Shown here piece by piece: positions 1 to 64,000 of a stretch of DNA of 64,000 nucleotides; the first letter of the stretch is position 1; every line of letters begins with the position of its first letter. The position numbers and the translations under genes were made by a program. A model generated the notes under the pieces. It was not told the origin of the DNA, searched no databases, and saw only the letters and a list, made by a program, of their open reading frames with translations. The DNA lies in the NCBI RefSeq assembly GCF_002000055.1, contig NZ_MVBD01000004.1, forward strand, positions 62,001 through 126,000, read 5' to 3'. Source of the stretch: Marinicella sediminis. Its GTDB lineage: Bacteria > Pseudomonadota > Gammaproteobacteria > Xanthomonadales > Marinicellaceae.

Positions 1-625
1 TTTTAGCCAATCCCGGATCGTGGGTAACAATGACCAGCGCGGTATTGAAGACCTTTTGCAAATCCAGCAGCAAGTCCATGACCTGACTGGCATTCTTTTC
101 ATCCAGGTTGCCGGTGGGCTCATCTGCGAACAAAATTTTTGGCTGCGCCACCAATGCCCGGGCGATGGCGGTGCGCTGTTTTTCGCCACCTGACAACTGA
201 TGTGGAAAACTGTTGCGCCGGTGACCCAACTCCACTGCATTGATCAGCCGGTCTACCCTTTCAGGATGTCGCTCACGGGCTATGCTCAGCGGGAATTCAA
301 CGTTTTCCTGCACCGTCAAAGTTGGAATCAAATGAAAGGACTGAAACACAAAACCAATGTCTGATTGACGCTTCAGGGCCAGGTCTTCTTCTGTCATTGC
401 TGTGAGGTCTTCACCATTGAGCACTACCGATCCGGTGGTTGGCTGATCCAGGCCTGCCAATAAACTCAACAGGGTTGATTTTCCGGAGCCGGATTTCCCC
501 ATGATGGCGACAAATTCGCCTGGGTTGACGTGTAAAGAGATGTCTCTAAGTACGTCGATGCTGCTGTCATCCAGAGCAAAAGATTTGTCGATATTGGTGG
601 CGGTCAATACGTGTTCAGTCATCAT
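1..625 (-). CDS. ybbA: ABC transporter ATP-binding protein, LolD/YbbA type (partial)
   Basis: ATPase of a MacB/LolCDE-type ABC transporter, probably the YbbA partner of a YbbP-like permease. The visible N-terminal ~208 residues carry Walker A (GKSGSGKST), the Q-loop (FVFQSFHLIP), the signature LSGGEKQR, Walker B (ILFADEPTGNLD) and the switch histidine (VTHD). The gene runs off the left edge just after that histidine, so only the last residues are missing. Two adjacent ATGs (625, 622) are possible. It starts 6 bp after the tesA stop on the same strand, so the two are probably co-transcribed. In E. coli ybbA is divergent from tesA (established knowledge). YbbA versus LolD cannot be settled without the permease. 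Confidence 0.85.
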   Translation of the reverse strand, partial: MMTEHVLTATNIDKSFALDDSSIDVLRDISLHVNPGEFVAIMGKSGSGKSTLLSLLAGLDQPTTGSVVLNGEDLTAMTEEDLALKRQSDIGFVFQSFHLIPTLTVQENVEFPLSIARERHPERVDRLINAVELGHRRNSFPHQLSGGEKQRTAIARALVAQPKILFADEPTGNLDEKNASQVMDLLLDLQKVFNTALVIVTHDPGLAK

Positions 626-631
626 TGTCTT

Positions 632-1357
632 CTATGGTGTGTTATTGATTAATTGCTGCAGGACAGGCAACACCGTTGGCATTATATTGCGTTCAACGAT
701 GACCTCGTAGCCTGCTCGTGTGGGGTGTATCAGGTCGGCCTGGTTCAATTGTGGATCGCCGGCCACGTGTGCAAGAAAGAATGGAATCAATGGCACATCA
801 TGGCGGCTCGCCAGCTCAGGATACAGGTTTTTAAAGCCTTTGACGTATTCACGGCCAAGGTTGTCATAGATTTCCATGCCACCCAGGATCACCTGAGAGC
901 CAGTGGCCTCAATCCGATTGATGATTTCGCTGATGTTGTTGCGGGTCAGATCCAAAGGCAAACCACGCATGGCATCGTTGGCGCCAATGGTCAGAATGGT
1001 CAGTTGTGGCTTCAACTGTAATACCCAGTCCACGCGGCTTTTCAATCCAGAACTGGTTTCCCCACTGAGCCCCGAATTGACCACCTTGACAGACGGATAG
1101 CCGGCATCGTGCAAAGCCTGCTCAAGCAGCGCCGGGTAATTGCCATCAGCAACCACGCCCAATCCTTCGGTCAGGGAGTCACCGAGGGCCAGAATGGTGA
1201 ATGTGTCTGACTGTTGTTCAGCCGCCTGATCCTGTGCAGCCGCCTGGACCTGGTTGTTATGTGCTACCTGTTGCTGACTGTCACAGCCAGCCAGCAGTAC
1301 CATCATCGCCAGTCCCCACCAGGCGCTGGCAGGATTGTGTTGTTTGATTACGCTCAT
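632..1357 (-). CDS. tesA: GDSL-family arylesterase / thioesterase I, predicted lipoprotein
   Basis: SGNH/GDSL hydrolase of the TesA family (acyl-CoA thioesterase, lysophospholipase and arylesterase activities). Block I is ALGDSLTEG with the nucleophile Ser, block II is SGLSGETS, block III is IGANDAM, and block V is DLIHPTRAGY with the catalytic Asp and His. The N-terminus has a hydrophobic stretch ending in the lipobox LAGC, followed by a Gln/Ala-rich linker. This copy is therefore predicted to be lipid-anchored, whereas E. coli TesA is a soluble periplasmic protein. An in-frame TTG lies three codons upstream at 1366; I prefer the ATG. Product about 241 aa. Function beyond esterase is inference. 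Confidence 0.85.
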   Translation of the reverse strand: MSVIKQHNPASAWWGLAMMVLLAGCDSQQQVAHNNQVQAAAQDQAAEQQSDTFTILALGDSLTEGLGVVADGNYPALLEQALHDAGYPSVKVVNSGLSGETSSGLKSRVDWVLQLKPQLTILTIGANDAMRGLPLDLTRNNISEIINRIEATGSQVILGGMEIYDNLGREYVKGFKNLYPELASRHDVPLIPFFLAHVAGDPQLNQADLIHPTRAGYEVIVERNIMPTVLPVLQQLINNTP

Positions 1358-1541
1358 TTGACTCAATGTATGTGTGTGTTCATCCGGAACAATAGATAAT
1401 AAGTCACGAAGTATAGGTAAACAACAATCAATTTACTGTGAACCCCGATTGATCCTGAATCGCTGACTCCAACCACATCTTTCACCCAATCATCACCCAC
1501 TGAGGCTAAAATAGCCAACTGAATCAAATGGGAACATTGCA

Positions 1542-2645
1542 TTGAAATACCTCAACAGCACAAATGATCGTCACGGCAAACGCAGCAGAATTGGTGTGTT
1601 ACTGGTCAACCTGGGCACCCCCGATGCGCCCACCAAAAAAGCCTTGAAAATTTACCTCAAAGAATTTCTATCGGACCCCAGGGTGGTGGAACCCAATTTT
1701 CCCCGCTGGATCTGGTGGCTGATCCTCAATGGCGTGATCCTGAACATCAGGCCCAAACGATCTGCCGAGGCCTATGCCAGCATTTGGAATGAAGTGGGGG
1801 AAGGATCTCCATTGATGGCCATCAGTAAACAACAGCACCAGGCTGTTCAGGCCTATTTCCAGGAACACCAGGTGGACATCATACCGGTTCTGGCCATGCG
1901 CTATGGCAATCCATCGATTGCCCATGGGTTGTCTGAACTCAAATCACAGCGCGTTGACCGCCTGCTGGTACTCCCCCTGTATCCACAGTATTCAGCCTCC
2001 ACCACCGCTTCGATTTTTGATGCCGTAACCAGGGAACTGCAAAGCTGGCGACTGATTCCGGAAGTGCGCTTCATCAACCACTACCATGACCACAGTGGAT
2101 ACATAAATGCCCTGGCCCGTTCTGTACAACAACATTGGCAACAACATGGTCAGCCTGATCAATTGGTGATGTCATTTCACGGCGTTCCCCAGCGCTACCT
2201 GCACAATGGTGACCCATATCACTGTGAATGTCACAAATCCGGTCGCCTGCTGGCAGAAAAACTGGGGCTGAACAAAAACCAGTATCAGGTCACTTTTCAG
2301 TCTATTTTTGGCCGTGAGGAATGGCTCAAACCCTATACCATGGAAGTACTTAAATCATTGCCGGCCCAGGGTCATAAACATGTACAAGTGATATGTCCCG
2401 GCTTTGCCGCTGACTGTCTGGAAACCCTGGAGGAAATCGCCGTGGAGAACAAAGGCTATTTCACCGGGGCCGGTGGAGAACAATTCAGTTACATCCCGGC
2501 GCTGAATGCCGATGAGGATCACGTTGCCTTTCTCAGTCAATTGATCATGGCACACAGTCAAACCTGGCTGGAACAAACTGAACCCGATAAGGCATTGACA
2601 GAACAACGTTACCTGCAGCACGAATACAACCAAAGCGATAAATAA
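1542..2645 (+). CDS. hemH: Ferrochelatase
   Basis: Inserts ferrous iron into protoporphyrin IX, the last step of protoheme synthesis, at the inner membrane or in the cytosol. The 367-aa protein begins with the family's VLLVNLGTPDAP and contains the signature LVMSFHGVPQRY with the catalytic His. It also has CPGFAADCLETLEEIAVE with the conserved Glu in the active site. The length is usual for gammaproteobacterial HemH. The only plausible start is TTG at 1542: the nearby ATG at 1528 is out of frame and soon stops. No strong ribosome binding site is visible. It is divergent from tesA; the 184-bp gap holds a TAAAAT that could be a -10 (1507-1512). Confidence 0.93.
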   Translation: MKYLNSTNDRHGKRSRIGVLLVNLGTPDAPTKKALKIYLKEFLSDPRVVEPNFPRWIWWLILNGVILNIRPKRSAEAYASIWNEVGEGSPLMAISKQQHQAVQAYFQEHQVDIIPVLAMRYGNPSIAHGLSELKSQRVDRLLVLPLYPQYSASTTASIFDAVTRELQSWRLIPEVRFINHYHDHSGYINALARSVQQHWQQHGQPDQLVMSFHGVPQRYLHNGDPYHCECHKSGRLLAEKLGLNKNQYQVTFQSIFGREEWLKPYTMEVLKSLPAQGHKHVQVICPGFAADCLETLEEIAVENKGYFTGAGGEQFSYIPALNADEDHVAFLSQLIMAHSQTWLEQTEPDKALTEQRYLQHEYNQSDK

Positions 2646-2725
2646 ATTTCAGGATATATCGATACTCCGGATAAGTACCCTGCCATGTAAGTGGCAGATG
2701 ACTCAATTGAAACTCCGGAGTAACC

Positions 2726-4636
2726 ATGAACATAATCTTCACCGCAGGCATCTGTCTGATGCTCAATCTGACCACCCTGCACGCCAACAGCCGACAGGAC
2801 AACGTGTTGCAGCAAGTGCGTGCTGACCTCAAAAAAATAAACGCTGCACAATCATTCACCAACAACCATCACCGCAGTACGGGTGGTACGGTGAGTGTCG
2901 GTGCTGCCGGCGACGCCGATTGTGATTTCAACATGGGCCCTAACCGCATTCAGGATGCCATCGACTCCGGGGCACAGCAAATTCTATTAAGCACAGAAGA
3001 CAGCTATTTTGAAAACCTGGTCATCGATGACACCAACATCATCATCCGCGGCGGTTATGCCAATTGCACTGCCGCAGATAACGGATTGATCTCCGGTGGC
3101 AGTGCCATCATTGATGGCAGTTTGTCCGCAGAACCCGTGATCAGCATCACTGGCAACAACACCCGCAACAACGTGCGACTGATCGGGTTAACCCTGGAAA
3201 ATGGTCAGTCCGGTGGTATTGAAACCAATTTAACAGACGCCCTGATCGAGTTATTCCAGGTCAATATCATCAACAACAGCAATAACAATCAAGGCGGAGG
3301 TATTTCGATATTCGCCGGCAACACCGACCTGTATGCCCATAATTTATTCATCAGTTCCAACACCGCACTGTTTGGCGGTGGCATTGGCTGCCAGGGGTTC
3401 CAGGCCTCCGTGACCCTCACAGGTATCAGCAACATCCATAACAATCAGGCCATCGGCACCGGCACCGGCAGCAGCGCATCCGGCACAGGTGGCGGGGTTT
3501 TTCTGGCTCAGGGCTGTACTTTTTCCATGTACTCAGGCGGCGCTCCTGCCGATGTTCAGCTGGAAAACACAACAGAACAGCTGGCCGGTTTGGGCGGTGC
3601 AGCACTGTTCAACAACAGCGCCAACCGCATGGGTGGCGCCATTCACTCCATCAATGATTCCAAAGTTTTCCTGTTCGGCCAGCAAATGTGTGCCGATGGC
3701 CAGTGCCTGGGTGATGATGCCACGCCCTTGCTGGTCATCAACAATTCCGCCGATGCCGACGCCATGGGTGCCGAAGGTGGTGGAGCCATCAGTCTGTTGC
3801 ATCCAGACAATGAAGCCATCATCAACGGGACACGCATTGAAAACAATAACTCCGGCGGCCCTGGAGGAGCTTTTCTGGTCGATGACGGGGCCTCACTGGT
3901 GGTTTACCGGGACCACAGATCCTGCTGGAGCGATGTGTTTTGCAATGCCTTGTTCGGCAACGAATCCGGCACCGCTGTGGGCCTTGGTGGCTTGTTGTAC
4001 AACCGCAATGCACAGGTCGACATCAGTAACGCCTTCATCTCAGAAAACCGGGCCGATTTTGGTACCGTGGTCTATGGCACCGGTGAACAATCGGTGACCC
4101 GCATCGAAGGCAGCATCCTCAATGAAAATGGTGAGGACGGTGCTGGTGGCTGGTCTGACAACCATGTGCTCAGTGTCAGCCTCGGTGCCACCGCTGAACT
4201 GGTACACAACACCTTCACTGATAACCGCGCTGAAGTGGCGGTATTCAATGTCGATCCGGCACTGAATTCATCTCTGAACCTGCAGTCATCAATTGTCGAT
4301 GATGCCAGCTCCGGTGACGTGCTGAATGCCGCAGCAGGCATCACCACCATTCACTGCCTGATGGCCCATGAAGACCTGTCATTCTCCGGCACCCAGGTGG
4401 CAGTGGATGACCCGGAGTTTGTCAATCCGGCGATGGGCGATTTTTCCCTGAATCCAATGACATCACCGGCCATTGATTTCTGTGATGACAGCCAGGCGAA
4501 CATCCAGCATCCGGACATCAATTTTGAATCCCGAGGCTGGGATGACCCGGGCTTTAACAACAATCAGGGGCCATTTGATCTGGGAGCCGATGAAAGCCTG
4601 GTCAATGACATCATTTTCGAGGACGGGTTTAATTGA
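2726..4636 (+). CDS. Secreted right-handed beta-helix repeat protein
   Basis: 636-aa protein with a signal peptide (hydrophobic residues about 3-20, cut near LHANS). It is built of short Gly/Asn/Ser-rich strands typical of parallel beta-helix (pectate-lyase-like) proteins, for example GGIGCQGF, NNSANRMGGAIHS and NNSGGPGGAFLVDDG. It resembles the polymorphic-outer-membrane-protein-like, choice-of-anchor secreted proteins of marine gammaproteobacteria. It ends in IIFEDGFN, a short acidic Phe-containing tail that I recognise on many secreted proteins of Marinicella-like and Xanthomonadales bacteria. No enzymatic residues can be assigned. The start is supported by GGAG six bases upstream, inside the palindrome ACTCCGGAGT. 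It is convergent with umuC. Confidence 0.8.
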   Translation: MNIIFTAGICLMLNLTTLHANSRQDNVLQQVRADLKKINAAQSFTNNHHRSTGGTVSVGAAGDADCDFNMGPNRIQDAIDSGAQQILLSTEDSYFENLVIDDTNIIIRGGYANCTAADNGLISGGSAIIDGSLSAEPVISITGNNTRNNVRLIGLTLENGQSGGIETNLTDALIELFQVNIINNSNNNQGGGISIFAGNTDLYAHNLFISSNTALFGGGIGCQGFQASVTLTGISNIHNNQAIGTGTGSSASGTGGGVFLAQGCTFSMYSGGAPADVQLENTTEQLAGLGGAALFNNSANRMGGAIHSINDSKVFLFGQQMCADGQCLGDDATPLLVINNSADADAMGAEGGGAISLLHPDNEAIINGTRIENNNSGGPGGAFLVDDGASLVVYRDHRSCWSDVFCNALFGNESGTAVGLGGLLYNRNAQVDISNAFISENRADFGTVVYGTGEQSVTRIEGSILNENGEDGAGGWSDNHVLSVSLGATAELVHNTFTDNRAEVAVFNVDPALNSSLNLQSSIVDDASSGDVLNAAAGITTIHCLMAHEDLSFSGTQVAVDDPEFVNPAMGDFSLNPMTSPAIDFCDDSQANIQHPDINFESRGWDDPGFNNNQGPFDLGADESLVNDIIFEDGFN

Positions 4637-4645
4637 ACAACCCTC

Positions 4646-5911
4646 CTAGGATTTGATTTTGATCAGGTCTTCCCAGCGGGTGGTGAAAGCCGCGGATTTT
4701 TTCTCTGAGCGCATCACCCACTGTTTGCTGAAGCCTTCGGTGCCGCTGCGCAGTTTGCCTTTGCCGTAGCGGTCATTGATCTGGTCCATCACCTGCATCA
4801 GTTGATCGTTTTTACGACTGACCGGCTCCGGATTAAACAGGTCCTGCTGTACCGAACCTTTGTCACTGAGGTTAGCCAGCATGATACCCACTTTTTTATA
4901 CTGAAAGCCACGTTTAAAAATCCGTCTGAGGCCATGTGAGGCCGCTGCCAGGAAATGACCTGTGTAGTCACTGGGCTGGGGCAGCTGCAAGGTGATGGAA
5001 TTGCTGTACTGGCGGTCATTTTTGGAAAACGGGTTGGTTTTGATCCCCACCGTCAGACAGGCTGCCACCGAACCCTGTTCACGCAAGGTCACACAGCCAC
5101 GACTGACGTGGTAGGCCACCGCTTCTTTGAGCAACTGATAATCATCAGACTTGTTACCAAAGGAGCGGGTACAGACGATTTCCTTTTTCTTCTCCGGATC
5201 GGCATCAAATTCAACACAGGCCACCCCACGCAGTTCCATGATGGTGCGTTCCATGTTGACCGAGAAACGTTTACGCAGGGTTTTGCGGTCGGCATCACGT
5301 AATTGCAAAGCGGTTTCAATGCCCATCTGATTAAGCCGTTCGGACAGCCGCCGGCCCACACCCCAAATTTCCCCCACCGGCAAATGTTCCAATGCCTGTT
5401 TGATGTGGTATTCATGGGACAGATTCAGTACGTTGCCATCAACTTTGAGTTTCTTCGCGTAGTGATTGGCGATCTTGGCCAGGGTTTTCGATGGCGCCAG
5501 ACCAACACACACCGGCAAGCCGAGCCATTGGTCGATTTGTTGCACCATCTGCTGGCAGTGCCGGGTCAGATTGAGGTGTTCAAAACCATCAAAGCGAATG
5601 AAGGATTCATCGATGCTGTAATTTTCCACCTGATCACTGTACAGCCCAATGATGTCGTCCACCCGGTTGGACATGTCACCATACAACACATAGTTGGAAG
5701 AAAACACCGCAATGTTGTGCCGCCTGACCAGGTCCTGGATCTGATGCAGCGGGGCGCCCATCTTGATGCCCAGGTTTTTCACTTCATTGGAGCGGGCCAC
5801 CGCACAGCCGTCGTTGTTGGACAGCACAATCACCGGCCTGCCCTGCAACTGCGGGTGGAACACCCGTTCACAGGACACATAGAAATTATTGACATCACAC
5901 AGCGCAATCAT
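4646..5911 (-). CDS. umuC: DNA polymerase V catalytic subunit UmuC
   Basis: Y-family translesion polymerase. The 421 aa match the usual length of about 422. The N-terminus [17 protein letters not shown] holds the first metal-binding Asp. [10 protein letters not shown] holds the catalytic Asp-Glu pair, and the little-finger region carries the RSFGNK block typical of UmuC. Needs processed UmuD' as partner. Unlike E. coli, umuD does not directly precede it: a lipoprotein gene and 240 bp lie between. The ATG at 5911 has no Shine-Dalgarno but lies six bases after a GATAAT box, suggesting its own, possibly leaderless, transcript. I found no E. coli-type LexA box. Confidence 0.93.
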
Positions 5912-5923
5912 GGGGCCATTATC
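5912..5923 (-). promoter_or_regulatory. Putative -10 box of umuC, leaderless spacing
   Basis: GATAAT reads on the minus strand at 5923-5918, exactly six bases before the umuC ATG. A sigma-70 start about seven bases after the -10 would fall on the ATG itself. No good -35 is visible. The remaining bases up to 6151 show no gene and no clear hairpin. Confidence 0.4.
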
Positions 5924-6151
5924 TTAACCCCGGTTCTCGTTTTCTGAGAAGCGATTTATGAATAATCGGATTGGCATTCAATGATCACACCCAATGGGTT
6001 CAAAGTCATTGATTCTGCGGTGCTCATTTCAAATCACCCTCACTCAACTCCCTGGCTCACAGCCACTTGATTTCCGGGGGTTGAAATGGTTCACGAAAAT
6101 TTGACTCAGTTTGACCGGTGTGTGGTTGATTGGCGGTCTGAGCCAGCCAGA

Positions 6152-6775
6152 TCAATGACAGGTGACGGTCACCACCACCTTGAGTTTTTCCACCGGCCAC
6201 CATACGCCATCAAACAACCGCTCTGTTGTCTGAGTTGATTTGTATTGAACCGACTGCACAGACAACAAACCCGGACACACCTGGTTGGCAGGTTCTGCCA
6301 GTTGCGCCTTGATCTGTGCCGTGAGCACTGCTGTCTCGGGGGCTTCAATGTGATAAGCAGTGCCAATGACCTGGAACACATGGGTGTTGTTCTTCAACGT
6401 CTCCAGAAACACTTTGGGGTCCTGCTCCATCGCATCTTTACACACCACCCTGGCCAGCAGGTTATATGAATGATGCCTGCCACCATCGGCATGGTCCAAT
6501 ACATACAGGCGTTCGAACACCCGGTCAGTGAAGAGCACATCACCATCACACAGCTTTTCAATGCGTTTGTCCATTGATCGCTCCAGTATGGGCCTGACTG
6601 TGGCTTCTTCGGCTGAATGAGCCAGGGCCATGCGCTGATGAATCAGCTGCCAGCCATAAGCTGTCTGCCGCACAGCCACGGTCTGCACATCAGAATGCTT
6701 AATGCTTTGGGTTGAAGCAAACAACACACAGCCTGATAACAGGATGCCTGAGGTGAACACCAGCAGTGATTTCAC
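6152..6775 (-). CDS. Predicted lipoprotein of unknown function within the umuDC cluster
   Basis: 207 aa, not recognised. The N-terminus is a type II signal peptide with lipobox LLSGC; the residue after the Cys is Val, so outer-membrane sorting is expected. Four further cysteines lie in EKLCDG, RVVCKD, NQVCPG and the final TVTCH, consistent with two disulfides in the periplasm. It starts with GTG overlapping the umuD stop as GTGA, so translation is probably coupled to umuD. No Shine-Dalgarno is visible. Being inside an SOS-type cluster suggests damage-inducible expression, but I can propose no biochemical role. Confidence 0.75.
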   Translation of the reverse strand: MKSLLVFTSGILLSGCVLFASTQSIKHSDVQTVAVRQTAYGWQLIHQRMALAHSAEEATVRPILERSMDKRIEKLCDGDVLFTDRVFERLYVLDHADGGRHHSYNLLARVVCKDAMEQDPKVFLETLKNNTHVFQVIGTAYHIEAPETAVLTAQIKAQLAEPANQVCPGLLSVQSVQYKSTQTTERLFDGVWWPVEKLKVVVTVTCH

Positions 6776-7191
6776 AGTTTGCGCACAATGCTGGTAACCA
6801 CCCCCCAGATTTGCATTTCCGTCTCACCACTGATGCGGATGGGCTGGTAAGCAGGGTTTTCCGGACGCAGCTCGATACCGTCACGGGTACACAGACGTTT
6901 AACGGTGAATTCGTTGTCAATCACTGCCACCACGATGCTGTTGTGCCTGGGGTTGCGGGAACGATCGATGACCAAAAGATCGCCTTCAAAGATCCCCGCA
7001 CCAGTCATTGAATCACCTTCCACTTTGGCAAAAAAGGTGGCGGTTTTGTTGTGGATCAGGTATTCATTCAAGTCCAGCGTGTCGCCCAGGTATTCGGTGG
7101 CAGGCGAAGGAAAACCGGCCGGCACTTTGGGTTCATAAAACGGTATTTCCACCCGCGAGGTGCGGGGTTTGATCAGGGTCACTTTACTCAT
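6772..7191 (-). CDS. umuD: UmuD, self-cleaving subunit of DNA polymerase V
   Basis: LexA/signal-peptidase-fold (S24) protein, cleaved with RecA help to UmuD', which activates UmuC. The 139 aa align with E. coli UmuD shifted by one residue. The cleavage site is Ala25-Gly26 in VPAGFPSP (Cys24-Gly25 in E. coli). The catalytic Ser61 is in EGDSMTGAGI and Lys98 in FTVKRL. No DNA-binding domain is present, so it is not LexA. The start overlaps the end of the HMCES gene by 8 bp and its stop overlaps the lipoprotein start, giving a tightly packed three-gene unit. Confidence 0.93.
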   Translation of the reverse strand: MSKVTLIKPRTSRVEIPFYEPKVPAGFPSPATEYLGDTLDLNEYLIHNKTATFFAKVEGDSMTGAGIFEGDLLVIDRSRNPRHNSIVVAVIDNEFTVKRLCTRDGIELRPENPAYQPIRISGETEMQIWGVVTSIVRKL

Positions 7192-7840
7192 CGGCGGTTA
7201 CCTCTATCTGTTCGGCCCTTGGGGTCAGATCTCTGGCCCCGGTTATCGGGGTGGCGATCAGGTTCATGTTGATTTTGGGGGTCAGTAAATGACGCAACGC
7301 TTCACTGTCGGTCAGCGTCGGATCCAGCCACATATCGATCAGACTGTCATCTTCCCAATCCAGCATCAGCGGTACTGACTTGCGGTGGATGTCTTCCCAT
7401 TTGGGGTTACCGGGACAGGTGATCACCGAAGCGGTGGTCAGGGTTTCGTCATTGATCTGGTATTGTTTATAAATCCCCCCCAGTGCCAGCGCGCCACGCT
7501 CTGAGGTGATGTGGTGATACTGCTTGTTCTGGCCTTCGATCACCCCGGAGGCTGGCATGATACAGCGCGAGGTACGGAACAGGGTTTTCGTCAGCGGCGA
7601 AGTGTACAGCTTGTCCCAGCGGCTGTTGAAGGTGGCGTACTGGTAGTTGGGTTTCCCATCCTTGCCCAGCAACAACCACCACTTGGCATCTTCCAGGTAA
7701 CGGTCATTGGTGTCTTCGGTGACAATTTGAATGGTTGAAGCCGGCACCCGGATACCCCGGGTTTCCACTTGTGAAACCCCCAAAGCTTCAGTCACCGCGT
7801 GGGTGAATGGATCATTGATGACATTATACGCGCCGCACAT
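7184..7840 (-). CDS. yedK: SOS-response-associated protein YedK / HMCES
   Basis: HMCES/SRAP-family protein that forms a stable thiazolidine crosslink with abasic sites in single-stranded DNA. The 218-aa protein begins MCGAYN, so Met removal exposes the catalytic Cys2. A conserved Glu lies in GVIEGQNK and a His in DIHRKSVPLML. It heads a cluster with umuD, a lipoprotein and umuC, linking abasic-site protection to translesion synthesis; SRAP and umuDC are commonly neighbours (established). The ATG is preceded by TATAAT six bases upstream and no Shine-Dalgarno, so the mRNA may be leaderless. Confidence 0.92.
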   Translation of the reverse strand: MCGAYNVINDPFTHAVTEALGVSQVETRGIRVPASTIQIVTEDTNDRYLEDAKWWLLLGKDGKPNYQYATFNSRWDKLYTSPLTKTLFRTSRCIMPASGVIEGQNKQYHHITSERGALALGGIYKQYQINDETLTTASVITCPGNPKWEDIHRKSVPLMLDWEDDSLIDMWLDPTLTDSEALRHLLTPKINMNLIATPITGARDLTPRAEQIEVTADE

Positions 7841-7852
7841 GATCCCATTATA
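7841..7852 (-). promoter_or_regulatory. Putative promoter -10 of the HMCES-umuD cluster, leaderless spacing
   Basis: A perfect TATAAT on the minus strand (7852-7847) ends six bases before the ATG, which puts the expected transcript start at the ATG. No convincing -35 or LexA-type operator (CTGT-N8-ACAG) was found up to 7890. Confidence 0.5.
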
Positions 7853-7890
7853 AGCTGAGCGACCTCAAGGCTCCACGCCTTTGCGTCATT

Positions 7891-9048
7891 TTACTCCTGA
7901 ATCGCTTCCACCAGTTCATACGACCACGGTGATTTGATCACTTCGATTTTCACCACTTTGGGCTGTTTCTTATCGATCCAGAAATATTGTGACGGCGCGC
8001 CTCCCGAGTACTGAACTTTATAGGTATCAAAGGTGCCGGCCGGGACGGTAATCTGTTCTTCGCCTTCGTAGGTGATATCAATCAGCCGCTGATCGGCATC
8101 ATAGCCATTGAACCAGTTAACCAGCAACGGCTGTTCAGCGCTCACTGGCAACAGGTGAGCCAGCATGATCAGGCTGGTCCGTTCAGTGGTTCCTGGCTTC
8201 AGGGTTGCATCAATATCGACCGTCCCCTGTGGCTTGAACGGTTCACGTGCCATTTGACTGTGACCGGTAACCTTTTGCCCTTGCCAATGCAGGTCAATAT
8301 TCACCGGCTGCCCCATGGCTCCGGTCATGGTTAAACTCAGTGGCGCCAGCTTAGACCGGCTGACCTCGGCACGGATGTCAGCCTCAATCTTGTAAGCTTC
8401 GATGGTCGTCTTTTCATGCAATTGATAGTACTCATCCGTTTGACTGAACGCATGAACCGACTGGCCCACCACATCACCATTGAGTTGCATGTTGAACGTC
8501 AGTGAACCAGAAAACCAGTGGTCATTGAGTGGCTGCCAGTCGGTCAGGCCTGCATGGGCACGGGTAGGTGCTGAACGCAAAGTATTGACCACCACGTGTT
8601 CACCCTGACGTACCACCTGAAACAAAAAATCGAAATTGGCTTCGTCCAGATTGGTCACTGATTGCCCGGACAACAAATGAACCAGCATCGGTGTGGTGTT
8701 GGAGTGACCAACAATCATGGCATTCACATCCTCTTTGAGCAACTGTTCTTTCAAACCCGGCAAGTCACGGGGGTCATAACTGGTGACTTCAATACCAAGC
8801 TGTGCAGCCAATGGTCCGGCAGTTAATTGGGTGCGCTGATAATCGCTGGCATAAACCTTTTTAATCCCGGCATTGGCAAGCATGCCAGCCAGATTGGCCG
8901 CTCGCTGGTAACCTTGCTCAGTCAACGCCGGGTCCTTGCTGCCATCACTGGCCTTTTCAGCATGCCGCAGCACATAAAAAGTCGCCGCCTGAGCATTGAC
9001 GCTTACCGCCAACAACAGAAACATCATTATCCGCTTGATTGTCATCAT
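7891..9048 (-). CDS. Periplasmic histidine phosphatase fused to a DUF3108-like domain
   Basis: 385 aa with a signal peptide (cleavage near NAQAATF). Residues about 22-160 form a histidine-phosphatase domain: YVLRHAEKAS gives the RHxE nucleophile motif and MIVGHSNTTP the second catalytic His. From about residue 185 a second domain ends in a pattern like DUF3108: EEQITVPAGTFDTYKVQ, then SQYFWIDKKQPKVVKIEV. Such domains are found alone in secreted beta-rich proteins; the fusion is unusual to me. The substrate is unknown. An ATG one codon downstream (9045) is equally possible. It is divergent from the next gene and 50 bp upstream of the HMCES promoter. Confidence 0.8.
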   Translation of the reverse strand: MMTIKRIMMFLLLAVSVNAQAATFYVLRHAEKASDGSKDPALTEQGYQRAANLAGMLANAGIKKVYASDYQRTQLTAGPLAAQLGIEVTSYDPRDLPGLKEQLLKEDVNAMIVGHSNTTPMLVHLLSGQSVTNLDEANFDFLFQVVRQGEHVVVNTLRSAPTRAHAGLTDWQPLNDHWFSGSLTFNMQLNGDVVGQSVHAFSQTDEYYQLHEKTTIEAYKIEADIRAEVSRSKLAPLSLTMTGAMGQPVNIDLHWQGQKVTGHSQMAREPFKPQGTVDIDATLKPGTTERTSLIMLAHLLPVSAEQPLLVNWFNGYDADQRLIDITYEGEEQITVPAGTFDTYKVQYSGGAPSQYFWIDKKQPKVVKIEVIKSPWSYELVEAIQE

Positions 9049-9178
9049 TTCATTCCAGATTTATGGTGTCATTGATTCTATCAATAAAAACCAGTCCGGC
9101 CATGGTCAATTAGTCATTAATCAACACTGATCTGCTGTGCTAAAATCATTTGAATCAATCATCAAAAACGGGGATATC

Positions 9179-10786
9179 ATGAAAAGTGTGTGGACATTCT
9201 GGTTCTGTTTATTGCTGAGCGCTGCGGTACAGGCAGGTAACGATTTCAGCATCAACATCAATCCATCAGGCGGAGAGACCATTGGCAACTACCCGCTGGT
9301 CATCAGTGGCATACCCAATCCATTATCAGTTACCCAAGTGCTGGTCGGTGATCAATCATGTGGTAATTTGCAGATCTCTGCGGTGGATGTCATCTGTAAC
9401 GTGCCTGCCGGAACCGGTGACCAACCTGTGCTGGTGTTCAGTGATGCCACTCAGATTTTCAATGGTGACTCACACATTTTTGCCTACAATGCGCCGTTGA
9501 TTTCGCAAGTCAATCCAATCTCAGTCCCACAAACCGGTGGGGTTGTGGTCAGCATTGGTGGGGCCAATTTTGGCACCACGGCTGGCCAGGTTTTGGTGGG
9601 TGGCATTGCGTGCCAAATTCTGGCCTTCACACAGAACTCAATAGACTGCCTTGTTCCTCCCGGACGCGGGCCAGATAAACCCATCACCGTGATTCAGGCC
9701 AATGGAAAATCAGGCAGCCTGCCCAATGCCGTTTCATACCAACCCTGTGCCCCCGGCTCGTTCAATAACAATGGCCAATGTCTGCCTTGTGCCGTGGGCC
9801 GCTTCCAGGACCAGGCAGATCAAAACAGCTGTAAAATCTGTGAACCAGGCACCTTCAGCGCAGTTACCGGGGCCACTCAATGCACTGCCTGTGCGCCCGG
9901 ATCATTTGCCAGCATGGCTGGTTCAGCCCAATGCAATGCCTGTCCGCAGGGCCGGTTTCAGGACCTCTCTGGCCAGGCACAATGCAACGACTGCGCATTA
10001 GGTACTTTCAATGATCAGATCGGCGCCACCAGTTGCAGCGCCTGTTCCGTGGGCCGTTTTGCCGGCAGCGAAGGATTGAATGCCTGTACAGATTGTCCGG
10101 TAGGTACCTTTCAGGATCAGCCAGGTCAAAGCAGTTGTCAGGCCTGTTCGGCCGGCACTTTCAGTGACATCACCGGAGCCATCAATTGCAACTCCTGTTC
10201 GGCAGGCACTTTTGCCCCCACTGAAGGCCTGGCCAGTTGCAGTGCATGCCCACAGGGCACTTTCCAAGACAGCACCGGACAAGCTTTTTGCAAGGCTTGT
10301 GAACCAGGCACTGCGAGCAACGTCACAGGAGCTGATTCATGCCCGGCCTGTCTGCCAGGCACCTACACCAATACTTCAGGCGAACTGAGCTGTACCGCGT
10401 GTAATGAAGGAACCTATCAAAACATTGCCGGACAGGTGTCCTGTAAGGCCTGTGGGCCGGGTACTTTTGCAGAAAACACCGGCAGCAGTGCCTGCACCTT
10501 GTGTGCAACCGGGAAGTATCAGGACGGGGTTGGGCAAAACACCTGTTTTGATTGCCAGCCCGGGACCTTTGCAGAATTCAGCGGCGCTGCCCAATGCAGT
10601 CAGTGCCCGTCGGGTAGTTTTCAGGACCTTGCCGGTCAACCCAATTGCCTGAGTTGTCCCGACAGCACGATTCAACCAGCTCCCGGGCAGACCCAATGCC
10701 TGGGACCTGGACAGTGTGATGCAGTTTTTGGCTTATTCTTCTCGGAGTTTGAAGCCGGGCTTGAACCAGTTGGCGGTGATCAATAA
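9179..10786 (+). CDS. Secreted IPT-domain protein with 19 Cys-rich GCC2/GCC3-like repeats
   Basis: 535 aa from an ATG preceded by GGGG at Shine-Dalgarno distance; a longer GTG-initiated frame from 9137 is less likely. A signal peptide (cleaved near VQAGN) is followed by two IPT/TIG-like beta-sandwiches, the clearer one containing GGANFGTTAGQVLVGG. From about residue 190 to the end run 19 units of about 17 residues of the form CxxGTFxxxxGxxxCxx. They resemble eukaryotic GCC2/GCC3 (ephrin-receptor-like) modules. A role in adhesion or surface display is inference. The C-terminal FFSEFEAGLEP may be a variant of the acidic Phe-containing secreted tail. A TAAAAT at 9140-9145 could be the -10. Confidence 0.8.
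   Translation: MKSVWTFWFCLLLSAAVQAGNDFSININPSGGETIGNYPLVISGIPNPLSVTQVLVGDQSCGNLQISAVDVICNVPAGTGDQPVLVFSDATQIFNGDSHIFAYNAPLISQVNPISVPQTGGVVVSIGGANFGTTAGQVLVGGIACQILAFTQNSIDCLVPPGRGPDKPITVIQANGKSGSLPNAVSYQPCAPGSFNNNGQCLPCAVGRFQDQADQNSCKICEPGTFSAVTGATQCTACAPGSFASMAGSAQCNACPQGRFQDLSGQAQCNDCALGTFNDQIGATSCSACSVGRFAGSEGLNACTDCPVGTFQDQPGQSSCQACSAGTFSDITGAINCNSCSAGTFAPTEGLASCSACPQGTFQDSTGQAFCKACEPGTASNVTGADSCPACLPGTYTNTSGELSCTACNEGTYQNIAGQVSCKACGPGTFAENTGSSACTLCATGKYQDGVGQNTCFDCQPGTFAEFSGAAQCSQCPSGSFQDLAGQPNCLSCPDSTIQPAPGQTQCLGPGQCDAVFGLFFSEFEAGLEPVGGDQ
9746..10699 (+). repeat. Tandem 51-bp coding repeat with 153-bp super-period
   Basis: About 19 copies of a 17-codon unit, each with two cysteines and a conserved GTF or GRF. 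Units 2, 5, 8, 11 and 14 carry FQD or YQN. Units 3, 6, 9 and 12 carry a GA ending, and units 4, 7, 10 and 13 a third type. This shows a three-unit (51-residue) higher-order repeat over the first fourteen units. After that the FQD/YQD type recurs every second unit (16, 18). Confidence 0.85.
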
Positions 10787-10809
10787 GCTTCACCTGATCT
10801 GATGAATAA

Positions 10810-10840
10810 CTCTGGTACAATGCCGGCTTTTGTACCAGAG
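10810..10840. repeat. Perfect 11-bp inverted repeat between two genes
   Basis: CTCTGGTACAA and TTGTACCAGAG flank a 9-base spacer. Downstream bases are only TTTCATT, so it is a weak terminator at best. The left arm contains TACAAT, a fair -10 box, so an operator or promoter role for the following gene is also possible. Confidence 0.6.
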
Positions 10841-10847
10841 TTTCATT

Positions 10848-11399
10848 GTGTTCAGAAAATCAGTTTCATTTTTCATCCTGGTGGCTTTGTTTTGGGTGGT
10901 GCTTTGGGTATACATTCCTGACCGCACGCCTGACCAGTTTTCCTTCAGTGACATGCTGCGCGGAATATTGCTGTTGTGTTCTTTCACGGCCTTTGGTTTT
11001 GCTTTGCTGATGCTGGTCATTCGCTATTGGGGACTGGACTTGGCCAGCCGGCTGTTGCCTCAGGGTTCCTTGCTGATATGGCTGGGCAAGCATGCCTATG
11101 AGTACAGCCAACCCAAAGTCTCGTTATTGTGCCAGTATGTAGGAAAAGCCAGGTCCACAGAACTACAAATCCAAATCAACAAATCACAATTACACAATCA
11201 TCAGTTGATCGCTGCGTCCCCCCCTGTTCGGGTTCAACTGGGGGTGGTGACTCAGGATCCGGTGATCACCTGGCACAATGACCAAGCAGGCATGCACCAG
11301 GCCAATCTGCGATTACTCAAAACAGTCAAAAAAATGGGGCGGAATGTCTCCTACCGGTTGATCATCACCGATGACGGACATAGTCTGATCCGTCAATGA
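10848..11399 (+). CDS. Small membrane protein, unknown
   Basis: About 183 aa from GTG 10848 (a TTG at 10830, inside the inverted repeat, is the alternative). Two hydrophobic segments occupy roughly residues 4-22 and 40-60, followed by a soluble C-terminal region of about 110 residues. Not recognised. That region contains a basic linker and beta-like segments such as VRVQLGVVTQDP. It is convergent with dnaE, 12 bp away. Confidence 0.55.
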   Translation: MFRKSVSFFILVALFWVVLWVYIPDRTPDQFSFSDMLRGILLLCSFTAFGFALLMLVIRYWGLDLASRLLPQGSLLIWLGKHAYEYSQPKVSLLCQYVGKARSTELQIQINKSQLHNHQLIAASPPVRVQLGVVTQDPVITWHNDQAGMHQANLRLLKTVKKMGRNVSYRLIITDDGHSLIRQ

Positions 11400-11411
11400 G
11401 GTGTCAATGCG

Positions 11412-14400
11412 TCAATTGCCTTTGGTGAGAATGCCCTGTATCGAGGGGCGGCGCAATGCATCGAGAAATAAGCTATAAGAAGGCCTGATTTTGTGATCCT
11501 CTGAGAGTTTAAGGTTAACTTTTTGACCGGCCTTTTTGTAATGTACGTACAGTTGCGCCTTACCCTTGCCGTGTTGCTGTAACAAGTCATCTATGTCATT
11601 GGCCAACCGCTCACTGTGTGCTTTGCTGACGAAGCAGATGCGTTCACAGTACAAAGCAACTGCAGATTCAACATCATACAACTGGCTGACAGAAGTCACA
11701 AAAATCTCATTGTCTGGTTTGCCGTCTTTACCTTTGAATGTTTTCATACCGGCTGTGCCTTCTACCCACAACATGGCATTGGGTTCCAGCAACTCCTGGT
11801 ATTCATAATAGACTTGCTCACTCAGGCTGAACTCAAATGCACCCGACTGATCAGTGATCCTGACTTTCATCTTACCCTTGAAGCCCGGGCGCACACCGAC
11901 CACCAAGCCCAGAACCCGAAAATCCCTGGGCTTGGCGTTTTTGATGTTCATTTCTGTGAATTGAGCCAATTCAAAAGTCATCACATGAGACAGACATGAA
12001 CTGGCCAGTCGCAAAGGATGATCACTGAGGAAGGTTCCGGTGACGGTTTTCTCGGCCAACAAGCGTTCCAGGCTGGGGTCGTCAGCCACTTCAGGTAATT
12101 GGATGGATTGATAAGAACTGTTGCCGGTGGCATTCCCAAATAAATCAAACTGGCCGGAATCACGATCTTTGGACATTTGATCAGCGGCTTTGACCACCTG
12201 TTCCATACCCACCAATAATTGTTTGCGGTTGTCATGTAATTGATCAAATGCACCTGATCTGATCAGTGCCTCCAGGGTTCGCTTATTGACTTTGCGCAGA
12301 TTTACCCGGGTACACAAGTCTTGAAAAGATTCAAAAGGACCATTCTTTTCCCGGGCCTCAACGATTTCTTCAATGGCACCCTCTCCAACACCTTTGATGG
12401 CTCCCATGCCATAAATGATGGCACCTTCCCTGGCTTTAAAACGATACACCGATTGGTTCACATCTGGTGGCCTGACCAGAATTTTAAAACTGCGTATGTC
12501 ATACAGCTGATTGACCACTTTTTCGGTGTTATCCATATCCGCAGATAACACCGCAGCCATGAAGTGCACAGGATAGTGCGCTTTCAGGAACGCGGTCTGA
12601 TAGGACACCAGGGCATAAGCAGCCGAATGAGACTTGTTGAAACCGTATCCGGCAAATGTTTCGATGTTGGAAAAAATATCAGCTGCCAGATCACCATTGA
12701 CCCCACGTTCCACTGCCCCATCAATGAAGATTTGCTTCTGTTGAGCCATCACTTCATGAATTTTCTTACCCATGGCTTTACGCAGGATGTCGGCCCCACC
12801 CAGGGTAAAACCTGACAACACCTGGGCGATCTGCATCACCTGCTCCTGATACAAAATCACCCCGTAAGTCGGTTTCAGGATGTCGGTCAGTGATTCGTGC
12901 AGGTAATCCGGAGTCTCCATGCCATGTTTACATTTGACATAGGTGTCGACCATGCCTGAATCCAGCGGGCCTGGCCGGTAAAGCGCCACCAACGCAATGA
13001 TGTCTTCGAAACTGTCTGGCTTTAAGCGCCCGATGAGTCCCTGCATGCCCGCTGATTCCAGCTGAAACACAGAGGTGGTTTTGGCAGACCTGAGCAACCT
13101 GAAGGTTTTTTTATCATCCAGCGGGATCAGATCAATATCAGGTTTGTCACCGGTTTCCTGCTCGATGGATTGCAAAGCCCAATCTATGATGGTCAGTGTT
13201 CGGAGCCCCAGGAAATCAAATTTAACCAGACCGATGGATTCCACATCATCCTTGTCAAACTGAGAAACCACGGATTGCGAACTTTCCTCCACATACACCG
13301 GGCAAAAATCACTGATGGCACTGGGTGCAATCACCACCCCACCGGCATGTTTACCCACGTTGCGCTTAAGCCCCTCTAACTTGAGCGACAGATCAATCAC
13401 TTCCTGGGCTTCATCATCCTCATCATACAGTTGTGCCAGTTCCGGTGCTTTTTTCAGTGATTCGGTGAGGGTGATCCCCAGGTCGTTGGGAATCAGTTTG
13501 GCAATACCGTCTACCACTGGGTAAGGATAACCCAAAACCCGACCAGCATCACGGATCACCGCTTTGGCATTCATCGACCCATAAGTGATGATCTGGCTGA
13601 CCTTTTCCTTGCCGTATTTATCGGCCACGTAGCCAATCACTTCATCACGGCGATCCATGCAGAAATCGACGTCAAAATCCGGCATTGAAATCCGCTCTGG
13701 ATTCAAAAAACGCTCAAACAGCAATTCATATTTCAGCGGATCAAGGTTGGTGATGCGCAGCACAAAAGCCACCAGCGAGCCCGCACCTGAACCACGTCCC
13801 GGACCCACAGGAATCTGATTTTTTTTCGACCAGCGGATGAAGTCAGAAACAATCAAAAAGTATCCCGGAAATCCCATATCGAGGATCACTTTGACTTCAT
13901 GTGCCAGTCGATCATGGTAATCCTGTTCGCTGTAATCAGGATCCGGGCCATGCTTCTCGAGAAACTCATTGAGGTTGTCTTTACACAGTTGAGCAAAATA
14001 ACTGTCAATGGTCAAACCTTCCGGTATCGGGAAATCCGGGAGGTAATAATCTTTGAAATTAAAGTCCAGGCTGCAACGCTGTGCAATCAGGTGGCTGTTT
14101 TCCACCATCTGAGGAAACTGAGCAAATTCAGCGGCCATCTCAGCAGTCGACTGAACATATTGTTGCTGGGTGTATTCTTTGGGCCGTTTTGGGTCGGCCA
14201 GTACGTAACCCCGATTGATACAAATCCGCGCCTCATGGGCGTTGAAATCTTCCGCTTCAAGAAACCGGCAACGCCCCGTGGCCACCAATGGGACCTGTTG
14301 ATGTGCAGCCATGTAAATGGCGGCCGAATGAATGCCCTCTTCGTGTTCCCGGCCGATCCGGGCAATGGCCACATAATAACGATCACCAAACACGGCTTTC

Positions 14401-14876
14401 CAGCCCAACATGGCGTCCAGTGCCATTTCCAGTTTATCATTGGCTATGTGGTGCCCTATATCACTGTGCAGGCTGTCAGCCAAGACGATCAGCCCTTCAT
14501 GGTGCTGAAAAATGAATTCCTGGTTAACCCGCGGTTGATGAGCTGCATTGCGATTGTATTGAGCGTGAGAAATGATTTGACTGAGGTTCAGGAACCCGGT
14601 GCGATCCTGACATAACAAGGTCAACTCATAAACCAACTCCGGATCATCCGGGTCTTCTACCCAGATATCGGCTCCGATGATCGGTTTGATGCCGGCTTTC
14701 AGGGCGGCATTGAAAAATTTAACCGTGGCAAACACATTGTTCATGTCGGTGATCGCCACCGCTGGCATACCCAGTTCCTTGATCTTTTGAATCAGCTGAG
14801 GTATCCGAATGGTGGAATCCACAATGGCGTATTCCGTATGCACATTCAGATGAACAAAAGGTTGAGCCTGGTTCAT
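11412..14876 (-). CDS. dnaE: DNA polymerase III alpha subunit
   Basis: Replicative polymerase of the Pol III holoenzyme. 1154 aa, against about 1160 in E. coli. Order: N-terminal PHP domain (HLNVHTEYAIVDS), palm with GRGSGAGSLVAF and the metal-binding Asp pair in PDFDVDFCMDRR, fingers, HhH region, OB-fold and tau-binding C-terminus. The ATG at 14876 overlaps the rnhB TGA as ATGA and has GGAG eight bases upstream, which decides this start over the GTG at 14885. Last gene of the long minus-strand run; accA, which follows dnaE in E. coli, is absent here. Confidence 0.97.
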   Translation of the reverse strand: MNQAQPFVHLNVHTEYAIVDSTIRIPQLIQKIKELGMPAVAITDMNNVFATVKFFNAALKAGIKPIIGADIWVEDPDDPELVYELTLLCQDRTGFLNLSQIISHAQYNRNAAHQPRVNQEFIFQHHEGLIVLADSLHSDIGHHIANDKLEMALDAMLGWKAVFGDRYYVAIARIGREHEEGIHSAAIYMAAHQQVPLVATGRCRFLEAEDFNAHEARICINRGYVLADPKRPKEYTQQQYVQSTAEMAAEFAQFPQMVENSHLIAQRCSLDFNFKDYYLPDFPIPEGLTIDSYFAQLCKDNLNEFLEKHGPDPDYSEQDYHDRLAHEVKVILDMGFPGYFLIVSDFIRWSKKNQIPVGPGRGSGAGSLVAFVLRITNLDPLKYELLFERFLNPERISMPDFDVDFCMDRRDEVIGYVADKYGKEKVSQIITYGSMNAKAVIRDAGRVLGYPYPVVDGIAKLIPNDLGITLTESLKKAPELAQLYDEDDEAQEVIDLSLKLEGLKRNVGKHAGGVVIAPSAISDFCPVYVEESSQSVVSQFDKDDVESIGLVKFDFLGLRTLTIIDWALQSIEQETGDKPDIDLIPLDDKKTFRLLRSAKTTSVFQLESAGMQGLIGRLKPDSFEDIIALVALYRPGPLDSGMVDTYVKCKHGMETPDYLHESLTDILKPTYGVILYQEQVMQIAQVLSGFTLGGADILRKAMGKKIHEVMAQQKQIFIDGAVERGVNGDLAADIFSNIETFAGYGFNKSHSAAYALVSYQTAFLKAHYPVHFMAAVLSADMDNTEKVVNQLYDIRSFKILVRPPDVNQSVYRFKAREGAIIYGMGAIKGVGEGAIEEIVEAREKNGPFESFQDLCTRVNLRKVNKRTLEALIRSGAFDQLHDNRKQLLVGMEQVVKAADQMSKDRDSGQFDLFGNATGNSSYQSIQLPEVADDPSLERLLAEKTVTGTFLSDHPLRLASSCLSHVMTFELAQFTEMNIKNAKPRDFRVLGLVVGVRPGFKGKMKVRITDQSGAFEFSLSEQVYYEYQELLEPNAMLWVEGTAGMKTFKGKDGKPDNEIFVTSVSQLYDVESAVALYCERICFVSKAHSERLANDIDDLLQQHGKGKAQLYVHYKKAGQKVNLKLSEDHKIRPSYSLFLDALRRPSIQGILTKGN

Positions 14877-15442
14877 CGCAACCACTCCGCTTGTAACAGG
14901 TTTCTCACCGGAGCGAAACTTTTCCGGTGATGGGGAGAAGGGCCCTGGGCTTTGAGTACAGCCAGGTGTTGTTGTGTGCCATAACCTTTGTGACGGTCAA
15001 AGCCGTAAGCAGGGTATTCCTGATGCAGTTCTGTCATCAAAGCATCACGCGCACTTTTAGCCAGGATCGACGCCGCACTGATCGCCGCCACCTTACCATC
15101 ACCACCGATAATGGCTTGTGCGGGGAGTTGAAAATCAGGGCATTTATTGCCATCGACCAACACTTCATCCGGCTGCGTACTCAGCGCCTTCACTGCTTGC
15201 TGCATGCCCTGCATGGTGGCCTGCAAAATATTGATTTGGTCAATGACCGCCACATCAACATGAATCACCGACCAGGCCAAGGCCTGCTCCATGATCTGTG
15301 GTGCCAATGTCAGCCGTTTGGCTTCACTGAGTTTTTTGGAATCATCCAGACCGGGAATTTCATCCCGCAAAATCACCGCAGCCACCGTCACCGGGCCAGC
15401 CAATGGCCCACGGCCTGCCTCATCGACACCGGCAATTAACAC
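14873..15442 (-). CDS. rnhB: Ribonuclease HII
   Basis: Removes ribonucleotides from RNA-DNA hybrids. 189 aa, normal length. It starts LIAGVDEAGRGPLAGPV, containing the DEAGRG motif with two catalytic acidic residues; DDSKKLSEAKR and the later Asp-containing VHVDVAVID complete the active site. The start is GTG overlapping the lpxB stop by 7 bp, and its own stop overlaps dnaE. The order lpxA-lpxB-rnhB-dnaE is as in E. coli. Confidence 0.95.
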   Translation of the reverse strand: MLIAGVDEAGRGPLAGPVTVAAVILRDEIPGLDDSKKLSEAKRLTLAPQIMEQALAWSVIHVDVAVIDQINILQATMQGMQQAVKALSTQPDEVLVDGNKCPDFQLPAQAIIGGDGKVAAISAASILAKSARDALMTELHQEYPAYGFDRHKGYGTQQHLAVLKAQGPSPHHRKSFAPVRNLLQAEWLR

Positions 15443-16578
15443 AATGACTCCGCCAGATTCAGTACGGCCCTGGCAGCCTGATCGGGTTGTGCAGTCAGCA
15501 GCGATTGATGAATGTGATGAAACTGCATCATGCGTTGTTCAGCCTGCGGGTCATTGATGACTTCCCTACAGGCAGTCAGCAGGTTATCAGTGGTCAGATC
15601 ATTTTGCATCACTTCTGGCACCAAAAAGTCACCGGCAAGTACATTGGGCAATGAATAATATGGTAATTGCATCATGCGAAAAGTTTTGACCAGCCACCAG
15701 GTGATTGGTGAAATGCGATAGGCAACCACCATGGGGGTTTTGCTCAGCAAAGCCTCCAGAGCCACCGTTCCAGAGCCAAGTAAGGCAAAATCTGCGGCTT
15801 GCAGCAAGGCACTGGTGTCATCAACAAAGTTCAGCTCCAACTGCTGTTCTGCTGCTAATTTCGCCACCTGCTTTTGCTTGGCTTCACTGACATTGCTGGA
15901 AACCACTTGCCACTCGTCACTGGTGTTCAGTTTCCTGACGGTTTCAGCAAACACCGGGGTGAGCTCTTTGATTTCACGGTTTCTGCTGCCAGGCAACAGA
16001 GCCAGAATTTTTTTATCTGACAACCCCAACTGTGCTCTGCTCCGTTGTTTATCTACCTGCAGCGGAATTTGTTTGGCCAATGGGTGACCAACAAACCGGG
16101 CATCGATACCCGTCCCTGAATAACATTCGACTTCAAAAGGGAACAGCGTCAGTAAACCGTCGATGAAGCGGGCCATTTTGTGTACCCTGCCCGGTCGCCA
16201 GGCCCAAACGGATGGGCTGACATAATGGATCACCGGAACGCCATGTTTTTTCATGGCTTTGGCAATGGAAAAGTTCAGATCTGGTGAGTCCACCCCGATA
16301 AACAGATCTGGCTTCGATGACAGGATGGTGCGAACCACTTGTTTTTTGGTTTTGAGCAGGCGTGGCAGGTCTTTCAACACTTCTGCCAGACCCATCACCG
16401 AAAATACTTCATTATCCTGAATCAATTCAGCGCCAGTGGCTTTGATGTGCCGGCCCCCAACAGCGACAAATTGACATCCTGGGTTGAGGCGTTGTAAATC
16501 CCTGATCAGATCGGCGCCAATCAAATCGCTGGATGCTTCCCCGGCAACCACGGCAATTGTGACCGGACCTGTTGACAT
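15436..16578 (-). CDS. lpxB: Lipid-A-disaccharide synthase
   Basis: GT-B glycosyltransferase (family 19) that joins UDP-2,3-diacylglucosamine and lipid X on the cytoplasmic face of the inner membrane. 380 aa. It shows the family's AGEASSDLIGADLI start, YVSPSVWAWRPGR and LPGSRNREI. The ATG at 16578 shares its A with the lpxA stop (TGATG), preferred over the TTG one codon upstream. Confidence 0.95.
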   Translation of the reverse strand: MSTGPVTIAVVAGEASSDLIGADLIRDLQRLNPGCQFVAVGGRHIKATGAELIQDNEVFSVMGLAEVLKDLPRLLKTKKQVVRTILSSKPDLFIGVDSPDLNFSIAKAMKKHGVPVIHYVSPSVWAWRPGRVHKMARFIDGLLTLFPFEVECYSGTGIDARFVGHPLAKQIPLQVDKQRSRAQLGLSDKKILALLPGSRNREIKELTPVFAETVRKLNTSDEWQVVSSNVSEAKQKQVAKLAAEQQLELNFVDDTSALLQAADFALLGSGTVALEALLSKTPMVVAYRISPITWWLVKTFRMMQLPYYSLPNVLAGDFLVPEVMQNDLTTDNLLTACREVINDPQAEQRMMQFHHIHQSLLTAQPDQAARAVLNLAESLC

Positions 16579-17348
16579 CAACGAATGATGCTGCGGCTGG
16601 ATGCTTTGATGAAATCGACCATCATCTGGACATCTGCTGACTCACTGGCCAGAGCCGTCAGTTCATCCATGGCTTGTTCCAGTTTCAGATCTGATTTATA
16701 GATAATGCGATAGGCTTTTTTAATGGCCGCAATCCGGGTGGCATCAAAGCCACGTCGTTTCAATCCTTCAAAATTAATTGCCCTGGGCTTAGCCGGATTA
16801 CCCTGAGCCATGACAAACGGTGGCACGTCTTTTTGAAAACCAGAATCCATGGCTGTGAAGGCATGGGCACCCACCCGGCAAAACTGATGCAATTTTGTGA
16901 ACCCGCCAAGGATCACATGATCACCGACATGCACATGTCCGGCCAGTGAACTGCAATTGGCCAGAATGGTGTGATCACCCAAAATGCAGTCATGAGCAAT
17001 GTGAACATAAGCCATAATCCAGTTATGACTGCCCACTGTGGTGATGCCATCATCATCCACCGTTCCCCGGTTAATGGTCACGTATTCACGGATGGTGTTG
17101 TGGTCACCGATCACCAGTCGGGTTGGCTCATTTGCAAACTTCTTGTCTTGAGGGTCCTCACCGATTGAGGCGAACGGATAAATCTTATTGCCCCGGCCTA
17201 TTTCGGTGTGGTTGGCCACCACCACATGAGACTTCAACACCGTGTCATCACCGATCACGGTATCTGCTTCAATGATACAGTAAGGGCCAATGCTGACGTT
17301 TTCGCCAATACGGGCACTGGGGTCTATGATGGCTGTTGGATGGATCAT
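16578..17348 (-). CDS. lpxA: UDP-N-acetylglucosamine acyltransferase
   Basis: First step of lipid A synthesis: transfers 3-hydroxyacyl from ACP to UDP-GlcNAc. 256 aa made of left-handed beta-helix hexapeptide repeats (IIDPSARIGENVSIGP onward) with a C-terminal helical cap. The catalytic His lies in AYVHIAHDC. It overlaps fabZ upstream by 4 bp and lpxB downstream by 1 base. Confidence 0.96.
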   Translation of the reverse strand: MIHPTAIIDPSARIGENVSIGPYCIIEADTVIGDDTVLKSHVVVANHTEIGRGNKIYPFASIGEDPQDKKFANEPTRLVIGDHNTIREYVTINRGTVDDDGITTVGSHNWIMAYVHIAHDCILGDHTILANCSSLAGHVHVGDHVILGGFTKLHQFCRVGAHAFTAMDSGFQKDVPPFVMAQGNPAKPRAINFEGLKRRGFDATRIAAIKKAYRIIYKSDLKLEQAMDELTALASESADVQMMVDFIKASSRSIIR

Positions 17349-17797
17349 TTACTCTTCTCTGCACACAATAAATCAGCTTTGGCCACCACTTTACCGGCAA
17401 CCCTGGCTTTGCATTGATACATGGTCATATTTTTGATGACTTTTTTGATGTGACACTCAAACTCAACCTGGTCACCGGGCACCACAATCTGACTGAACTT
17501 GGCATTGTCTACTTTAACCAGGTAGAACAACGCATCATTGGCCAGCCCTTCCCGGGACAGTTGAGTCAATACCCCGGCTGCCTGCGCCATGGCTTCTATC
17601 ACCATCACGCCAGGCATCACTGGATGATCCGGGAAATGGCCCTGAAACTGAGGCTCATTGAATGTCACATTTTTGATCGCCCTGATCCATTGACCGGGTT
17701 CATATGCCACCACCCTGTCGACCAGTAAAAACGGATAACGGTGAGGTATCAATTCCATGATTTGTTCCACACCGATGGTTTGAGCTTGCTCAGTCAT
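17345..17797 (-). CDS. fabZ: 3-hydroxyacyl-ACP dehydratase
   Basis: Hot-dog-fold dehydratase of fatty acid elongation; competes with LpxA for hydroxyacyl-ACP. 150 aa from the ATG at 17797, which overlaps the lpxD stop by 8 bp; a frame extension upstream lies inside lpxD and is discounted. The catalytic His is in IPHRYPFLLVDRV and the Glu in PGVMVIEAMAQA. Confidence 0.95.
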   Translation of the reverse strand: MTEQAQTIGVEQIMELIPHRYPFLLVDRVVAYEPGQWIRAIKNVTFNEPQFQGHFPDHPVMPGVMVIEAMAQAAGVLTQLSREGLANDALFYLVKVDNAKFSQIVVPGDQVEFECHIKKVIKNMTMYQCKARVAGKVVAKADLLCAEKSK

Positions 17798-18803
17798 TGA
17801 TTTTTTTCTCCAGTTGATTGATTTTGCGGGCCAGTTTGTCCAGTTGCCTGGTCCGAACCGCATTTTTTCGCCACTGACTGGTTTTTTGTAAGGGCGATAC
17901 TGAACTGTATGAGCCGGGTTCTTTGATTGAGTGGGTTACCAGGGCCATGGCCTGAATGGTAACTCCGTCACAGATGTTAATGTGTCCCACAACACCAACA
18001 CCACCACCGATCATACAATTTTTTCCGATCACAGCTGAGCCCGCTATGGCGGTACAGCCTGCAATCACCGTGTGGTCACCTATGACCACATTGTGTCCAA
18101 TTTGAATCTGATTATCCAGCCGCACATCCTGACCCAATATGGTGTTTTCTATGGCACCGCAATCAATCGTAGTATTGGCGCCAATTTCACAATCATCACC
18201 AATTTCAACCACCCCGGTCTGGGGAATTTTCAACCAGCCATCTTTATCACGGGCCAGGCCGAAGCCATCGGCTCCAATCACTGCTCCAGGATGAATGATT
18301 ACGCGATCACCGATCCGGCTGCCAGCTTCAATTTTAACACCGGTCCTGATCTCACAATCGGCTCCAATCACCACGTCTTCTGCGATTGACACATGTGCGG
18401 CCAATCGGCTACCTGAACCAATCTGTGAACGCTCACCAACCACTGACAATGGGCCAAGACTGACATCTTCGGACACTTGTGCTGTTGCTGCCACCACCGC
18501 TGTGGGGTGTTGGCAATGTGGCTGCTGATTATTTACTGCGAACAGATTGGCTACTTTGGCAAACACCACATAAGGGTTATCCGCCAGCAAGGCGTTGCCG
18601 GAAAACTGATCAATCATACCTGGTGAGATGATCACTGCTCCGGCTTGGGTGCTGGCCAGGTATTTGGTGTAATTTGAATTCGCCAGAAAGCTGATTTCAT
18701 CGGCTTTTGCGCCATGCAGCGTACCCACCCGCCGTAACCGGACCTGACCATCTCCCTGGTATTTAAGTTGCAATAACTGTGCGAGTTCGGCGAGGGTTTT
18801 CAT
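17790..18803 (-). CDS. lpxD: UDP-3-O-acylglucosamine N-acyltransferase
   Basis: Third step of lipid A synthesis. About 337 aa: an N-terminal uridine-binding domain, then a long left-handed beta-helix of hexapeptide repeats. The family active-site stretch IQIGHNVVIGDHTVIAG is present. The ATG at 18803 has GAGGGG five bases upstream; a GTG at 18809 is possible. Overlaps fabZ. Confidence 0.95.
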   Translation of the reverse strand: MKTLAELAQLLQLKYQGDGQVRLRRVGTLHGAKADEISFLANSNYTKYLASTQAGAVIISPGMIDQFSGNALLADNPYVVFAKVANLFAVNNQQPHCQHPTAVVAATAQVSEDVSLGPLSVVGERSQIGSGSRLAAHVSIAEDVVIGADCEIRTGVKIEAGSRIGDRVIIHPGAVIGADGFGLARDKDGWLKIPQTGVVEIGDDCEIGANTTIDCGAIENTILGQDVRLDNQIQIGHNVVIGDHTVIAGCTAIAGSAVIGKNCMIGGGVGVVGHINICDGVTIQAMALVTHSIKEPGSYSSVSPLQKTSQWRKNAVRTRQLDKLARKINQLEKKIND

Positions 18804-18812
18804 GGCCACCCC

Positions 18813-19331
18813 TCATTGTCCGGAAGAATAATCAGACCTGAGCTGCTGCAGAATCTCATCAGTGATGTCGATGTCATCATTGGCATACAAAATGGCATTG
18901 ATCAATATCGCATCATAACCATTGTCCTCAGCATACCTGGCCACCACTGTTTTGATTTGATTTTGCACCTCATCAACCAACTGGGAATTGCGGATGGTGA
19001 TGGCATCTTTCAGGTCTTCTTTGGCCCGCCTTACCTGACGGTCCAGGATTCTGGCACGCTCCTGCAATTCAGCCAGCTTGTCCGGGGTCATGAAATTACC
19101 CTCTTTGCTGATGCTGTCCTCCAGTAACTTGAGGTCCGATGCCTGTTGGGCAATTTTGTTATTCTGTTCCTCAAACTCTGCAGTGATGGTGCGGTTGGCA
19201 TCCAGTATCTGCGGAGAACTGTTGATCAGGGTGTTCATATCCACATAGCCGATTTTGCCCTGTGCATGGGCCATGGTAACCCCAAGTGAGGCCACCAACA
19301 TAAACCGGATCAGTGTTTTGAACACAATCAT
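18813..19331 (-). CDS. skp: Periplasmic chaperone Skp/OmpH
   Basis: Trimeric holdase that carries unfolded outer-membrane proteins to BamA. 172 aa, signal peptide cleaved at AHAQ, then GKIGYVDMNTLINSSP and a long charged coiled coil (about residues 45-125). It lies 6 bp after bamA, the standard order. Confidence 0.93.
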   Translation of the reverse strand: MIVFKTLIRFMLVASLGVTMAHAQGKIGYVDMNTLINSSPQILDANRTITAEFEEQNNKIAQQASDLKLLEDSISKEGNFMTPDKLAELQERARILDRQVRRAKEDLKDAITIRNSQLVDEVQNQIKTVVARYAEDNGYDAILINAILYANDDIDITDEILQQLRSDYSSGQ

Positions 19332-19337
19332 GAGTGA

Positions 19338-21809
19338 TTAAAAAGTGTTACCAAAGGTAAATTGTAACCGCTCTGTGCGATCAAGGCGATCGTTATTAAA
19401 TGGTAATGCATAAGAGATCACAATGGGACCAACCGGAGCCTGCCATTTAAGGGCAAAACCGGTAGACATCCTGAGTTCTCTGGCTTCGAAAGAATCAATG
19501 TCATCAAACACGTTGCCCACATCAACAAACCAGGCCAACCTGGCAGCGTTGCTGCTGTCTTTGGCAAATGGCGTAGGAAAGATGACTTCAGCCGAGCCCA
19601 CCACTTTCAGTGAACCACCAATTGGATCACCTGAGCGGGACGTGGTTGGAAAATCAATTTCTTCCTCACGAACACCACCAACCAGTGACTTGGGCCCCAG
19701 GGTATTGTCATCATACCCACGCACTGAATTCACCCCACCGGCAAAGAAGTTTTCAAAAAACGGTAAACCGGAGGAGTCGCCATAACCATCGCCGTAACCA
19801 ATTTCACCACGCAATGATAAAGTCAGTTTATCGGTCAGAGGGAAGAGGATATTTTCTTTCAGGTTAATCTTGTAAAACTCAGCTGTACTGCTGGGTAAAG
19901 AGGCTTCAAAACCAATCGAGTGATAAGCACCCCGGGTTGGATTAAAATAGCGGTTCCGACTGTCTCTTGCCCATCTGGCCTCGGCTTTGTACAGGGTGAA
20001 CGCCCGGCGGTACTGGAACGGAATGTTGATCAGTTCACCTTCCACCCCGGTGGCTGGTGGGATGCTGCCATCCGGATAACATTGTCCGGTCAGGTCTGGT
20101 AAGGTGGTGTCATCTTCGGGACGGACAATCGCCTGACACGAATAGGCATAACCGCCCAGGGCAATCAGATCATCAACAATGGCATCGGCTGTGAAGCCTT
20201 CATTGGCACGCAATGAAATGCGCTCATATGAAAAGTTGGTATAAATCCGGTCAAACTCTGTGATCGGGAAGCTCGCCTGTACACCCAGTGCGCCATTGGT
20301 TGAGTTGTACTGCGCAATGTTGGCATCTCCCTGATCAATGTTGGTGAAATTCATGCTGTAACCCAATGAAATCCCGTCATCAGTGAAGTAAGGGTTTTCA
20401 TACAACAAATTCAATCGTTTGTAGAAGTCCGATGTATTCACCGCCACGGATAAGGTGTTACCACTGCCCAACAGGTTTTGCAGTGACACACTGGTCGAGA
20501 AATTCAAACCACTGAGCTGTGAATAACCCAGACCAAATGTAAACTGTCCTGAATTTCGTTCCTTGACTGTCACGTTGACATCGATTTGATCCTCTGTACC
20601 GGGGACCTGTTCAGTTTCGATTTCAACTTCTTCAAAATATGGCTTTTGTTGCAACCGCAGTTTGGAGCGGTCGATCAATGCCTGCGAGAACCAGGCGCCT
20701 TCAAACTGGCGCATTTCCCTGCGCAGGACTTCGTCTTTGGTTTTGGTGTTTCCTATGAAGTTGATCCTGCGAACATACACTTTTTTACCTGGTAACACAA
20801 AGAAAGTCACATCAACTGTTTTTTCTTCTTCATTGATCTGTGTCACCGGTTGAATTTCAGCAAAAGCATAACCCCGATTGGCCAGCACCGCCTTCAGGGT
20901 GTTGTTGGTCATTTCAATGTAGTTTTGAGCAAACACCTGACCTTCGGTGGTCAGCAGGTATTGTTGCATGATCGATTTGTCATAAATCAGGTTCCCGGTC
21001 AGTTCCTGTTTACCAAATTTAAACTGATCACCCTCCTGAATGTTGGCGGTGATGTAGATGTCTTTCTTGTCGTTACTGATGGTGACTTGGACCGACTCAA
21101 CTTCGGCGTTCACATACCCACGGTCCATGTAATAGGATTTCAGTTTTTCCAGATCTCCATTGAGTTTTTCTTTGGAATATTGATCATCCTGCGAATACCA
21201 TGAAAGCCAGTTGGTGGTATCAGATTCAAATGCTTCTATCAATTCTTCGTCAGTAAAAACCGTGTTGCCTACGATTTTAATGTGTTTGATTTTGGCTGAC
21301 TTGCCCTCATCAATGTTGATGTTAACCAAAACCCTGTTTCGGTCCAGCTCCTGAACATTGGTATCAATTTCAACGTTGTATTTGCCCCGCGAAAAAAACT
21401 GATTAACCAGCTCATTTTTAACCCGCTCCAGTTCCAACTGATCAAACACTTCACCTTCAGACAATCCGATGCTGTTCAAACCCTGCATCAACTCTTCGGT
21501 TTTAATGCTTTTATTACCATCAATGCGAATGGTGGCAATGGCCGGCCGCTCATCGACCTGGACAATCAACACATCACCTTCTCGCAACATTTTTACATCA
21601 TGAAAATAGCCGGTCGAAAACACACTTTCAATCGCCGAGCGGATACTGGCCGCATCAACCGTGTCACCGCGTTCAATCGGCAGGTAAGAAAATATGGTGC
21701 CATGAGAAATTCTGTCCGCACCCAGAATTCTGATGTCGCTGACCGCAAATGGATCCAATGCCTTTACCTGAAACGATAAAAACAGCAAAAGTAAAATGAT
21801 ATTTCGCAT
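19338..21809 (-). CDS. bamA: Outer-membrane protein assembly factor BamA
   Basis: Omp85 core of the BAM complex. 823 aa: signal peptide, five POTRA domains (about residues 20-425), and a 16-stranded barrel. The conserved lid-loop motif SVRGYDDNTLGP is present, and the chain ends RLQFTFGNTF with a terminal Phe beta-signal. The region around residues 560-600 carries an insertion with two cysteines, probably an extracellular loop. Preceded by rseP and followed by skp. Confidence 0.97.
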   Translation of the reverse strand: MRNIILLLLFLSFQVKALDPFAVSDIRILGADRISHGTIFSYLPIERGDTVDAASIRSAIESVFSTGYFHDVKMLREGDVLIVQVDERPAIATIRIDGNKSIKTEELMQGLNSIGLSEGEVFDQLELERVKNELVNQFFSRGKYNVEIDTNVQELDRNRVLVNINIDEGKSAKIKHIKIVGNTVFTDEELIEAFESDTTNWLSWYSQDDQYSKEKLNGDLEKLKSYYMDRGYVNAEVESVQVTISNDKKDIYITANIQEGDQFKFGKQELTGNLIYDKSIMQQYLLTTEGQVFAQNYIEMTNNTLKAVLANRGYAFAEIQPVTQINEEEKTVDVTFFVLPGKKVYVRRINFIGNTKTKDEVLRREMRQFEGAWFSQALIDRSKLRLQQKPYFEEVEIETEQVPGTEDQIDVNVTVKERNSGQFTFGLGYSQLSGLNFSTSVSLQNLLGSGNTLSVAVNTSDFYKRLNLLYENPYFTDDGISLGYSMNFTNIDQGDANIAQYNSTNGALGVQASFPITEFDRIYTNFSYERISLRANEGFTADAIVDDLIALGGYAYSCQAIVRPEDDTTLPDLTGQCYPDGSIPPATGVEGELINIPFQYRRAFTLYKAEARWARDSRNRYFNPTRGAYHSIGFEASLPSSTAEFYKINLKENILFPLTDKLTLSLRGEIGYGDGYGDSSGLPFFENFFAGGVNSVRGYDDNTLGPKSLVGGVREEEIDFPTTSRSGDPIGGSLKVVGSAEVIFPTPFAKDSSNAARLAWFVDVGNVFDDIDSFEARELRMSTGFALKWQAPVGPIVISYALPFNNDRLDRTERLQFTFGNTF

Positions 21810-21838
21810 AGGTTTTGATTTTAATATTTTTTTGTATT

Positions 21839-23206
21839 TTAAGTCACTGACCTTAAAATGTCGTTATAAAAAGCTAAAGACATCAAAGAAAATAGCAGAA
21901 ACATTCCAATGAATTGGGCCTTCATCTCGAATTGTTCGCTGAGGGGTGAACCCTTGATTTTCTCAAACAGCAGAAACAACATTTGACCACCATCCAGCAT
22001 CGGTATTGGTAACAGGTTAATGATTCCCAGACTCAAGCTAACCAAAGCCAAAAATGACAAGTACCAGGAAAACCCCCGTGAAGCCGAATCATTGGCCACC
22101 TGAGCGATGGTAATCGGGCCTGACAGGTTTTTCAATGAGGCCTTGCCGGTTACCAGCTTCCACATCATTTCAAGTGATTTGCTGGTGATTTTCCCCACCT
22201 GCCCAAAAGCCTGTGTCACCGACTCAAGCGGACCATAGGACAAGTTAAAAAATAAACCACGGTAGTAATTCAGATCAGCTTCGGCCGGAGGTTGCGACCG
22301 GACACCCAGAATCTTACGACTGCTGTCATCCGGGTCGGTCATCAATGCCGGCACCTGCACTTGCTGAGGTAGTCCGTTTCTCAGAAACTCCACATTGATC
22401 GGCCCTGTTTTGATGGCCCCTATGATGTCTGTCACATCATACCAGTCGGTCACCGCTTGTCCATTGATGGCGGTGATCTCGTCTCCCTGTTGTAAACCCG
22501 CTTTGGCTGCCGGCAACCCTGCTTCCAGTTCATCCATGATGGCCGGAACCGGAATGGTGTAAGCTTTCAATCCAATGTGATCGATCAACTTTTCTTCGGG
22601 AACCCATTCAGGGACTCTGGACAAGTAAAGTGTTCTGTTCAACTGAGTACCTGTTGCAGTCCTGACTTCAACCGTTACATCTCGCCGGTCAATGCCAGCA
22701 GTGATCAACTGTAACGACACATCAGACCAGGTTCTGATGTCTTCTCCATCAATACTCAACAACTGGTCTTTGCCGGCAAATCCAGCTTCAGCCATCAAAG
22801 CTGTGGGTTCATCTATGGTCGGGTGGATTTCATTTTTTCCAACCACAAACATCAGCCAGTACAATGCAAAGGCCAGGATAAAATTAAATGCCGGCCCGGC
22901 AACCATGATCAGGAATCTTTGCCAGATTGGCTTATGATTGAAAGTTTGGTCCAGCTCTTCAGCTGGCACATCACAATCACGCACATCAAGCATTTTGACA
23001 TAGCCACCCAATGGGATGGGGGCCACCGCAATTTCGGTGCCTTGCTTATCATAACGTGACCAAATGGGTTTGCCAAAACCGACGCAGAACCGCAACACCC
23101 TGACTTTGAACAGCCGGGCCATCCAGAAATGCCCCAGTTCATGAAAAGTGACCAATACCCCAAGGGTGATGATGAGCCAGAAAATACTGCCAAATAAGGT
23201 TTCCAT
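21839..23206 (-). CDS. rseP: Site-2 intramembrane zinc protease RseP
   Basis: Cleaves anti-sigma factor RseA after DegS in the sigma-E envelope stress pathway. 455 aa with the metalloprotease motif HELGH in the first membrane helix (TFHELGHFWMARLF), two PDZ domains (about 115-300) and the C-terminal zinc-ligand motif LLPIPMLDGGQ. Lies between dxr and bamA as in E. coli. Confidence 0.96.
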   Translation of the reverse strand: METLFGSIFWLIITLGVLVTFHELGHFWMARLFKVRVLRFCVGFGKPIWSRYDKQGTEIAVAPIPLGGYVKMLDVRDCDVPAEELDQTFNHKPIWQRFLIMVAGPAFNFILAFALYWLMFVVGKNEIHPTIDEPTALMAEAGFAGKDQLLSIDGEDIRTWSDVSLQLITAGIDRRDVTVEVRTATGTQLNRTLYLSRVPEWVPEEKLIDHIGLKAYTIPVPAIMDELEAGLPAAKAGLQQGDEITAINGQAVTDWYDVTDIIGAIKTGPINVEFLRNGLPQQVQVPALMTDPDDSSRKILGVRSQPPAEADLNYYRGLFFNLSYGPLESVTQAFGQVGKITSKSLEMMWKLVTGKASLKNLSGPITIAQVANDSASRGFSWYLSFLALVSLSLGIINLLPIPMLDGGQMLFLLFEKIKGSPLSEQFEMKAQFIGMFLLFSLMSLAFYNDILRSVT

Positions 23207-23211
23207 TGAAA

Positions 23212-24384
23212 TTAATTCGCTTGTTTAATGAGTTGTTGTGTCAGTACCCTGACCCGGCGGTCCAGTTCACTCAGCTGAGCCATGGATTCGACCGCTTCTA
23301 TGGGTAAAGAATTCAGTATTTTATCATTCATTTCAGGAATTTGCAGAAAGCCAATCTGGTGATTCAAGAATGCTTTTACCGTCACTTCATTGGCGGCATT
23401 CAGGATGGCAGCGGCAGTGCCGCCATGACGAATCGCTTGTCTGGCCAGATCAAGGCATGGAAACTTGTGGTCATCAGCAGCAGTGAACTGCAGCTGACCA
23501 ACACTGAGTAAGTCGAGAAAACTGGCATTGTTGGTGATGCGCTGACCAAGCCCCAGACCAAATGAAATGGGTATTTGCATGTCCGGATCGCCCAACTGTG
23601 CCAACACCGACCCATCCAGATAGTTGACCATCGAATGAATGATGCTTTGTGGGTGCACCATAACACCGATCTCTGTTTCCGGCATGTTGAATAACCAATG
23701 GGCCTCAATCACTTCCAACCCTTTATTCATCAATGTGGCCGAATCAACAGAAATTTTCGCGCCCATGTCCCAACGTGGATGCGCCACTGCCTGTTCTGGA
23801 GTGATGCTGGCAAATTCAGCTAACGGTTTTTCCCAGAATGGACCACCTGAGGCAGTCAGTGTGATGCTGGCCACACCAACAGGGCGTTCGCCCACCTGAT
23901 AAGATGTACCAAGACACTGATATATGGCATTGTGTTCGCTGTCAAGCGGTATGATACGTGCGCCTTTTTCGCGGGCTCTTGGCATCACCAGTTCACCTGC
24001 CGAGACAATCGACTCCTTGTTTGCCAGCAACAGGGTTTTTCCTGCATCCACAGCTGCCATGACAGAGGACATGCCAGCGTTGCCGACAATACCGGCCACC
24101 ACCATGTCAACCACGGATTCATTAACCAGTTGGTTCAGCGCCTCATGACCCATCGTGACCTCAATTCCGCTGGCTGTTAGCCCCTGCTGAACTTCTGGGT
24201 ACGCCGATTCACTGGTGACACAGACCACAGCTGGCCGGAACTCCAAAGCCAGGCGGATCAATTTGGTTGCATTGTTGTGCCCGGATAAGGCAAATACCTT
24301 GAATTTTTCAGGGTGTTTTCTGATGATTGCCAGGGTGGAATCACCGATGGAACCGGTGGCACCCAATACCGCCAGTTGTTTCAT
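23212..24384 (-). CDS. dxr: 1-deoxy-D-xylulose-5-phosphate reductoisomerase
   Basis: Makes 2-C-methyl-D-erythritol 4-phosphate in the MEP isoprenoid pathway, with NADPH and a divalent metal. 390 aa. The Rossmann motif VLGATGSIGDSTL opens the protein; metal ligands are in PLDSEHNAI; the flexible loop TASGGPFW and KGLEVIEAHWLF follow. Its ATG overlaps the cdsA TGA (ATGA). Confidence 0.97.
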   Translation of the reverse strand: MKQLAVLGATGSIGDSTLAIIRKHPEKFKVFALSGHNNATKLIRLALEFRPAVVCVTSESAYPEVQQGLTASGIEVTMGHEALNQLVNESVVDMVVAGIVGNAGMSSVMAAVDAGKTLLLANKESIVSAGELVMPRAREKGARIIPLDSEHNAIYQCLGTSYQVGERPVGVASITLTASGGPFWEKPLAEFASITPEQAVAHPRWDMGAKISVDSATLMNKGLEVIEAHWLFNMPETEIGVMVHPQSIIHSMVNYLDGSVLAQLGDPDMQIPISFGLGLGQRITNNASFLDLLSVGQLQFTAADDHKFPCLDLARQAIRHGGTAAAILNAANEVTVKAFLNHQIGFLQIPEMNDKILNSLPIEAVESMAQLSELDRRVRVLTQQLIKQAN

Positions 24385-25175
24385 AACCAGCTCAGGGCAT
24401 AATGAAACAAAGGCGCAGCCGCTATCAGGCTGTCAAAGCGATCAATGAATCCGCCATGACCGGGCAATAAACCTGAACTGTCTTTGACCCCGGCCTGGCG
24501 TTTACCCAGACTGGCAGTGAGGTCTCCTACCACTGAGAACAGGGCAATCACCATCATTGCCAGCATGGTTGACCACCAGGGCAGATTCATCAGTTGACTC
24601 AAGACCAACGCATAGATGGCCACAAACAGTTGAGCCCCGATGACTCCTTCCCAGGTTTTCCCCGGGCTGATGTTGATCGCCAGCTTATGTTTACCCAGGG
24701 TCTTACCACTGACGTAAGCTCCAATGTCAGCAACCCAAATAAGAATGAAAACTGACAGGGTCCACCACTGACCGGATTCACGGGCATGCAAGGCCAGTAA
24801 ACTGATGGCAAAGATCATGATGGCAATCACTCCAAGAATGCCTTTAATCAAGACATCCGCGGTGGAGTTGGCCTGTCCCCAACGGTAATTAAGCAACCAC
24901 AATAAAGCCAATAACCAGATCACCACATAAGTGATGATCAGGGGTTGCAAAGCCAGTAAATTCTGGTGATAAAGCCATAATGTCAGGATCGTTATCATCA
25001 CTGCATTGAGAAAAGCCAGTGGCGATTTCAGTTGATTGATCTTCAGCCATTCCCAGGTTGCAGCCACCTGAATAACGGCTACCAATACAGCCATCCACAA
25101 GGCTGTTCCATAAATCACAATGGCCAATAAAACCGGCGCCAATAAAAGGGCTGTAATGATGCGTTGTTTAAGCAT
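24381..25175 (-). CDS. cdsA: Phosphatidate cytidylyltransferase
   Basis: Makes CDP-diacylglycerol, precursor of all phospholipids. Polytopic inner-membrane protein of about 264 aa with the CdsA signature SLGKRQAGVKDSSGLLPGHG near the C-terminus. I chose the ATG at 25175 because MLKQRIITALLL matches the usual family N-terminus; a GTG at 25187 would add four residues. It overlaps uppS by 8 bp. Confidence 0.94.
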   Translation of the reverse strand: MLKQRIITALLLAPVLLAIVIYGTALWMAVLVAVIQVAATWEWLKINQLKSPLAFLNAVMITILTLWLYHQNLLALQPLIITYVVIWLLALLWLLNYRWGQANSTADVLIKGILGVIAIMIFAISLLALHARESGQWWTLSVFILIWVADIGAYVSGKTLGKHKLAINISPGKTWEGVIGAQLFVAIYALVLSQLMNLPWWSTMLAMMVIALFSVVGDLTASLGKRQAGVKDSSGLLPGHGGFIDRFDSLIAAAPLFHYALSWL

Positions 25176-25881
25176 TGATTTGTTCACTGGTTTGGCCGAA
25201 ACGGCGTTCTCTTAATTTGTATTGACTGATCAGATTGCGCAATTCATCGTGTTTGAAATCGGGCCACAGGGTGTCAACGAAAAACAATTCCGCATAGGCA
25301 ATTTGCCACAGCAGGAAATTGGAAATCCGCTGCTCACCTCCGGTTCTGATGAGCAAGTCTACAGCAGGTTGATCACCCAGGCTCAAGTAATGATTGAATT
25401 GCACTTCACTGATGTCATGCGGATGAATATCCCCATTGGCTACTTCAAGACACATTTGCCTGGCGGCCTGGCAAATGTCCCATTTGCCCCCGTAATTGAC
25501 AGCAATGTTGAGGGTCAGCTTTTGCTCAGCAGGCTGTAATGCAGCAACCTCGTGCATTTTATTTTGTAAGGAATCGGAGAATTTTGACAGATCGCCAATG
25601 AATTGTTGTTGCACACCCTGAGCCAGCAATTCGGGCGTCTCCTTTTTCAGGGAACGCATGAACAACTCCATCAGGCGCTGTACTTCTTTGGGTGGTCTTG
25701 ACCAGTTTTCACTGCTGAAGGCAAACAAAGTCAGGTGAGGTACCTGTTGTTCAACACAGGTTTCAATCACTGCCCTGACAGACTTGACCCCAGCCTGATG
25801 ACCAAAGGTGCGCGGCCGTTTACGCCGGGTTGCCCATCGCCCGTTTCCATCCATGATTATGGCGATGTGCTTTAAAGTCAT
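25168..25881 (-). CDS. uppS: Undecaprenyl diphosphate synthase
   Basis: cis-Prenyltransferase that makes the C55 carrier lipid precursor. 237 aa. AIIMDGNGRWATRR contains the catalytic Asp, and RTGGEQRISNFLLWQ with YAELFFVDTLWPDF forms the C-terminal substrate site. Lies between frr and cdsA. Confidence 0.96.
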   Translation of the reverse strand: MTLKHIAIIMDGNGRWATRRKRPRTFGHQAGVKSVRAVIETCVEQQVPHLTLFAFSSENWSRPPKEVQRLMELFMRSLKKETPELLAQGVQQQFIGDLSKFSDSLQNKMHEVAALQPAEQKLTLNIAVNYGGKWDICQAARQMCLEVANGDIHPHDISEVQFNHYLSLGDQPAVDLLIRTGGEQRISNFLLWQIAYAELFFVDTLWPDFKHDELRNLISQYKLRERRFGQTSEQINA

Positions 25882-25900
25882 TATCAGTGAGCGCCGGCTT

Positions 25901-26458
25901 TCAGATTTCCATCAGTTCTTTTTCTTTGTCAGCGATCACGTCATCGACCTGATTGACAAATTTATCGGTGACATCCTGCACCCGCTTTTCTGACCCATGC
26001 AAATCGTCTTCAGTGATTTCTTTGTCATTGAGCAGGCTTTTCAATTGTGTATTGGCATCACGCCTGATGTTTCGGATGGCAATTTTGCTGTTTTCTGCAA
26101 TTTGTCCAACCAGTTTCACCAGATCTTTTCTGCGCTCTTCGGTCAATGGTGGCAGAGGTATTCTGATCACCATGCCAGCACTGACTGGATTCAGGCCAAG
26201 GTTTGATGACATGATGGCCTTTTCAATCGGTGCAATCATGGTTTTTTCCCATGGGGTTACAGTCAATGTCCTTGAATCCTGTACAGCCACATTGGCCACC
26301 TGGTTCAATGCCGAAGGCGAACCATAGTAATCAACCATAATGCCATCCAGCAGACTGGTGTTGGCACGACCGGTTCTGACACCTTTCAACTCATTGTGCA
26401 ATGCTTCAATGGTTTTACTCATGCGTTGATTGGCTTCTTTGATAATGTCTTCTATCAT
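25901..26458 (-). CDS. frr: Ribosome recycling factor
   Basis: Splits post-termination ribosomes with EF-G. 185 aa from the second of two adjacent ATGs, seven bases after AGGAG; the first (26461) is only four bases away. Conserved [13 protein letters not shown] and [10 protein letters not shown] are present. Confidence 0.96.
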
Positions 26459-26472
26459 CATGTATCTCCTGA

Positions 26473-27195
26473 TTAAGCAGTGACAATGGTTCCAATGTTG
26501 CTACCCTTGACGATGTCCATCAGGGCGCCTTCCTGGTTCATGTTAAATATCTGAATCGGCATTTTCCGATCTCGGCACAACACCACAGCTGAGGTATCCA
26601 TCACCGCTAGTTTCTTTTCAATCACTTCATCGTATGTGAGGTGATCGTATTTGAAAGCGTTGGGATCAGTCACCGGATCAGCAGAATAAATGCCATCAAC
26701 TTTGGTCGCCTTCAAAACAATGTCTGCATTGATTTCGATGGCCCGGAGGCTGGCGGCTGAATCGGTGGTGAAAAATGGATTGCCGATGCCAGCAGCAAAG
26801 ACGGTGATGTTGCCTTTTTGTAAATGACGTATGGCACGTCTGCGGATGTAATCTTCACAAACCTCGTGGATGCCAATGGCTGACATGACCCTGACTTTGA
26901 TGCCTTGTTTTTCCAGGGCGTTTTGTAATGCCAGTGAGTTCATCACCGTAGCCAGCATACCCATATGATCGCCAGTGACCCGATCGATACCGGATTTACT
27001 CAAACCGGCACCGCGGAAAATGTTACCACCTCCGATCACGATGCCAATTTGAACGCCCAGGGCATGAACCTGGGCGATTTCTTGTGATATGCGATTGATG
27101 ACCTGAGGATCTATTCCATAGTCCTCAGAGCCCATCAATGCTTCACCGCTGAGTTTCAGCAGTATTCTTTTATATTTCAGTGAATCAATTTCCAC
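26473..27195 (-). CDS. pyrH: UMP kinase
   Basis: Phosphorylates UMP to UDP. 240 aa of the amino-acid-kinase fold, with [24 protein letters not shown] and the C-terminal KGSNIGTIV. The start is GTG, overlapping tsf by 11 bp, with no in-frame ATG nearby. Confidence 0.95.
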
Positions 27196-28066
27196 GAGCT
27201 TGTGCCATTACTTCCTCGACAAAGTTATCTTCTTTCTTTTCGATACCTTCGCCAACTTCAAAACGCACAAATTCTACCACATCTGCGTTTTTGGCACTTA
27301 ATAATTTCTCTACGCTCATGTCAGGGTCTTTGACAAACTGCTGACCTTTCAAAGTGATCTCAGCCAGGTATTTTCTGATTCGTCCACCAACCATTTTTTC
27401 AATGATTTCAGCTGGTTTACCAGAATCCTGCGCCTGGGCAATGAGGATTTCTTTTTCTTTTTCCAGTTGCTCTGCAGGAACCTGCTCTTCAGCAACATAT
27501 TCAGGATTGGCAGCAGCCACATGCATAGCCAGGTCTTTAACCAACTCATCATCACCACCGGTAACAGACACAACCACACCAATGTTTTTACCATGAGAAT
27601 AGGCACCCACTTGACCACCATCAGCAGCAGTGATCAGCTGAACACGTCGCAATTGAACATTTTCACCAATTTTGGCCACCAGATCAGTTCTTGATTGCTC
27701 GAGGGTTTTACCATCCACTTCGGCATTCATGACAGACTCAACATCAGAGGCTTTGTGTTGCAATGTGGTGGCCAGCACCAGATCCGCAAAAGCCAGGAAG
27801 TTTTCATCTTTGGCCACAAAGTCAGTCTCACAGTTGACTTCCACCATTACGGCAGTTGTGTTGTCATCTGAAACTGCAATTTTGATGATGCCATCGGCAG
27901 CCACTCGACCTGATTTTTTGGCCGCTTTAGCAGCACCTGATTTTCTCAGATTTTCAATTGCTACTTCCAAATTGCCATCGGTTTCAACCAATGCTTTTTT
28001 ACATTCCATCATTCCGGCGCCGGTGATTTCCCGTAATTCTTTAACCATAGAAGCTGTAATGCTCAT
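27185..28066 (-). CDS. tsf: Elongation factor Ts
   Basis: Nucleotide exchange factor for EF-Tu. 293 aa from the ATG with GAGG upstream; an extension from TTG 28084 is unlikely. The N-terminal [17 protein letters not shown] and the core motif [11 protein letters not shown] are typical. It is separated from rpsB by a hairpin that may attenuate transcription. Confidence 0.96.
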
Positions 28067-28090
28067 CGTTTTTTCCTCGTTCAATATGTG

Positions 28091-28123
28091 AAAATAGTCC
28101 GGCCCCTTTACAAGGACCGGACT
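28091..28123 (-). terminator. Hairpin between rpsB and tsf, possible attenuator
   Basis: On the minus strand AGTCCGG and CCGGACT pair around an inner CCTT/AAGG, then ATTTTC follows. The short U-run suggests partial termination, as known for the E. coli rpsB-tsf junction. Confidence 0.5.
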
Positions 28124-28148
28124 TTGGTTTTTGACATGTACCGAAATT

Positions 28149-29090
28149 TTATTCTTCGGTTTTCTTAACTACTTTTTTCTTCGTTGTTTTTTTCTTGGTG
28201 GTTTTCTTTTTGGTGGTTTTCTTTTTGGTGGTTTTCTTGGTGGTCTTTTTCTCGTCGTCTTGCTCTTCAGCTTTAGGCTCCTCAACCACTGCTTCAACTT
28301 TCTCTTCAGCCACCTTTTCTTCAACCACAGGCTCTTCAGTCACTTCCTCTTTTGGAGGTGCCGCTTTTTTGGCCTTGGCAGGCTTTTCTTCTTTGACTTC
28401 GATTTGCATGGCAGCTTTACCTTCCAGAATCGAGTCAGCCGCAGTGGCAGTGTACAAACGCAATGCTTTCATCGCATCATCGTTGGCAGGGATCACGTAA
28501 TCCACGTCATTGAAGTTGTTGTTGGTATCGACCACAGCAACCACCGGAATACCCAATTTTTTGGCTTCATTAATGGCAATTGACTCATACCGGGTGTCGA
28601 GAATGAACAAAGCATCCGGCAAACCCTTCATGTCCTTGATACCGCCAAGGGTTTTTTCCAATTTGACACGCTCACGTTCCATTTCCAACTGTTCTTTTTT
28701 AACAAAGCGCTCAATGCGACCGTCTTCCTGCATCGCTTCGATGTCCTTCAGACGACTGATGGATGCACGAACTGTTTTGAAGTTGGTCAACATGCCACCC
28801 AACCAACGGTGTGAGACAAAAGGCATGCCACAACGTTGCGCTTCTTCCTTAACAGTTTTGGAAGCTGCACGCTTGGTACCAACAAACATTACTTTGCCAC
28901 GACGAGAGGCGATTTTACCCATGAAGTTCATTGCATCATTCATCAACTCTTCGGTTTTACGCAGGTCGATGATGTGGATCTTGTTTTTGGCACCAAAGAT
29001 GTAAGGGGCCATTTTGGGGTTCCAGTATCTGGTATTGTGCCCGAAGTGAGCACCAGCTTCCAGCAGCTGTTTGATATTGACTTTTGCCAT
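28149..29090 (-). CDS. rpsB: 30S ribosomal protein S2 with long acidic/Lys-rich C-terminal tail
   Basis: S2 of the small subunit. Residues 1-230 are a standard S2 ([35 protein letters not shown]). The family is usually about 240 aa; here 313. The extra ~80 residues consist of an Ala/Pro/Lys stretch, a Glu/Val-rich acidic stretch and a KKTT/KKKTT repeat ending in VVKKTEE. The tail is in frame without a break and is probably real. The same kind of KTTKKK tail ends the phasin-like protein at 33893. Confidence 0.95.
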
Positions 29091-29234
29091 TATATTTTCC
29101 TGTATTTAGGGTTATTTCAAAGCCAGAAACAATCACAACAACCCACCGATTTGAGGCGAGCACCCAGTTGTAAACTCTGTTCCTGACTGACATTTACATA
29201 ACCAGCAATTGCCAGTCATGCCACATTGACCAAT
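29091..29234 (-). promoter_or_regulatory. rpsB leader region, possible S2 autoregulatory site
   Basis: A 144-bp gap separates rpmG from rpsB, long for this otherwise tight run. The minus strand holds a GC-rich core GGGTGCTCGCC, then GGTGGGTTGTTG, and an AGGA before the ATG. Gammaproteobacterial rpsB leaders are known to bind S2; assigning that here is inference. Confidence 0.35.
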
Positions 29235-29402
29235 TTACTTGATCTTTTTCTCGTTATAAATCACGTGTTTTCTGACAACCGGATCGTATTTTTTCATTTC
29301 CATTTTGTCTGGCGTGTTTTTCTTGTTTTTATCAGTGGTGTAGTAATGGCCGGTGCCAGCACTTGAAACCAACTTGATCTTATCTCTTTTGCTGTTACTC
29401 AT
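29235..29402 (-). CDS. rpmG: 50S ribosomal protein L33
   Basis: Small subunit protein of 55 aa, read from the sequence: it begins [20 protein letters not shown] and ends [10 protein letters not shown]. The zinc-binding cysteines of some L33 forms are absent, so this is the Cys-minus type. It follows rpmB by two bases, the usual pair. Confidence 0.93.
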
Positions 29403-29404
29403 GA

Positions 29405-29641
29405 TTACACCTTCTCACCACGATGACGCATTTCTGCCAATACCGCATCAATGCCTTTTTTATCAATGATTCTCATGCCTTTGGCTGAGACCCTTAATTT
29501 AACCCATTTGTTTTCGCTCTCAACCCAAAAACGGTGAGACTGCAAGTTGGGCAAATACCTTCTGCGTGTTTTGTTCATAGCGTGTGAAACATTATTCCCA
29601 AACACTGTTTTCTTTCCAGTTACCTGGCAAACTCTAGACAT
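29405..29641 (-). CDS. rpmB: 50S ribosomal protein L28
   Basis: 78 aa, starting [20 protein letters not shown] and containing [13 protein letters not shown], both typical of L28. It lies directly between rplS and rpmG, whereas rpmBG sits elsewhere in E. coli. Confidence 0.95.
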
Positions 29642-29664
29642 AATTATTCTCTCTTATTCAGTGA

Positions 29665-30021
29665 TTATTTCTTGGTATCCAGTTTTTCAGTGATACGTGC
29701 TGCTTTACCTTCTCTGCCACGCAGGTAATAAAGCTTGGCACGACGGACTTTACCACGTCGCTTCACTGTCACACTGTCGATCATTGGGCTGTGTGTCTGA
29801 AACACACGCTCAACACCTTCACCATAAGAAATCTTACGTACGGTAAAGGCAGAATTCAGACCGCGGTTTTTGATGGCGATAACCACACCTTCAAAATTCT
29901 GTACACGTTCACGGCTTCCGTCGATCACTTTAACACCAACAACCACGGTATCACCGGGGCTGAAAGCAGGCAAATCACTGCGCAATTGAGCAGCTTCTAT
30001 TTGTTTAATAATGTCACTCAT
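29665..30021 (-). CDS. rplS: 50S ribosomal protein L19
   Basis: 118 aa; [20 protein letters not shown] and [16 protein letters not shown] are characteristic. Last member of the rpsP-rimM-trmD-rplS group. Confidence 0.96.
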
Positions 30022-30071
30022 GATTTATTCTCTGTAATCATTCATTCTTTCCGGGTACATGAGTGGCTGTT

Positions 30072-30761
30072 TCAGCCCTCAGAGGTGCCTTCCAATAAAT
30101 CAGGTCTTCGTCGCTTCGTCAGAGACAATGACTGTTCTTCACGCCACTGTTGTATGGCCTTATGATGACCACTTAACAAAACATCCGGGACACCTGTTTG
30201 TCCCAAAATTTCTGAGCGGGTGTACTGCGGATATCCGAGCACTCCTCCCATGAAAGAGTCTGTTGTTGCAGATTCATCAGAACCCAATACTCCTTCAACT
30301 TGACGCCCAACAGCGTCGATGGCCACACAAGCGGCCATTTCTCCTCCACTGATGACATAATCACCAATGGACATTTCTTCGTCAACATGCCGCTCGATAA
30401 AACGCTGATCTACGCCCTCATAGCGGCCACACAACAGCGTCAACGTGCCCTTCGAAGCCCAGCGGTTGCAATCGGCTTGCTTCATTGGCTGCCCCTGTGG
30501 TGACATAAAAACCACCGGACCCACTTCGCCACTTTGTTTCACTGAATCCAGGGCCCTCAACAAAGGGTCATACATCATGACCATTCCTGAGCCACCACCA
30601 AATGGCTTATCATCCACCCGATTGTGCTTGTTCTCAGCATAATCGCGCGGATTATAACAACTCAATGTCAGCAGTCCAGCCTCAATGGCTTTCCCTATCA
30701 CCCCGTAACTGAGGGCTTGCTGTACCATTTGCGGAAACAATGTAATGACATTGAAGTGCAT
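30072..30761 (-). CDS. trmD: tRNA (guanine-N1-)-methyltransferase
   Basis: Makes m1G37 in tRNA to prevent frameshifting. 229 aa of the SPOUT trefoil-knot fold: GGGSGMVMMYDPL, LLCGRYEGVDQRFI and SIGDYVISGGE form the AdoMet site. The start overlaps the rimM stop (TAATG). Confidence 0.97.
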   Translation of the reverse strand: MHFNVITLFPQMVQQALSYGVIGKAIEAGLLTLSCYNPRDYAENKHNRVDDKPFGGGSGMVMMYDPLLRALDSVKQSGEVGPVVFMSPQGQPMKQADCNRWASKGTLTLLCGRYEGVDQRFIERHVDEEMSIGDYVISGGEMAACVAIDAVGRQVEGVLGSDESATTDSFMGGVLGYPQYTRSEILGQTGVPDVLLSGHHKAIQQWREEQSLSLTKRRRPDLLEGTSEG

Positions 30762-31261
30762 TAAGCACTGTCCGCCTGCCAGTCGACGATCATGGTTCCG
30801 GCTTCAAGATTGATCTCTTTGACCGTATTTTCCATTTCATATGGCAGTAAGTGTTCCTGACCTGCTTCATCTTTCACCACCAACACATCGTTGGCACCGG
30901 TTTCAAACAAAGACTGTACAGTCCCCAGTTGCTGACCATGTTGATCAATCACTTGCAAACCAATCAGTTGCATCCAGTAGTATTCACCATCAGGCAACTG
31001 ATCAAGATCAGCAGCAGAAATACAGATTTCCTGACCGATATAAGGCTGCGACTTCGCCCGGTTATCACACCCTTTGAAGTAAGCAACCATGGTTTTACCA
31101 TGTCTTTTGGCTTTAATTCCTTTGATGACTTCCCCACCCACATACCATTGCGGGTAGTTGGCAATGTTTTCCATGGGCTGGGTGAAAGAATACACCTTAA
31201 GCCAACCCCTTACACCAAAATGACCGGTGACCTTGCCAACAGCGATCAATTCGTCAGTCAC
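30761..31261 (-). CDS. rimM: Ribosome maturation factor RimM
   Basis: 16S processing factor that binds S19. 166 aa with the N-terminal VGKVTGHFGVRGWLKVYSFT and the PRC-barrel part (EYYWMQLIGLQV; NDVLVVK; LLPY). GTG start, five bases after rpsP. Confidence 0.94.
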   Translation of the reverse strand: MTDELIAVGKVTGHFGVRGWLKVYSFTQPMENIANYPQWYVGGEVIKGIKAKRHGKTMVAYFKGCDNRAKSQPYIGQEICISAADLDQLPDGEYYWMQLIGLQVIDQHGQQLGTVQSLFETGANDVLVVKDEAGQEHLLPYEMENTVKEINLEAGTMIVDWQADSA

Positions 31262-31266
31262 TGGAT

Positions 31267-31515
31267 TCAGGCTGTTTTCTGAGCTTCCTTCATCAAACTA
31301 CCAACGCGCTCAGACAACTGTGCACCTTGGCTGACCCAATGATTGATTCGCTCAACGTTCAAATTCAATCTGACTTCCTGGCCTCGTGCCATTGGGTTGA
31401 AGAATCCCAACCTTTCCAGTGCTTTACCATCACCGGCATTGCGCGAATCAGTCGCCACAACTTTATAGAAAGGCGAACGCTTCGCGCCATGCCTGACTAA
31501 TTTAACTTTAACCAT
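31267..31515 (-). CDS. rpsP: 30S ribosomal protein S16
   Basis: 82 aa; VKVKLVRHGAKRSPFYKVVATDSR is the S16 N-terminus. First gene of the long minus-strand run, with AGAGG before the ATG. A TATAAA box upstream (around 31560) may be the promoter. Confidence 0.96.
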   Translation of the reverse strand: MVKVKLVRHGAKRSPFYKVVATDSRNAGDGKALERLGFFNPMARGQEVRLNLNVERINHWVSQGAQLSERVGSLMKEAQKTA

Positions 31516-31671
31516 AATTTACCTCTAAAAACTCAGGGCGCTAAAAAAGACGGGCAATTTTATAGGAAAACACCTTCAGATAACAGTAATAATTCGGCTT
31601 TTTTACTGTTTTTTCGCCCAGGATCGGCAGAAAGACACCGCAGGGTACCAATCAGACTGTTAAACGGGTCA

Positions 31672-32334
31672 TCAGGACTTCATCAGGCCAATTTCATCGC
31701 CTTCCAAAATGCCATGCCTGATGGCCATGTGGGTTAATTTTACCTCATTCTGTATATCCAATTTTTCCAGAATACGGTATTTGTAAGTGGCCACCGTCTT
31801 GTCATTAAGCCCCAACATATGACCGATTTCCTTGGCCTTTTTACCCCTTACCAACAGCATCATGACTTCCATTTCGCGATTGGTCAATGCATCAAACGGA
31901 GAATCTTTGGCCCCTCCGGGCAACATGGACAATGCCATTTGCTGGGCAATGTCAGCACCCACGTATTTCTGACCGGCATACACTTTCCTGATCGCGGCTT
32001 CCAGTTCTTCAGCTGCACAGCCTTTGGTCAGGTAACCCTGAGCACCGGCATCCAGCAGCTGTCGGGGATATGGGTTATCGGCATGAATGGTGAGAATGAT
32101 GATCCTCACATAAGGATCTAAATCAGTGATTTTCCGGGTCGCCTCCAGTCCACTCATGCGGGGCATATTGACGTCCAACAACACCACATCAGGCTTGCTT
32201 GATTTAACCTGCTCGAGGGCATCATAACCATCCTGACATTCACCCACTATGCTGATACCAGACATTTGCTCTAATACCATCCTGATACCTGTTCTGACAA
32301 TGTCATGATCATCAACCAGTAAAACTTTTATCAT
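31672..32334 (-). CDS. uvrY: LuxR/FixJ-type response regulator, GacA/UvrY family
   Basis: 220-aa response regulator: receiver domain with the phosphorylated Asp in VLLDVNMPRMSG and the Lys in YLTKGC, then a C-terminal LuxR-type helix-turn-helix (LTNREMEVMMLLVRGKKAKEIG). The overall sequence matches GacA/UvrY, which with the BarA/GacS sensor drives CsrB/RsmZ-type small RNAs. GGAG lies six bases before the ATG. The cognate kinase is not in the window. Confidence 0.9.
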   Translation of the reverse strand: MIKVLLVDDHDIVRTGIRMVLEQMSGISIVGECQDGYDALEQVKSSKPDVVLLDVNMPRMSGLEATRKITDLDPYVRIIILTIHADNPYPRQLLDAGAQGYLTKGCAAEELEAAIRKVYAGQKYVGADIAQQMALSMLPGGAKDSPFDALTNREMEVMMLLVRGKKAKEIGHMLGLNDKTVATYKYRILEKLDIQNEVKLTHMAIRHGILEGDEIGLMKS

Positions 32335-32612
32335 CTGACTCTCCTGCAGTTCCTTGTGAGCGTTTATTCTAAGACTTTGGCGCGTTGAATACCAAGTAAT
32401 ATATGATGACAGAACCCGTCACTTTTTCCTACCAAAGTCAGAAATACAACACCAAACAAAATAATCCGCACACAAAATCGCAGGGTTGGATGCACACACC
32501 AGTCACCTGATTGGGTGTTGTGTAGCCCATATCACTGAACCACAGCCTGTGTTTGAATATATGCACCAAGGAACAGAAAATAATCTGTCATGGCGAAATC
32601 AATGCAGATGAC

Positions 32613-32618
32613 TATAAT
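32613..32618 (+). promoter_or_regulatory. TATAAT box at leaderless distance from the patatin ATG
   Basis: Perfect TATAAT ending six bases before the ATG at 32625, with no Shine-Dalgarno. A transcript starting at the usual distance would begin at the ATG. The rest of 32335-32612 shows no gene or clear hairpin. Confidence 0.45.
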
Positions 32619-32624
32619 AGCCAC

Positions 32625-33839
32625 ATGATAACAGTTAAAGCAGCAAAGACCCCAACCAAAAGCAACCAGAAATTCGGTCTGGCTCTGGCCGGGGGTGGAC
32701 CACTTGGCGGGTTTTACGAATTGGGCGCCTTGTGTGCACTGGAGGATTGTCTGGAGCCACTGGACATGACAGAAATGGACATTTATGTGGGCGTCAGTGC
32801 CGGTGCATTCATTGCTGCAGGGCTGGCCAACGGCATTGACCTGCGAACCATGGCGAAGATTTTTGTCTTCAGTCACCGCACTGAAACACCATTTAATCCA
32901 GATCATTTTCTGCAACCGGCATATAAAGACTATTTGCTGAATCTGGCCAAAACCCCTCACCTGATTTCAAAAACCATTCTTAAATGGCTTAAACACCCCC
33001 TTAAAACCAGTGTGGTCGATATGCTTGAAATGGCTGGCAAAGCCCTTCCCGCTGGCGTGTTCAACAATGAAAAGCTGGAAAACTTTCTGCGCACCATCAT
33101 AGAGGACCATGGTCAAACCAATGATTTCCGACAACTGAAGAAGCATTTGTATGTGGTGGCCTGCGAATTGAACAGCGGGCGCATTGCCGCTTTTGGCAAC
33201 AACAGCAACAACCACATACCCATTTCCAAAGCCGTTCAGGCTTCATCTGCATTACCCGGCTTATATTCTCCGGTAAAAATTGAGGGCAAGTACTATGTGG
33301 ATGGTGCCCTGCGCAGAACCATGAATGCCTCAGCAGCACTTAAACAGGACACCCAACTGTTGTTTGCTGTTAATCCAATTGTGCCTTTTGAGCGGGACAT
33401 CAAAATCAATGAAAAAGGCCTGACCGAAGGCGGCCTGCCATTGGTGCTGTCACAAACCTTTCGTTCCATTGTACAGTCACGATTGAAATCGGGTCTGGAT
33501 AAATATGAAAGCCTCTATCCGCAGGCTGACATTATTTTGGCAGAGCCCGATGCCGATGATGAAACTTTGTTTAACTCCAATTTATTCAGTTATTCAAAAC
33601 GTGACCAACTGTGTGATTATGCCTATCAGCTGACCCGTAACCACCTGCGCGCGCAGCAGGATCAGATTATCCCGGTACTGGAGCGCCATGGCATCTATCT
33701 GAATCACAAAAACCTGCACGAGAAAGGCAGAACCATTCATGCCTTCCTCGATCAAAAAACCAAACATGCTCAATGGACCGAAAACCTCAATCAGTCCCTC
33801 GATGCCCTGGAGCGAAACATCCGGGCTGCTAATTCCTGA
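32625..33839 (+). CDS. Patatin-like phospholipase
   Basis: 404-aa cytoplasmic patatin-family lipid acyl hydrolase. The oxyanion region is LAGGGPLGGFYELG (Leu where many patatins have Arg or Lys), the nucleophile elbow is VGVSAGAF, and the catalytic Asp is in YYVDGALRRT. The ATG start gives a natural N-terminus; a longer TTG-initiated frame from 32553 is unlikely. Substrate unknown. Its 3' end meets a bidirectional terminator shared with the phasin-like gene. Confidence 0.88.
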   Translation: MITVKAAKTPTKSNQKFGLALAGGGPLGGFYELGALCALEDCLEPLDMTEMDIYVGVSAGAFIAAGLANGIDLRTMAKIFVFSHRTETPFNPDHFLQPAYKDYLLNLAKTPHLISKTILKWLKHPLKTSVVDMLEMAGKALPAGVFNNEKLENFLRTIIEDHGQTNDFRQLKKHLYVVACELNSGRIAAFGNNSNNHIPISKAVQASSALPGLYSPVKIEGKYYVDGALRRTMNASAALKQDTQLLFAVNPIVPFERDIKINEKGLTEGGLPLVLSQTFRSIVQSRLKSGLDKYESLYPQADIILAEPDADDETLFNSNLFSYSKRDQLCDYAYQLTRNHLRAQQDQIIPVLERHGIYLNHKNLHEKGRTIHAFLDQKTKHAQWTENLNQSLDALERNIRAANS

Positions 33840-33841
33840 GC

Positions 33842-33874
33842 AAAAAAAAACCACCCTCAACGGGTGGTTTTTTC
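33842..33874. terminator. Bidirectional intrinsic terminator
   Basis: A-tract, CCACCC, TCAAC, GGGTGG, T-tract: a strong stem with runs on both sides, ending the patatin gene (+) and the phasin-like gene (-). Confidence 0.9.
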
Positions 33875-33892
33875 TAACTGTAACCAGCCAAG

Positions 33893-34549
33893 TTATTTTT
33901 TGGTGGTTTTCTTAGCGACTTTCTTGGCAGTCTTTTTCGCCACTGGTTTTTTCGCCACTTTCTTTTTGGTTACTTTCTTTTTGGTGGTTTTACTGGCCGT
34001 TTTCTTTTGAGCTGCAGCAGGCTTGGACGCTTTACTGGCCGCTTTTTTCACATCTTTGGCCGTTTTTACCGCATTCTGTTTGATGGAAGAACCTGCTTTT
34101 TTGATGTCTGCAGCGGCTGACTTACCTGAGTCCTTGACCAACTTGGACACTTCTTTGGTCAGGCTTTCGATGCGCTCAACCAAATCACCCAACTCATCAC
34201 CAGTGGGCACACCCAGGCTTTTCAGTGATTTTTCTACGCGTTTTTCAAACACATCTTCCAGTTTATCCCAACTCTCGGAAGCCCGCTTCTTAGCTGAACT
34301 CACTGTTGAAGTCACTGTTGTTTTGACATCACTGACGGCTTTTTGCGGTACAGATTTGAATAACTTTTCAAAATCTTTACCTTCATCAATCAATTTGTCA
34401 TAGATTTTTTTACCTTCTGATTGTGCTTTGGCAAAAGCACCCAAGCCAGCCAACCAGATTTCATTGGCCGAGCCCACCAGGGATTCCGCCAGATTTCCTG
34501 ACTTCTTATCAGTGGATGCCGATTTCTTCAATGTTTTCTTTTTTGCCAT
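33893..34549 (-). CDS. Phasin-family protein with histone-H1-like tail
   Basis: 218 aa from the ATG with GAGGA upstream. Residues about 20-130 match the polyhydroxyalkanoate granule-associated (PhaI/PhaF-like) phasin pattern NEIWLAGLGAFAKAQSEGKK and form amphipathic helices. From about 150 the chain becomes Lys/Ala/Thr-rich and ends in repeated KKTAKK/KTTKK blocks like PhaF or histone H1. PhaF-type proteins bind both granules and DNA (established). No PHA synthase is in the window, so a general nucleoid or granule role is inference. Confidence 0.8.
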   Translation of the reverse strand: MAKKKTLKKSASTDKKSGNLAESLVGSANEIWLAGLGAFAKAQSEGKKIYDKLIDEGKDFEKLFKSVPQKAVSDVKTTVTSTVSSAKKRASESWDKLEDVFEKRVEKSLKSLGVPTGDELGDLVERIESLTKEVSKLVKDSGKSAAADIKKAGSSIKQNAVKTAKDVKKAASKASKPAAAQKKTASKTTKKKVTKKKVAKKPVAKKTAKKVAKKTTKK

Positions 34550-34690
34550 ATTGTCCTCACAAAGTTTCAATGCTCATAATTATGTTCATTATTATAGAGC
34601 AAACACACTAAACAAGGAATGCCAAAGACACCGATTCAGCCCATAGATCACAGCACCTGACAACAATTGTGGTTTTAGTTCCATTACTCA

Positions 34691-34719
34691 TTGTGCCTGA
34701 CCTGCTAAGTCCCTAAAAT
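34691..34719 (+). promoter_or_regulatory. Probable sigma-70 promoter of tkt
   Basis: TTGTGC (34691-34696), 17-base spacer, TAAAAT (34714-34719). It leaves a leader of about 55 bases before the tkt ATG. Confidence 0.55.
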
Positions 34720-34780
34720 AGCAGCCCCATGAGGATGTACTTTTTCCATTCATTTTAACCCCCAACATCAATGTGTAGTC

Positions 34781-36778
34781 ATGACCGATAGAAAATTAAA
34801 TGCCGATGCCATCAGAGTCCTTGCCATGGACGCCGTACAACAAGCCAACTCAGGTCACCCGGGGGCACCCATGGGCATGGCCGATATTGCAGAGGTCTTG
34901 TTCAATGATTTCCTCAGCCACAACCCGAACAACCCTCAATGGATCAACCGGGACCGATTTGTGATGTCCAATGGACACGGGTCCATGCTGCCTTATGCAG
35001 CACTGCACCTGTCCGGTTATGACCTGAGTATCGACGACCTGAAAAATTTTCGCCAGCTCCATGCCAAAACTCCGGGACATCCTGAGTACGGTTATACGCC
35101 TGGCATCGAAACCACCACGGGTCCACTGGGACAAGGCATCGCCAATGCCGTAGGCATGGCCCTGAGTGAAAAATTACTCGCCACCCAATTCAATGAACAG
35201 GACTTGTCGGTCATTGATCATCATACATACGTGTTCTTGGGAGATGGCTGCCTGATGGAAGGCATTTCACACGAAGCCTGCTCATTGGCTGGCACCCTGA
35301 AGCTGGGCAAACTGATCGCTGTATACGACGACAACAACATATCCATTGATGGTGAAGTTGACGGCTGGTTTACTGACGACACACCTGGCCGTTTTACAGC
35401 ATACGGCTGGCACGTGGTGGCTGATGTTGATGGCCACGACCCGGAAGCCATTCAAGCCGCGTTGAATGAAGCCCGTTCAGTAACTGATCGCCCTTCCATC
35501 ATTTGCGCCAAAACCGTGATCGGCAGTGGCGCACCCAACAAAGCCGGCTCACATGATTGTCACGGTGCTCCATTGGGCGTTGAAGAAATTCAAGCCACCC
35601 GGGAGGCTCTTGATTGGCAATGGGATGCTTTTGACATTCCTCAGTCCGTTTATGATGCCTGGGACGCCAAAGACAGTGGCCAGCAAAAAGAAGCCAGCTG
35701 GCAGTCTTTATTTGATCGTTATCAACAACAATACCCTGACAAAGCTGCAGAGCTTTTACGTCGCATGAATGGCGAGTTACCAGCTAATTGGTCAGAAAAA
35801 GTCTCGGCTTATGTCAAACAGGTGGCTGAAGATGCTCCACAAATGGCCACCAGAAAAGCTTCAAAACTGGCACTGGAAGGGCTTGGTCCGATGTTACCCG
35901 AGTTTTTTGGTGGATCAGCCGATCTCACACCGTCCAACAACACGTTCTGGTCTGGTTCCAAGTCCATCAATGACGGTGATTTTTCAGGCAATTACATGTC
36001 TTATGGGGTTCGTGAATTTGCCATGTGCGCCATCATGAATGGCATGACTTTACATGGTGGTTTGTTGCCATACGGAGCCACTTTCCTGATGTTTTCTGAT
36101 TATGCCAGAAACGCATTAAGGATGGCAGCGCTGATGAAAATCCGCAGTATTTTTGTGTTCACCCATGATTCCATCGGCGTGGGCGAAGACGGGCCAACTC
36201 ATCAGCCTGTGGAACAAACCCCCACATTGCGGATGATTCCAAACATGTCAGTATGGCGACCCTGTGATGCCGTAGAATCAGTGGTGGCCTGGCAACACGC
36301 CATTGAGAACGCCAATGGCCCCACCAGCTTGCTATTCACCCGACAAAATGTTCAGCACCAGGAACGTTCAGACCAACAAATTGACAACATTCACCGCGGT
36401 GGTTATGTCCTGATTGACTCAGCTAAAACCCCTGAACTGATCCTCATTGGTACCGGCTCTGAAGTAGGCATTGCTGCCGAGGCCACCAGAAGACTGCAAT
36501 CAGCTGGCCATCAGGTACGCCTGGTTTCAATGCCTTGTGCTGAATTGTTTGATGCCCAGGATGAAGAATACCGCCATCAGGTGTTACCGCCATCATGTGT
36601 CAAGCGGATCGCCATTGAGGCTGCACAAGGTGACTACTGGTATAAATATGTTGGTTTACAGGGCCGGGTCATTGGACAAAACACGTTTGGCGAATCTGCC
36701 CCCGGCAACCAACTGTTTGCGCATTTTGGCTTCACCACAGATGCCATTGTCAACCAGGCCGAAGAACTGCTCGGATAG
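34781..36778 (+). CDS. tkt: Transketolase
   Basis: Thiamine-diphosphate enzyme of the pentose phosphate pathway. 665 aa, usual length. N-terminal [13 protein letters not shown], diphosphate-binding motif GDGCLMEG ending in DDNNISIDG, and the central transketolase motif [15 protein letters not shown] with [14 protein letters not shown]. No Shine-Dalgarno before the ATG. It ends just before a shared terminator. Confidence 0.97.
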
Positions 36779-36796
36779 CCGGCATGGCTCATGATA

Positions 36797-36828
36797 AAAT
36801 GGGTTCAGTCCTCTGAACCCATTTTTTG
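36797..36828. terminator. Intrinsic terminator after tkt
   Basis: GGGTTCAG, TCCT, CTGAACCC then a T6 tract on the plus strand. The reverse side also has an AT-rich run, and the stop codon of the convergent small gene lies in the stem. Confidence 0.85.
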
Positions 36829-37077
36829 TTTAATTTGTGAAATAGCCAGGCTTTTCTTGGCCGCTTTTTTTGCCGCCTTTTTGGCCAGTTTGAGCATTTC
36901 TTTCTTTATCTCTCGCCGGTTATCACCGATGATTTCATCTGCCTGATGCTCCATCTGACGTGCCAGTTTTTCCATTTTCTGGTACAGCCCCTCAATGTGC
37001 TCAGCGTGTTTTTTCACCTCAGCGAGGACTTCTTCACAGCGTTTTTCAATGGCCTTTAACCGTTTGGCATCAGTCAT
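36805..37077 (-). CDS. Small Lys-rich coiled-coil protein, unknown
   Basis: 90 aa, not recognised. Heptad-rich helix (about residues 5-55) followed by a Lys/Ala block with AKKAAKKAAKKS, no signal peptide. Its ATG overlaps the ppk2 stop by 8 bp, so it is translated from the same mRNA. A role tied to polyphosphate or nucleic acid through the basic tail is inference only. Confidence 0.65.
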   Translation of the reverse strand: MTDAKRLKAIEKRCEEVLAEVKKHAEHIEGLYQKMEKLARQMEHQADEIIGDNRREIKKEMLKLAKKAAKKAAKKSLAISQIKQKMGSED

Positions 37078-37996
37078 TGCTGGCTACCTTGAGTGATGCA
37101 TATGGATACATTTTATTGACAGATCCCACGATGTTTTCATCATACTCGCCAACAATAGAGTCGTCTTTTCCAGGATAGTCCAACTGATTCAGGAAAAACC
37201 GCATACAATTGATCCTGGCCCTCTTTTTGTCATCAGATTTGATCACAGTCCAGGGCGTTAAGGGATTATCAGTATGAAAGAACATGTCTTTCTTGGCCTT
37301 GGTGTAGTCATCCCACTTGTCCAAAGACTCCACATCAACCGGACTGAGCTTCCAGTGTTTCAACGGGTCATTCTTGCGACTGTGAAATCGACGTAATTGT
37401 TCCTGACGGGTCACAGAAAACCAGAATTTAAACAGGATGATGCCAGAGTTAACCAGCATTTGTTCGAATGGAAACACTTGCCGCATAAACTCCAGATACT
37501 CTTGCTCTTCACAAAAACCCATCACTCGCTCAACACCTGCCCGGTTATACCAGGAACGATCGAAAAACACCATTTCTCCTTTGGTTGGCAATTGTGCAAT
37601 GTATCTTTGAAAATACCATTGGCCACGCTCCCGTTCAGTGGGCTTTTCCAATGCCACCACATGGGCAGCACGGGGGTTTAGGTGTTCCATGAAGCGCTTA
37701 ATGGTTCCCCCTTTTCCAGCTGCATCACGCCCCTCAAACAAGCAAACGATTCGCTGACCAGTCTCCTTGACCCAACTCTGCACTTTCAGCAGTTCCGTCT
37801 GCAACAAGTGCTTTTCCGTTTCATAATCCAGCAATTCTATTTTCTTTTCGTAGGGATATTCACCGGCGAGGTGTGACAAACTCATCAACTCAGCACTTTT
37901 GATGTTTTTTTTCTGGTTCATCACGAACCGGTGATCAGTGTATTTAGCCAATAATCTTTTGGCTTCTTCAGAATTCATAGTGGTTTTTTCATTCAT
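37070..37996 (-). CDS. ppk2: Polyphosphate kinase 2
   Basis: PPK2-family nucleotide kinase that moves phosphate between polyphosphate and nucleotides. About 308 aa. Walker A in FEGRDAAGKGGTIKRF, Walker B-like FFDRSWYNRAGVER and the lid with RFHSRKNDPLKHWKLSP are intact. The open frame extends upstream to 38089, but those residues do not look like PPK2; ATG 37996 or 37978 is likelier. No strong ribosome binding site is visible. A perfect TTGACA lies on the minus strand at 38135-38130, but the best -10 is spaced too far. Confidence 0.92.
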   Translation of the reverse strand: MNEKTTMNSEEAKRLLAKYTDHRFVMNQKKNIKSAELMSLSHLAGEYPYEKKIELLDYETEKHLLQTELLKVQSWVKETGQRIVCLFEGRDAAGKGGTIKRFMEHLNPRAAHVVALEKPTERERGQWYFQRYIAQLPTKGEMVFFDRSWYNRAGVERVMGFCEEQEYLEFMRQVFPFEQMLVNSGIILFKFWFSVTRQEQLRRFHSRKNDPLKHWKLSPVDVESLDKWDDYTKAKKDMFFHTDNPLTPWTVIKSDDKKRARINCMRFFLNQLDYPGKDDSIVGEYDENIVGSVNKMYPYASLKVASND

Positions 37997-38183
37997 GTGA
38001 TACTTGATTTTAGCGATTTCAGCAGAGTAAACCACTCCGACAGCGGTTACGACCCACTGAAATACATTGATATGAGTTACAGAGAACACCTTGTCCCTGC
38101 ATTTATTCTAACGTCAGTTCATGTCCTTGCTGTCAATTAATTGCAGATTTATTCGCCAGATTTGACATGCATCAATCTATCCC

Positions 38184-38214
38184 AAAAAAAATGGCGCCTG
38201 AGCGCCATTTTTTT
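38184..38214 (-). terminator. Intrinsic terminator after the glycine-zipper gene
   Basis: ATGGCGC, CTGA, GCGCCAT flanked by A and T tracts on both sides. On the minus strand it follows the stop at 38229, and it may also stop plus-strand readthrough. Confidence 0.85.
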
Positions 38215-38228
38215 GATTAACATGCCAA

Positions 38229-38723
38229 TTAATCGAGTACCTGATGGTCCACTCTGATGCGGATATGCTCGCCTGGGTAGTTATTCATCCAGGTCTGATG
38301 GCTGACACCCAGGTATTCATAAGTGACATCATAACCTGACAGTTGCTCTTCTTGATGATAGCGGGTTTCGGTGCGACAGCGTACCGGTGTGTGCCTGTGC
38401 TTGTTTTTCCTGGCCCCTACCGAAGCCCCAATCATGATACCCACAGCTGTAGACACATCACGCCCGCTGCCTTTACCAAAACGGTTGCCAATGGCCCCAC
38501 CGAGTAAACCACCAATGACGGCTCCCGATCGACTGCGTTCTTCAGAACGATGGTGACGGTATCCCCGATGATCACACACTTCACGACGGTCAGGGACTGA
38601 AACAGTGCGATACACCGGACGTACATCGAGCACCGGTGCATATACCACCTGTTCGTTGTACCTGCCTGCAACAGCAATCAAGGGCAACAACAGTAAACTG
38701 CTAAAGGTTAATAATTTATTCAT
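38229..38723 (-). CDS. Glycine-zipper 2TM-domain envelope protein
   Basis: 164 aa. Signal peptide cleaved near AVAGRY, then a basic His/Arg-rich linker. A glycine-zipper segment follows (SGAVIGGLLGGAIGNRFGKG and VGIMIGASVGA), as in Rickettsia 17-kDa antigen or SlyB-like proteins. The second half has two cysteines. ATG 38723 with GGAG six bases upstream is preferred over the ATG at 38741. It lies about 120 bases downstream of the structured RNA element on the same strand. Role in envelope integrity is inference. Confidence 0.75.
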   Translation of the reverse strand: MNKLLTFSSLLLLPLIAVAGRYNEQVVYAPVLDVRPVYRTVSVPDRREVCDHRGYRHHRSEERSRSGAVIGGLLGGAIGNRFGKGSGRDVSTAVGIMIGASVGARKNKHRHTPVRCRTETRYHQEEQLSGYDVTYEYLGVSHQTWMNNYPGEHIRIRVDHQVLD

Positions 38724-38835
38724 GTTCTTCTCCAGGGTCATTTGTGACCATCATAGGAGGAACGAAATGAATTTTGGCTGAATAAGAAAAATGTGTTAAT
38801 TCTGGATTCAGGTAAACAACGAAAGGATTGAAAGC

Positions 38836-38960
38836 GTAAAAGGTTGGCCGGGTAAGAACCCGGCCAACAAAGGTGATGTCGTTCTAATAAAAACGGCATC
38901 AACCATGGTCGCTACCAGGACTTTGACCATATCCTATAGAAGTAGCGACTTCTTACCCAC
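38836..38960 (-). ncRNA. Structured RNA element, unknown family (sRNA or leader)
   Basis: No protein gene fits 38742-39018. On the minus strand a transcript starting near 38960 would fold as a three-way junction. P1 is GGGTAAGAA pairing perfectly with TTCTTACCC (38958-38950 with 38858-38850). One arm is GTCGCTAC/GTAGCGAC (38949-38942 with 38915-38908), with an inner AGGA/TCCT. The other arm is a 12-bp stem (38904-38892 with 38883-38872, one wobble, one bulge). The 3' strand of P1 lies inside a perfect 11-bp hairpin with a 4-base loop (38868-38843), followed by CTTTTACGCTTT. P1 and this terminal hairpin exclude each other. A promoter sits at the right distance upstream. Confidence 0.6.
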
Positions 38961-38966
38961 GTGAAT

Positions 38967-38995
38967 ATTGTAAGCAAAAAAATTTAAAATGAGAA
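38967..38995 (-). promoter_or_regulatory. Promoter of the structured RNA element
   Basis: Minus strand: TTCTCA (38995-38990), 17-base AT-rich spacer, TACAAT (38972-38967). The predicted start, near 38960, is directly at the 5' strand of the closing stem. Confidence 0.6.
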
Positions 38996-39018
38996 GTTCT
39001 TTTATGAGTAATACGGGA

Positions 39019-40161
39019 TTAAAACTGCAGTTGCAGCACATCTGCTTCGAGCATTGGCTTACCAAACAGGTAACCCTGACCATAATCAAAGCCCAGGTCC
39101 TTCAGGGTTTTCAGCTGTTCTGCAACCTCAACCCCTTCTGCCACGAGTTGTGTCTGTAACTGTTTGGCCATCATAGCAATGGTTTGCAAGATGGTTTGAT
39201 GGCGTTTACTTTTGTTCATGTTGCGGATGAATACCTGATCCACTTTCAACACATCAAAACACAATTCCACCAACTGTTCCATCCCCGAATGACCAGTACC
39301 GAAATCATCAGCACAAACCGGAAAACCAATGTCCTGACACTTTTTCAACCACTTCCTCGCGAGGTTAAAATCAACCACCATGGTTTCAGTGATTTCCAGC
39401 TTCAGCCGGTTAGGGCTGATGCCATGCGATTTGATCTTTTGTAACACGCGATTGAGGAATTGGTCATCGTCCAATTGCTTGGAAGATACATTGATATTGA
39501 TAAACACATGATCAGGCAATCTGGCCAACAACTCAATGGCCCGGGAAAACACCAGATCGCCAACTTCAATGATTAAATCGGTTTCTTCTGCCAATGCAAT
39601 GAATTCAACCGGCGAGATAAACCCGCGGGTAGGATGACTCCAGCGACTGAGGGCTTCAAAACCTGCAATCCGATCATCCTGGATATCATGAATTGGCTGA
39701 AACACAGTTTGCACATCTCCCTGATTGATAGCTGTACGGAGTTCACTTTCCAGTTTGAACTTTGACAAACCGGCTTGTTCGATGACTGAAGCAACCTGAT
39801 CCAGCAACAGGTTGTTGCTGGTGTTTGAACTGGGCAACATGGAGCGGAACCGTTTCAGCAATACCCCAACCAGGGCTTTGACAATTGGATCACTTTCCGC
39901 CAGGCGGTTGGTGATCTGGGCGGTTCGGACCTCCAATAAAGTCAATGCCGTGATGGCCTTGGCAGATGTTGATCTGGGCGACTGGTCCAGCACCCCCATC
40001 TCACCAAATAACTCACCTTCACTCAGGATATCAATGATCGCTCCGGTGGACTCAACAAAGATTTCCACCTGCCCACTTTCTATGATGTAAGCACAGTCAG
40101 AACGGTCACCGCCATGAAAAATGATATCCCCTTTGTTGTATTGTTTGATGTGATAACTCAT
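39019..40161 (-). CDS. Cyclic-nucleotide-binding domain - EAL phosphodiesterase
   Basis: 380 aa in two parts. Residues 1-110 form a CRP-type cNMP-binding beta-roll (GDIIFHGGDRSDCAYIIESG; GELFGEMGVLDQSPRSTSA). Residues about 135-380 form an EAL domain. All catalytic motifs look intact: FEALSR, NVSSKQ, EITETM, DDFGTGHSG, KVDQVF, AEGVE and GQGYLFGKP. It is therefore predicted to hydrolyse c-di-GMP under control of a cyclic nucleotide or other ligand. No membrane segment is present. The coupling of the two signals is inference. Confidence 0.88.
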   Translation of the reverse strand: MSYHIKQYNKGDIIFHGGDRSDCAYIIESGQVEIFVESTGAIIDILSEGELFGEMGVLDQSPRSTSAKAITALTLLEVRTAQITNRLAESDPIVKALVGVLLKRFRSMLPSSNTSNNLLLDQVASVIEQAGLSKFKLESELRTAINQGDVQTVFQPIHDIQDDRIAGFEALSRWSHPTRGFISPVEFIALAEETDLIIEVGDLVFSRAIELLARLPDHVFININVSSKQLDDDQFLNRVLQKIKSHGISPNRLKLEITETMVVDFNLARKWLKKCQDIGFPVCADDFGTGHSGMEQLVELCFDVLKVDQVFIRNMNKSKRHQTILQTIAMMAKQLQTQLVAEGVEVAEQLKTLKDLGFDYGQGYLFGKPMLEADVLQLQF

Positions 40162-40285
40162 AGATCACCGCCTCCTCACTCCATCATCATAACCGATGTT
40201 TTTTTTCTTGGCGATATAAAAATCCACCGAATCAGTGGCTTGACGACTCACTTTTGTAGAGGCACTGACTGACTGCCCTAAACAA

Positions 40286-40311
40286 CAAAAGCCCCGAAAC
40301 GGGGCTTTTGC
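40286..40311. terminator. Intrinsic terminator after hppA
   Basis: AAAAGCCCCG, AAA, CGGGGCTTTT. On the minus strand it follows the hppA stop at 40332; the symmetric ends make it bidirectional. Confidence 0.85.
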
Positions 40312-40331
40312 AGGTTCTGTTTTCGCAGTGA

Positions 40332-42377
40332 TCAGCCGAAATAACCATTCGGCATTTGTGCCAGCAAGGGCGCTATCACCAGGGAAACAATGGCCATGAC
40401 ATTGATCAAAATGTTCATCGCCGGACCAGAAGTATCCTTGAATGGATCACCCACCGTATCACCAACCACAGCGGCTTTGTGTACATCGGATCCTTTGCCA
40501 CCCAGGTTGCCTTTTTCGACGTATTTCTTGGCATTGTCCCAGGCACCACCGGCATTGGCCATGGTCAGGGCCAGCAACACACATGAAATCAATGCGCCAC
40601 CAAGCATGCCACCCAGTGCCGCGGCACCTAATCCAAAACCAACCACCACAGGCGCAATCACTGCAAGGGCTCCGGGCCCCATCATGCGTTTCAAAGCCGC
40701 TTTGGTGGCAATGTCTACACATTTTTTACTGTCAGGTTCTGCATTGCCCTCCATGAGCCCGGGGATTTCTTTGAATTGACGGCGTATTTCTTTGATCATG
40801 TCAAAGGCCGCATCACCCACCGCACGCATGGTCATGGCAGAAACCAGAAACGGGAAAATTCCACCCAGGAACATCCCCATCAATACTTTGGGATTACCAA
40901 TATCCAGCGCAAATCCGGGAACCTGAGCAGATATCACCTGAATGAATGCCGCAATGATGGCCAGTGCGGCCAGTCCGGCTGCACCAATGGCAAAACCTTT
41001 ACCAATGGCTGCTGTGGTATTACCCACTTCATCCAGGCCATCAGTGATGGCCCGGGTCTCAGGACCCAGCTCAGCCATTTCGGCTATCCCACCGGCATTG
41101 TCTGCCACCGGACCGTATGCATCAATGGCCATGGTAATACCCACGGTAGCCAACATGCCAACAGCACCGATACCAACGCCATATACTCCTGCACCTTCAG
41201 GCAGAATCACTGAAGTACCGTATATAATTGCAGCCAAAGTTAGAACGGGAATCACCACTGACTCCATGCCCACAGCCAGTCCGGAAATCATCACAGTGGC
41301 TGGTCCGGTTTCACCGCCTTTGGCGATCTCCCTGACCGGTTTACCACCGGTATAGTATTCAGTGACCAGACCAATGATCATACCACCCACTGCACCGAGC
41401 AACACACATTGCCAGACTTTGGCACTGATACCCAATGCCTGGATCACAAAATAGGCCGCCGCAATGAACAAAATGGTCGCGCCTATGGTACCAAAGCGCA
41501 GTGCCACATCTGGTTTCTTACCAGAAAAAACATTCACCAGAAAAATTCCGATGACTGAACAGATCAAGCCGGTTGATGCCAGGCCCAATGGCAAAAACAT
41601 CAGGTCTCTGGCTTCATTGGCGAGTTGACTCACCAGGCCAACGGCCATGGTAGAAGCGATGGCAATACAGGCTATCATTGAACCACAGTATGATTCAAAG
41701 ATGTCTGAACCCATGCCTGCCACATCGCCAACGTTGTCGCCCACATTGTCAGCAATCACTCCGGGGTTTCGTGGGTCATCTTCTGGTATACCAGCTTCCA
41801 CTTTGCCAACCAGGTCAGCACCCACATCGGCTGATTTGGTGAATATTCCTCCACCAACACGAGAGAATAAAGCCACCACTGAGCCACCCATACCAAAGCC
41901 ATGAATGCTTTCTACGGTGTGTGGATCACCACCAAACATCAGGTACAGCACGCCCAGACCCAGCAGACCCATTGCAGCCACAGTCAAACCCATGATCGAC
42001 CCGCCATAAAAGGCCACTGATAACGCCTTGGCAGCACCGTGTTCGTTCGCAGCAACAGTGGTTCTGACGTTGGCTTTGGTGGCAGAAAACATGCCAAAAT
42101 AGCCAGCCACACCAGAACAGAATGCCCCCAGGATAAAAGCAAATGGCGTGTGCCAATCACCAAAACCCAGATACAAACCGATGACAATGACCACCACAAA
42201 TACCAACAACAAACTGTATTCACGACGCATGAACACCATCGCTCCATCATGAATTTGCTCAGCGATGTGTTTGACTTTTCCTTCGCCTGCCGGCATTCTG
42301 TTCACCATCATGAAGATGATGAATGCCATAAGCAAACCCAACCCTCCCACGATCAATGGGATCAACTCTTGATTCAT
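40332..42377 (-). CDS. hppA: Membrane-bound ion-pumping pyrophosphatase
   Basis: Couples pyrophosphate hydrolysis to cation transport. 681 aa, about 16 membrane helices. Active-site stretches [21 protein letters not shown] and [15 protein letters not shown] are present. The subtype marker reads [14 protein letters not shown], with Ala and Gly at the positions where potassium-independent enzymes have Lys and Thr; this predicts the potassium-dependent class. Whether it pumps protons or sodium cannot be told by eye. It ends at a strong terminator. Confidence 0.95.
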
Positions 42378-42672
42378 ATAATTTCCTCTTTTTTTTGTTT
42401 GATTATTATGTCAGACATGCCCTCAGGCACCCTCTTTTTATCTTAACACAACCGCAGCCTGTCGCGATTTCGAATTCATCGAATTTGGTTACAGATAAAC
42501 AGATCAACAATAAGCCGCCACTTCCCCCCTGCTTTTGCTTATAATGGCCTTGATTGCCTGGGCATGACTGATGTGCAACAAGCAATCAGGATTATGATCC
42601 ATTATCCTGGCCATTGTCTGTCATTCAAAACAGCGCACAGCCAGAATCGCCACCCTTACATATTTGACTGCT

Positions 42673-43581
42673 ATGTTCACACAACATCCGGTGATCGATT
42701 TCGATCCGGTATTTTTATCTTTTGGCCCATTTGACTGGCCCCTGATTGGTGAGGTGGGCCCATTGGCCATACACTGGTATGGCATCACCTACATCATTGG
42801 TTTTGCCTTTTACTACTTGCTGGGAAGCTACCGTCTTAAACAAAACCCAGGCAGCTGGAACAAAGAACAGTTATCAGATTTTTTGTTTTATGGTGCCATT
42901 GGTGTCATCGCCGGAGGCCGGCTAGGCTGGTACCTGTTCTACAATGACACCTCGATCATGGCAGACCCGACACTGTTATTCAGGGTTTGGGAAGGTGGCA
43001 TGTCCTTTCATGGCGGCCTGGCCGGGGTCTTGTTATCCATGCTGTATTTCAAAAACAAAACCCAAAAAACATTTTTTCAAGTCAGTGATTTTATTGCCCC
43101 ACTGATACCCACCGGTATCCTCTCAGTCAGACTGGGGAATTTCATGAATGGAGAATTGTGGGGCCGGCTCACAGATCAACCCTGGGGCATGATTTTTCCA
43201 GATTCATTGCCACACCATCTGCAACCAGCCAACATGTCTTCAGAGGCCTGGCAATCACTGTACCAACAAGGTGAACTCGATGTCTTTGCCCGTCACCCTT
43301 CAACCCTCTATGAAGCCTTTGGTGAAGGTTTGGTGACTTTCATTGTGGTCTGGATGGTGGCAAACAGGGCCACCCGGCAAGGCACTGTATCTGCGGTTTT
43401 TTTATTGAGCTACGGCGTCAGTCGTTTTGTCGTTGAGTTCTTCCGGGAACCCGATGCCAACAGAGGGTATGTCTTGTTTGACTGGATGACCATGGGTCAC
43501 ATCCTGACTATCCCACTGCTGGCCTTTGGCATGTACATTCTGCTGAGTCAATCCCGATCAGTAAAACCCAGCAAGGTTTAA
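42673..43581 (+). CDS. lgt: Prolipoprotein diacylglyceryl transferase
   Basis: Attaches diacylglycerol to the lipobox Cys of prolipoproteins in the inner membrane. About 302 aa, seven membrane helices. GGMSFHGGLAGV carries the essential His and RLGNFMNGELWGR is the Lgt signature. I prefer the ATG at 42673 over the TTG at 42664. A TATAAT lies at 42540-42545, leaving a leader of about 120 bases with no evident gene. Its 3' end overlaps the convergent gspN by 24 bp. Confidence 0.95.
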   Translation: MFTQHPVIDFDPVFLSFGPFDWPLIGEVGPLAIHWYGITYIIGFAFYYLLGSYRLKQNPGSWNKEQLSDFLFYGAIGVIAGGRLGWYLFYNDTSIMADPTLLFRVWEGGMSFHGGLAGVLLSMLYFKNKTQKTFFQVSDFIAPLIPTGILSVRLGNFMNGELWGRLTDQPWGMIFPDSLPHHLQPANMSSEAWQSLYQQGELDVFARHPSTLYEAFGEGLVTFIVVWMVANRATRQGTVSAVFLLSYGVSRFVVEFFREPDANRGYVLFDWMTMGHILTIPLLAFGMYILLSQSRSVKPSKV

Positions 43582-44319
43582 GCGGCGACCACCACCTCGG
43601 CGGGCTTGTCCCACTGAGCTGAGGACAGCATCTAACTCAAAATGTCCGGCCTTGGGCACCAGATCTACATTCAATTGCCAACGGCGCGGCTGGACATAGA
43701 GTGTTCCACTGACAGCCAGCACATTGGAATCACTGCTGAACTGACCCACTATCACACCTTGCTTTTCAGTATTGAATGTGAGTTTGATTTCACCAAGGTC
43801 CTTGGGGGCCGGCTTGAGCATCTTAAAGTCCTTCAGGGTGATTTCACCAGACATCCGCTGGAGCCCACTGTCTTGTTCAAAAACCACATCTTGCAAATCA
43901 ATACTGGCATAGCCACTCAGCTCACCATAGCGAATTTGTACAAATGGCGCAAATACCTGCCAATCGAGATAACCCCTGACTTGTTTAATCAGTGCTGAAG
44001 CAGCGCGTACCTGACCCAGCTGAAATGTCATGTCATAATGGTTATCTTTGAGTTTGACTTTACCCCCAACCGCATCATAAGACGAAGGGTACAACAGCCA
44101 TTCAGCCTCACCCATGGGCAAAGACATGTATTTGAGTTCTCCGGCACTCCCCTTGACCATACTGCCACTGATGTCATTCAGACTGACAGGTCTTATGTGC
44201 TTACTGACCTGGTCATAATACAAATTGAGGGGCGCAACTGCCAGGGCTATCACGCCAATGATGACCAACACCAGCAACCATTTGATTAACTTGAAAAACC
44301 GATCTCCTGCTCCAACCAT
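43558..44319 (-). CDS. gspN: Type II secretion system protein N
   Basis: 253 aa with one N-terminal membrane anchor (about residues 12-32) and a beta-rich periplasmic domain containing DISGSMVKGSAGELKY, the usual GspN layout. Its ATG shares a base with the gspM stop (TAATG). GspN is an accessory part of the system, absent from many species. Confidence 0.82.
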   Translation of the reverse strand: MVGAGDRFFKLIKWLLVLVIIGVIALAVAPLNLYYDQVSKHIRPVSLNDISGSMVKGSAGELKYMSLPMGEAEWLLYPSSYDAVGGKVKLKDNHYDMTFQLGQVRAASALIKQVRGYLDWQVFAPFVQIRYGELSGYASIDLQDVVFEQDSGLQRMSGEITLKDFKMLKPAPKDLGEIKLTFNTEKQGVIVGQFSSDSNVLAVSGTLYVQPRRWQLNVDLVPKAGHFELDAVLSSVGQARRGGGRRLNLAGFY

Positions 44320-44792
44320 TACTTATTTATCCTCATTCTGATGTTCGTTAAACCCAGCGCATTGTCCGTTACTGTGACGTCAAACTGATCCACCTGGATA
44401 CCATGCTGTTGGCTGATGCGCTGCAACCAGTCAATCACCCGATCAAATGAAGCATTCACCAACCAAACCGTCATGGTAGATTCGTCCAGGGGTTCGGTCC
44501 GGTTAACTGTTTCCTGTAGCCCCTGTTGACTGAGCTGTTGGTCAACCCATGAAGAAAATGTCATTTCAACCGGTAATGGCTGTACCCCTTTGCCCTGGGC
44601 GCTCCGAAGGTCAATGCGTTGCATTTCGTCAAGTTGCCCGGACAGTCCTGCTTTCATGGTAACAGCCGCATCCAAGCGGTTTTGTATGGGCACCATCACC
44701 AGACGCCACGAAATCGCAGCCAGGATCAATAAGGCACCAATCAACAACAGTCGTTGCTCACTGGATGATAATTGCTGATACCAGTTTTTCAT
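44319..44792 (-). CDS. gspM: Type II secretion system protein M
   Basis: 157-aa inner-membrane platform protein: short cytoplasmic N-terminus (KNWYQQLSSSEQRLLL), one membrane helix, and a ferredoxin-like periplasmic domain. It partners GspL. The start overlaps the gspL stop (ATGA). Confidence 0.85.
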   Translation of the reverse strand: MKNWYQQLSSSEQRLLLIGALLILAAISWRLVMVPIQNRLDAAVTMKAGLSGQLDEMQRIDLRSAQGKGVQPLPVEMTFSSWVDQQLSQQGLQETVNRTEPLDESTMTVWLVNASFDRVIDWLQRISQQHGIQVDQFDVTVTDNALGLTNIRMRINK

Positions 44793-45958
44793 CGCGCCTC
44801 CATGGTAAGAATGGACTTAAACACATTGTCATCACCCAACTCATTGACCCCTATCAAGACCCGGTATGCAGGCGTGGTGGCCTGTAGAGCCTGATGAAAC
44901 TGATTGATGGATGACATCGTGGGTGCGGCTATTTGTATTTCCAAAACACCATTGCTCAAGCGCAAGCCTTTGAGTTGAATTTGTTGTTGTTGCTGAACAA
45001 CCTGGCCAATACCATGCACCGCATCCAGCAAGATGGTTGATGATTGATTATTTTGACCTGATGCCAGCTGTAGCCTCGAATTGAGCGCCGCATAGGGATC
45101 ATTGAGTTCAACAGCTGCCGCATCGGGAAATGCCTGAATTAAAATGCGCTGTTGCTGTTGTTTGATGGTTTCAATTTGGTTTCGCAATTGATTAAGCTGA
45201 TATAGGCGAATGCCCAACCAACTGCTCAACAGTGCCAATGTAAGCCACCCCACCAGGCGCCAGGAAAACTGTTTGTTTTCAGTATTTTCCTTTTGCAATT
45301 CATCGACCCATAACCCCAGGTGATCAACATCAACCACATGACGGGCACAAATGGTCTCCGTCAGTGATTCTTCAACCTGGTATCCAGGCAACACAATCGC
45401 CTGGTTGGTGATCACTTTTTTGTGTTCAGTGGCAAACACCGGGATCAACTGCTCCAACTGTTCAGTTGGCACCACCATGGCCTGATTTAAACCGAACCGA
45501 ACCAGGCTTGAATCACCCTCCTGCCAAACATGAGTGGTATCTTCAGTCCCTGGTATCCACGCATGCTCACTGTAAATGTGTCTGATATCCAGTTGTTGAT
45601 CAGTGATGTCCTGATGAAGTTGTTTCAGTGGGGATTTGTGAATGGCTACCACCTGTTGGGTGCCATCCTGATTCTGACGGAACGCAAAGAAATTATCCTC
45701 CAATTCATTGCTCAGTTCTTCTTCAACTGCGAAAGGAATTGACTTTTTCAGTATTTCCTCATTTTTTGAAGCCACTTGCGTCTGGGTTTGGTAAACCCAT
45801 TGAGCAGGCACCAAAACGGTCAAACCAGGCTTTTTTAAAACCTGGTCTGACCATTGAGATACCTGCGTTGACTGGCATGAGTTGGATTGTGCATCATAGT
45901 GATATAAGCCTACAGGCTGTCCTTCCGCATTGACGCGCAATATGTGGTTTTTTGCCAT
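44789..45958 (-). CDS. gspL: Type II secretion system protein L
   Basis: 389 aa. The N-terminal ~240 residues form an actin-like cytoplasmic domain that docks the GspE ATPase (IPFAVEEELSNELEDNFFAF is typical). One membrane helix follows (about 243-262), then a periplasmic ferredoxin-like domain. It begins 26 bp after the MMPL transporter gene. The rest of the system (gspC-K) is not in this window. Confidence 0.87.
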   Translation of the reverse strand: MAKNHILRVNAEGQPVGLYHYDAQSNSCQSTQVSQWSDQVLKKPGLTVLVPAQWVYQTQTQVASKNEEILKKSIPFAVEEELSNELEDNFFAFRQNQDGTQQVVAIHKSPLKQLHQDITDQQLDIRHIYSEHAWIPGTEDTTHVWQEGDSSLVRFGLNQAMVVPTEQLEQLIPVFATEHKKVITNQAIVLPGYQVEESLTETICARHVVDVDHLGLWVDELQKENTENKQFSWRLVGWLTLALLSSWLGIRLYQLNQLRNQIETIKQQQQRILIQAFPDAAAVELNDPYAALNSRLQLASGQNNQSSTILLDAVHGIGQVVQQQQQIQLKGLRLSNGVLEIQIAAPTMSSINQFHQALQATTPAYRVLIGVNELGDDNVFKSILTMEAR

Positions 45959-45984
45959 GTGTCGGTGTTGTCTGAAACTCCGTA

Positions 45985-48366
45985 TTATATACCTTTTCTG
46001 AACTTAGGCATCAACCAGTATGCCAGTGCTGGTAACAACAGCAATGCGCCAACCATATTCAGAATAAACATAAATGCCAGCAAGATACCCATATCAGCCT
46101 GGAATTGCAGATCACTGAATATCCAGGTACCCACACCAATGCCCAATGTCAATGCAGTGAACAACACGGCTTTACCGGTCAGACGCAACGTTTCTTTATA
46201 AGCATCATACAGCGCAACACCGGATTTCATCAGCGATTGTAACCGGCTGAAGATATAGATACCGTAGTCCACACCAATTCCGACACCCAATGCCACCACT
46301 GGCAGGGTGTTGACTTTCAGACCAATACCCAAAAATGCCATCAAGGCATATGCCAACAATGAAACCAAAGCCAATGGCAAGACGATACTGATGGTACCCA
46401 TGATAGATCTGAACGTGATCAGACAAAGCAGAATGATCGCACCATAAACCATGATCAACATGGGCATTTGTGCGCCTTTCACCACATCATTGGTTGACGC
46501 CATAACCCCAGCATTGCCGGTGGCGAGTCTGAACCTGACTTCACCTTCGATCAATCCACCTGTGTCATCCAGCGCAGGTGGCACTTGTTTCTGGTAGGCT
46601 TTCACTGCTGCGATGACTGTATTGATGGTAGATGCTTTGTGGTCCTCTGTAAAAATGGTAATTGGCATCACACTGCAATCCTGATTCAACAAGCCGGTGT
46701 CAGTTTCAATTCCCGATAACGATTGTCGCATCACATAGTTATTGCGTGATAATTCCCGCCACTTGATGTTACCTTCATTCCAACCGGCGGTGATGATCTT
46801 GGCAAACTGTGGCAAGGTAATGACTTGCTGTACTCCCTCTACATTCGACATGTGCCAGGCAAAACGGTCAATGTTGTGCATGGCGCGGTAACTCTCGGTA
46901 CAGGCATTGGGGGTGGTCTCAGCGATCACATTGATCATATCCACGCCCAGAGAAAATTCCGTACTGATGGTCATCGCATCCTGATTGTATCTGGAATCAG
47001 GTCGCAATTCTGGAACACCGGCCTGTGAATCGCCAATCTGCATATCCTGGCTTTTGATATAACCAAAAGCAAACAAACCAATGGTAACCAACAATGCCAC
47101 CGAGGCCAATGGAGTTTTGGCAAAGCCGGCAATCAGCTTCCAGATACCGCCATGAGGTTGATCCTGTTTAAACTTGGCACAGAATTTATCACTGTCTTTC
47201 AGCTTGATGCCTGACAACAACAGTGGCAACAAGATCAGGTTGGTGATGATGATCAATGCCACACCAACAGTGGCTGTGATGGCCAACTCCTGAATGATTT
47301 CAATGTTAATGAAATAGATGGTGGCAAAACCAATGGTGTCTGACAACAAGGCAATCACTCCGGGGGCCAGCAATGCGCAAAAAGCCCCTCTGGCTGCCAG
47401 ATCTGAACTGCGTTGCCCCGCTGGTTGTTTTATCAACTGATCAGTCCACCCTGAAATCATCTGTACCCCATGACTCACACCAATGGCAAAGACCAGGAAT
47501 GGGGTCAGGATGTTCATCGGGTCTATACCCATACCCATCAGTTTCAGCAAACCCATTTGCCAGATAACAGCCACCAGCGAACAAATGATGGGGTAAACAG
47601 TGAGTTTCCAGTTCTTGGAATACCAAAACAGCAATATGGCCGTAATGAGGATGGCCAAAGCAAAGAAATACAGTACCGACTTGGCTCCTTCAGCAATGTC
47701 TCCTACGATCTTGGCGAAACCAATGATGTGCACGGTTTGTCCATCGCCTTCAAAGTTTGTTCGAATGGCTTCCAGTTGCTTGGCAATTATTTGATAATCT
47801 ATTTTTTCTCCGGTTTGCGGATTTATTTCCTGCAGATCAGCCCAGACCATGGCGCCATTGAAATCCTCAGCAACCAACCTGCCCAGAATTCCTGCTTTGA
47901 CAATATTAGCCCGTACGGTTTCGTATTCTTCAGGAGAGGGGCTGAAATCAGCCGGAATGACATTGCCCCCGGCGAAACCATCTTCCACGACTTCCACAAA
48001 CCGAACATTTGGGGTAAACAAGGACTTAACACTGGCGCGGTTAACACCAGGAATAAAGATCACCGCATCAGTCACTTTTTCCAGCTTTTCAAAAAACTGG
48101 TCATTGAACATGTTGCCACTGTCATCCATCACGGAAACCAGTATGCGGTTGGCTCCTCTGAATTTCTCATGTTCCATGAAGGTTTTCATGTACTCATGAT
48201 CCAATGGCAGCTGTTTTTCAAAACCTGCATCAACCTTGAGCTGACTGGCGTAATAAGCCATGCCACCGGTGATCACCAGCAACACCAACAAAATCAATTT
48301 CTTGTTGGAAAACAGGATGCCTTCACATATGGCAGCGAACTTACTTTTGTTATTTTGAGTTGTCAT
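45985..48366 (-). CDS. RND/MMPL-superfamily transporter
   Basis: 793-aa inner-membrane protein with the two-fold RND layout: a first helix, a large periplasmic loop (about 50-215), a five-helix sterol-sensing-like bundle, and a repeat. It resembles the MMPL/HpnN group that moves lipids rather than the multidrug AcrB group (length is about 800, not 1,040). Charged residues inside membrane helices include Asp in SDTIGFATIYF and in VGIGVDYGIYIF. The second ATG, five bases after GGGAG, is preferred over 48369. It follows a YCF48-like gene and precedes gspL. Substrate unknown; lipid export is inference. Confidence 0.85.
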   Translation of the reverse strand: MTTQNNKSKFAAICEGILFSNKKLILLVLLVITGGMAYYASQLKVDAGFEKQLPLDHEYMKTFMEHEKFRGANRILVSVMDDSGNMFNDQFFEKLEKVTDAVIFIPGVNRASVKSLFTPNVRFVEVVEDGFAGGNVIPADFSPSPEEYETVRANIVKAGILGRLVAEDFNGAMVWADLQEINPQTGEKIDYQIIAKQLEAIRTNFEGDGQTVHIIGFAKIVGDIAEGAKSVLYFFALAILITAILLFWYSKNWKLTVYPIICSLVAVIWQMGLLKLMGMGIDPMNILTPFLVFAIGVSHGVQMISGWTDQLIKQPAGQRSSDLAARGAFCALLAPGVIALLSDTIGFATIYFINIEIIQELAITATVGVALIIITNLILLPLLLSGIKLKDSDKFCAKFKQDQPHGGIWKLIAGFAKTPLASVALLVTIGLFAFGYIKSQDMQIGDSQAGVPELRPDSRYNQDAMTISTEFSLGVDMINVIAETTPNACTESYRAMHNIDRFAWHMSNVEGVQQVITLPQFAKIITAGWNEGNIKWRELSRNNYVMRQSLSGIETDTGLLNQDCSVMPITIFTEDHKASTINTVIAAVKAYQKQVPPALDDTGGLIEGEVRFRLATGNAGVMASTNDVVKGAQMPMLIMVYGAIILLCLITFRSIMGTISIVLPLALVSLLAYALMAFLGIGLKVNTLPVVALGVGIGVDYGIYIFSRLQSLMKSGVALYDAYKETLRLTGKAVLFTALTLGIGVGTWIFSDLQFQADMGILLAFMFILNMVGALLLLPALAYWLMPKFRKGI

Positions 48367-48380
48367 CATTGCTCCCGTGT

Positions 48381-49313
48381 TTACTTAATGGTCTGTGCTT
48401 TAAAACCGGTTTCTCCAACCAGTATCACCTGACCACTGATGGCCAGTGCATCAGCGTAATCATCACCGGTATCCTCTCCATCCATGATGGTGACATCACC
48501 GCCTTTGTTGTAGACCAACCGTGTACCATTGGCACCCACCAGCAATAATTGATCACCACTGAGCCGGGTTGAGCCAAACAAATTGTTTTCAATGTCAGTG
48601 TATACCTCATCCCAGGTTTCACCCTGATCCATGGAGTGCAGTAAATTACCCCGCAAACCATACATGATGATTTCGTCATCCAATGTCACAACGCCAAACA
48701 TGGATCCCATATAAGGCAGTTCAAATTCAGTCCAGGTCATGCCACCATCCATGCTCTTGAAACCATAACCTGCTTCACCGGCGATGTAATAATTACCATC
48801 ATCACCACGGGTGATGTCATTGAGGTGATAGTCCAATTCATCGTGAATCAAACCATCGTCCCAGGTTTCCCCACCATCTTCCGTGGATAACAGTGTTCCA
48901 TACGCACCGATGATGAATCCCTTGTCTTCATTTTCAAAATACCCGGACAACAATGGTACTTCCCGATCTGCATCATAAAACTGCAACTCCCATGTTTCAC
49001 CACCATCATCACTGTGAATAATGGCCGCATCATGTCCCATGGCCCAAACATGGTTGTTATAGGCAATCACTTTGGTCAGGGTGATGTTGACAGGAATATT
49101 GGGAATTTGTACCCAGGTTTTCCCTTCATCTTTGCTTTTCATTACATGGCCGCGCTCTCCCACCATCACCAGGGATGTACCGACTTTGGCAATGGACAAG
49201 ACCAGGGCTTGGTCTGCCAAAGGCATCACTTCGGCTGGCTGCTGAGCCAGGCATTGCTGTGAAAACCACATGGCAAATGCACTGATAATAACTTTAAAGT
49301 TCACTGTTTTCAT
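48381..49313 (-). CDS. YCF48-like beta-propeller protein, secreted
   Basis: 310 aa with a signal peptide (cleaved near CLAQQ). Repeats of the Asp-box/YCF48 type recur: SKDEGKTWVQI, SDDGGETWELQ, TEDGGETWDDG, SMDGGMTWTEF and SMDQGETWDEV, giving a beta-propeller of about seven blades. Related Hcf136/YCF48 proteins act as assembly factors. It lies between DUF1329 and the MMPL transporter, suggesting an assembly or scaffold role (inference). Confidence 0.85.
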   Translation of the reverse strand: MKTVNFKVIISAFAMWFSQQCLAQQPAEVMPLADQALVLSIAKVGTSLVMVGERGHVMKSKDEGKTWVQIPNIPVNITLTKVIAYNNHVWAMGHDAAIIHSDDGGETWELQFYDADREVPLLSGYFENEDKGFIIGAYGTLLSTEDGGETWDDGLIHDELDYHLNDITRGDDGNYYIAGEAGYGFKSMDGGMTWTEFELPYMGSMFGVVTLDDEIIMYGLRGNLLHSMDQGETWDEVYTDIENNLFGSTRLSGDQLLLVGANGTRLVYNKGGDVTIMDGEDTGDDYADALAISGQVILVGETGFKAQTIK

Positions 49314-49326
49314 AAATTTACACCGG

Positions 49327-49363
49327 AAAAAAAATGGCCATGAACAACTTGTCCACAGCCATT
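49327..49363 (-). terminator. Intrinsic terminator-like hairpin inside the cluster
   Basis: On the minus strand AATGGC pairs with GCCATT around an inner TGGACAA/TTGTTCA, followed by a run of eight T. It lies between the DUF1329 stop (49395) and the YCF48 start (49313), so it should lower transcription of YCF48, MMPL and the gsp genes. Confidence 0.7.
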
Positions 49364-49394
49364 AAATTTTAAAACATCAATTGATAATCACTGA

Positions 49395-50759
49395 TCAGCG
49401 TCTGCCACGTTTACGCAGCGCACTTGGCGTGTAATTATTCTCACTCAAAGGCGTGTTAAATGTATTGACCTGATCCTGGTTATCCAGACCCACAGCCACA
49501 TAACGTCCTGATTGCAGGTCGTGATGGGTTTCGATGGTTGACCAGAAAGTCGGCACTTCATAATAATTGATGCTGTGAGCTTCGGAGAAACGCCACAACT
49601 CACCCCGACGATCATAATGGTCAGTCAACAGAATTTGGTAACTGTCTTCATCCAGATAAAAAGTCCGGCGACTGTTGATGTGACGGAAACCATCTCTGAG
49701 CCGGGCTTCAATCACATGTACCCGGTGAATTTCATAACGCATGTATTCAGGAGCTAAATGTCCTGGCTGAACCATGTCTTCAACTTTCGAATCATAGCTG
49801 TGCGCTTTGTATGAGTTGTAAGGCACATACATTTCACGGGTACCGGTCCACTCCCAGGTGAAACGATCCATGGCACCATTAAACATATCGGTCATGTCAT
49901 TGGTTCTCAAACCATCTGATGCGGTACCTGGATTATCATAGGCCACATTTGGCGCTCTGCGCACACGACGTTGACCGGGGTTGTAAATCCATGCTTGTCG
50001 GGGGGTTTCCTTTTGATTCATGGTTTCATGAACCAACAACACACGTCCGGCCAGTCGGGCTGGAGATTCCACCACCTGATAAAAGTACAGCAGGATGTTG
50101 TCAATATCGTCGATGGTATTGCCTGGTACATAATATTTACCATAGAGCTCTTCGCGCAAACGAACCAGGGTGTATTTTCCACTGGTATTGGGTGCCACCT
50201 GATTGTTGTAGCGTACGCCGCCTGAACCTTTGAATTTCAATTTATGGTTCAGAATCAACTCATACGCATTTTCCGGAAAAGGAAATGGAAAGCCCTCAGC
50301 CACGTTGGCCACGCCTTCACCATCTGCCACCAGGGTGCCGGTGCGACCGTTTTCGCGAGTCTTCTCATAGATTCTTTGTGGGAATGAGGCTGAACGGCGG
50401 GTTGGGTAGACATTCATTTTGAATGTTTCCGGATAGCGTTCAAACATCGCCATCTGACCTGCAGATAACTTACTCGCATATTCCTGGTAATTACTGGAAT
50501 CAATGGTGAATGAAATCTGATCAGCAGCAAATGGATCAGGGTGATGGTCACCGATCTGATAACCAGCTGGTGATTCTGTGATGCCACCGGTCCATGGCGG
50601 GATGGTACCCTCATCGTTTCCGGCCCTGACAGCACCCACAGGGGTCAGATCAGTGGACAACCGGTTGATCTCGTTGGGTTTAGGTCCAGCCTGAGCTGAA
50701 CCTGCTACCACGGTGAGACCGATGAGTGTTGAAATCATGGTTTTTTTAAATAACTTCAT
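49395..50759 (-). CDS. DUF1329 family periplasmic protein
   Basis: 454 aa, signal peptide cleaved near SAQAGPK. The DUF1329 hallmarks are present: LTPVGAVRAGNDEGTIPPWTGG near the N-terminus, FPFPFPENAYELILNHKLKF in the middle, and the Arg/Tyr-rich VRRAPNVAYDNP and RRTFYLDEDSYQILLTDHYD. The family is related in fold to LolA/LolB lipoprotein carriers (established at clan level as I recall it). It almost always pairs with DUF1302, as here, 20 bp away. Confidence 0.9.
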   Translation of the reverse strand: MKLFKKTMISTLIGLTVVAGSAQAGPKPNEINRLSTDLTPVGAVRAGNDEGTIPPWTGGITESPAGYQIGDHHPDPFAADQISFTIDSSNYQEYASKLSAGQMAMFERYPETFKMNVYPTRRSASFPQRIYEKTRENGRTGTLVADGEGVANVAEGFPFPFPENAYELILNHKLKFKGSGGVRYNNQVAPNTSGKYTLVRLREELYGKYYVPGNTIDDIDNILLYFYQVVESPARLAGRVLLVHETMNQKETPRQAWIYNPGQRRVRRAPNVAYDNPGTASDGLRTNDMTDMFNGAMDRFTWEWTGTREMYVPYNSYKAHSYDSKVEDMVQPGHLAPEYMRYEIHRVHVIEARLRDGFRHINSRRTFYLDEDSYQILLTDHYDRRGELWRFSEAHSINYYEVPTFWSTIETHHDLQSGRYVAVGLDNQDQVNTFNTPLSENNYTPSALRKRGRR

Positions 50760-50779
50760 GTTTTGTGTCCCCCTCGTTC

Positions 50780-52717
50780 TTAAAACGAGTATTTGATGTT
50801 GATAGAAGCGAAATCGCGGTCAAAAATCTGGTTGTGAATGCCTGCCCCGGAGAAAGCGGTGTAGCTGACATCAGCACTCCATTTTTCCAGGTAGATACCA
50901 TTCACCCCTACAGTAAATGACTTCCTTCCTTCAATAAAGTTTCCACCTGGTCCCGGCGTGGTACCATTCACGTCATGATTAAACGCCAGTCTTGGTGAAA
51001 TATTCCACGATGAACCAAACACCGAATTGTAATCAAATCGGGTAACGATCCGGTAACCCCATGAAAATGATGTGGCAAAGAAATCAGAGCTTTCAGTGAC
51101 TGGATTACGACTGGTACCGCCGGTTTGCAAACTGGGTCCGCCACCGGTGTCGGTGCCTGGACCGTTGTAGCGCAGCACGCTTTGGTCAGGCAAATCCCAG
51201 ACATTGGTGAAACCCACTTCACCCAATAACACGATCTGATCGGTACCAAAGAATTCGTTGGGACCGAATAATTTGGTTGCAGTAAACTGCAATTGTGACA
51301 CTTCATGTCGCTCCCAACCTCTGATGTATTCACCCGGACCAAAGTTACCCAGTTGAGACACAAAACGGTTGTAAGGTGCTTCAATCAGGGGGTTCAATGG
51401 AGACAAGGCGGCAAACAACACTTCAACGTCATCAATCTGCAAAGGCACATTGTCACGGTATGACAATTCACCCTGCAATGACATGCCCAGCGAGTTGATG
51501 GTGGTATTAAAGCTCAAACCATACAAATTAATGTCTTCAGCATATTCTGTGAAGTATGAACCTGAACTGGGTGAAGACACACCAAGACCTACACCTGGTT
51601 GTCCCAGAGCATAGCCACTGATTAATGGCAGTCTGGAATGGTAATTCAGGTAATACAAGCCAAATTCAGTGCTGTTCAATTGTTCAGCATAATACCTGAA
51701 TGCAATACCATACTGGCCATCGTCATCAGTGGCTGGTGTTGGTTTACGGGAAATTGAAAAGTTCAAAATATTTCCCTGTGTAGCAGCAATCAATGAAGGT
51801 GGCAATGGCAATTGACCAATGGCACCAAAATCCGACAGCTCAGGAACAATACCAAAACCCAGGGCCACATACTCACCACCTGGTGTGGCGAAATCGTTGT
51901 TTGAAAAATAGGTACCAGCCGGATCTGGGTCTATTTGTTCAAATTCAAACATGTACACCGCTTCCATTGACAGGTTATCGGTGATGCTGGTAGAGAATGA
52001 AATCATGTCAATCGGCAGAAAGGCCTCTTTCAACTCAGCACCCGCCACCCGGATTTTTGAAACATCAACCGGATTGATGATATTGATGCCTTGTTGAATG
52101 AAGGTTGATTCACCCCAGCTGACCACTTGACGACCCAGACGGACCGAAGCAAACTGGTTACCGATGTCAAAATCTTTATATACATAGGCATCCAGCAAAC
52201 GATAGTCTTCACCAACAAACTCTCTGGCGGTTCGGCTCAGGTTGTCATTATCGGCATTTTCAAAATCGTAAAAGCCAGTGACCCGCATAAAGGCACCCCA
52301 TGAAGGCGCACTGAATGAAATGTCCGAAGTGAATTTCAACGGGTTGGATATCAGGTCTCCCTGATCATAGTTTAAATTACCATCATCTGAATTGATCGAC
52401 CATCGACCCGGTGCAGCAATTCGCTGTGCCAGGGTTGATGCACCACCAGTTGACAAGTCAACACCCACAAATGGATTGAGGTTGGCTTTACCAACCAGTC
52501 GATCATCCCGGTCAGCCACCCGCCAGGCAGCACCGTAAGACACAGTGGTGTCGATACTGAATGAATAATCTCCATTGTTGAACAACTCAGCAGCCATGCC
52601 AGAGCCGGACACACCGAGTGTGACGGCCAAGATCGCGGCTTTCAGTCGGTTGTGTTTCAATGCGGTGCTTTTTTGAGACATCTGTTGTACTCCACGCTTT
52701 TTATTTAACTTTTTCAT
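50780..52717 (-). CDS. DUF1302 family outer-membrane barrel
   Basis: About 645 aa. An Ala-rich signal peptide ends at GMAAEL; the mature protein alternates polar and aromatic strands, with turns rich in Gly and Asn, and ends NIKYSF with a terminal Phe beta-signal, so an outer-membrane barrel is predicted. LVGKANLNPFVGV near the N-terminus is typical of DUF1302. Starts: ATG 52717 lies six bases after AGGAG. ATG 52681, with GGAG eight bases upstream, would give a shorter and more normal signal peptide. It starts 10 bp after the lipase stop. Confidence 0.88.
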   Translation of the reverse strand: MKKLNKKRGVQQMSQKSTALKHNRLKAAILAVTLGVSGSGMAAELFNNGDYSFSIDTTVSYGAAWRVADRDDRLVGKANLNPFVGVDLSTGGASTLAQRIAAPGRWSINSDDGNLNYDQGDLISNPLKFTSDISFSAPSWGAFMRVTGFYDFENADNDNLSRTAREFVGEDYRLLDAYVYKDFDIGNQFASVRLGRQVVSWGESTFIQQGINIINPVDVSKIRVAGAELKEAFLPIDMISFSTSITDNLSMEAVYMFEFEQIDPDPAGTYFSNNDFATPGGEYVALGFGIVPELSDFGAIGQLPLPPSLIAATQGNILNFSISRKPTPATDDDGQYGIAFRYYAEQLNSTEFGLYYLNYHSRLPLISGYALGQPGVGLGVSSPSSGSYFTEYAEDINLYGLSFNTTINSLGMSLQGELSYRDNVPLQIDDVEVLFAALSPLNPLIEAPYNRFVSQLGNFGPGEYIRGWERHEVSQLQFTATKLFGPNEFFGTDQIVLLGEVGFTNVWDLPDQSVLRYNGPGTDTGGGPSLQTGGTSRNPVTESSDFFATSFSWGYRIVTRFDYNSVFGSSWNISPRLAFNHDVNGTTPGPGGNFIEGRKSFTVGVNGIYLEKWSADVSYTAFSGAGIHNQIFDRDFASINIKYSF

Positions 52718-52727
52718 TGTCATCTCC

Positions 52728-54833
52728 TTATTGAACCACATCGGTGTTGGTGATATTCAAGGTCGTACCACCGGTGGCCTGGAAGGCAGCCATCTGAGAC
52801 TGCATTTCAGCTGTGGCTTCAGGAGAAGCAGCCGGACTCAACAAACTGCCGTGGTCTCCGGCAGTGAACCGAACACCCGCATCGAGACCTTCCGGATTGA
52901 AGGCTGATTCTGAATAAAAGGTCAGTCCCATGGCGGCCATCAATGGCTCTGTTCCTGATAAAGGTGCGCCTGGCACGGTGTTGGTAACCACCTGATCACC
53001 CAGGATTTCATGTACCAGTACATTATTCAGTAGTGTGGCATTGGCCGCGAGATTTATTGGATCAGCAGCATCTACAGCCGTCTGGGTAGCCAGCACAAAC
53101 AAGTTGAATGCGGTGGTACCTTGCTCAACACCTGCTGCGGCCAGACCGCCAATAATGCGGGGACCAAAGGTGGGTGAGCCAATCAGCAGGTTGGCGATTC
53201 CGCCACCTGGCGCTGATAAAACAGCACTTTGTACGTTTGGTCCAAAAGCCAGGAAACCAGTACCAGTGATGGCACCCAGTGACTGGCCAGCAAAAGTGAT
53301 GTTGGCTTCGTTGAAGTCACCAGCTGAATCACCATCAATGTCCATAAACGGAATGGATTCTGTCAGGGTGAACAAATCTGCAATACCTTGTCTGGTGTTG
53401 TCTCTGGAAACCAACAAGTTAGCCAGGTTGATGAAATGTGCCGCTGAATCATCAATCACACCGTCTGGGCCAGGGGCTCCGGTGGCGTTGTTGACGTAAT
53501 CAACGTCAAATGTACGCTCACTGGCCAATGGTGCGAACGGCGTATTCTCAATGTACAACGGATTGCTGGTATCTGTGATGCCATGCATGGCCAAATCAAT
53601 CGCCACAACTGCAAAGCCAATGGATGCCATGGTATCAGCCACCGCCAACATGTCTGAACGGTTTCGTGTGATGCCATGCTGGAAAATCATGATTGGCCAG
53701 CCTTCAGGAGGCTTGCTTACGCCAGATGCTGCATTGGGGACGGTCATCAAAACCGGCAGGTTCAACATCTGTGTTGGCACAGGAATCGGATTAGCAAAGG
53801 TCAGGTTGGTGGAAGTAGGATCCAGTCCCAGTGCATCAAATGGCGGCTGGTAGGCGCCAGGAGCCGCTTTCCAGAATTGATTCAACGGAGCCACTGGGTT
53901 GGCTGCGCTGGGGGCTGACAGGTAATAAGGTGATTCCATCACGCCGATGTAGATATCAGCCAAACCGAATCCACCCACTGCAGCGGTGGTCAATCCAGAT
54001 GGAGCCAGGGTGGTTGCACCCGGTCCTGAGATGGCTTTGACGGCTGAGAGTACCGGAGTAATGGACTGTGTGGTCACGGTCCAGGACAACACAATGTTGG
54101 CAGGATCGATGCCTTGTGAAGCAGCTGCTGCTTCCTGTGAGTTGGTCAACTGGCGCAAAGGCTCAAGGGCTCGTGCAGTGGCATCATCAACCAGTGGGTC
54201 AGTACTGTTGCCGGCGGCATCAACCAATGGCGACGTCCGTTTTGACAGAAAGTAAGTTTGGGATGGGGTCGCCGCATTACCGTCGGCATCGGTGATGCCA
54301 TTGGTGATGACCGCCATGTAAGAGGTCAATTGCTGCAACGGTTTAATGGGGACAATGGCCACACTGCTGCCATTCGCAGCAGCAACAAAATCCACGCCAA
54401 ATACCAATTCATTGTTGACAGCAACCACGCCACCGCCAGGACCACTGAGGGTCACCTGATAAACTTTGACGCTGCCCTGAACTGAACCGGCAGCCACTGG
54501 CACTGAAAAATTGGTCGACCAGGGAGCCACTGTACTGAATCCATCCAGGGCGTTAATGGCCACCAACGGATCAGAGAAATCTGTGGGGTCAGCCACCGGG
54601 ATATTCATGGTCAGATCAGTGGTTCCCGAAAGGAACAGATTGGTTGGCACAGGCACCTGGGTCGGATCGCCTGAGGCCGGGTTAAAAATGGCCTCTATAA
54701 CGCCTGTAACCACACCACCGCCTGGATTGGTTGCCGGACCGGCATCAACCGCACGTGGTGAATTGCTGCTGCTGCTACATGCCTGCAACAAAACAATGGA
54801 CGTTAAAGTGAGAAGGATTGGTTTTAGTTTCAT
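52728..54833 (-). CDS. Lipase of the Pla-1/cef type, predicted lipoprotein
   Basis: 701 aa from the ATG at 54833 (a longer frame to 54866 is unlikely). Lipobox VLLQAC followed by a Ser-rich linker. Residues about 40-370 form beta-rich Ig-like domains as in extracellular lipases of this family. The alpha/beta-hydrolase domain then has the His-Gly of IMIFQHGITRNRSD, the nucleophile in FAGQSLGAITG, a candidate Asp in LGDQVV and a His in TAGDHGSLL. First gene of the lipase-DUF1302-DUF1329-YCF48-MMPL cluster. Lipid substrate unknown; surface exposure is inference. Confidence 0.85.
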   Translation of the reverse strand: MKLKPILLTLTSIVLLQACSSSSNSPRAVDAGPATNPGGGVVTGVIEAIFNPASGDPTQVPVPTNLFLSGTTDLTMNIPVADPTDFSDPLVAINALDGFSTVAPWSTNFSVPVAAGSVQGSVKVYQVTLSGPGGGVVAVNNELVFGVDFVAAANGSSVAIVPIKPLQQLTSYMAVITNGITDADGNAATPSQTYFLSKRTSPLVDAAGNSTDPLVDDATARALEPLRQLTNSQEAAAASQGIDPANIVLSWTVTTQSITPVLSAVKAISGPGATTLAPSGLTTAAVGGFGLADIYIGVMESPYYLSAPSAANPVAPLNQFWKAAPGAYQPPFDALGLDPTSTNLTFANPIPVPTQMLNLPVLMTVPNAASGVSKPPEGWPIMIFQHGITRNRSDMLAVADTMASIGFAVVAIDLAMHGITDTSNPLYIENTPFAPLASERTFDVDYVNNATGAPGPDGVIDDSAAHFINLANLLVSRDNTRQGIADLFTLTESIPFMDIDGDSAGDFNEANITFAGQSLGAITGTGFLAFGPNVQSAVLSAPGGGIANLLIGSPTFGPRIIGGLAAAGVEQGTTAFNLFVLATQTAVDAADPINLAANATLLNNVLVHEILGDQVVTNTVPGAPLSGTEPLMAAMGLTFYSESAFNPEGLDAGVRFTAGDHGSLLSPAASPEATAEMQSQMAAFQATGGTTLNITNTDVVQ

Positions 54834-54952
54834 TTGTGTCCCCAAATTAATAATCCCTAACATCATAAATTTTATTCGGGTAAAATTACAAGCTGAATTA
54901 TTAAAAAAACATTAATATTTTCCCCAAAAACATACGCCACAGTATCGAATCA

Positions 54953-56326
54953 ATGATTGCCAAAAAAATTGTTACTTTTTTCACCGCGTGGGCTTCGCTG
55001 ACCCTGCTTTATCTGTTTGATCTGATTGACTATCCACAGTACATTACCTTGTTAATCACCAGCACCACAGCCATACTTTGGGTCACCGAATGGCTGCCCA
55101 TACCAGTGGCCTCTTTGCTACCCATCGCACTGTTTCCATTGCTGGGCATCATCACCCCCACTGAAGTCGCTCAGGCTTACGGCAGTCCGCTGATCATTTT
55201 ACTGATGGGTGGCTTCTTGCTCTCAACTGCCATGGCTCACAGCCACACCCACCAGTTGCTTGCCCATAAAGTGTTGTCCGCCATTGGCACCGACAGTCCG
55301 ACCAAGATCATTTTGGGCTTCATGGTTACCGCTTTTCTACTCAGCATGTGGATTTCCAACACCGCAACCACCCTGATGCTGTTACCCATCGCCATGGCGG
55401 TGATCAGTTTCAATCAGGATCGGCAATTTGCCATTATGTTACTGATAGGTATCGCTTATTCAGCCAGCATCGGTGGCACCATGACTCCCATCGGCACCCC
55501 GCCCAACCTGATCATGATTCAAAACTATCAGGCTGGAACCGGCACAGAAATTGGATTTGTTGAGTGGATGAGTCAGGTGGCTCCGGCAGTGCTGCTGTTT
55601 TTCCCGCTGATGGTATGGATACTCAGCAGGCAAATCCGTTCCAACACCCCGTTTTCACATGACCTCGATTTGACAGCAAAGCGGATCACCACAGCACAAC
55701 AACGCACCCTGCTGGTGTTTTTGATCACCGCCATATTGTGGGTAACCCGGACTGCACCATTTGGCGGCTGGAAAAGCTGGCTGGAATTACCCAATGCCAA
55801 CGACGCCTCGGTGGCGTTGCTGGGCGTGGTACTGATGTTCATGGTGCCTGATGGTAAAGGTGGCAAATTGCTGACCTGGAAAACCGCCAATACCATACCC
55901 TGGGGCGTTTTGCTGTTATTTTCAGGTGGTATGGTCATTGCCGCGGGGTTTAAGGCGACTGGTTTAAGTGCCCTGCTGGCTGATCAACTGATGTTTTTGC
56001 AGCAAGCACATATTTTTTGGGTTATCCTGGTGATCTGTTTCAGCATCACCTTTCTCACCGAAATCACCAGCAACACCGCCACCACGGCAATCATCATGCC
56101 CATTTTATTTTCCGCAGCTCAGGCCATGGAAATTGACCCAATGAAGATCATGATTCCGGCGGCCATCAGTGCCAGCTGTGCATTCATGCTGCCCGTTGCC
56201 ACTGCACCTAATGCCATTGTGTATGGTTCAGAACAAGTCCCAATCAAAGCCATGATCAAGCAGGGATTTACCCTGAATCTGACTGGCGCTGTGATCATTG
56301 CCAGCGTCTCTGCCTGGTGGCTGTAA
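54953..56326 (+). CDS. SLC13/DASS-family sodium:anion symporter
   Basis: 457-aa inner-membrane transporter of the divalent anion:sodium symporter family (dicarboxylate or sulfate type). Both SNT signature loops are present: MWISNTATTLMLLP and EITSNTATTAIIMP. So are the substrate-site loops GGTMTPIGTPPNLIM and VATAPNAIVYGSE. Substrate cannot be fixed by eye. Divergent from the lipase cluster and convergent with epmA, four bases away. Confidence 0.88.
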   Translation: MIAKKIVTFFTAWASLTLLYLFDLIDYPQYITLLITSTTAILWVTEWLPIPVASLLPIALFPLLGIITPTEVAQAYGSPLIILLMGGFLLSTAMAHSHTHQLLAHKVLSAIGTDSPTKIILGFMVTAFLLSMWISNTATTLMLLPIAMAVISFNQDRQFAIMLLIGIAYSASIGGTMTPIGTPPNLIMIQNYQAGTGTEIGFVEWMSQVAPAVLLFFPLMVWILSRQIRSNTPFSHDLDLTAKRITTAQQRTLLVFLITAILWVTRTAPFGGWKSWLELPNANDASVALLGVVLMFMVPDGKGGKLLTWKTANTIPWGVLLLFSGGMVIAAGFKATGLSALLADQLMFLQQAHIFWVILVICFSITFLTEITSNTATTAIIMPILFSAAQAMEIDPMKIMIPAAISASCAFMLPVATAPNAIVYGSEQVPIKAMIKQGFTLNLTGAVIIASVSAWWL

Positions 56327-56330
56327 AGGA

Positions 56331-57305
56331 TCAGCTGTTGCCTGCGTTAAATGGCATGACCTGGTGGATGGAATCACAGTCAAGCAAACACATCAGCAAA
56401 CGATCCACCCCCAGGGCCACCCCTGAACAAGCCGGCAATCCAGCATCGATGGCAGCCAGCAAATGTTCATCCACGGGCAAGGTTGGTTTGCCTGATTGCA
56501 GCCTGGATTGGTTGTCCCGTTCGAACCGCCGGCGCTGTTCTGTGGCATCTGTCAGTTCCTGATAGCCATTGGCCAGCTCCACCCCACCCCAAAGAAATTC
56601 AAAGCGCAAACAGCGATCCGGGTATTCAGGATGCGGGGCTGCCAGTGCGGCCTGCTCAATCGGAAAATCATGAATCAGATAGCCCTGATCATGCTCCAGC
56701 CTGGGCTCTACAGCAATGGCGAATAAAAAATCCAGAGCGGTGACCCGTTCCATCGCTGCCCCATGATAACCATGAGCAATGGCCACCTCATTCAGCCCAT
56801 CCTCATCAATGGCAAATGGGTCCAGCCCAATCAGATTCACAAACAATTGCTGATAACTGAGGGAGCAGACTTGCATCACAGGCAATTCAAAAGCGGCCCT
56901 CAGGACGTTGATCAGTTCTGTCACTTCAGCCGCCAGTGAAGACCACTGAAAACCCAAACGATACCACTCAAGCATGGTGAATTCCGGATTGTGCAATGGC
57001 GACAGTTCAGCCTTGCGAAAGACCTGGGCAATTTCAAAAATATCGCCACTGCCACTGGCCAGCAGACGTTTATGAAAAAATTCAGGCGAGGTTCTGAGGT
57101 ATGATCCTGATTGCTCTGCATGGAGGCCATCACTGCTGAACACTTCAATCTGCACATCGGTATTACCAGCTGCAGATAGCACCGGGGTGACCACTTCAGT
57201 CACTGACCGTGCGGCAAAAAAGGAACGGATTTGTGCGCACAAAAAAGCCCGTTGCCGCAATCGCTGCAACGGGCCAAGACAACGCCAGCCAGAGGCGTCG
57301 CTCAT
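56331..57305 (-). CDS. epmA: EF-P (R)-beta-lysine ligase EpmA
   Basis: Class II lysyl-tRNA-synthetase paralogue without an anticodon domain that attaches beta-lysine to EF-P Lys34. 324 aa. Motif 2 appears as FEIAQVFRKAELSPLHNPEFTML and motif 3 as GVALGVDRLLM. Its ATG shares a base with the efp stop (TAATG), tying enzyme and substrate in one mRNA. Confidence 0.95.
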   Translation of the reverse strand: MSDASGWRCLGPLQRLRQRAFLCAQIRSFFAARSVTEVVTPVLSAAGNTDVQIEVFSSDGLHAEQSGSYLRTSPEFFHKRLLASGSGDIFEIAQVFRKAELSPLHNPEFTMLEWYRLGFQWSSLAAEVTELINVLRAAFELPVMQVCSLSYQQLFVNLIGLDPFAIDEDGLNEVAIAHGYHGAAMERVTALDFLFAIAVEPRLEHDQGYLIHDFPIEQAALAAPHPEYPDRCLRFEFLWGGVELANGYQELTDATEQRRRFERDNQSRLQSGKPTLPVDEHLLAAIDAGLPACSGVALGVDRLLMCLLDCDSIHQVMPFNAGNS

Positions 57306-57874
57306 TATTGTTTTACACGACCCACGTATTCACCGGAACGGGTGTCCACCTTGATCACCTCTCCTTCTGGGACAAACAGGGGTACATTGACCACTGCACC
57401 CGTCTCAAGGGTCGCCGGTTTACTGCCACCACCCGATGTGTCACCGCGCACACCCGGATCAGTTTCGGTGATTTTCAGCTCGACAAAATTGGGTGGATCA
57501 ACCAGCAGCGGATCATTGTTCCACAACGTAATCATACACACATCTTCTTCCTTCAGCCATTTGGCATTGTCGCCGACAGCGGCCTGACTGGCAGCAAACT
57601 GCTCAAAGGTTTCCTGATCCATGAAGTGATAGAATTCACCATCAGAATACAGGTACTGCATTTCTTTTTCCATCACATCTGCCGCATCCACTTTCTCAGT
57701 GGATTTGAATGTCTTGTCTATCACCCGACCGGTCTTCAGATTACGCATTTTTACGCGGTTAAAAGCCTGCCCCTTACCTGGTTTGACCACTTGGTTATCA
57801 ACGATGCTGAATGGGTCGCCATCAATTAAAATTTTTAATCCGTTTTTGAACTGATTGGTGCTGTATGTTGACAT
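57305..57874 (-). CDS. efp: Elongation factor P
   Basis: Rescues ribosomes stalled at polyproline. 189 aa from the ATG at 57874; upstream in-frame codons are not part of the gene. The modified residue is Lys34 in VKPGKGQAF, and the C-terminal OB domains end EYVGRVKQ. The Lys34 context fits the beta-lysylation pathway encoded next to it. Confidence 0.96.
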
Positions 57875-58005
57875 GATGTCTCCTGACAGAAAAAAGCGGC
57901 AATTATAGCACAGCCACACTGCATTTCAGCACCTCCCGGCAATAATGAATACCTCAGCTAGGGCGGTTAAATCGCCCTGATCCCGGACCCGAACCCGGAC
58001 TGTGG

Positions 58006-58011
58006 TAAAAT
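58006..58011 (+). promoter_or_regulatory. Possible -10 of epmB
   Basis: TAAAAT 27 bases before the epmB ATG in the gap divergent from efp. No good -35; no Shine-Dalgarno before the ATG. Confidence 0.3.
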
Positions 58012-58037
58012 CCGGCGCTTTGTATAACCCGCATCAC

Positions 58038-59009
58038 ATGGCAAGCAACTCCTGGCAACAATCCCTGAAAACGGCACTTTCCGGCAAGGGCAGCGAACGA
58101 CTTGACAAACACCCACAGTACAACCCTGACGCCGCCCGGCTGTTTGCTCCGGTCATCAGTCCCCAGATGGATCAGCAGATTGACTGGACAGATGACAACG
58201 ACCCTTTACTCAGACAATTCATCCCGGCAAAAGACGAACTCATCGATGCAACTTCGCTGAGCCATGACCCGGTGGGTGATGTGGCAGCCACTCAGGCCAC
58301 AGGTGTGATTCACAAATACCATGGCAGGGTGCTGCTGATTGCCAGTGGCAGCTGCGCAGTCAATTGCCGTTATTGTTTTCGCAGACACTTTGCATATGGG
58401 CAGCAATACGCGCCCCGCCATAATTGGCAGGCGGCAATCAACTACCTTGCTGGAGACAACAGCATTCATGAAGTGATCCTCAGCGGCGGTGATCCGCTGA
58501 CCCTGCAAGACGACACACTTCAGGGGCTGACCACACAACTGGAAGACATTCATCACATCAAAACCCTGCGGTTTCATAGCCGCATACCGGTGGTCATGCC
58601 TGAGCGCATTGATCAGTCATGGCAACAATGGACCCGTAAACTGTCACTCAATAAGGTCATGGTGCTGCACATCAATCATGCCGGTGAGCTGAGCCCTGCT
58701 GCCGGCCACGCCATCGCTCAGTTGCGTCAAGCTGGTTTTACCCTGTTGAATCAAAGTGTGTTGCTTAAAGGCGTCAATGATTCAGCCCAAGCCCTTGCTG
58801 AACTGTCACATGCACTGTTCAGACATCGCATCATGCCGTACTACCTGCATCAGTTTGACCGGGTCAGTAATGCCGGCCACTTTGAAGTACCACAAAATCA
58901 GGCCCATGACATTTATCAACAACTCAGGCAGCTGCTGCCCGGCTATTTGTTACCCAAATGGGTTCAGGAGATCCCCGGAGAATTGGCCAAAACCCCGCTG
59001 AGTGGTTAA
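58038..59009 (+). CDS. epmB: EF-P lysine-2,3-aminomutase EpmB
   Basis: Radical-SAM enzyme that converts lysine to (R)-beta-lysine for EF-P. About 323 aa. The iron-sulfur motif is CAVNCRYCFRRHF, preceded by HKYHGRVLLIASGSC; LSGGDPLTL and HINHAGELS are typical of the KamA family. ATG 58038 is preferred over GTG 58002. Divergent from efp-epmA. Confidence 0.93.
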   Translation: MASNSWQQSLKTALSGKGSERLDKHPQYNPDAARLFAPVISPQMDQQIDWTDDNDPLLRQFIPAKDELIDATSLSHDPVGDVAATQATGVIHKYHGRVLLIASGSCAVNCRYCFRRHFAYGQQYAPRHNWQAAINYLAGDNSIHEVILSGGDPLTLQDDTLQGLTTQLEDIHHIKTLRFHSRIPVVMPERIDQSWQQWTRKLSLNKVMVLHINHAGELSPAAGHAIAQLRQAGFTLLNQSVLLKGVNDSAQALAELSHALFRHRIMPYYLHQFDRVSNAGHFEVPQNQAHDIYQQLRQLLPGYLLPKWVQEIPGELAKTPLSG

Positions 59010-59157
59010 TGATCACAATTGTTAACACATCAATCACCGCTAAACAAACCCAGACACCAAGGCTTTTGGGGGCGAATTCTCTGGCAGATAAGTGTGACCG
59101 GCAACCCAATATAAGGGCCAATGGCATGTTATCCTGTTCACCGCCTGAAATAGCCAT

Positions 59158-59163
59158 TATAAT
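59158..59163 (+). promoter_or_regulatory. TATAAT box upstream of the FimX-like gene
   Basis: Perfect TATAAT about 85 bases before the gene start. Between them lies a small hairpin (CTGAGCC/GGCTCAG, 59203-59218). The remainder of 59010-59157 shows nothing recognisable. Confidence 0.4.
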
Positions 59164-59248
59164 AACCCCGTGTGTCACCGAACATTTGAGTGTGTAAAGA
59201 GCTGAGCCGGGGCTCAGTTCAGATTTGAAGAAAACAAGGAGCAAGCCA

Positions 59249-61303
59249 TTGGCATCTGAAAATTCCATCAATTTACTGATCATTCACCAATCTGAAGAAG
59301 AAGCTGAACGCATCCTGTCATTGCTGAGAAATTACCAGATTGCGGTGCGGCCAACCCGCTGTCTTGAAGAAGATGAGCTGACTGGTATTCTGGAAAGAAA
59401 ACCCATAGACATGGTGTTGTGCCAGCAGTTGCAAAATGACCTGCCCTGCCAGGTGGTGGTAGATCACCTGAAGCGCATGGGATTGAGCCTGCCGCTGATT
59501 GCCCTGTTAGAAAGCTTTGACCCGGACCTGATTCAGGAAGCCATTGAAGCTGGGGCCAGCTCTTATGCCACCCCGTTATTACCTGATCACATGAAACATG
59601 TCATTCAACGGGAAATGCGGGCCTTGCATGACCGCCGACTCAATGCCCAATTAGCCGTAGAGTTGAAAAGCACTGAAAAACGCTGCAACCTGTTGTTAGA
59701 TTCATCAAAGCAGGCCATTGCCTACATTCATGATGGCATGCATGTCTATTCCAATCAGTCTTATCAGGAACTGTTCAAATACGACGATTTTGAAGAGCTC
59801 GAAGTGACTCCATTTTTGAACATGATCGCCAAGGAAGACCTGGACAAAGCCAAAAAAACCCTTAGGGACATTAACAAAAACATCCTCCCTGAAAAGGACC
59901 TTGAGTTTAAACTGATCACTTCAGATGGCAGCAAATTTGATGGCATCATCAATGTTTCAAAAGCCACCATCAATGGTGAACAGTGTGTACAGTTCATCAT
60001 CAACATCCCTTCTGTAGATCCGGAAGTTGAAAAAGAATTGTTTGAAATCAAAAACAAAGATCTGTTGACCAAGTTTTACAACCGCAGTTATTTCAGCGAG
60101 TTGTTATCCGGCGCGCTGGATGAAGCCAGCAAAAAGCCTGGGGACAGCCTGATGATGCTGGGGATAGATGAAGCCAGTCGTCACGAAAAAGAGCTCGGCA
60201 TTGGCAATCTGGATTTATTCATCGTCAGCATGGCTGAATTTCTGGAGAAGAAACTTGGCCCCGATGTGGATTACTGTCGATATTCAGACACCACATTTAT
60301 CCTTAAGATCAAAACCTCCATTGAAAAAGCCGAACAAGTGGCAGAAAAGCTCAAATCATTGTGCGGTGAGCAAATTTTCAGCGCCGGTGATACCTCAGTG
60401 AACTGTTCAATCAGTATCTCTGTCACCCAGATCACACCACAATCAGGCTCTGTCAGTGAGGTCGTCAAGACCCTGACTGAACAACTGAGCCAGGCCATGG
60501 AATCCGGCGGCAATCAGATCAAAGTATTTGATCCAGCTGAAGAAGAAAAACAAGCCCGGGCCGCCAGTAAAGCCTGGATAGACCGCATCACTGATGGCCT
60601 GGAAAAAGACCGTTTTGTATTGCACTATCAACCTGTGGTCAACATCAACGGTGAAGAGAAAGAGCATTATGAAGTGCTGATCAGGCTCAAAGCTGAAGAT
60701 GACAACCTGATCTTTCCACAGCAGTTCATTCCGGTGGCTTCCAAATATGGTTTCATCACCGACATCGATCATTGGGTATTGAATAAAGCCGTACAGGCCA
60801 TCAAATCCAGTGCCAATCCGGTGATGCTGTTTGTGAAAATGTCCCATCAAACACTGACAGATCCTGCGTTCCCAAGTCACCTGGCTAAATTACTGAAAAG
60901 CTCAGGTGTATCTGGTGATAAACTGGCTTTTGAAGTCAGAGAGAGCGAACTGGTGACCTACGCGTCACAAATGAAACCCATCATCAAATCCATCAAAGCC
61001 ACTCACTGCAACATTGTGGTGGAAAAATTTGGCTCTGGCCTTAATTCATTCAGCATACTCAAACATTTTCCTGCTGATATGCTTAAAGTGGATTCTGGAT
61101 TCATGAAGGACCTGGGAAACAACGAAGAGAATCAGACCAAAGTCAAAGACATTGTCGATAAAGCCCACAACCTGGGTAAACAGGTCATTTGTGAATTCAT
61201 TGAAGATGCCGCCACCATGAGCATCATGTGGAAAATGTCTGTCAATTTTGTCCAGGGTAACTTCATCGCTGAACCCAGCGACCAGATGGCTCAGGTTGAA
61301 TAA
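59249..61303 (+). CDS. fimX: FimX-like degenerate GGDEF/EAL regulator of type IV pili
   Basis: 684 aa in the order receiver-like, PAS, GGDEF, EAL, the same length and architecture as Pseudomonas FimX (about 691). The GGDEF site reads RYSDTTF (60278-60298), so it is not a cyclase. EAL reads EVL (60671-60679), DDFGTG reads EKFGSG (61022-61039) and the NVS motif reads KMS, so it is not a phosphodiesterase; c-di-GMP binding is the known role of such an EVL domain. The receiver lacks the usual Asp (MVLCQQ). The start is TTG 59249, seven bases after AGGAG; an upstream TTG at 59225 has no such site. Role in pilus assembly is inferred from homology. Confidence 0.82.
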   Translation: MASENSINLLIIHQSEEEAERILSLLRNYQIAVRPTRCLEEDELTGILERKPIDMVLCQQLQNDLPCQVVVDHLKRMGLSLPLIALLESFDPDLIQEAIEAGASSYATPLLPDHMKHVIQREMRALHDRRLNAQLAVELKSTEKRCNLLLDSSKQAIAYIHDGMHVYSNQSYQELFKYDDFEELEVTPFLNMIAKEDLDKAKKTLRDINKNILPEKDLEFKLITSDGSKFDGIINVSKATINGEQCVQFIINIPSVDPEVEKELFEIKNKDLLTKFYNRSYFSELLSGALDEASKKPGDSLMMLGIDEASRHEKELGIGNLDLFIVSMAEFLEKKLGPDVDYCRYSDTTFILKIKTSIEKAEQVAEKLKSLCGEQIFSAGDTSVNCSISISVTQITPQSGSVSEVVKTLTEQLSQAMESGGNQIKVFDPAEEEKQARAASKAWIDRITDGLEKDRFVLHYQPVVNINGEEKEHYEVLIRLKAEDDNLIFPQQFIPVASKYGFITDIDHWVLNKAVQAIKSSANPVMLFVKMSHQTLTDPAFPSHLAKLLKSSGVSGDKLAFEVRESELVTYASQMKPIIKSIKATHCNIVVEKFGSGLNSFSILKHFPADMLKVDSGFMKDLGNNEENQTKVKDIVDKAHNLGKQVICEFIEDAATMSIMWKMSVNFVQGNFIAEPSDQMAQVE

Positions 61304-61318
61304 GCAAAGCCGTTGAAC

Positions 61319-62191
61319 ATGGGTGTCGCCTGTCGCGGTCGATTTGCCCCATCACCCAGTGGCGAATTGCACCTGGGTTCATTACTGGCAGCCATTGCCA
61401 GTTACTGCCAGGCCAGGAGCCAGCAGGGTGAATGGCTGATCAGGATAGAGGACGTTGACGAAACCCGTACCGTTGATGGTGCTGAACAAGCCATCATTGA
61501 CGCCCTTGCCCGCTTTGGTATGCATTCAGATCTACCCATCATCCGCCAATCAGATCCGGCTCGTCAATTCGCCTATCAACAGGCCCTCAAACAACTGCGT
61601 GAACAAGACTTGATCTACCCTTGTGTTTGCACCCGCAAACAACTCAAAGGATTAAGCCGGTATCCAGGAACCTGTCTCAATCACCCACCCTCAAAGAGCT
61701 TACCACACTCACTGCGCCTGAAAACCGTGGATCATAATCAAGCGTTCAATGACCTGATACAAGGCCCGCAATTACAGCATCCGGCCAAACAAAGTGGCGA
61801 CTTTGTGGTGCGCCGAAAAGATCGGTTATTTGCCTACCAACTGGCAGTGGTGGTCGATGATGCTGACCAGGGCATCACTGAGGTGGTGCGGGGCATTGAC
61901 ATCCTGGATTCCACTGGCAGACAGATGTATATACAACAATTGTTAGGCTTCAATCACCCGGTTTACACCCACATCCCGGTGCTGATGGATCATGATGGCC
62001 GCAAGTTGAGCAAACAGAATCACGCCCGCCCAGTGGCCTTGGAAGACCCCTTTCAAACCACATGCCACGCCCTCAGGCTGTTGCAGCAACCCATTCCGCA
62101 GCTGGCACAAAAAAGCCAGTCAGCCTTACTTGAATTTGCCAGTAAAAACTGGCGGGCTGACCGGCTCCGTGGAATTGAAGCATTGCGCTGA
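61319..62191 (+). CDS. gluQRS: Glutamyl-Q tRNA(Asp) synthetase
   Basis: Truncated GluRS paralogue that glutamylates queuosine in tRNA-Asp. About 290 aa: RFAPSPSGELHLGSL is the HIGH region, the zinc cysteines are in YPCVCTR and YPGTC, and the KMSKS-like site is RKLSKQ. No anticodon domain. ATG 61319 is preferred over TTG 61313. It follows fimX by 15 bp. Confidence 0.94.
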   Translation: MGVACRGRFAPSPSGELHLGSLLAAIASYCQARSQQGEWLIRIEDVDETRTVDGAEQAIIDALARFGMHSDLPIIRQSDPARQFAYQQALKQLREQDLIYPCVCTRKQLKGLSRYPGTCLNHPPSKSLPHSLRLKTVDHNQAFNDLIQGPQLQHPAKQSGDFVVRRKDRLFAYQLAVVVDDADQGITEVVRGIDILDSTGRQMYIQQLLGFNHPVYTHIPVLMDHDGRKLSKQNHARPVALEDPFQTTCHALRLLQQPIPQLAQKSQSALLEFASKNWRADRLRGIEALR

Positions 62192-62192
62192 T

Positions 62193-63254
62193 CTATTCAG
62201 TCACGGTTGCTCCGGGGGCATTGATGATGGCCAATTCCTCACAAAACTCAATGTTTGACCCGGAAATCCTTTGTAAAGGAAATTCATTAACCAGTCCGGA
62301 TTCATTCAATGAATATGACATGAGCGCATGACCACAGTCATCGAATCTGACAGCAATGCTGCCCGCCAATTCAAGCATCACAGAAGTGGGGTCATCAAAC
62401 AGGCCCCCACTGGTTTTGATGATGTCTCCGGCAAACTGATTGCCGTCAAATTGACCGGCCACGGTCAGCCAGCGGTTACCTGATGCACCAATGGTTGATG
62501 GCACGGCCCCGTCTGGTTGCTCGGTGTCAAAGGTAAACCAGGCCATGATGATGGTATCAAGCGAAGGCAATACTTCAAGGTAAAAACCCTGCCCATTGGT
62601 ATCAGGATTAAACCAGGCTCCCGACAAACCGGCATTGATCTGAAACACATCTGATAGCTCATAAGCCCGGTTGACTTGAACCACATTATTTAACGTCACC
62701 GCAGATCCGGAGAATGGTCCATAGACCGGAAACGCATTAACTGCCTGACCGAGGTTGCTTGATGAAAAATTAATGCGAAGGTATGACTCAATGTTTTTCA
62801 CCACATCCAGTCCCCGAACGACTTCACCAAACACCGCATAACCCTCATCGCTGCCAGAAGGATTCAGTTCCGGGTTATTGCTCAGATTGATGAACCACTG
62901 GTTGGTGGCGCTATTGGGGTCCGACGTTCTGGCCATGGCAATGGTACCCAGTGTATTGCTGATACCCGATTCGTTGGTGATTGGCGCATCGGTGGTAACG
63001 GTGGTGAATTGCGAACCGCCGTCATAAATGTATCCGCCACCCTGAATCACAAATCCAGGTTCTGATCGGTGTATGGCAGTACCATCATAACGACCGCTGT
63101 TTACATAGTTGAGAAAATTCTGCACCGTAATGGGGGCATCGGCATCGTATAATTCAATGTCAATGACACCTACATTGGTTTCGAATCTAACAGTGGTGGC
63201 CAGACTGTTAAACGCAAACAGCAACAGCCAAAGTGCGAGGGTTGATTTTTTCAT
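62193..63254 (-). CDS. Secreted cyclophilin-type peptidyl-prolyl isomerase with extra C-terminal domain
   Basis: 353 aa. Signal peptide cleaved near SLATTV. Residues about 20-195 are a cyclophilin fold (VGVIDIELYDADAPITVQNF; FVIQGGGY; NQWFINLSNN; YAVFGEVVRGLDVV). Residues about 205-345 form a separate module starting SGAWFNPDTNGQGFYLEV, which I recognise from secreted proteins of Xanthomonadales and Marinicella-like bacteria, function unknown. It has one Cys pair (FDDCGH; EFCEEL). Convergent with gluQRS. Confidence 0.87.
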   Translation of the reverse strand: MKKSTLALWLLLFAFNSLATTVRFETNVGVIDIELYDADAPITVQNFLNYVNSGRYDGTAIHRSEPGFVIQGGGYIYDGGSQFTTVTTDAPITNESGISNTLGTIAMARTSDPNSATNQWFINLSNNPELNPSGSDEGYAVFGEVVRGLDVVKNIESYLRINFSSSNLGQAVNAFPVYGPFSGSAVTLNNVVQVNRAYELSDVFQINAGLSGAWFNPDTNGQGFYLEVLPSLDTIIMAWFTFDTEQPDGAVPSTIGASGNRWLTVAGQFDGNQFAGDIIKTSGGLFDDPTSVMLELAGSIAVRFDDCGHALMSYSLNESGLVNEFPLQRISGSNIEFCEELAIINAPGATVTE

Positions 63255-63272
63255 GGTCTTTACTCCGTTTGA

Positions 63273-64000
63273 TTATTTTTTATTGGTTATACCATATGGC
63301 ACATGCCCAGTGGCTGTGTGCTCAGAGGCAGATTGTACATAAGTCAGCTGATCTTCGAAAAAGATATCTGCTTTGAATGATTTCAAAAACTCGGCTTTGT
63401 CCTGTCCACCAAGAAACAGCGCTTCATCAATGCGGATGCCCCACTCCCTTAAAGTCAGGATAACCCGTTTATGTGAAGGGGCTGATCTGGCGGTTACCAA
63501 AGCGGTGCGTATGGGCGCCTCTCCGGCAGGGTAAACACTTTGCAGGTCGTGCAATTTCTTCAGAAAAGCGCTGAATGGTCCCGGATTGAGGGGTTCATTT
63601 CGCTTGCTGTGTTCATTTTTCCGAAAAGCTTCCAGTCCGGCTGCCTGATAAATCTGTTCAGACTCATCTGAAAACAGCACCGCATCGCCATCAAAAGCTA
63701 TGCGCACCTGACCATCCAGTAAACCAGTCGAAGGGCGGGTCATCAAATGAGCCGCTGCATGGCCTGCATCTATGGCTCCAATGACATCGGCATGATGGGC
63801 AGAAAGAAAAAGCTCAACACCCAATGCAGGCAAGTAATCATATGGCGAACCACCATTGCTGAATACCGCTCTGGATATATTCAGGTTATGGTGTTCAATT
63901 GAATTGAATATCCGCAACCCGGTGTCGCCATTGTTACGGGAGACCAACACCACCTCGACCAAAGGTTCAGCCGTTTTGGGATGGGTGATGTCGAGCAGTT
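63273..64000 (-). CDS. 5'-nucleotidase, cytosolic-type family (partial)
   Basis: The reading frame is open to the window edge, so the N-terminus is missing; at least 242 residues are visible. The HAD-like motifs VVLVSRNNGDTGLRIFNSI, RAVFSNGGSPYDYL and IAFDGDAVLFSDESE match the prokaryotic branch of the cytosolic IMP/AMP 5'-nucleotidase family (PF06189 as I recall it). It ends 18 bp upstream of the cyclophilin gene on the same strand and may be co-transcribed. Confidence 0.85.
   Translation of the reverse strand, partial: LLDITHPKTAEPLVEVVLVSRNNGDTGLRIFNSIEHHNLNISRAVFSNGGSPYDYLPALGVELFLSAHHADVIGAIDAGHAAAHLMTRPSTGLLDGQVRIAFDGDAVLFSDESEQIYQAAGLEAFRKNEHSKRNEPLNPGPFSAFLKKLHDLQSVYPAGEAPIRTALVTARSAPSHKRVILTLREWGIRIDEALFLGGQDKAEFLKSFKADIFFEDQLTYVQSASEHTATGHVPYGITNKK

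Follow-up and report, generated by a model that had tools for sequence, protein, structure and literature searches.

A conserved structured RNA gene of Marinicella, probably a stand-alone small RNA, with relatives in a sister genus

The RNA gene and its predicted features

The window analysed here is a stretch of 64,000 nucleotides from Marinicella sediminis (contig NZ_MVBD01000004.1). A gene for a structured RNA lies on its minus strand at approximately 38960-38838, in the intergenic region between a gene for an EAL phosphodiesterase and a gene for a glycine-zipper protein. The RNA is ~123 nt long in the window, ranges from 116 to 125 nt across Marinicella, and has a single match in its own genome. 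The EAL phosphodiesterase (window 39019-40161) has an N-terminal cyclic-nucleotide-binding domain. The following features were assigned, with pairing and conservation taken from an alignment (A1) of 17 Marinicella sequences:

38967..38995, minus strand: promoter-like sequence from a promoter scan, -35 TTCTCA, 17-nt spacer, -10 TACAAT
38838..38960, minus strand: small RNA, GTGGGTAAG to CCTTTT, predicted ends (A1)
38952..38960, minus strand: invariant 5' end GTGGGTAAG, candidate seed; identical in 17/17 (A1)
38942..38949, minus strand: P1 5' strand GTCGCTAC; 100% of cells paired, two-sided changes at 4/8 pairs
38931..38935, minus strand: P2 5' strand AGGAT; 100% of cells paired, two-sided changes at 4/5 pairs
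38922..38930, minus strand: 9-nt P2 loop ATGGTCAAA, second candidate contact site; GGTCAAA in 16/17 Marinicella
38917..38921, minus strand: P2 3' strand GTCCT; same pair test as the P2 5' strand
38908..38915, minus strand: P1 3' strand GTAGCGAC; same pair test as the P1 5' strand
38872..38904, minus strand: P3 hairpin, variable in sequence; 83.8% of cells paired, two-sided changes at 11/12 pairs
38838..38868, minus strand: P4 terminator-like hairpin with short T4 tail; 95.6% of cells paired, two-sided changes at 6/12 pairs
38767..38782, minus strand: TTCAG-N6-TTCAT direct repeat, the upstream box of the glycine-zipper gene, outside the RNA; exact in 15/17 genomes, one mismatch in 2

The promoter that the earlier note had read from this DNA (TTCTCA-17-TACAAT) is present letter for letter at 38995-38967 of the minus strand; six sites of this type occur in the 3-kb region scanned, compared to 3.8 expected, and the match alone means little. 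The 45 bp ahead of the RNA have a mean pairwise identity of 59% among the 17 Marinicella sequences, compared to 33% farther upstream. For the RNA itself the mean identity is 69%, and 28-33% in its flanks. The two internal arms and the terminal hairpin of the same note were also found, the latter as an 11-bp hairpin, GTTGGCCGGGT/ACCCGGCCAAC, at 38868-38843, followed by TTTT. This hairpin was absent from the list produced by a terminator scan, probably because the T run is only four nucleotides long. The folding energy of the RNA was -57.2 kcal/mol, compared to -33.3 kcal/mol for shuffled sequences (z -6.2), and none of 200 shuffles folded as well.

Distribution of the RNA in Marinicellaceae

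A DNA search of 101 genomes (the window's own and those of its relatives) detected the RNA in 17, all belonging to the genus of the window. A covariance model (R1) built from 17 copies gave one match each, at E ≤ 0.001, in 17 of 18 Marinicella genomes, as well as divergent copies in three genomes of a sister genus. A second model (R2) was built from 21 sequences of alignment A4, which had been fitted to the structure of R1. It identified the RNA in all 11 sister-genus genomes, with 23 matches in total, 21 of them at E ≤ 0.001. Seven of these 11 genomes had two to five R2 matches, some in tandem; in these counts, contigs C77 and C39 of genome G023 look like halves of one locus, so that its three matches may be two copies, and L106 and L118 are probably one locus.

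Genera g2 (one genome) and g4 (three genomes) yielded no R2 match at E ≤ 0.01, and G001, the one remaining genome of the 18 from Marinicella, had none even at E ≤ 1. A weak R2 match in the g4 genome G022 (E 0.05) was treated as chance, as were the weak second matches of six Marinicella genomes (E 0.05-0.85). One of the latter, L089 (G013, M. litoralis-like; E 0.05), has GGTCAAAG in a predicted hairpin and may not be chance.

On a larger scale, an exact pattern was run against 299 genomes of the order and matched in 3 of the 266 outside the family, compared to 12 with a match to the reversed-pattern control, while among 274 genomes of the class, searched with R2 under stricter filters, the genome of the window was the only one with a match. 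A pattern search of genome contigs yielded 32 loci, of which 24 were judged by eye to be real and 8 to be chance; six of the latter lie inside what we take to be era and RNase Y genes. The named carriers of the pattern were M. litoralis, M. pacifica, M. gelatinilytica, M. meishanensis, M. marina, uncultured Marinicella, and uncultured relatives such as NORP309. Viral contigs searched with the pattern gave no matches.

Across the two genera, the sequence of the terminal hairpin differs but the layout of the RNA is kept. GTGGGTAA stands at the 5' end of 17, and the GGTCAAA loop is present in 16, of the 19 aligned sister-genus copies. The Rfam search suggested by the earlier note brought no assignment to a known family: at curated thresholds, Rfam 15 had no match in the window or in nine relative loci, and at E up to 10 the region 38700-39050 gave nine matches of 12.1-20.3 bits, against gathering scores of 33-139.

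Covariation and competing pairings

Alignment A1 supports four helices, P1 (8 pairs), P2 (5), P3 (12) and P4 (12). Its structure combines two RNAalifold runs, one with ribosum scoring, which supplied P3, and one with default settings, which supplied the other helices; four outer pairs, GGGU/ACCU, were omitted. Cells were paired in 93.3% of cases, a proportion that is somewhat self-favouring, since the structure was derived from the alignment on which it was tested, and two-sided changes were found at 25 of 37 pairs. The covariation score was reached by none of 500 shuffles, and slid versions of the structure paired 44.4% of cells at most. The sister-genus alignment (A6; 16 distinct sequences) comprises 19 of the 23 matches; the four left out are two variants and two copies truncated at contig ends. 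With the default RNAalifold structure, and with the same self-favouring tendency, 97.8% of its cells were paired; 16 of 29 pairs had two-sided changes, and P1 was nearly fixed (1/6 pairs).

In both alignments, all 500 shuffles and all slid controls were exceeded by the covariation score, by the cells paired, and by the two-sided changes, whether counted as pairs or as cells. The number of further pair types did not rise above the shuffles, being reached by 269 of 500 for A1 and 181 of 500 for the sister genus. The self-contained structured RNA proposed by the earlier note is supported by this conservation and covariation, by the conserved promoter block and by the terminator-like hairpin.

Two features that the earlier note did not mention stand out: the 5' end, invariantly GTGGGTAAG, and the P2 stem, which closes a conserved loop of 9 nt. 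The 5' end and the P2 loop stay fixed while the stems vary, and they are mostly unpaired; the mean unpaired probability in Marinicella was 0.78 for the 5' end and 0.91 for the P2 loop with GGTCAAA. Folded singly, L005 formed P2 differently and the sister-genus sequence L084 lacked P1/P2. A coding reading of the RNA was rejected, as no frame is conserved and the longest frames vary in place and length. AGTGGGATT, together with the P3 loop TCCACGG, occurs in all 19 aligned sister-genus copies (A6) and in none of the 17 Marinicella sequences (AGTGGGA, TCCACGG); GUGG and CCAC in the sister-genus RNA could form a pseudoknot.

The covariation test set by the earlier note, which the four helices passed, went against the 9-bp closing stem, GGGTAAGAA/TTCTTACCC, on which the earlier note had built a fold competing with the terminal hairpin. 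Its strands match perfectly in the letters, but none of the nine pairs shows a two-sided change, 77.5% of cells are paired in the 17 sequences, and many relatives have the stem disrupted. In the RNA of the window none of the nine pairs has a pairing probability above 0.0, and a fold forced to include the stem is 10.7 kcal/mol less stable (-42.0 compared to -52.7 kcal/mol). A further alternative proposed there, ATGGTC/GACCAT, fared no better (74.5% of cells paired, no two-sided change).

If the RNA belonged to the leader of the glycine-zipper gene and acted in cis as a riboswitch or attenuator, two shorter pairings that touch the terminator in Marinicella would be of interest. The loop GGUCAA can pair with UUGGCC of the terminator in 99% of Marinicella cells, and ACCU at the base of the terminator can pair with the 5' GGGU in 100% (all 17), as it does when L005 and L014 are folded singly. 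However, the strands of both pairings are fixed or almost fixed in Marinicella; the former shows no covariation, the latter is invariant and so without covariation either way, and the unconserved closing stem and ATGGTC/GACCAT also speak against such a leader. Moreover, since the sister-genus terminator is different in sequence and lacks ACCU at its base (19/19 copies) while the 5' end and the loop are kept, these two pairings do not explain the conservation between genera. No conserved, covarying pairing that would exclude the terminator was found in the alignments.

Genomic context of the RNA

The order EAL gene, RNA, glycine-zipper gene was found in 17/17 Marinicella. There, and at six sister-genus loci, the RNA is upstream of and co-directional with the glycine-zipper gene, with a terminator-like hairpin between the RNA body and this gene, as would suit a leader. 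However, the glycine-zipper gene has its own TTCAG-N6-TTCAT box, which we take to resemble the binding box of an OmpR/PhoB-type regulator, and which lies downstream of the RNA's terminator in the RNA-bearing Marinicella. The box is also present in G001 and G028, neither of which has the RNA at that place; in G001, lacking the RNA cassette, it is found ~30 nt past the EAL stop codon.

In the sister genus, 20 loci were examined. Six copies of the RNA are located ahead of a glycine-zipper gene, and nine, overlapping those six, are divergent from a putative helix-turn-helix gene. At five loci the RNA is located behind a gene labelled CAAX-protease-like from a sub-threshold Pfam match, and at four it faces a convergent gene, presumably pntB-like, all four also having the divergent helix-turn-helix gene. 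No neighbouring gene is constant across both genera, and the linkage to one downstream gene that could be regulated, fixed in Marinicella (17/17), fails in the sister genus. These contexts fit a separate transcription unit and do not fit the leader of one gene. Given the conserved box of the glycine-zipper gene, the Marinicella genome that has the box without the RNA and the four copies facing a convergent gene, a leader function is highly unlikely. The riboswitch or attenuator with competing stems put forward in the earlier note is disfavoured on the same grounds, its competing stem being unconserved, the gene's box being kept without the RNA, and some sister-genus copies having no co-directional gene behind them.

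The RNA of the window starts ~58 nt past the EAL stop codon, and it might accordingly be the tail of the EAL mRNA, freed by processing. We regard such a 3'-end-derived RNA as very improbable. The promoter block is conserved in Marinicella, and in the sister genus, where the copies are located behind other genes or divergent from one, 21 of the 22 upstream sequences inspected by eye have TATAAT in the position expected.

A probable stand-alone small RNA

We consider it probable, as judged from sequence, that the RNA is a stand-alone and probably trans-acting sRNA of ~123 nt, representing a new family and perhaps dependent on Hfq. The predicted gene has the make-up of a separate unit, with a conserved promoter and a terminator, and transcription would begin at this promoter and stop at the RNA's own intrinsic terminator. 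Target mRNAs would base-pair with the open 5' end GUGGGUAAG and with the exposed loop GGUCAAA, probably with the assistance of Hfq, while P1/P2, P3 and P4 may present the contact sites and protect the RNA ends. A stable RNA that carries a terminator-like hairpin and whose 5' end and loop are conserved and mostly open has the properties of an antisense sRNA. The hfq gene was found in 32 of 33 genomes of the family, and ProQ in none of the 33. The option of an sRNA, which the earlier note had named beside the riboswitch, gains support from the conservation, the covariation, the conserved promoter block and the terminator-like hairpin.

Some observations point the other way. The possible GGGU/ACCU pairing in all 17 Marinicella argues against a 5' end that is always open, and the constant position between the same two genes in this genus (17/17), with the glycine-zipper gene also following at six sister-genus loci, would fit a local rather than a trans role. 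A tract of four T is short for an Hfq-bound terminator. The complement of the 5' seed, sought as one pattern ahead of ATG in 18 genomes, showed no excess, with 210 matches (including the RNA's own gene, on the other strand) compared to 223 for the reversed control, with no recurring target among the matches listed.

Among known systems, RybB is an intrinsically terminated Hfq-type antisense sRNA with a 5'-terminal seed. The Marinicella RNA resembles RybB-like sRNAs in having a promoter-like block, a conserved 5' end that is mostly open, and several hairpins, one of them terminator-like, as well as in the Hfq encoded by the family, and differs from them in its short T4 tail and in having no Rfam match. 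Part of the sister genus, with several similar copies per genome, some in tandem, recalls the sibling sRNAs NgncR_162/163 of Neisseria and LhrC of Listeria, whereas Marinicella has one strong copy per genome; the sequence comparison with those sRNAs was the one made through Rfam. In the portion of the literature on Marinicella small or noncoding RNA that was available to us, no description of an sRNA was found. The RNA would thus provide a new sRNA family, with alignments and covariance models, for a bacterial family without sRNA work in the literature searched.

The main rival to an antisense sRNA is a protein-binding RNA, in which the GGUCAAA-loop hairpin would titrate an RNA-binding protein, as RNAs of the CsrB/RsmY type do with CsrA, and additional copies would raise the dose. 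CsrB, RsmY and RsmZ are sponge RNAs, and the likeness to them consists in a stand-alone RNA with an exposed conserved motif that is repeated in one variant. The fixed loop on a variable closing stem and the multiple matches seen in 7 of the 11 genomes of the sister genus are consistent with titration, as are two variants: L081 (G030, contig C207) has the P1/P2 unit twice and lacks GTGGGTAA, and L088 retains the hairpin without GTGGGTAA. Nevertheless, we consider titration unlikely. The 5' end of standard copies is as conserved as the loop, and L081 folds best into a single long nested hairpin instead of two separate units. Furthermore, the loop of this RNA is GGUCAAA, not GGA, and a standard RNA has a single loop of this kind. 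GGA, the motif typical of CsrA sites, is not kept, AGGA/GGGA in P2 being replaced by GAAG in three Marinicella sequences, and inspection of A1 by eye revealed no repeated GGA in hairpin loops. The L081 variant (L081:500-674) is located behind the same TATAAT..AAGCTC promoter-like stretch.

Promoter palindromes and an adjacent putative regulator in the sister genus

The upstream regions of 20 of the 23 sister-genus matches, some of them near-identical copies, were analyzed for palindromes. Within the segment from -70 to -23, 14 of the 20 have their best inverted repeat centred 43-44 nt ahead of GTGGG, with half-sites of three types, TGTGCA, TGTGTA and TGTACA. The shuffle probabilities of these 14 palindromes range from 0 to 0.20, and the argument for them therefore rests on their common position and on the paired changes of the half-sites. 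The other six copies have their best repeat elsewhere (shuffle probability 0.03-0.97), with an imperfect or second-best palindrome seen by eye at the common place in L036, L037 and L080. No such promoter palindrome was found in the 17 Marinicella sequences, where the sole strong one (L006) is AT-rich and located elsewhere.

The protein encoded next to the RNA at L119:3398-4180 matched no Pfam or NCBIfam family at E 0.01; it and its relatives gave weak helix-turn-helix hints below cut-offs. Two or more matches to this protein are present in 27 of 33 family genomes. This adjacent putative helix-turn-helix regulator may switch on many of the sister-genus copies through the promoter palindrome.

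A tentative and rather doubtful extension of the sRNA reading is that the RNA represents a modular sRNA cassette family of Marinicellaceae, single in Marinicella but amplified in the sister genus and coupled there to a family of putative helix-turn-helix regulators. The half-site types, compared by eye, would track the regulator copies, every regulator driving an sRNA sibling of its own. The hairpin with GGUCAAA would then act as the working unit, because the variants keep or repeat this hairpin while losing the 5' end. Such siblings, beside regulator paralogues with promoter palindromes, would be a natural series for the study of sRNA gain, copying and rewiring.

A small secreted-looking protein with tandem VVGDGSNVS repeats is encoded at L119:3074-3394, and its relatives adjoin the helix-turn-helix gene at seven sister-genus loci.
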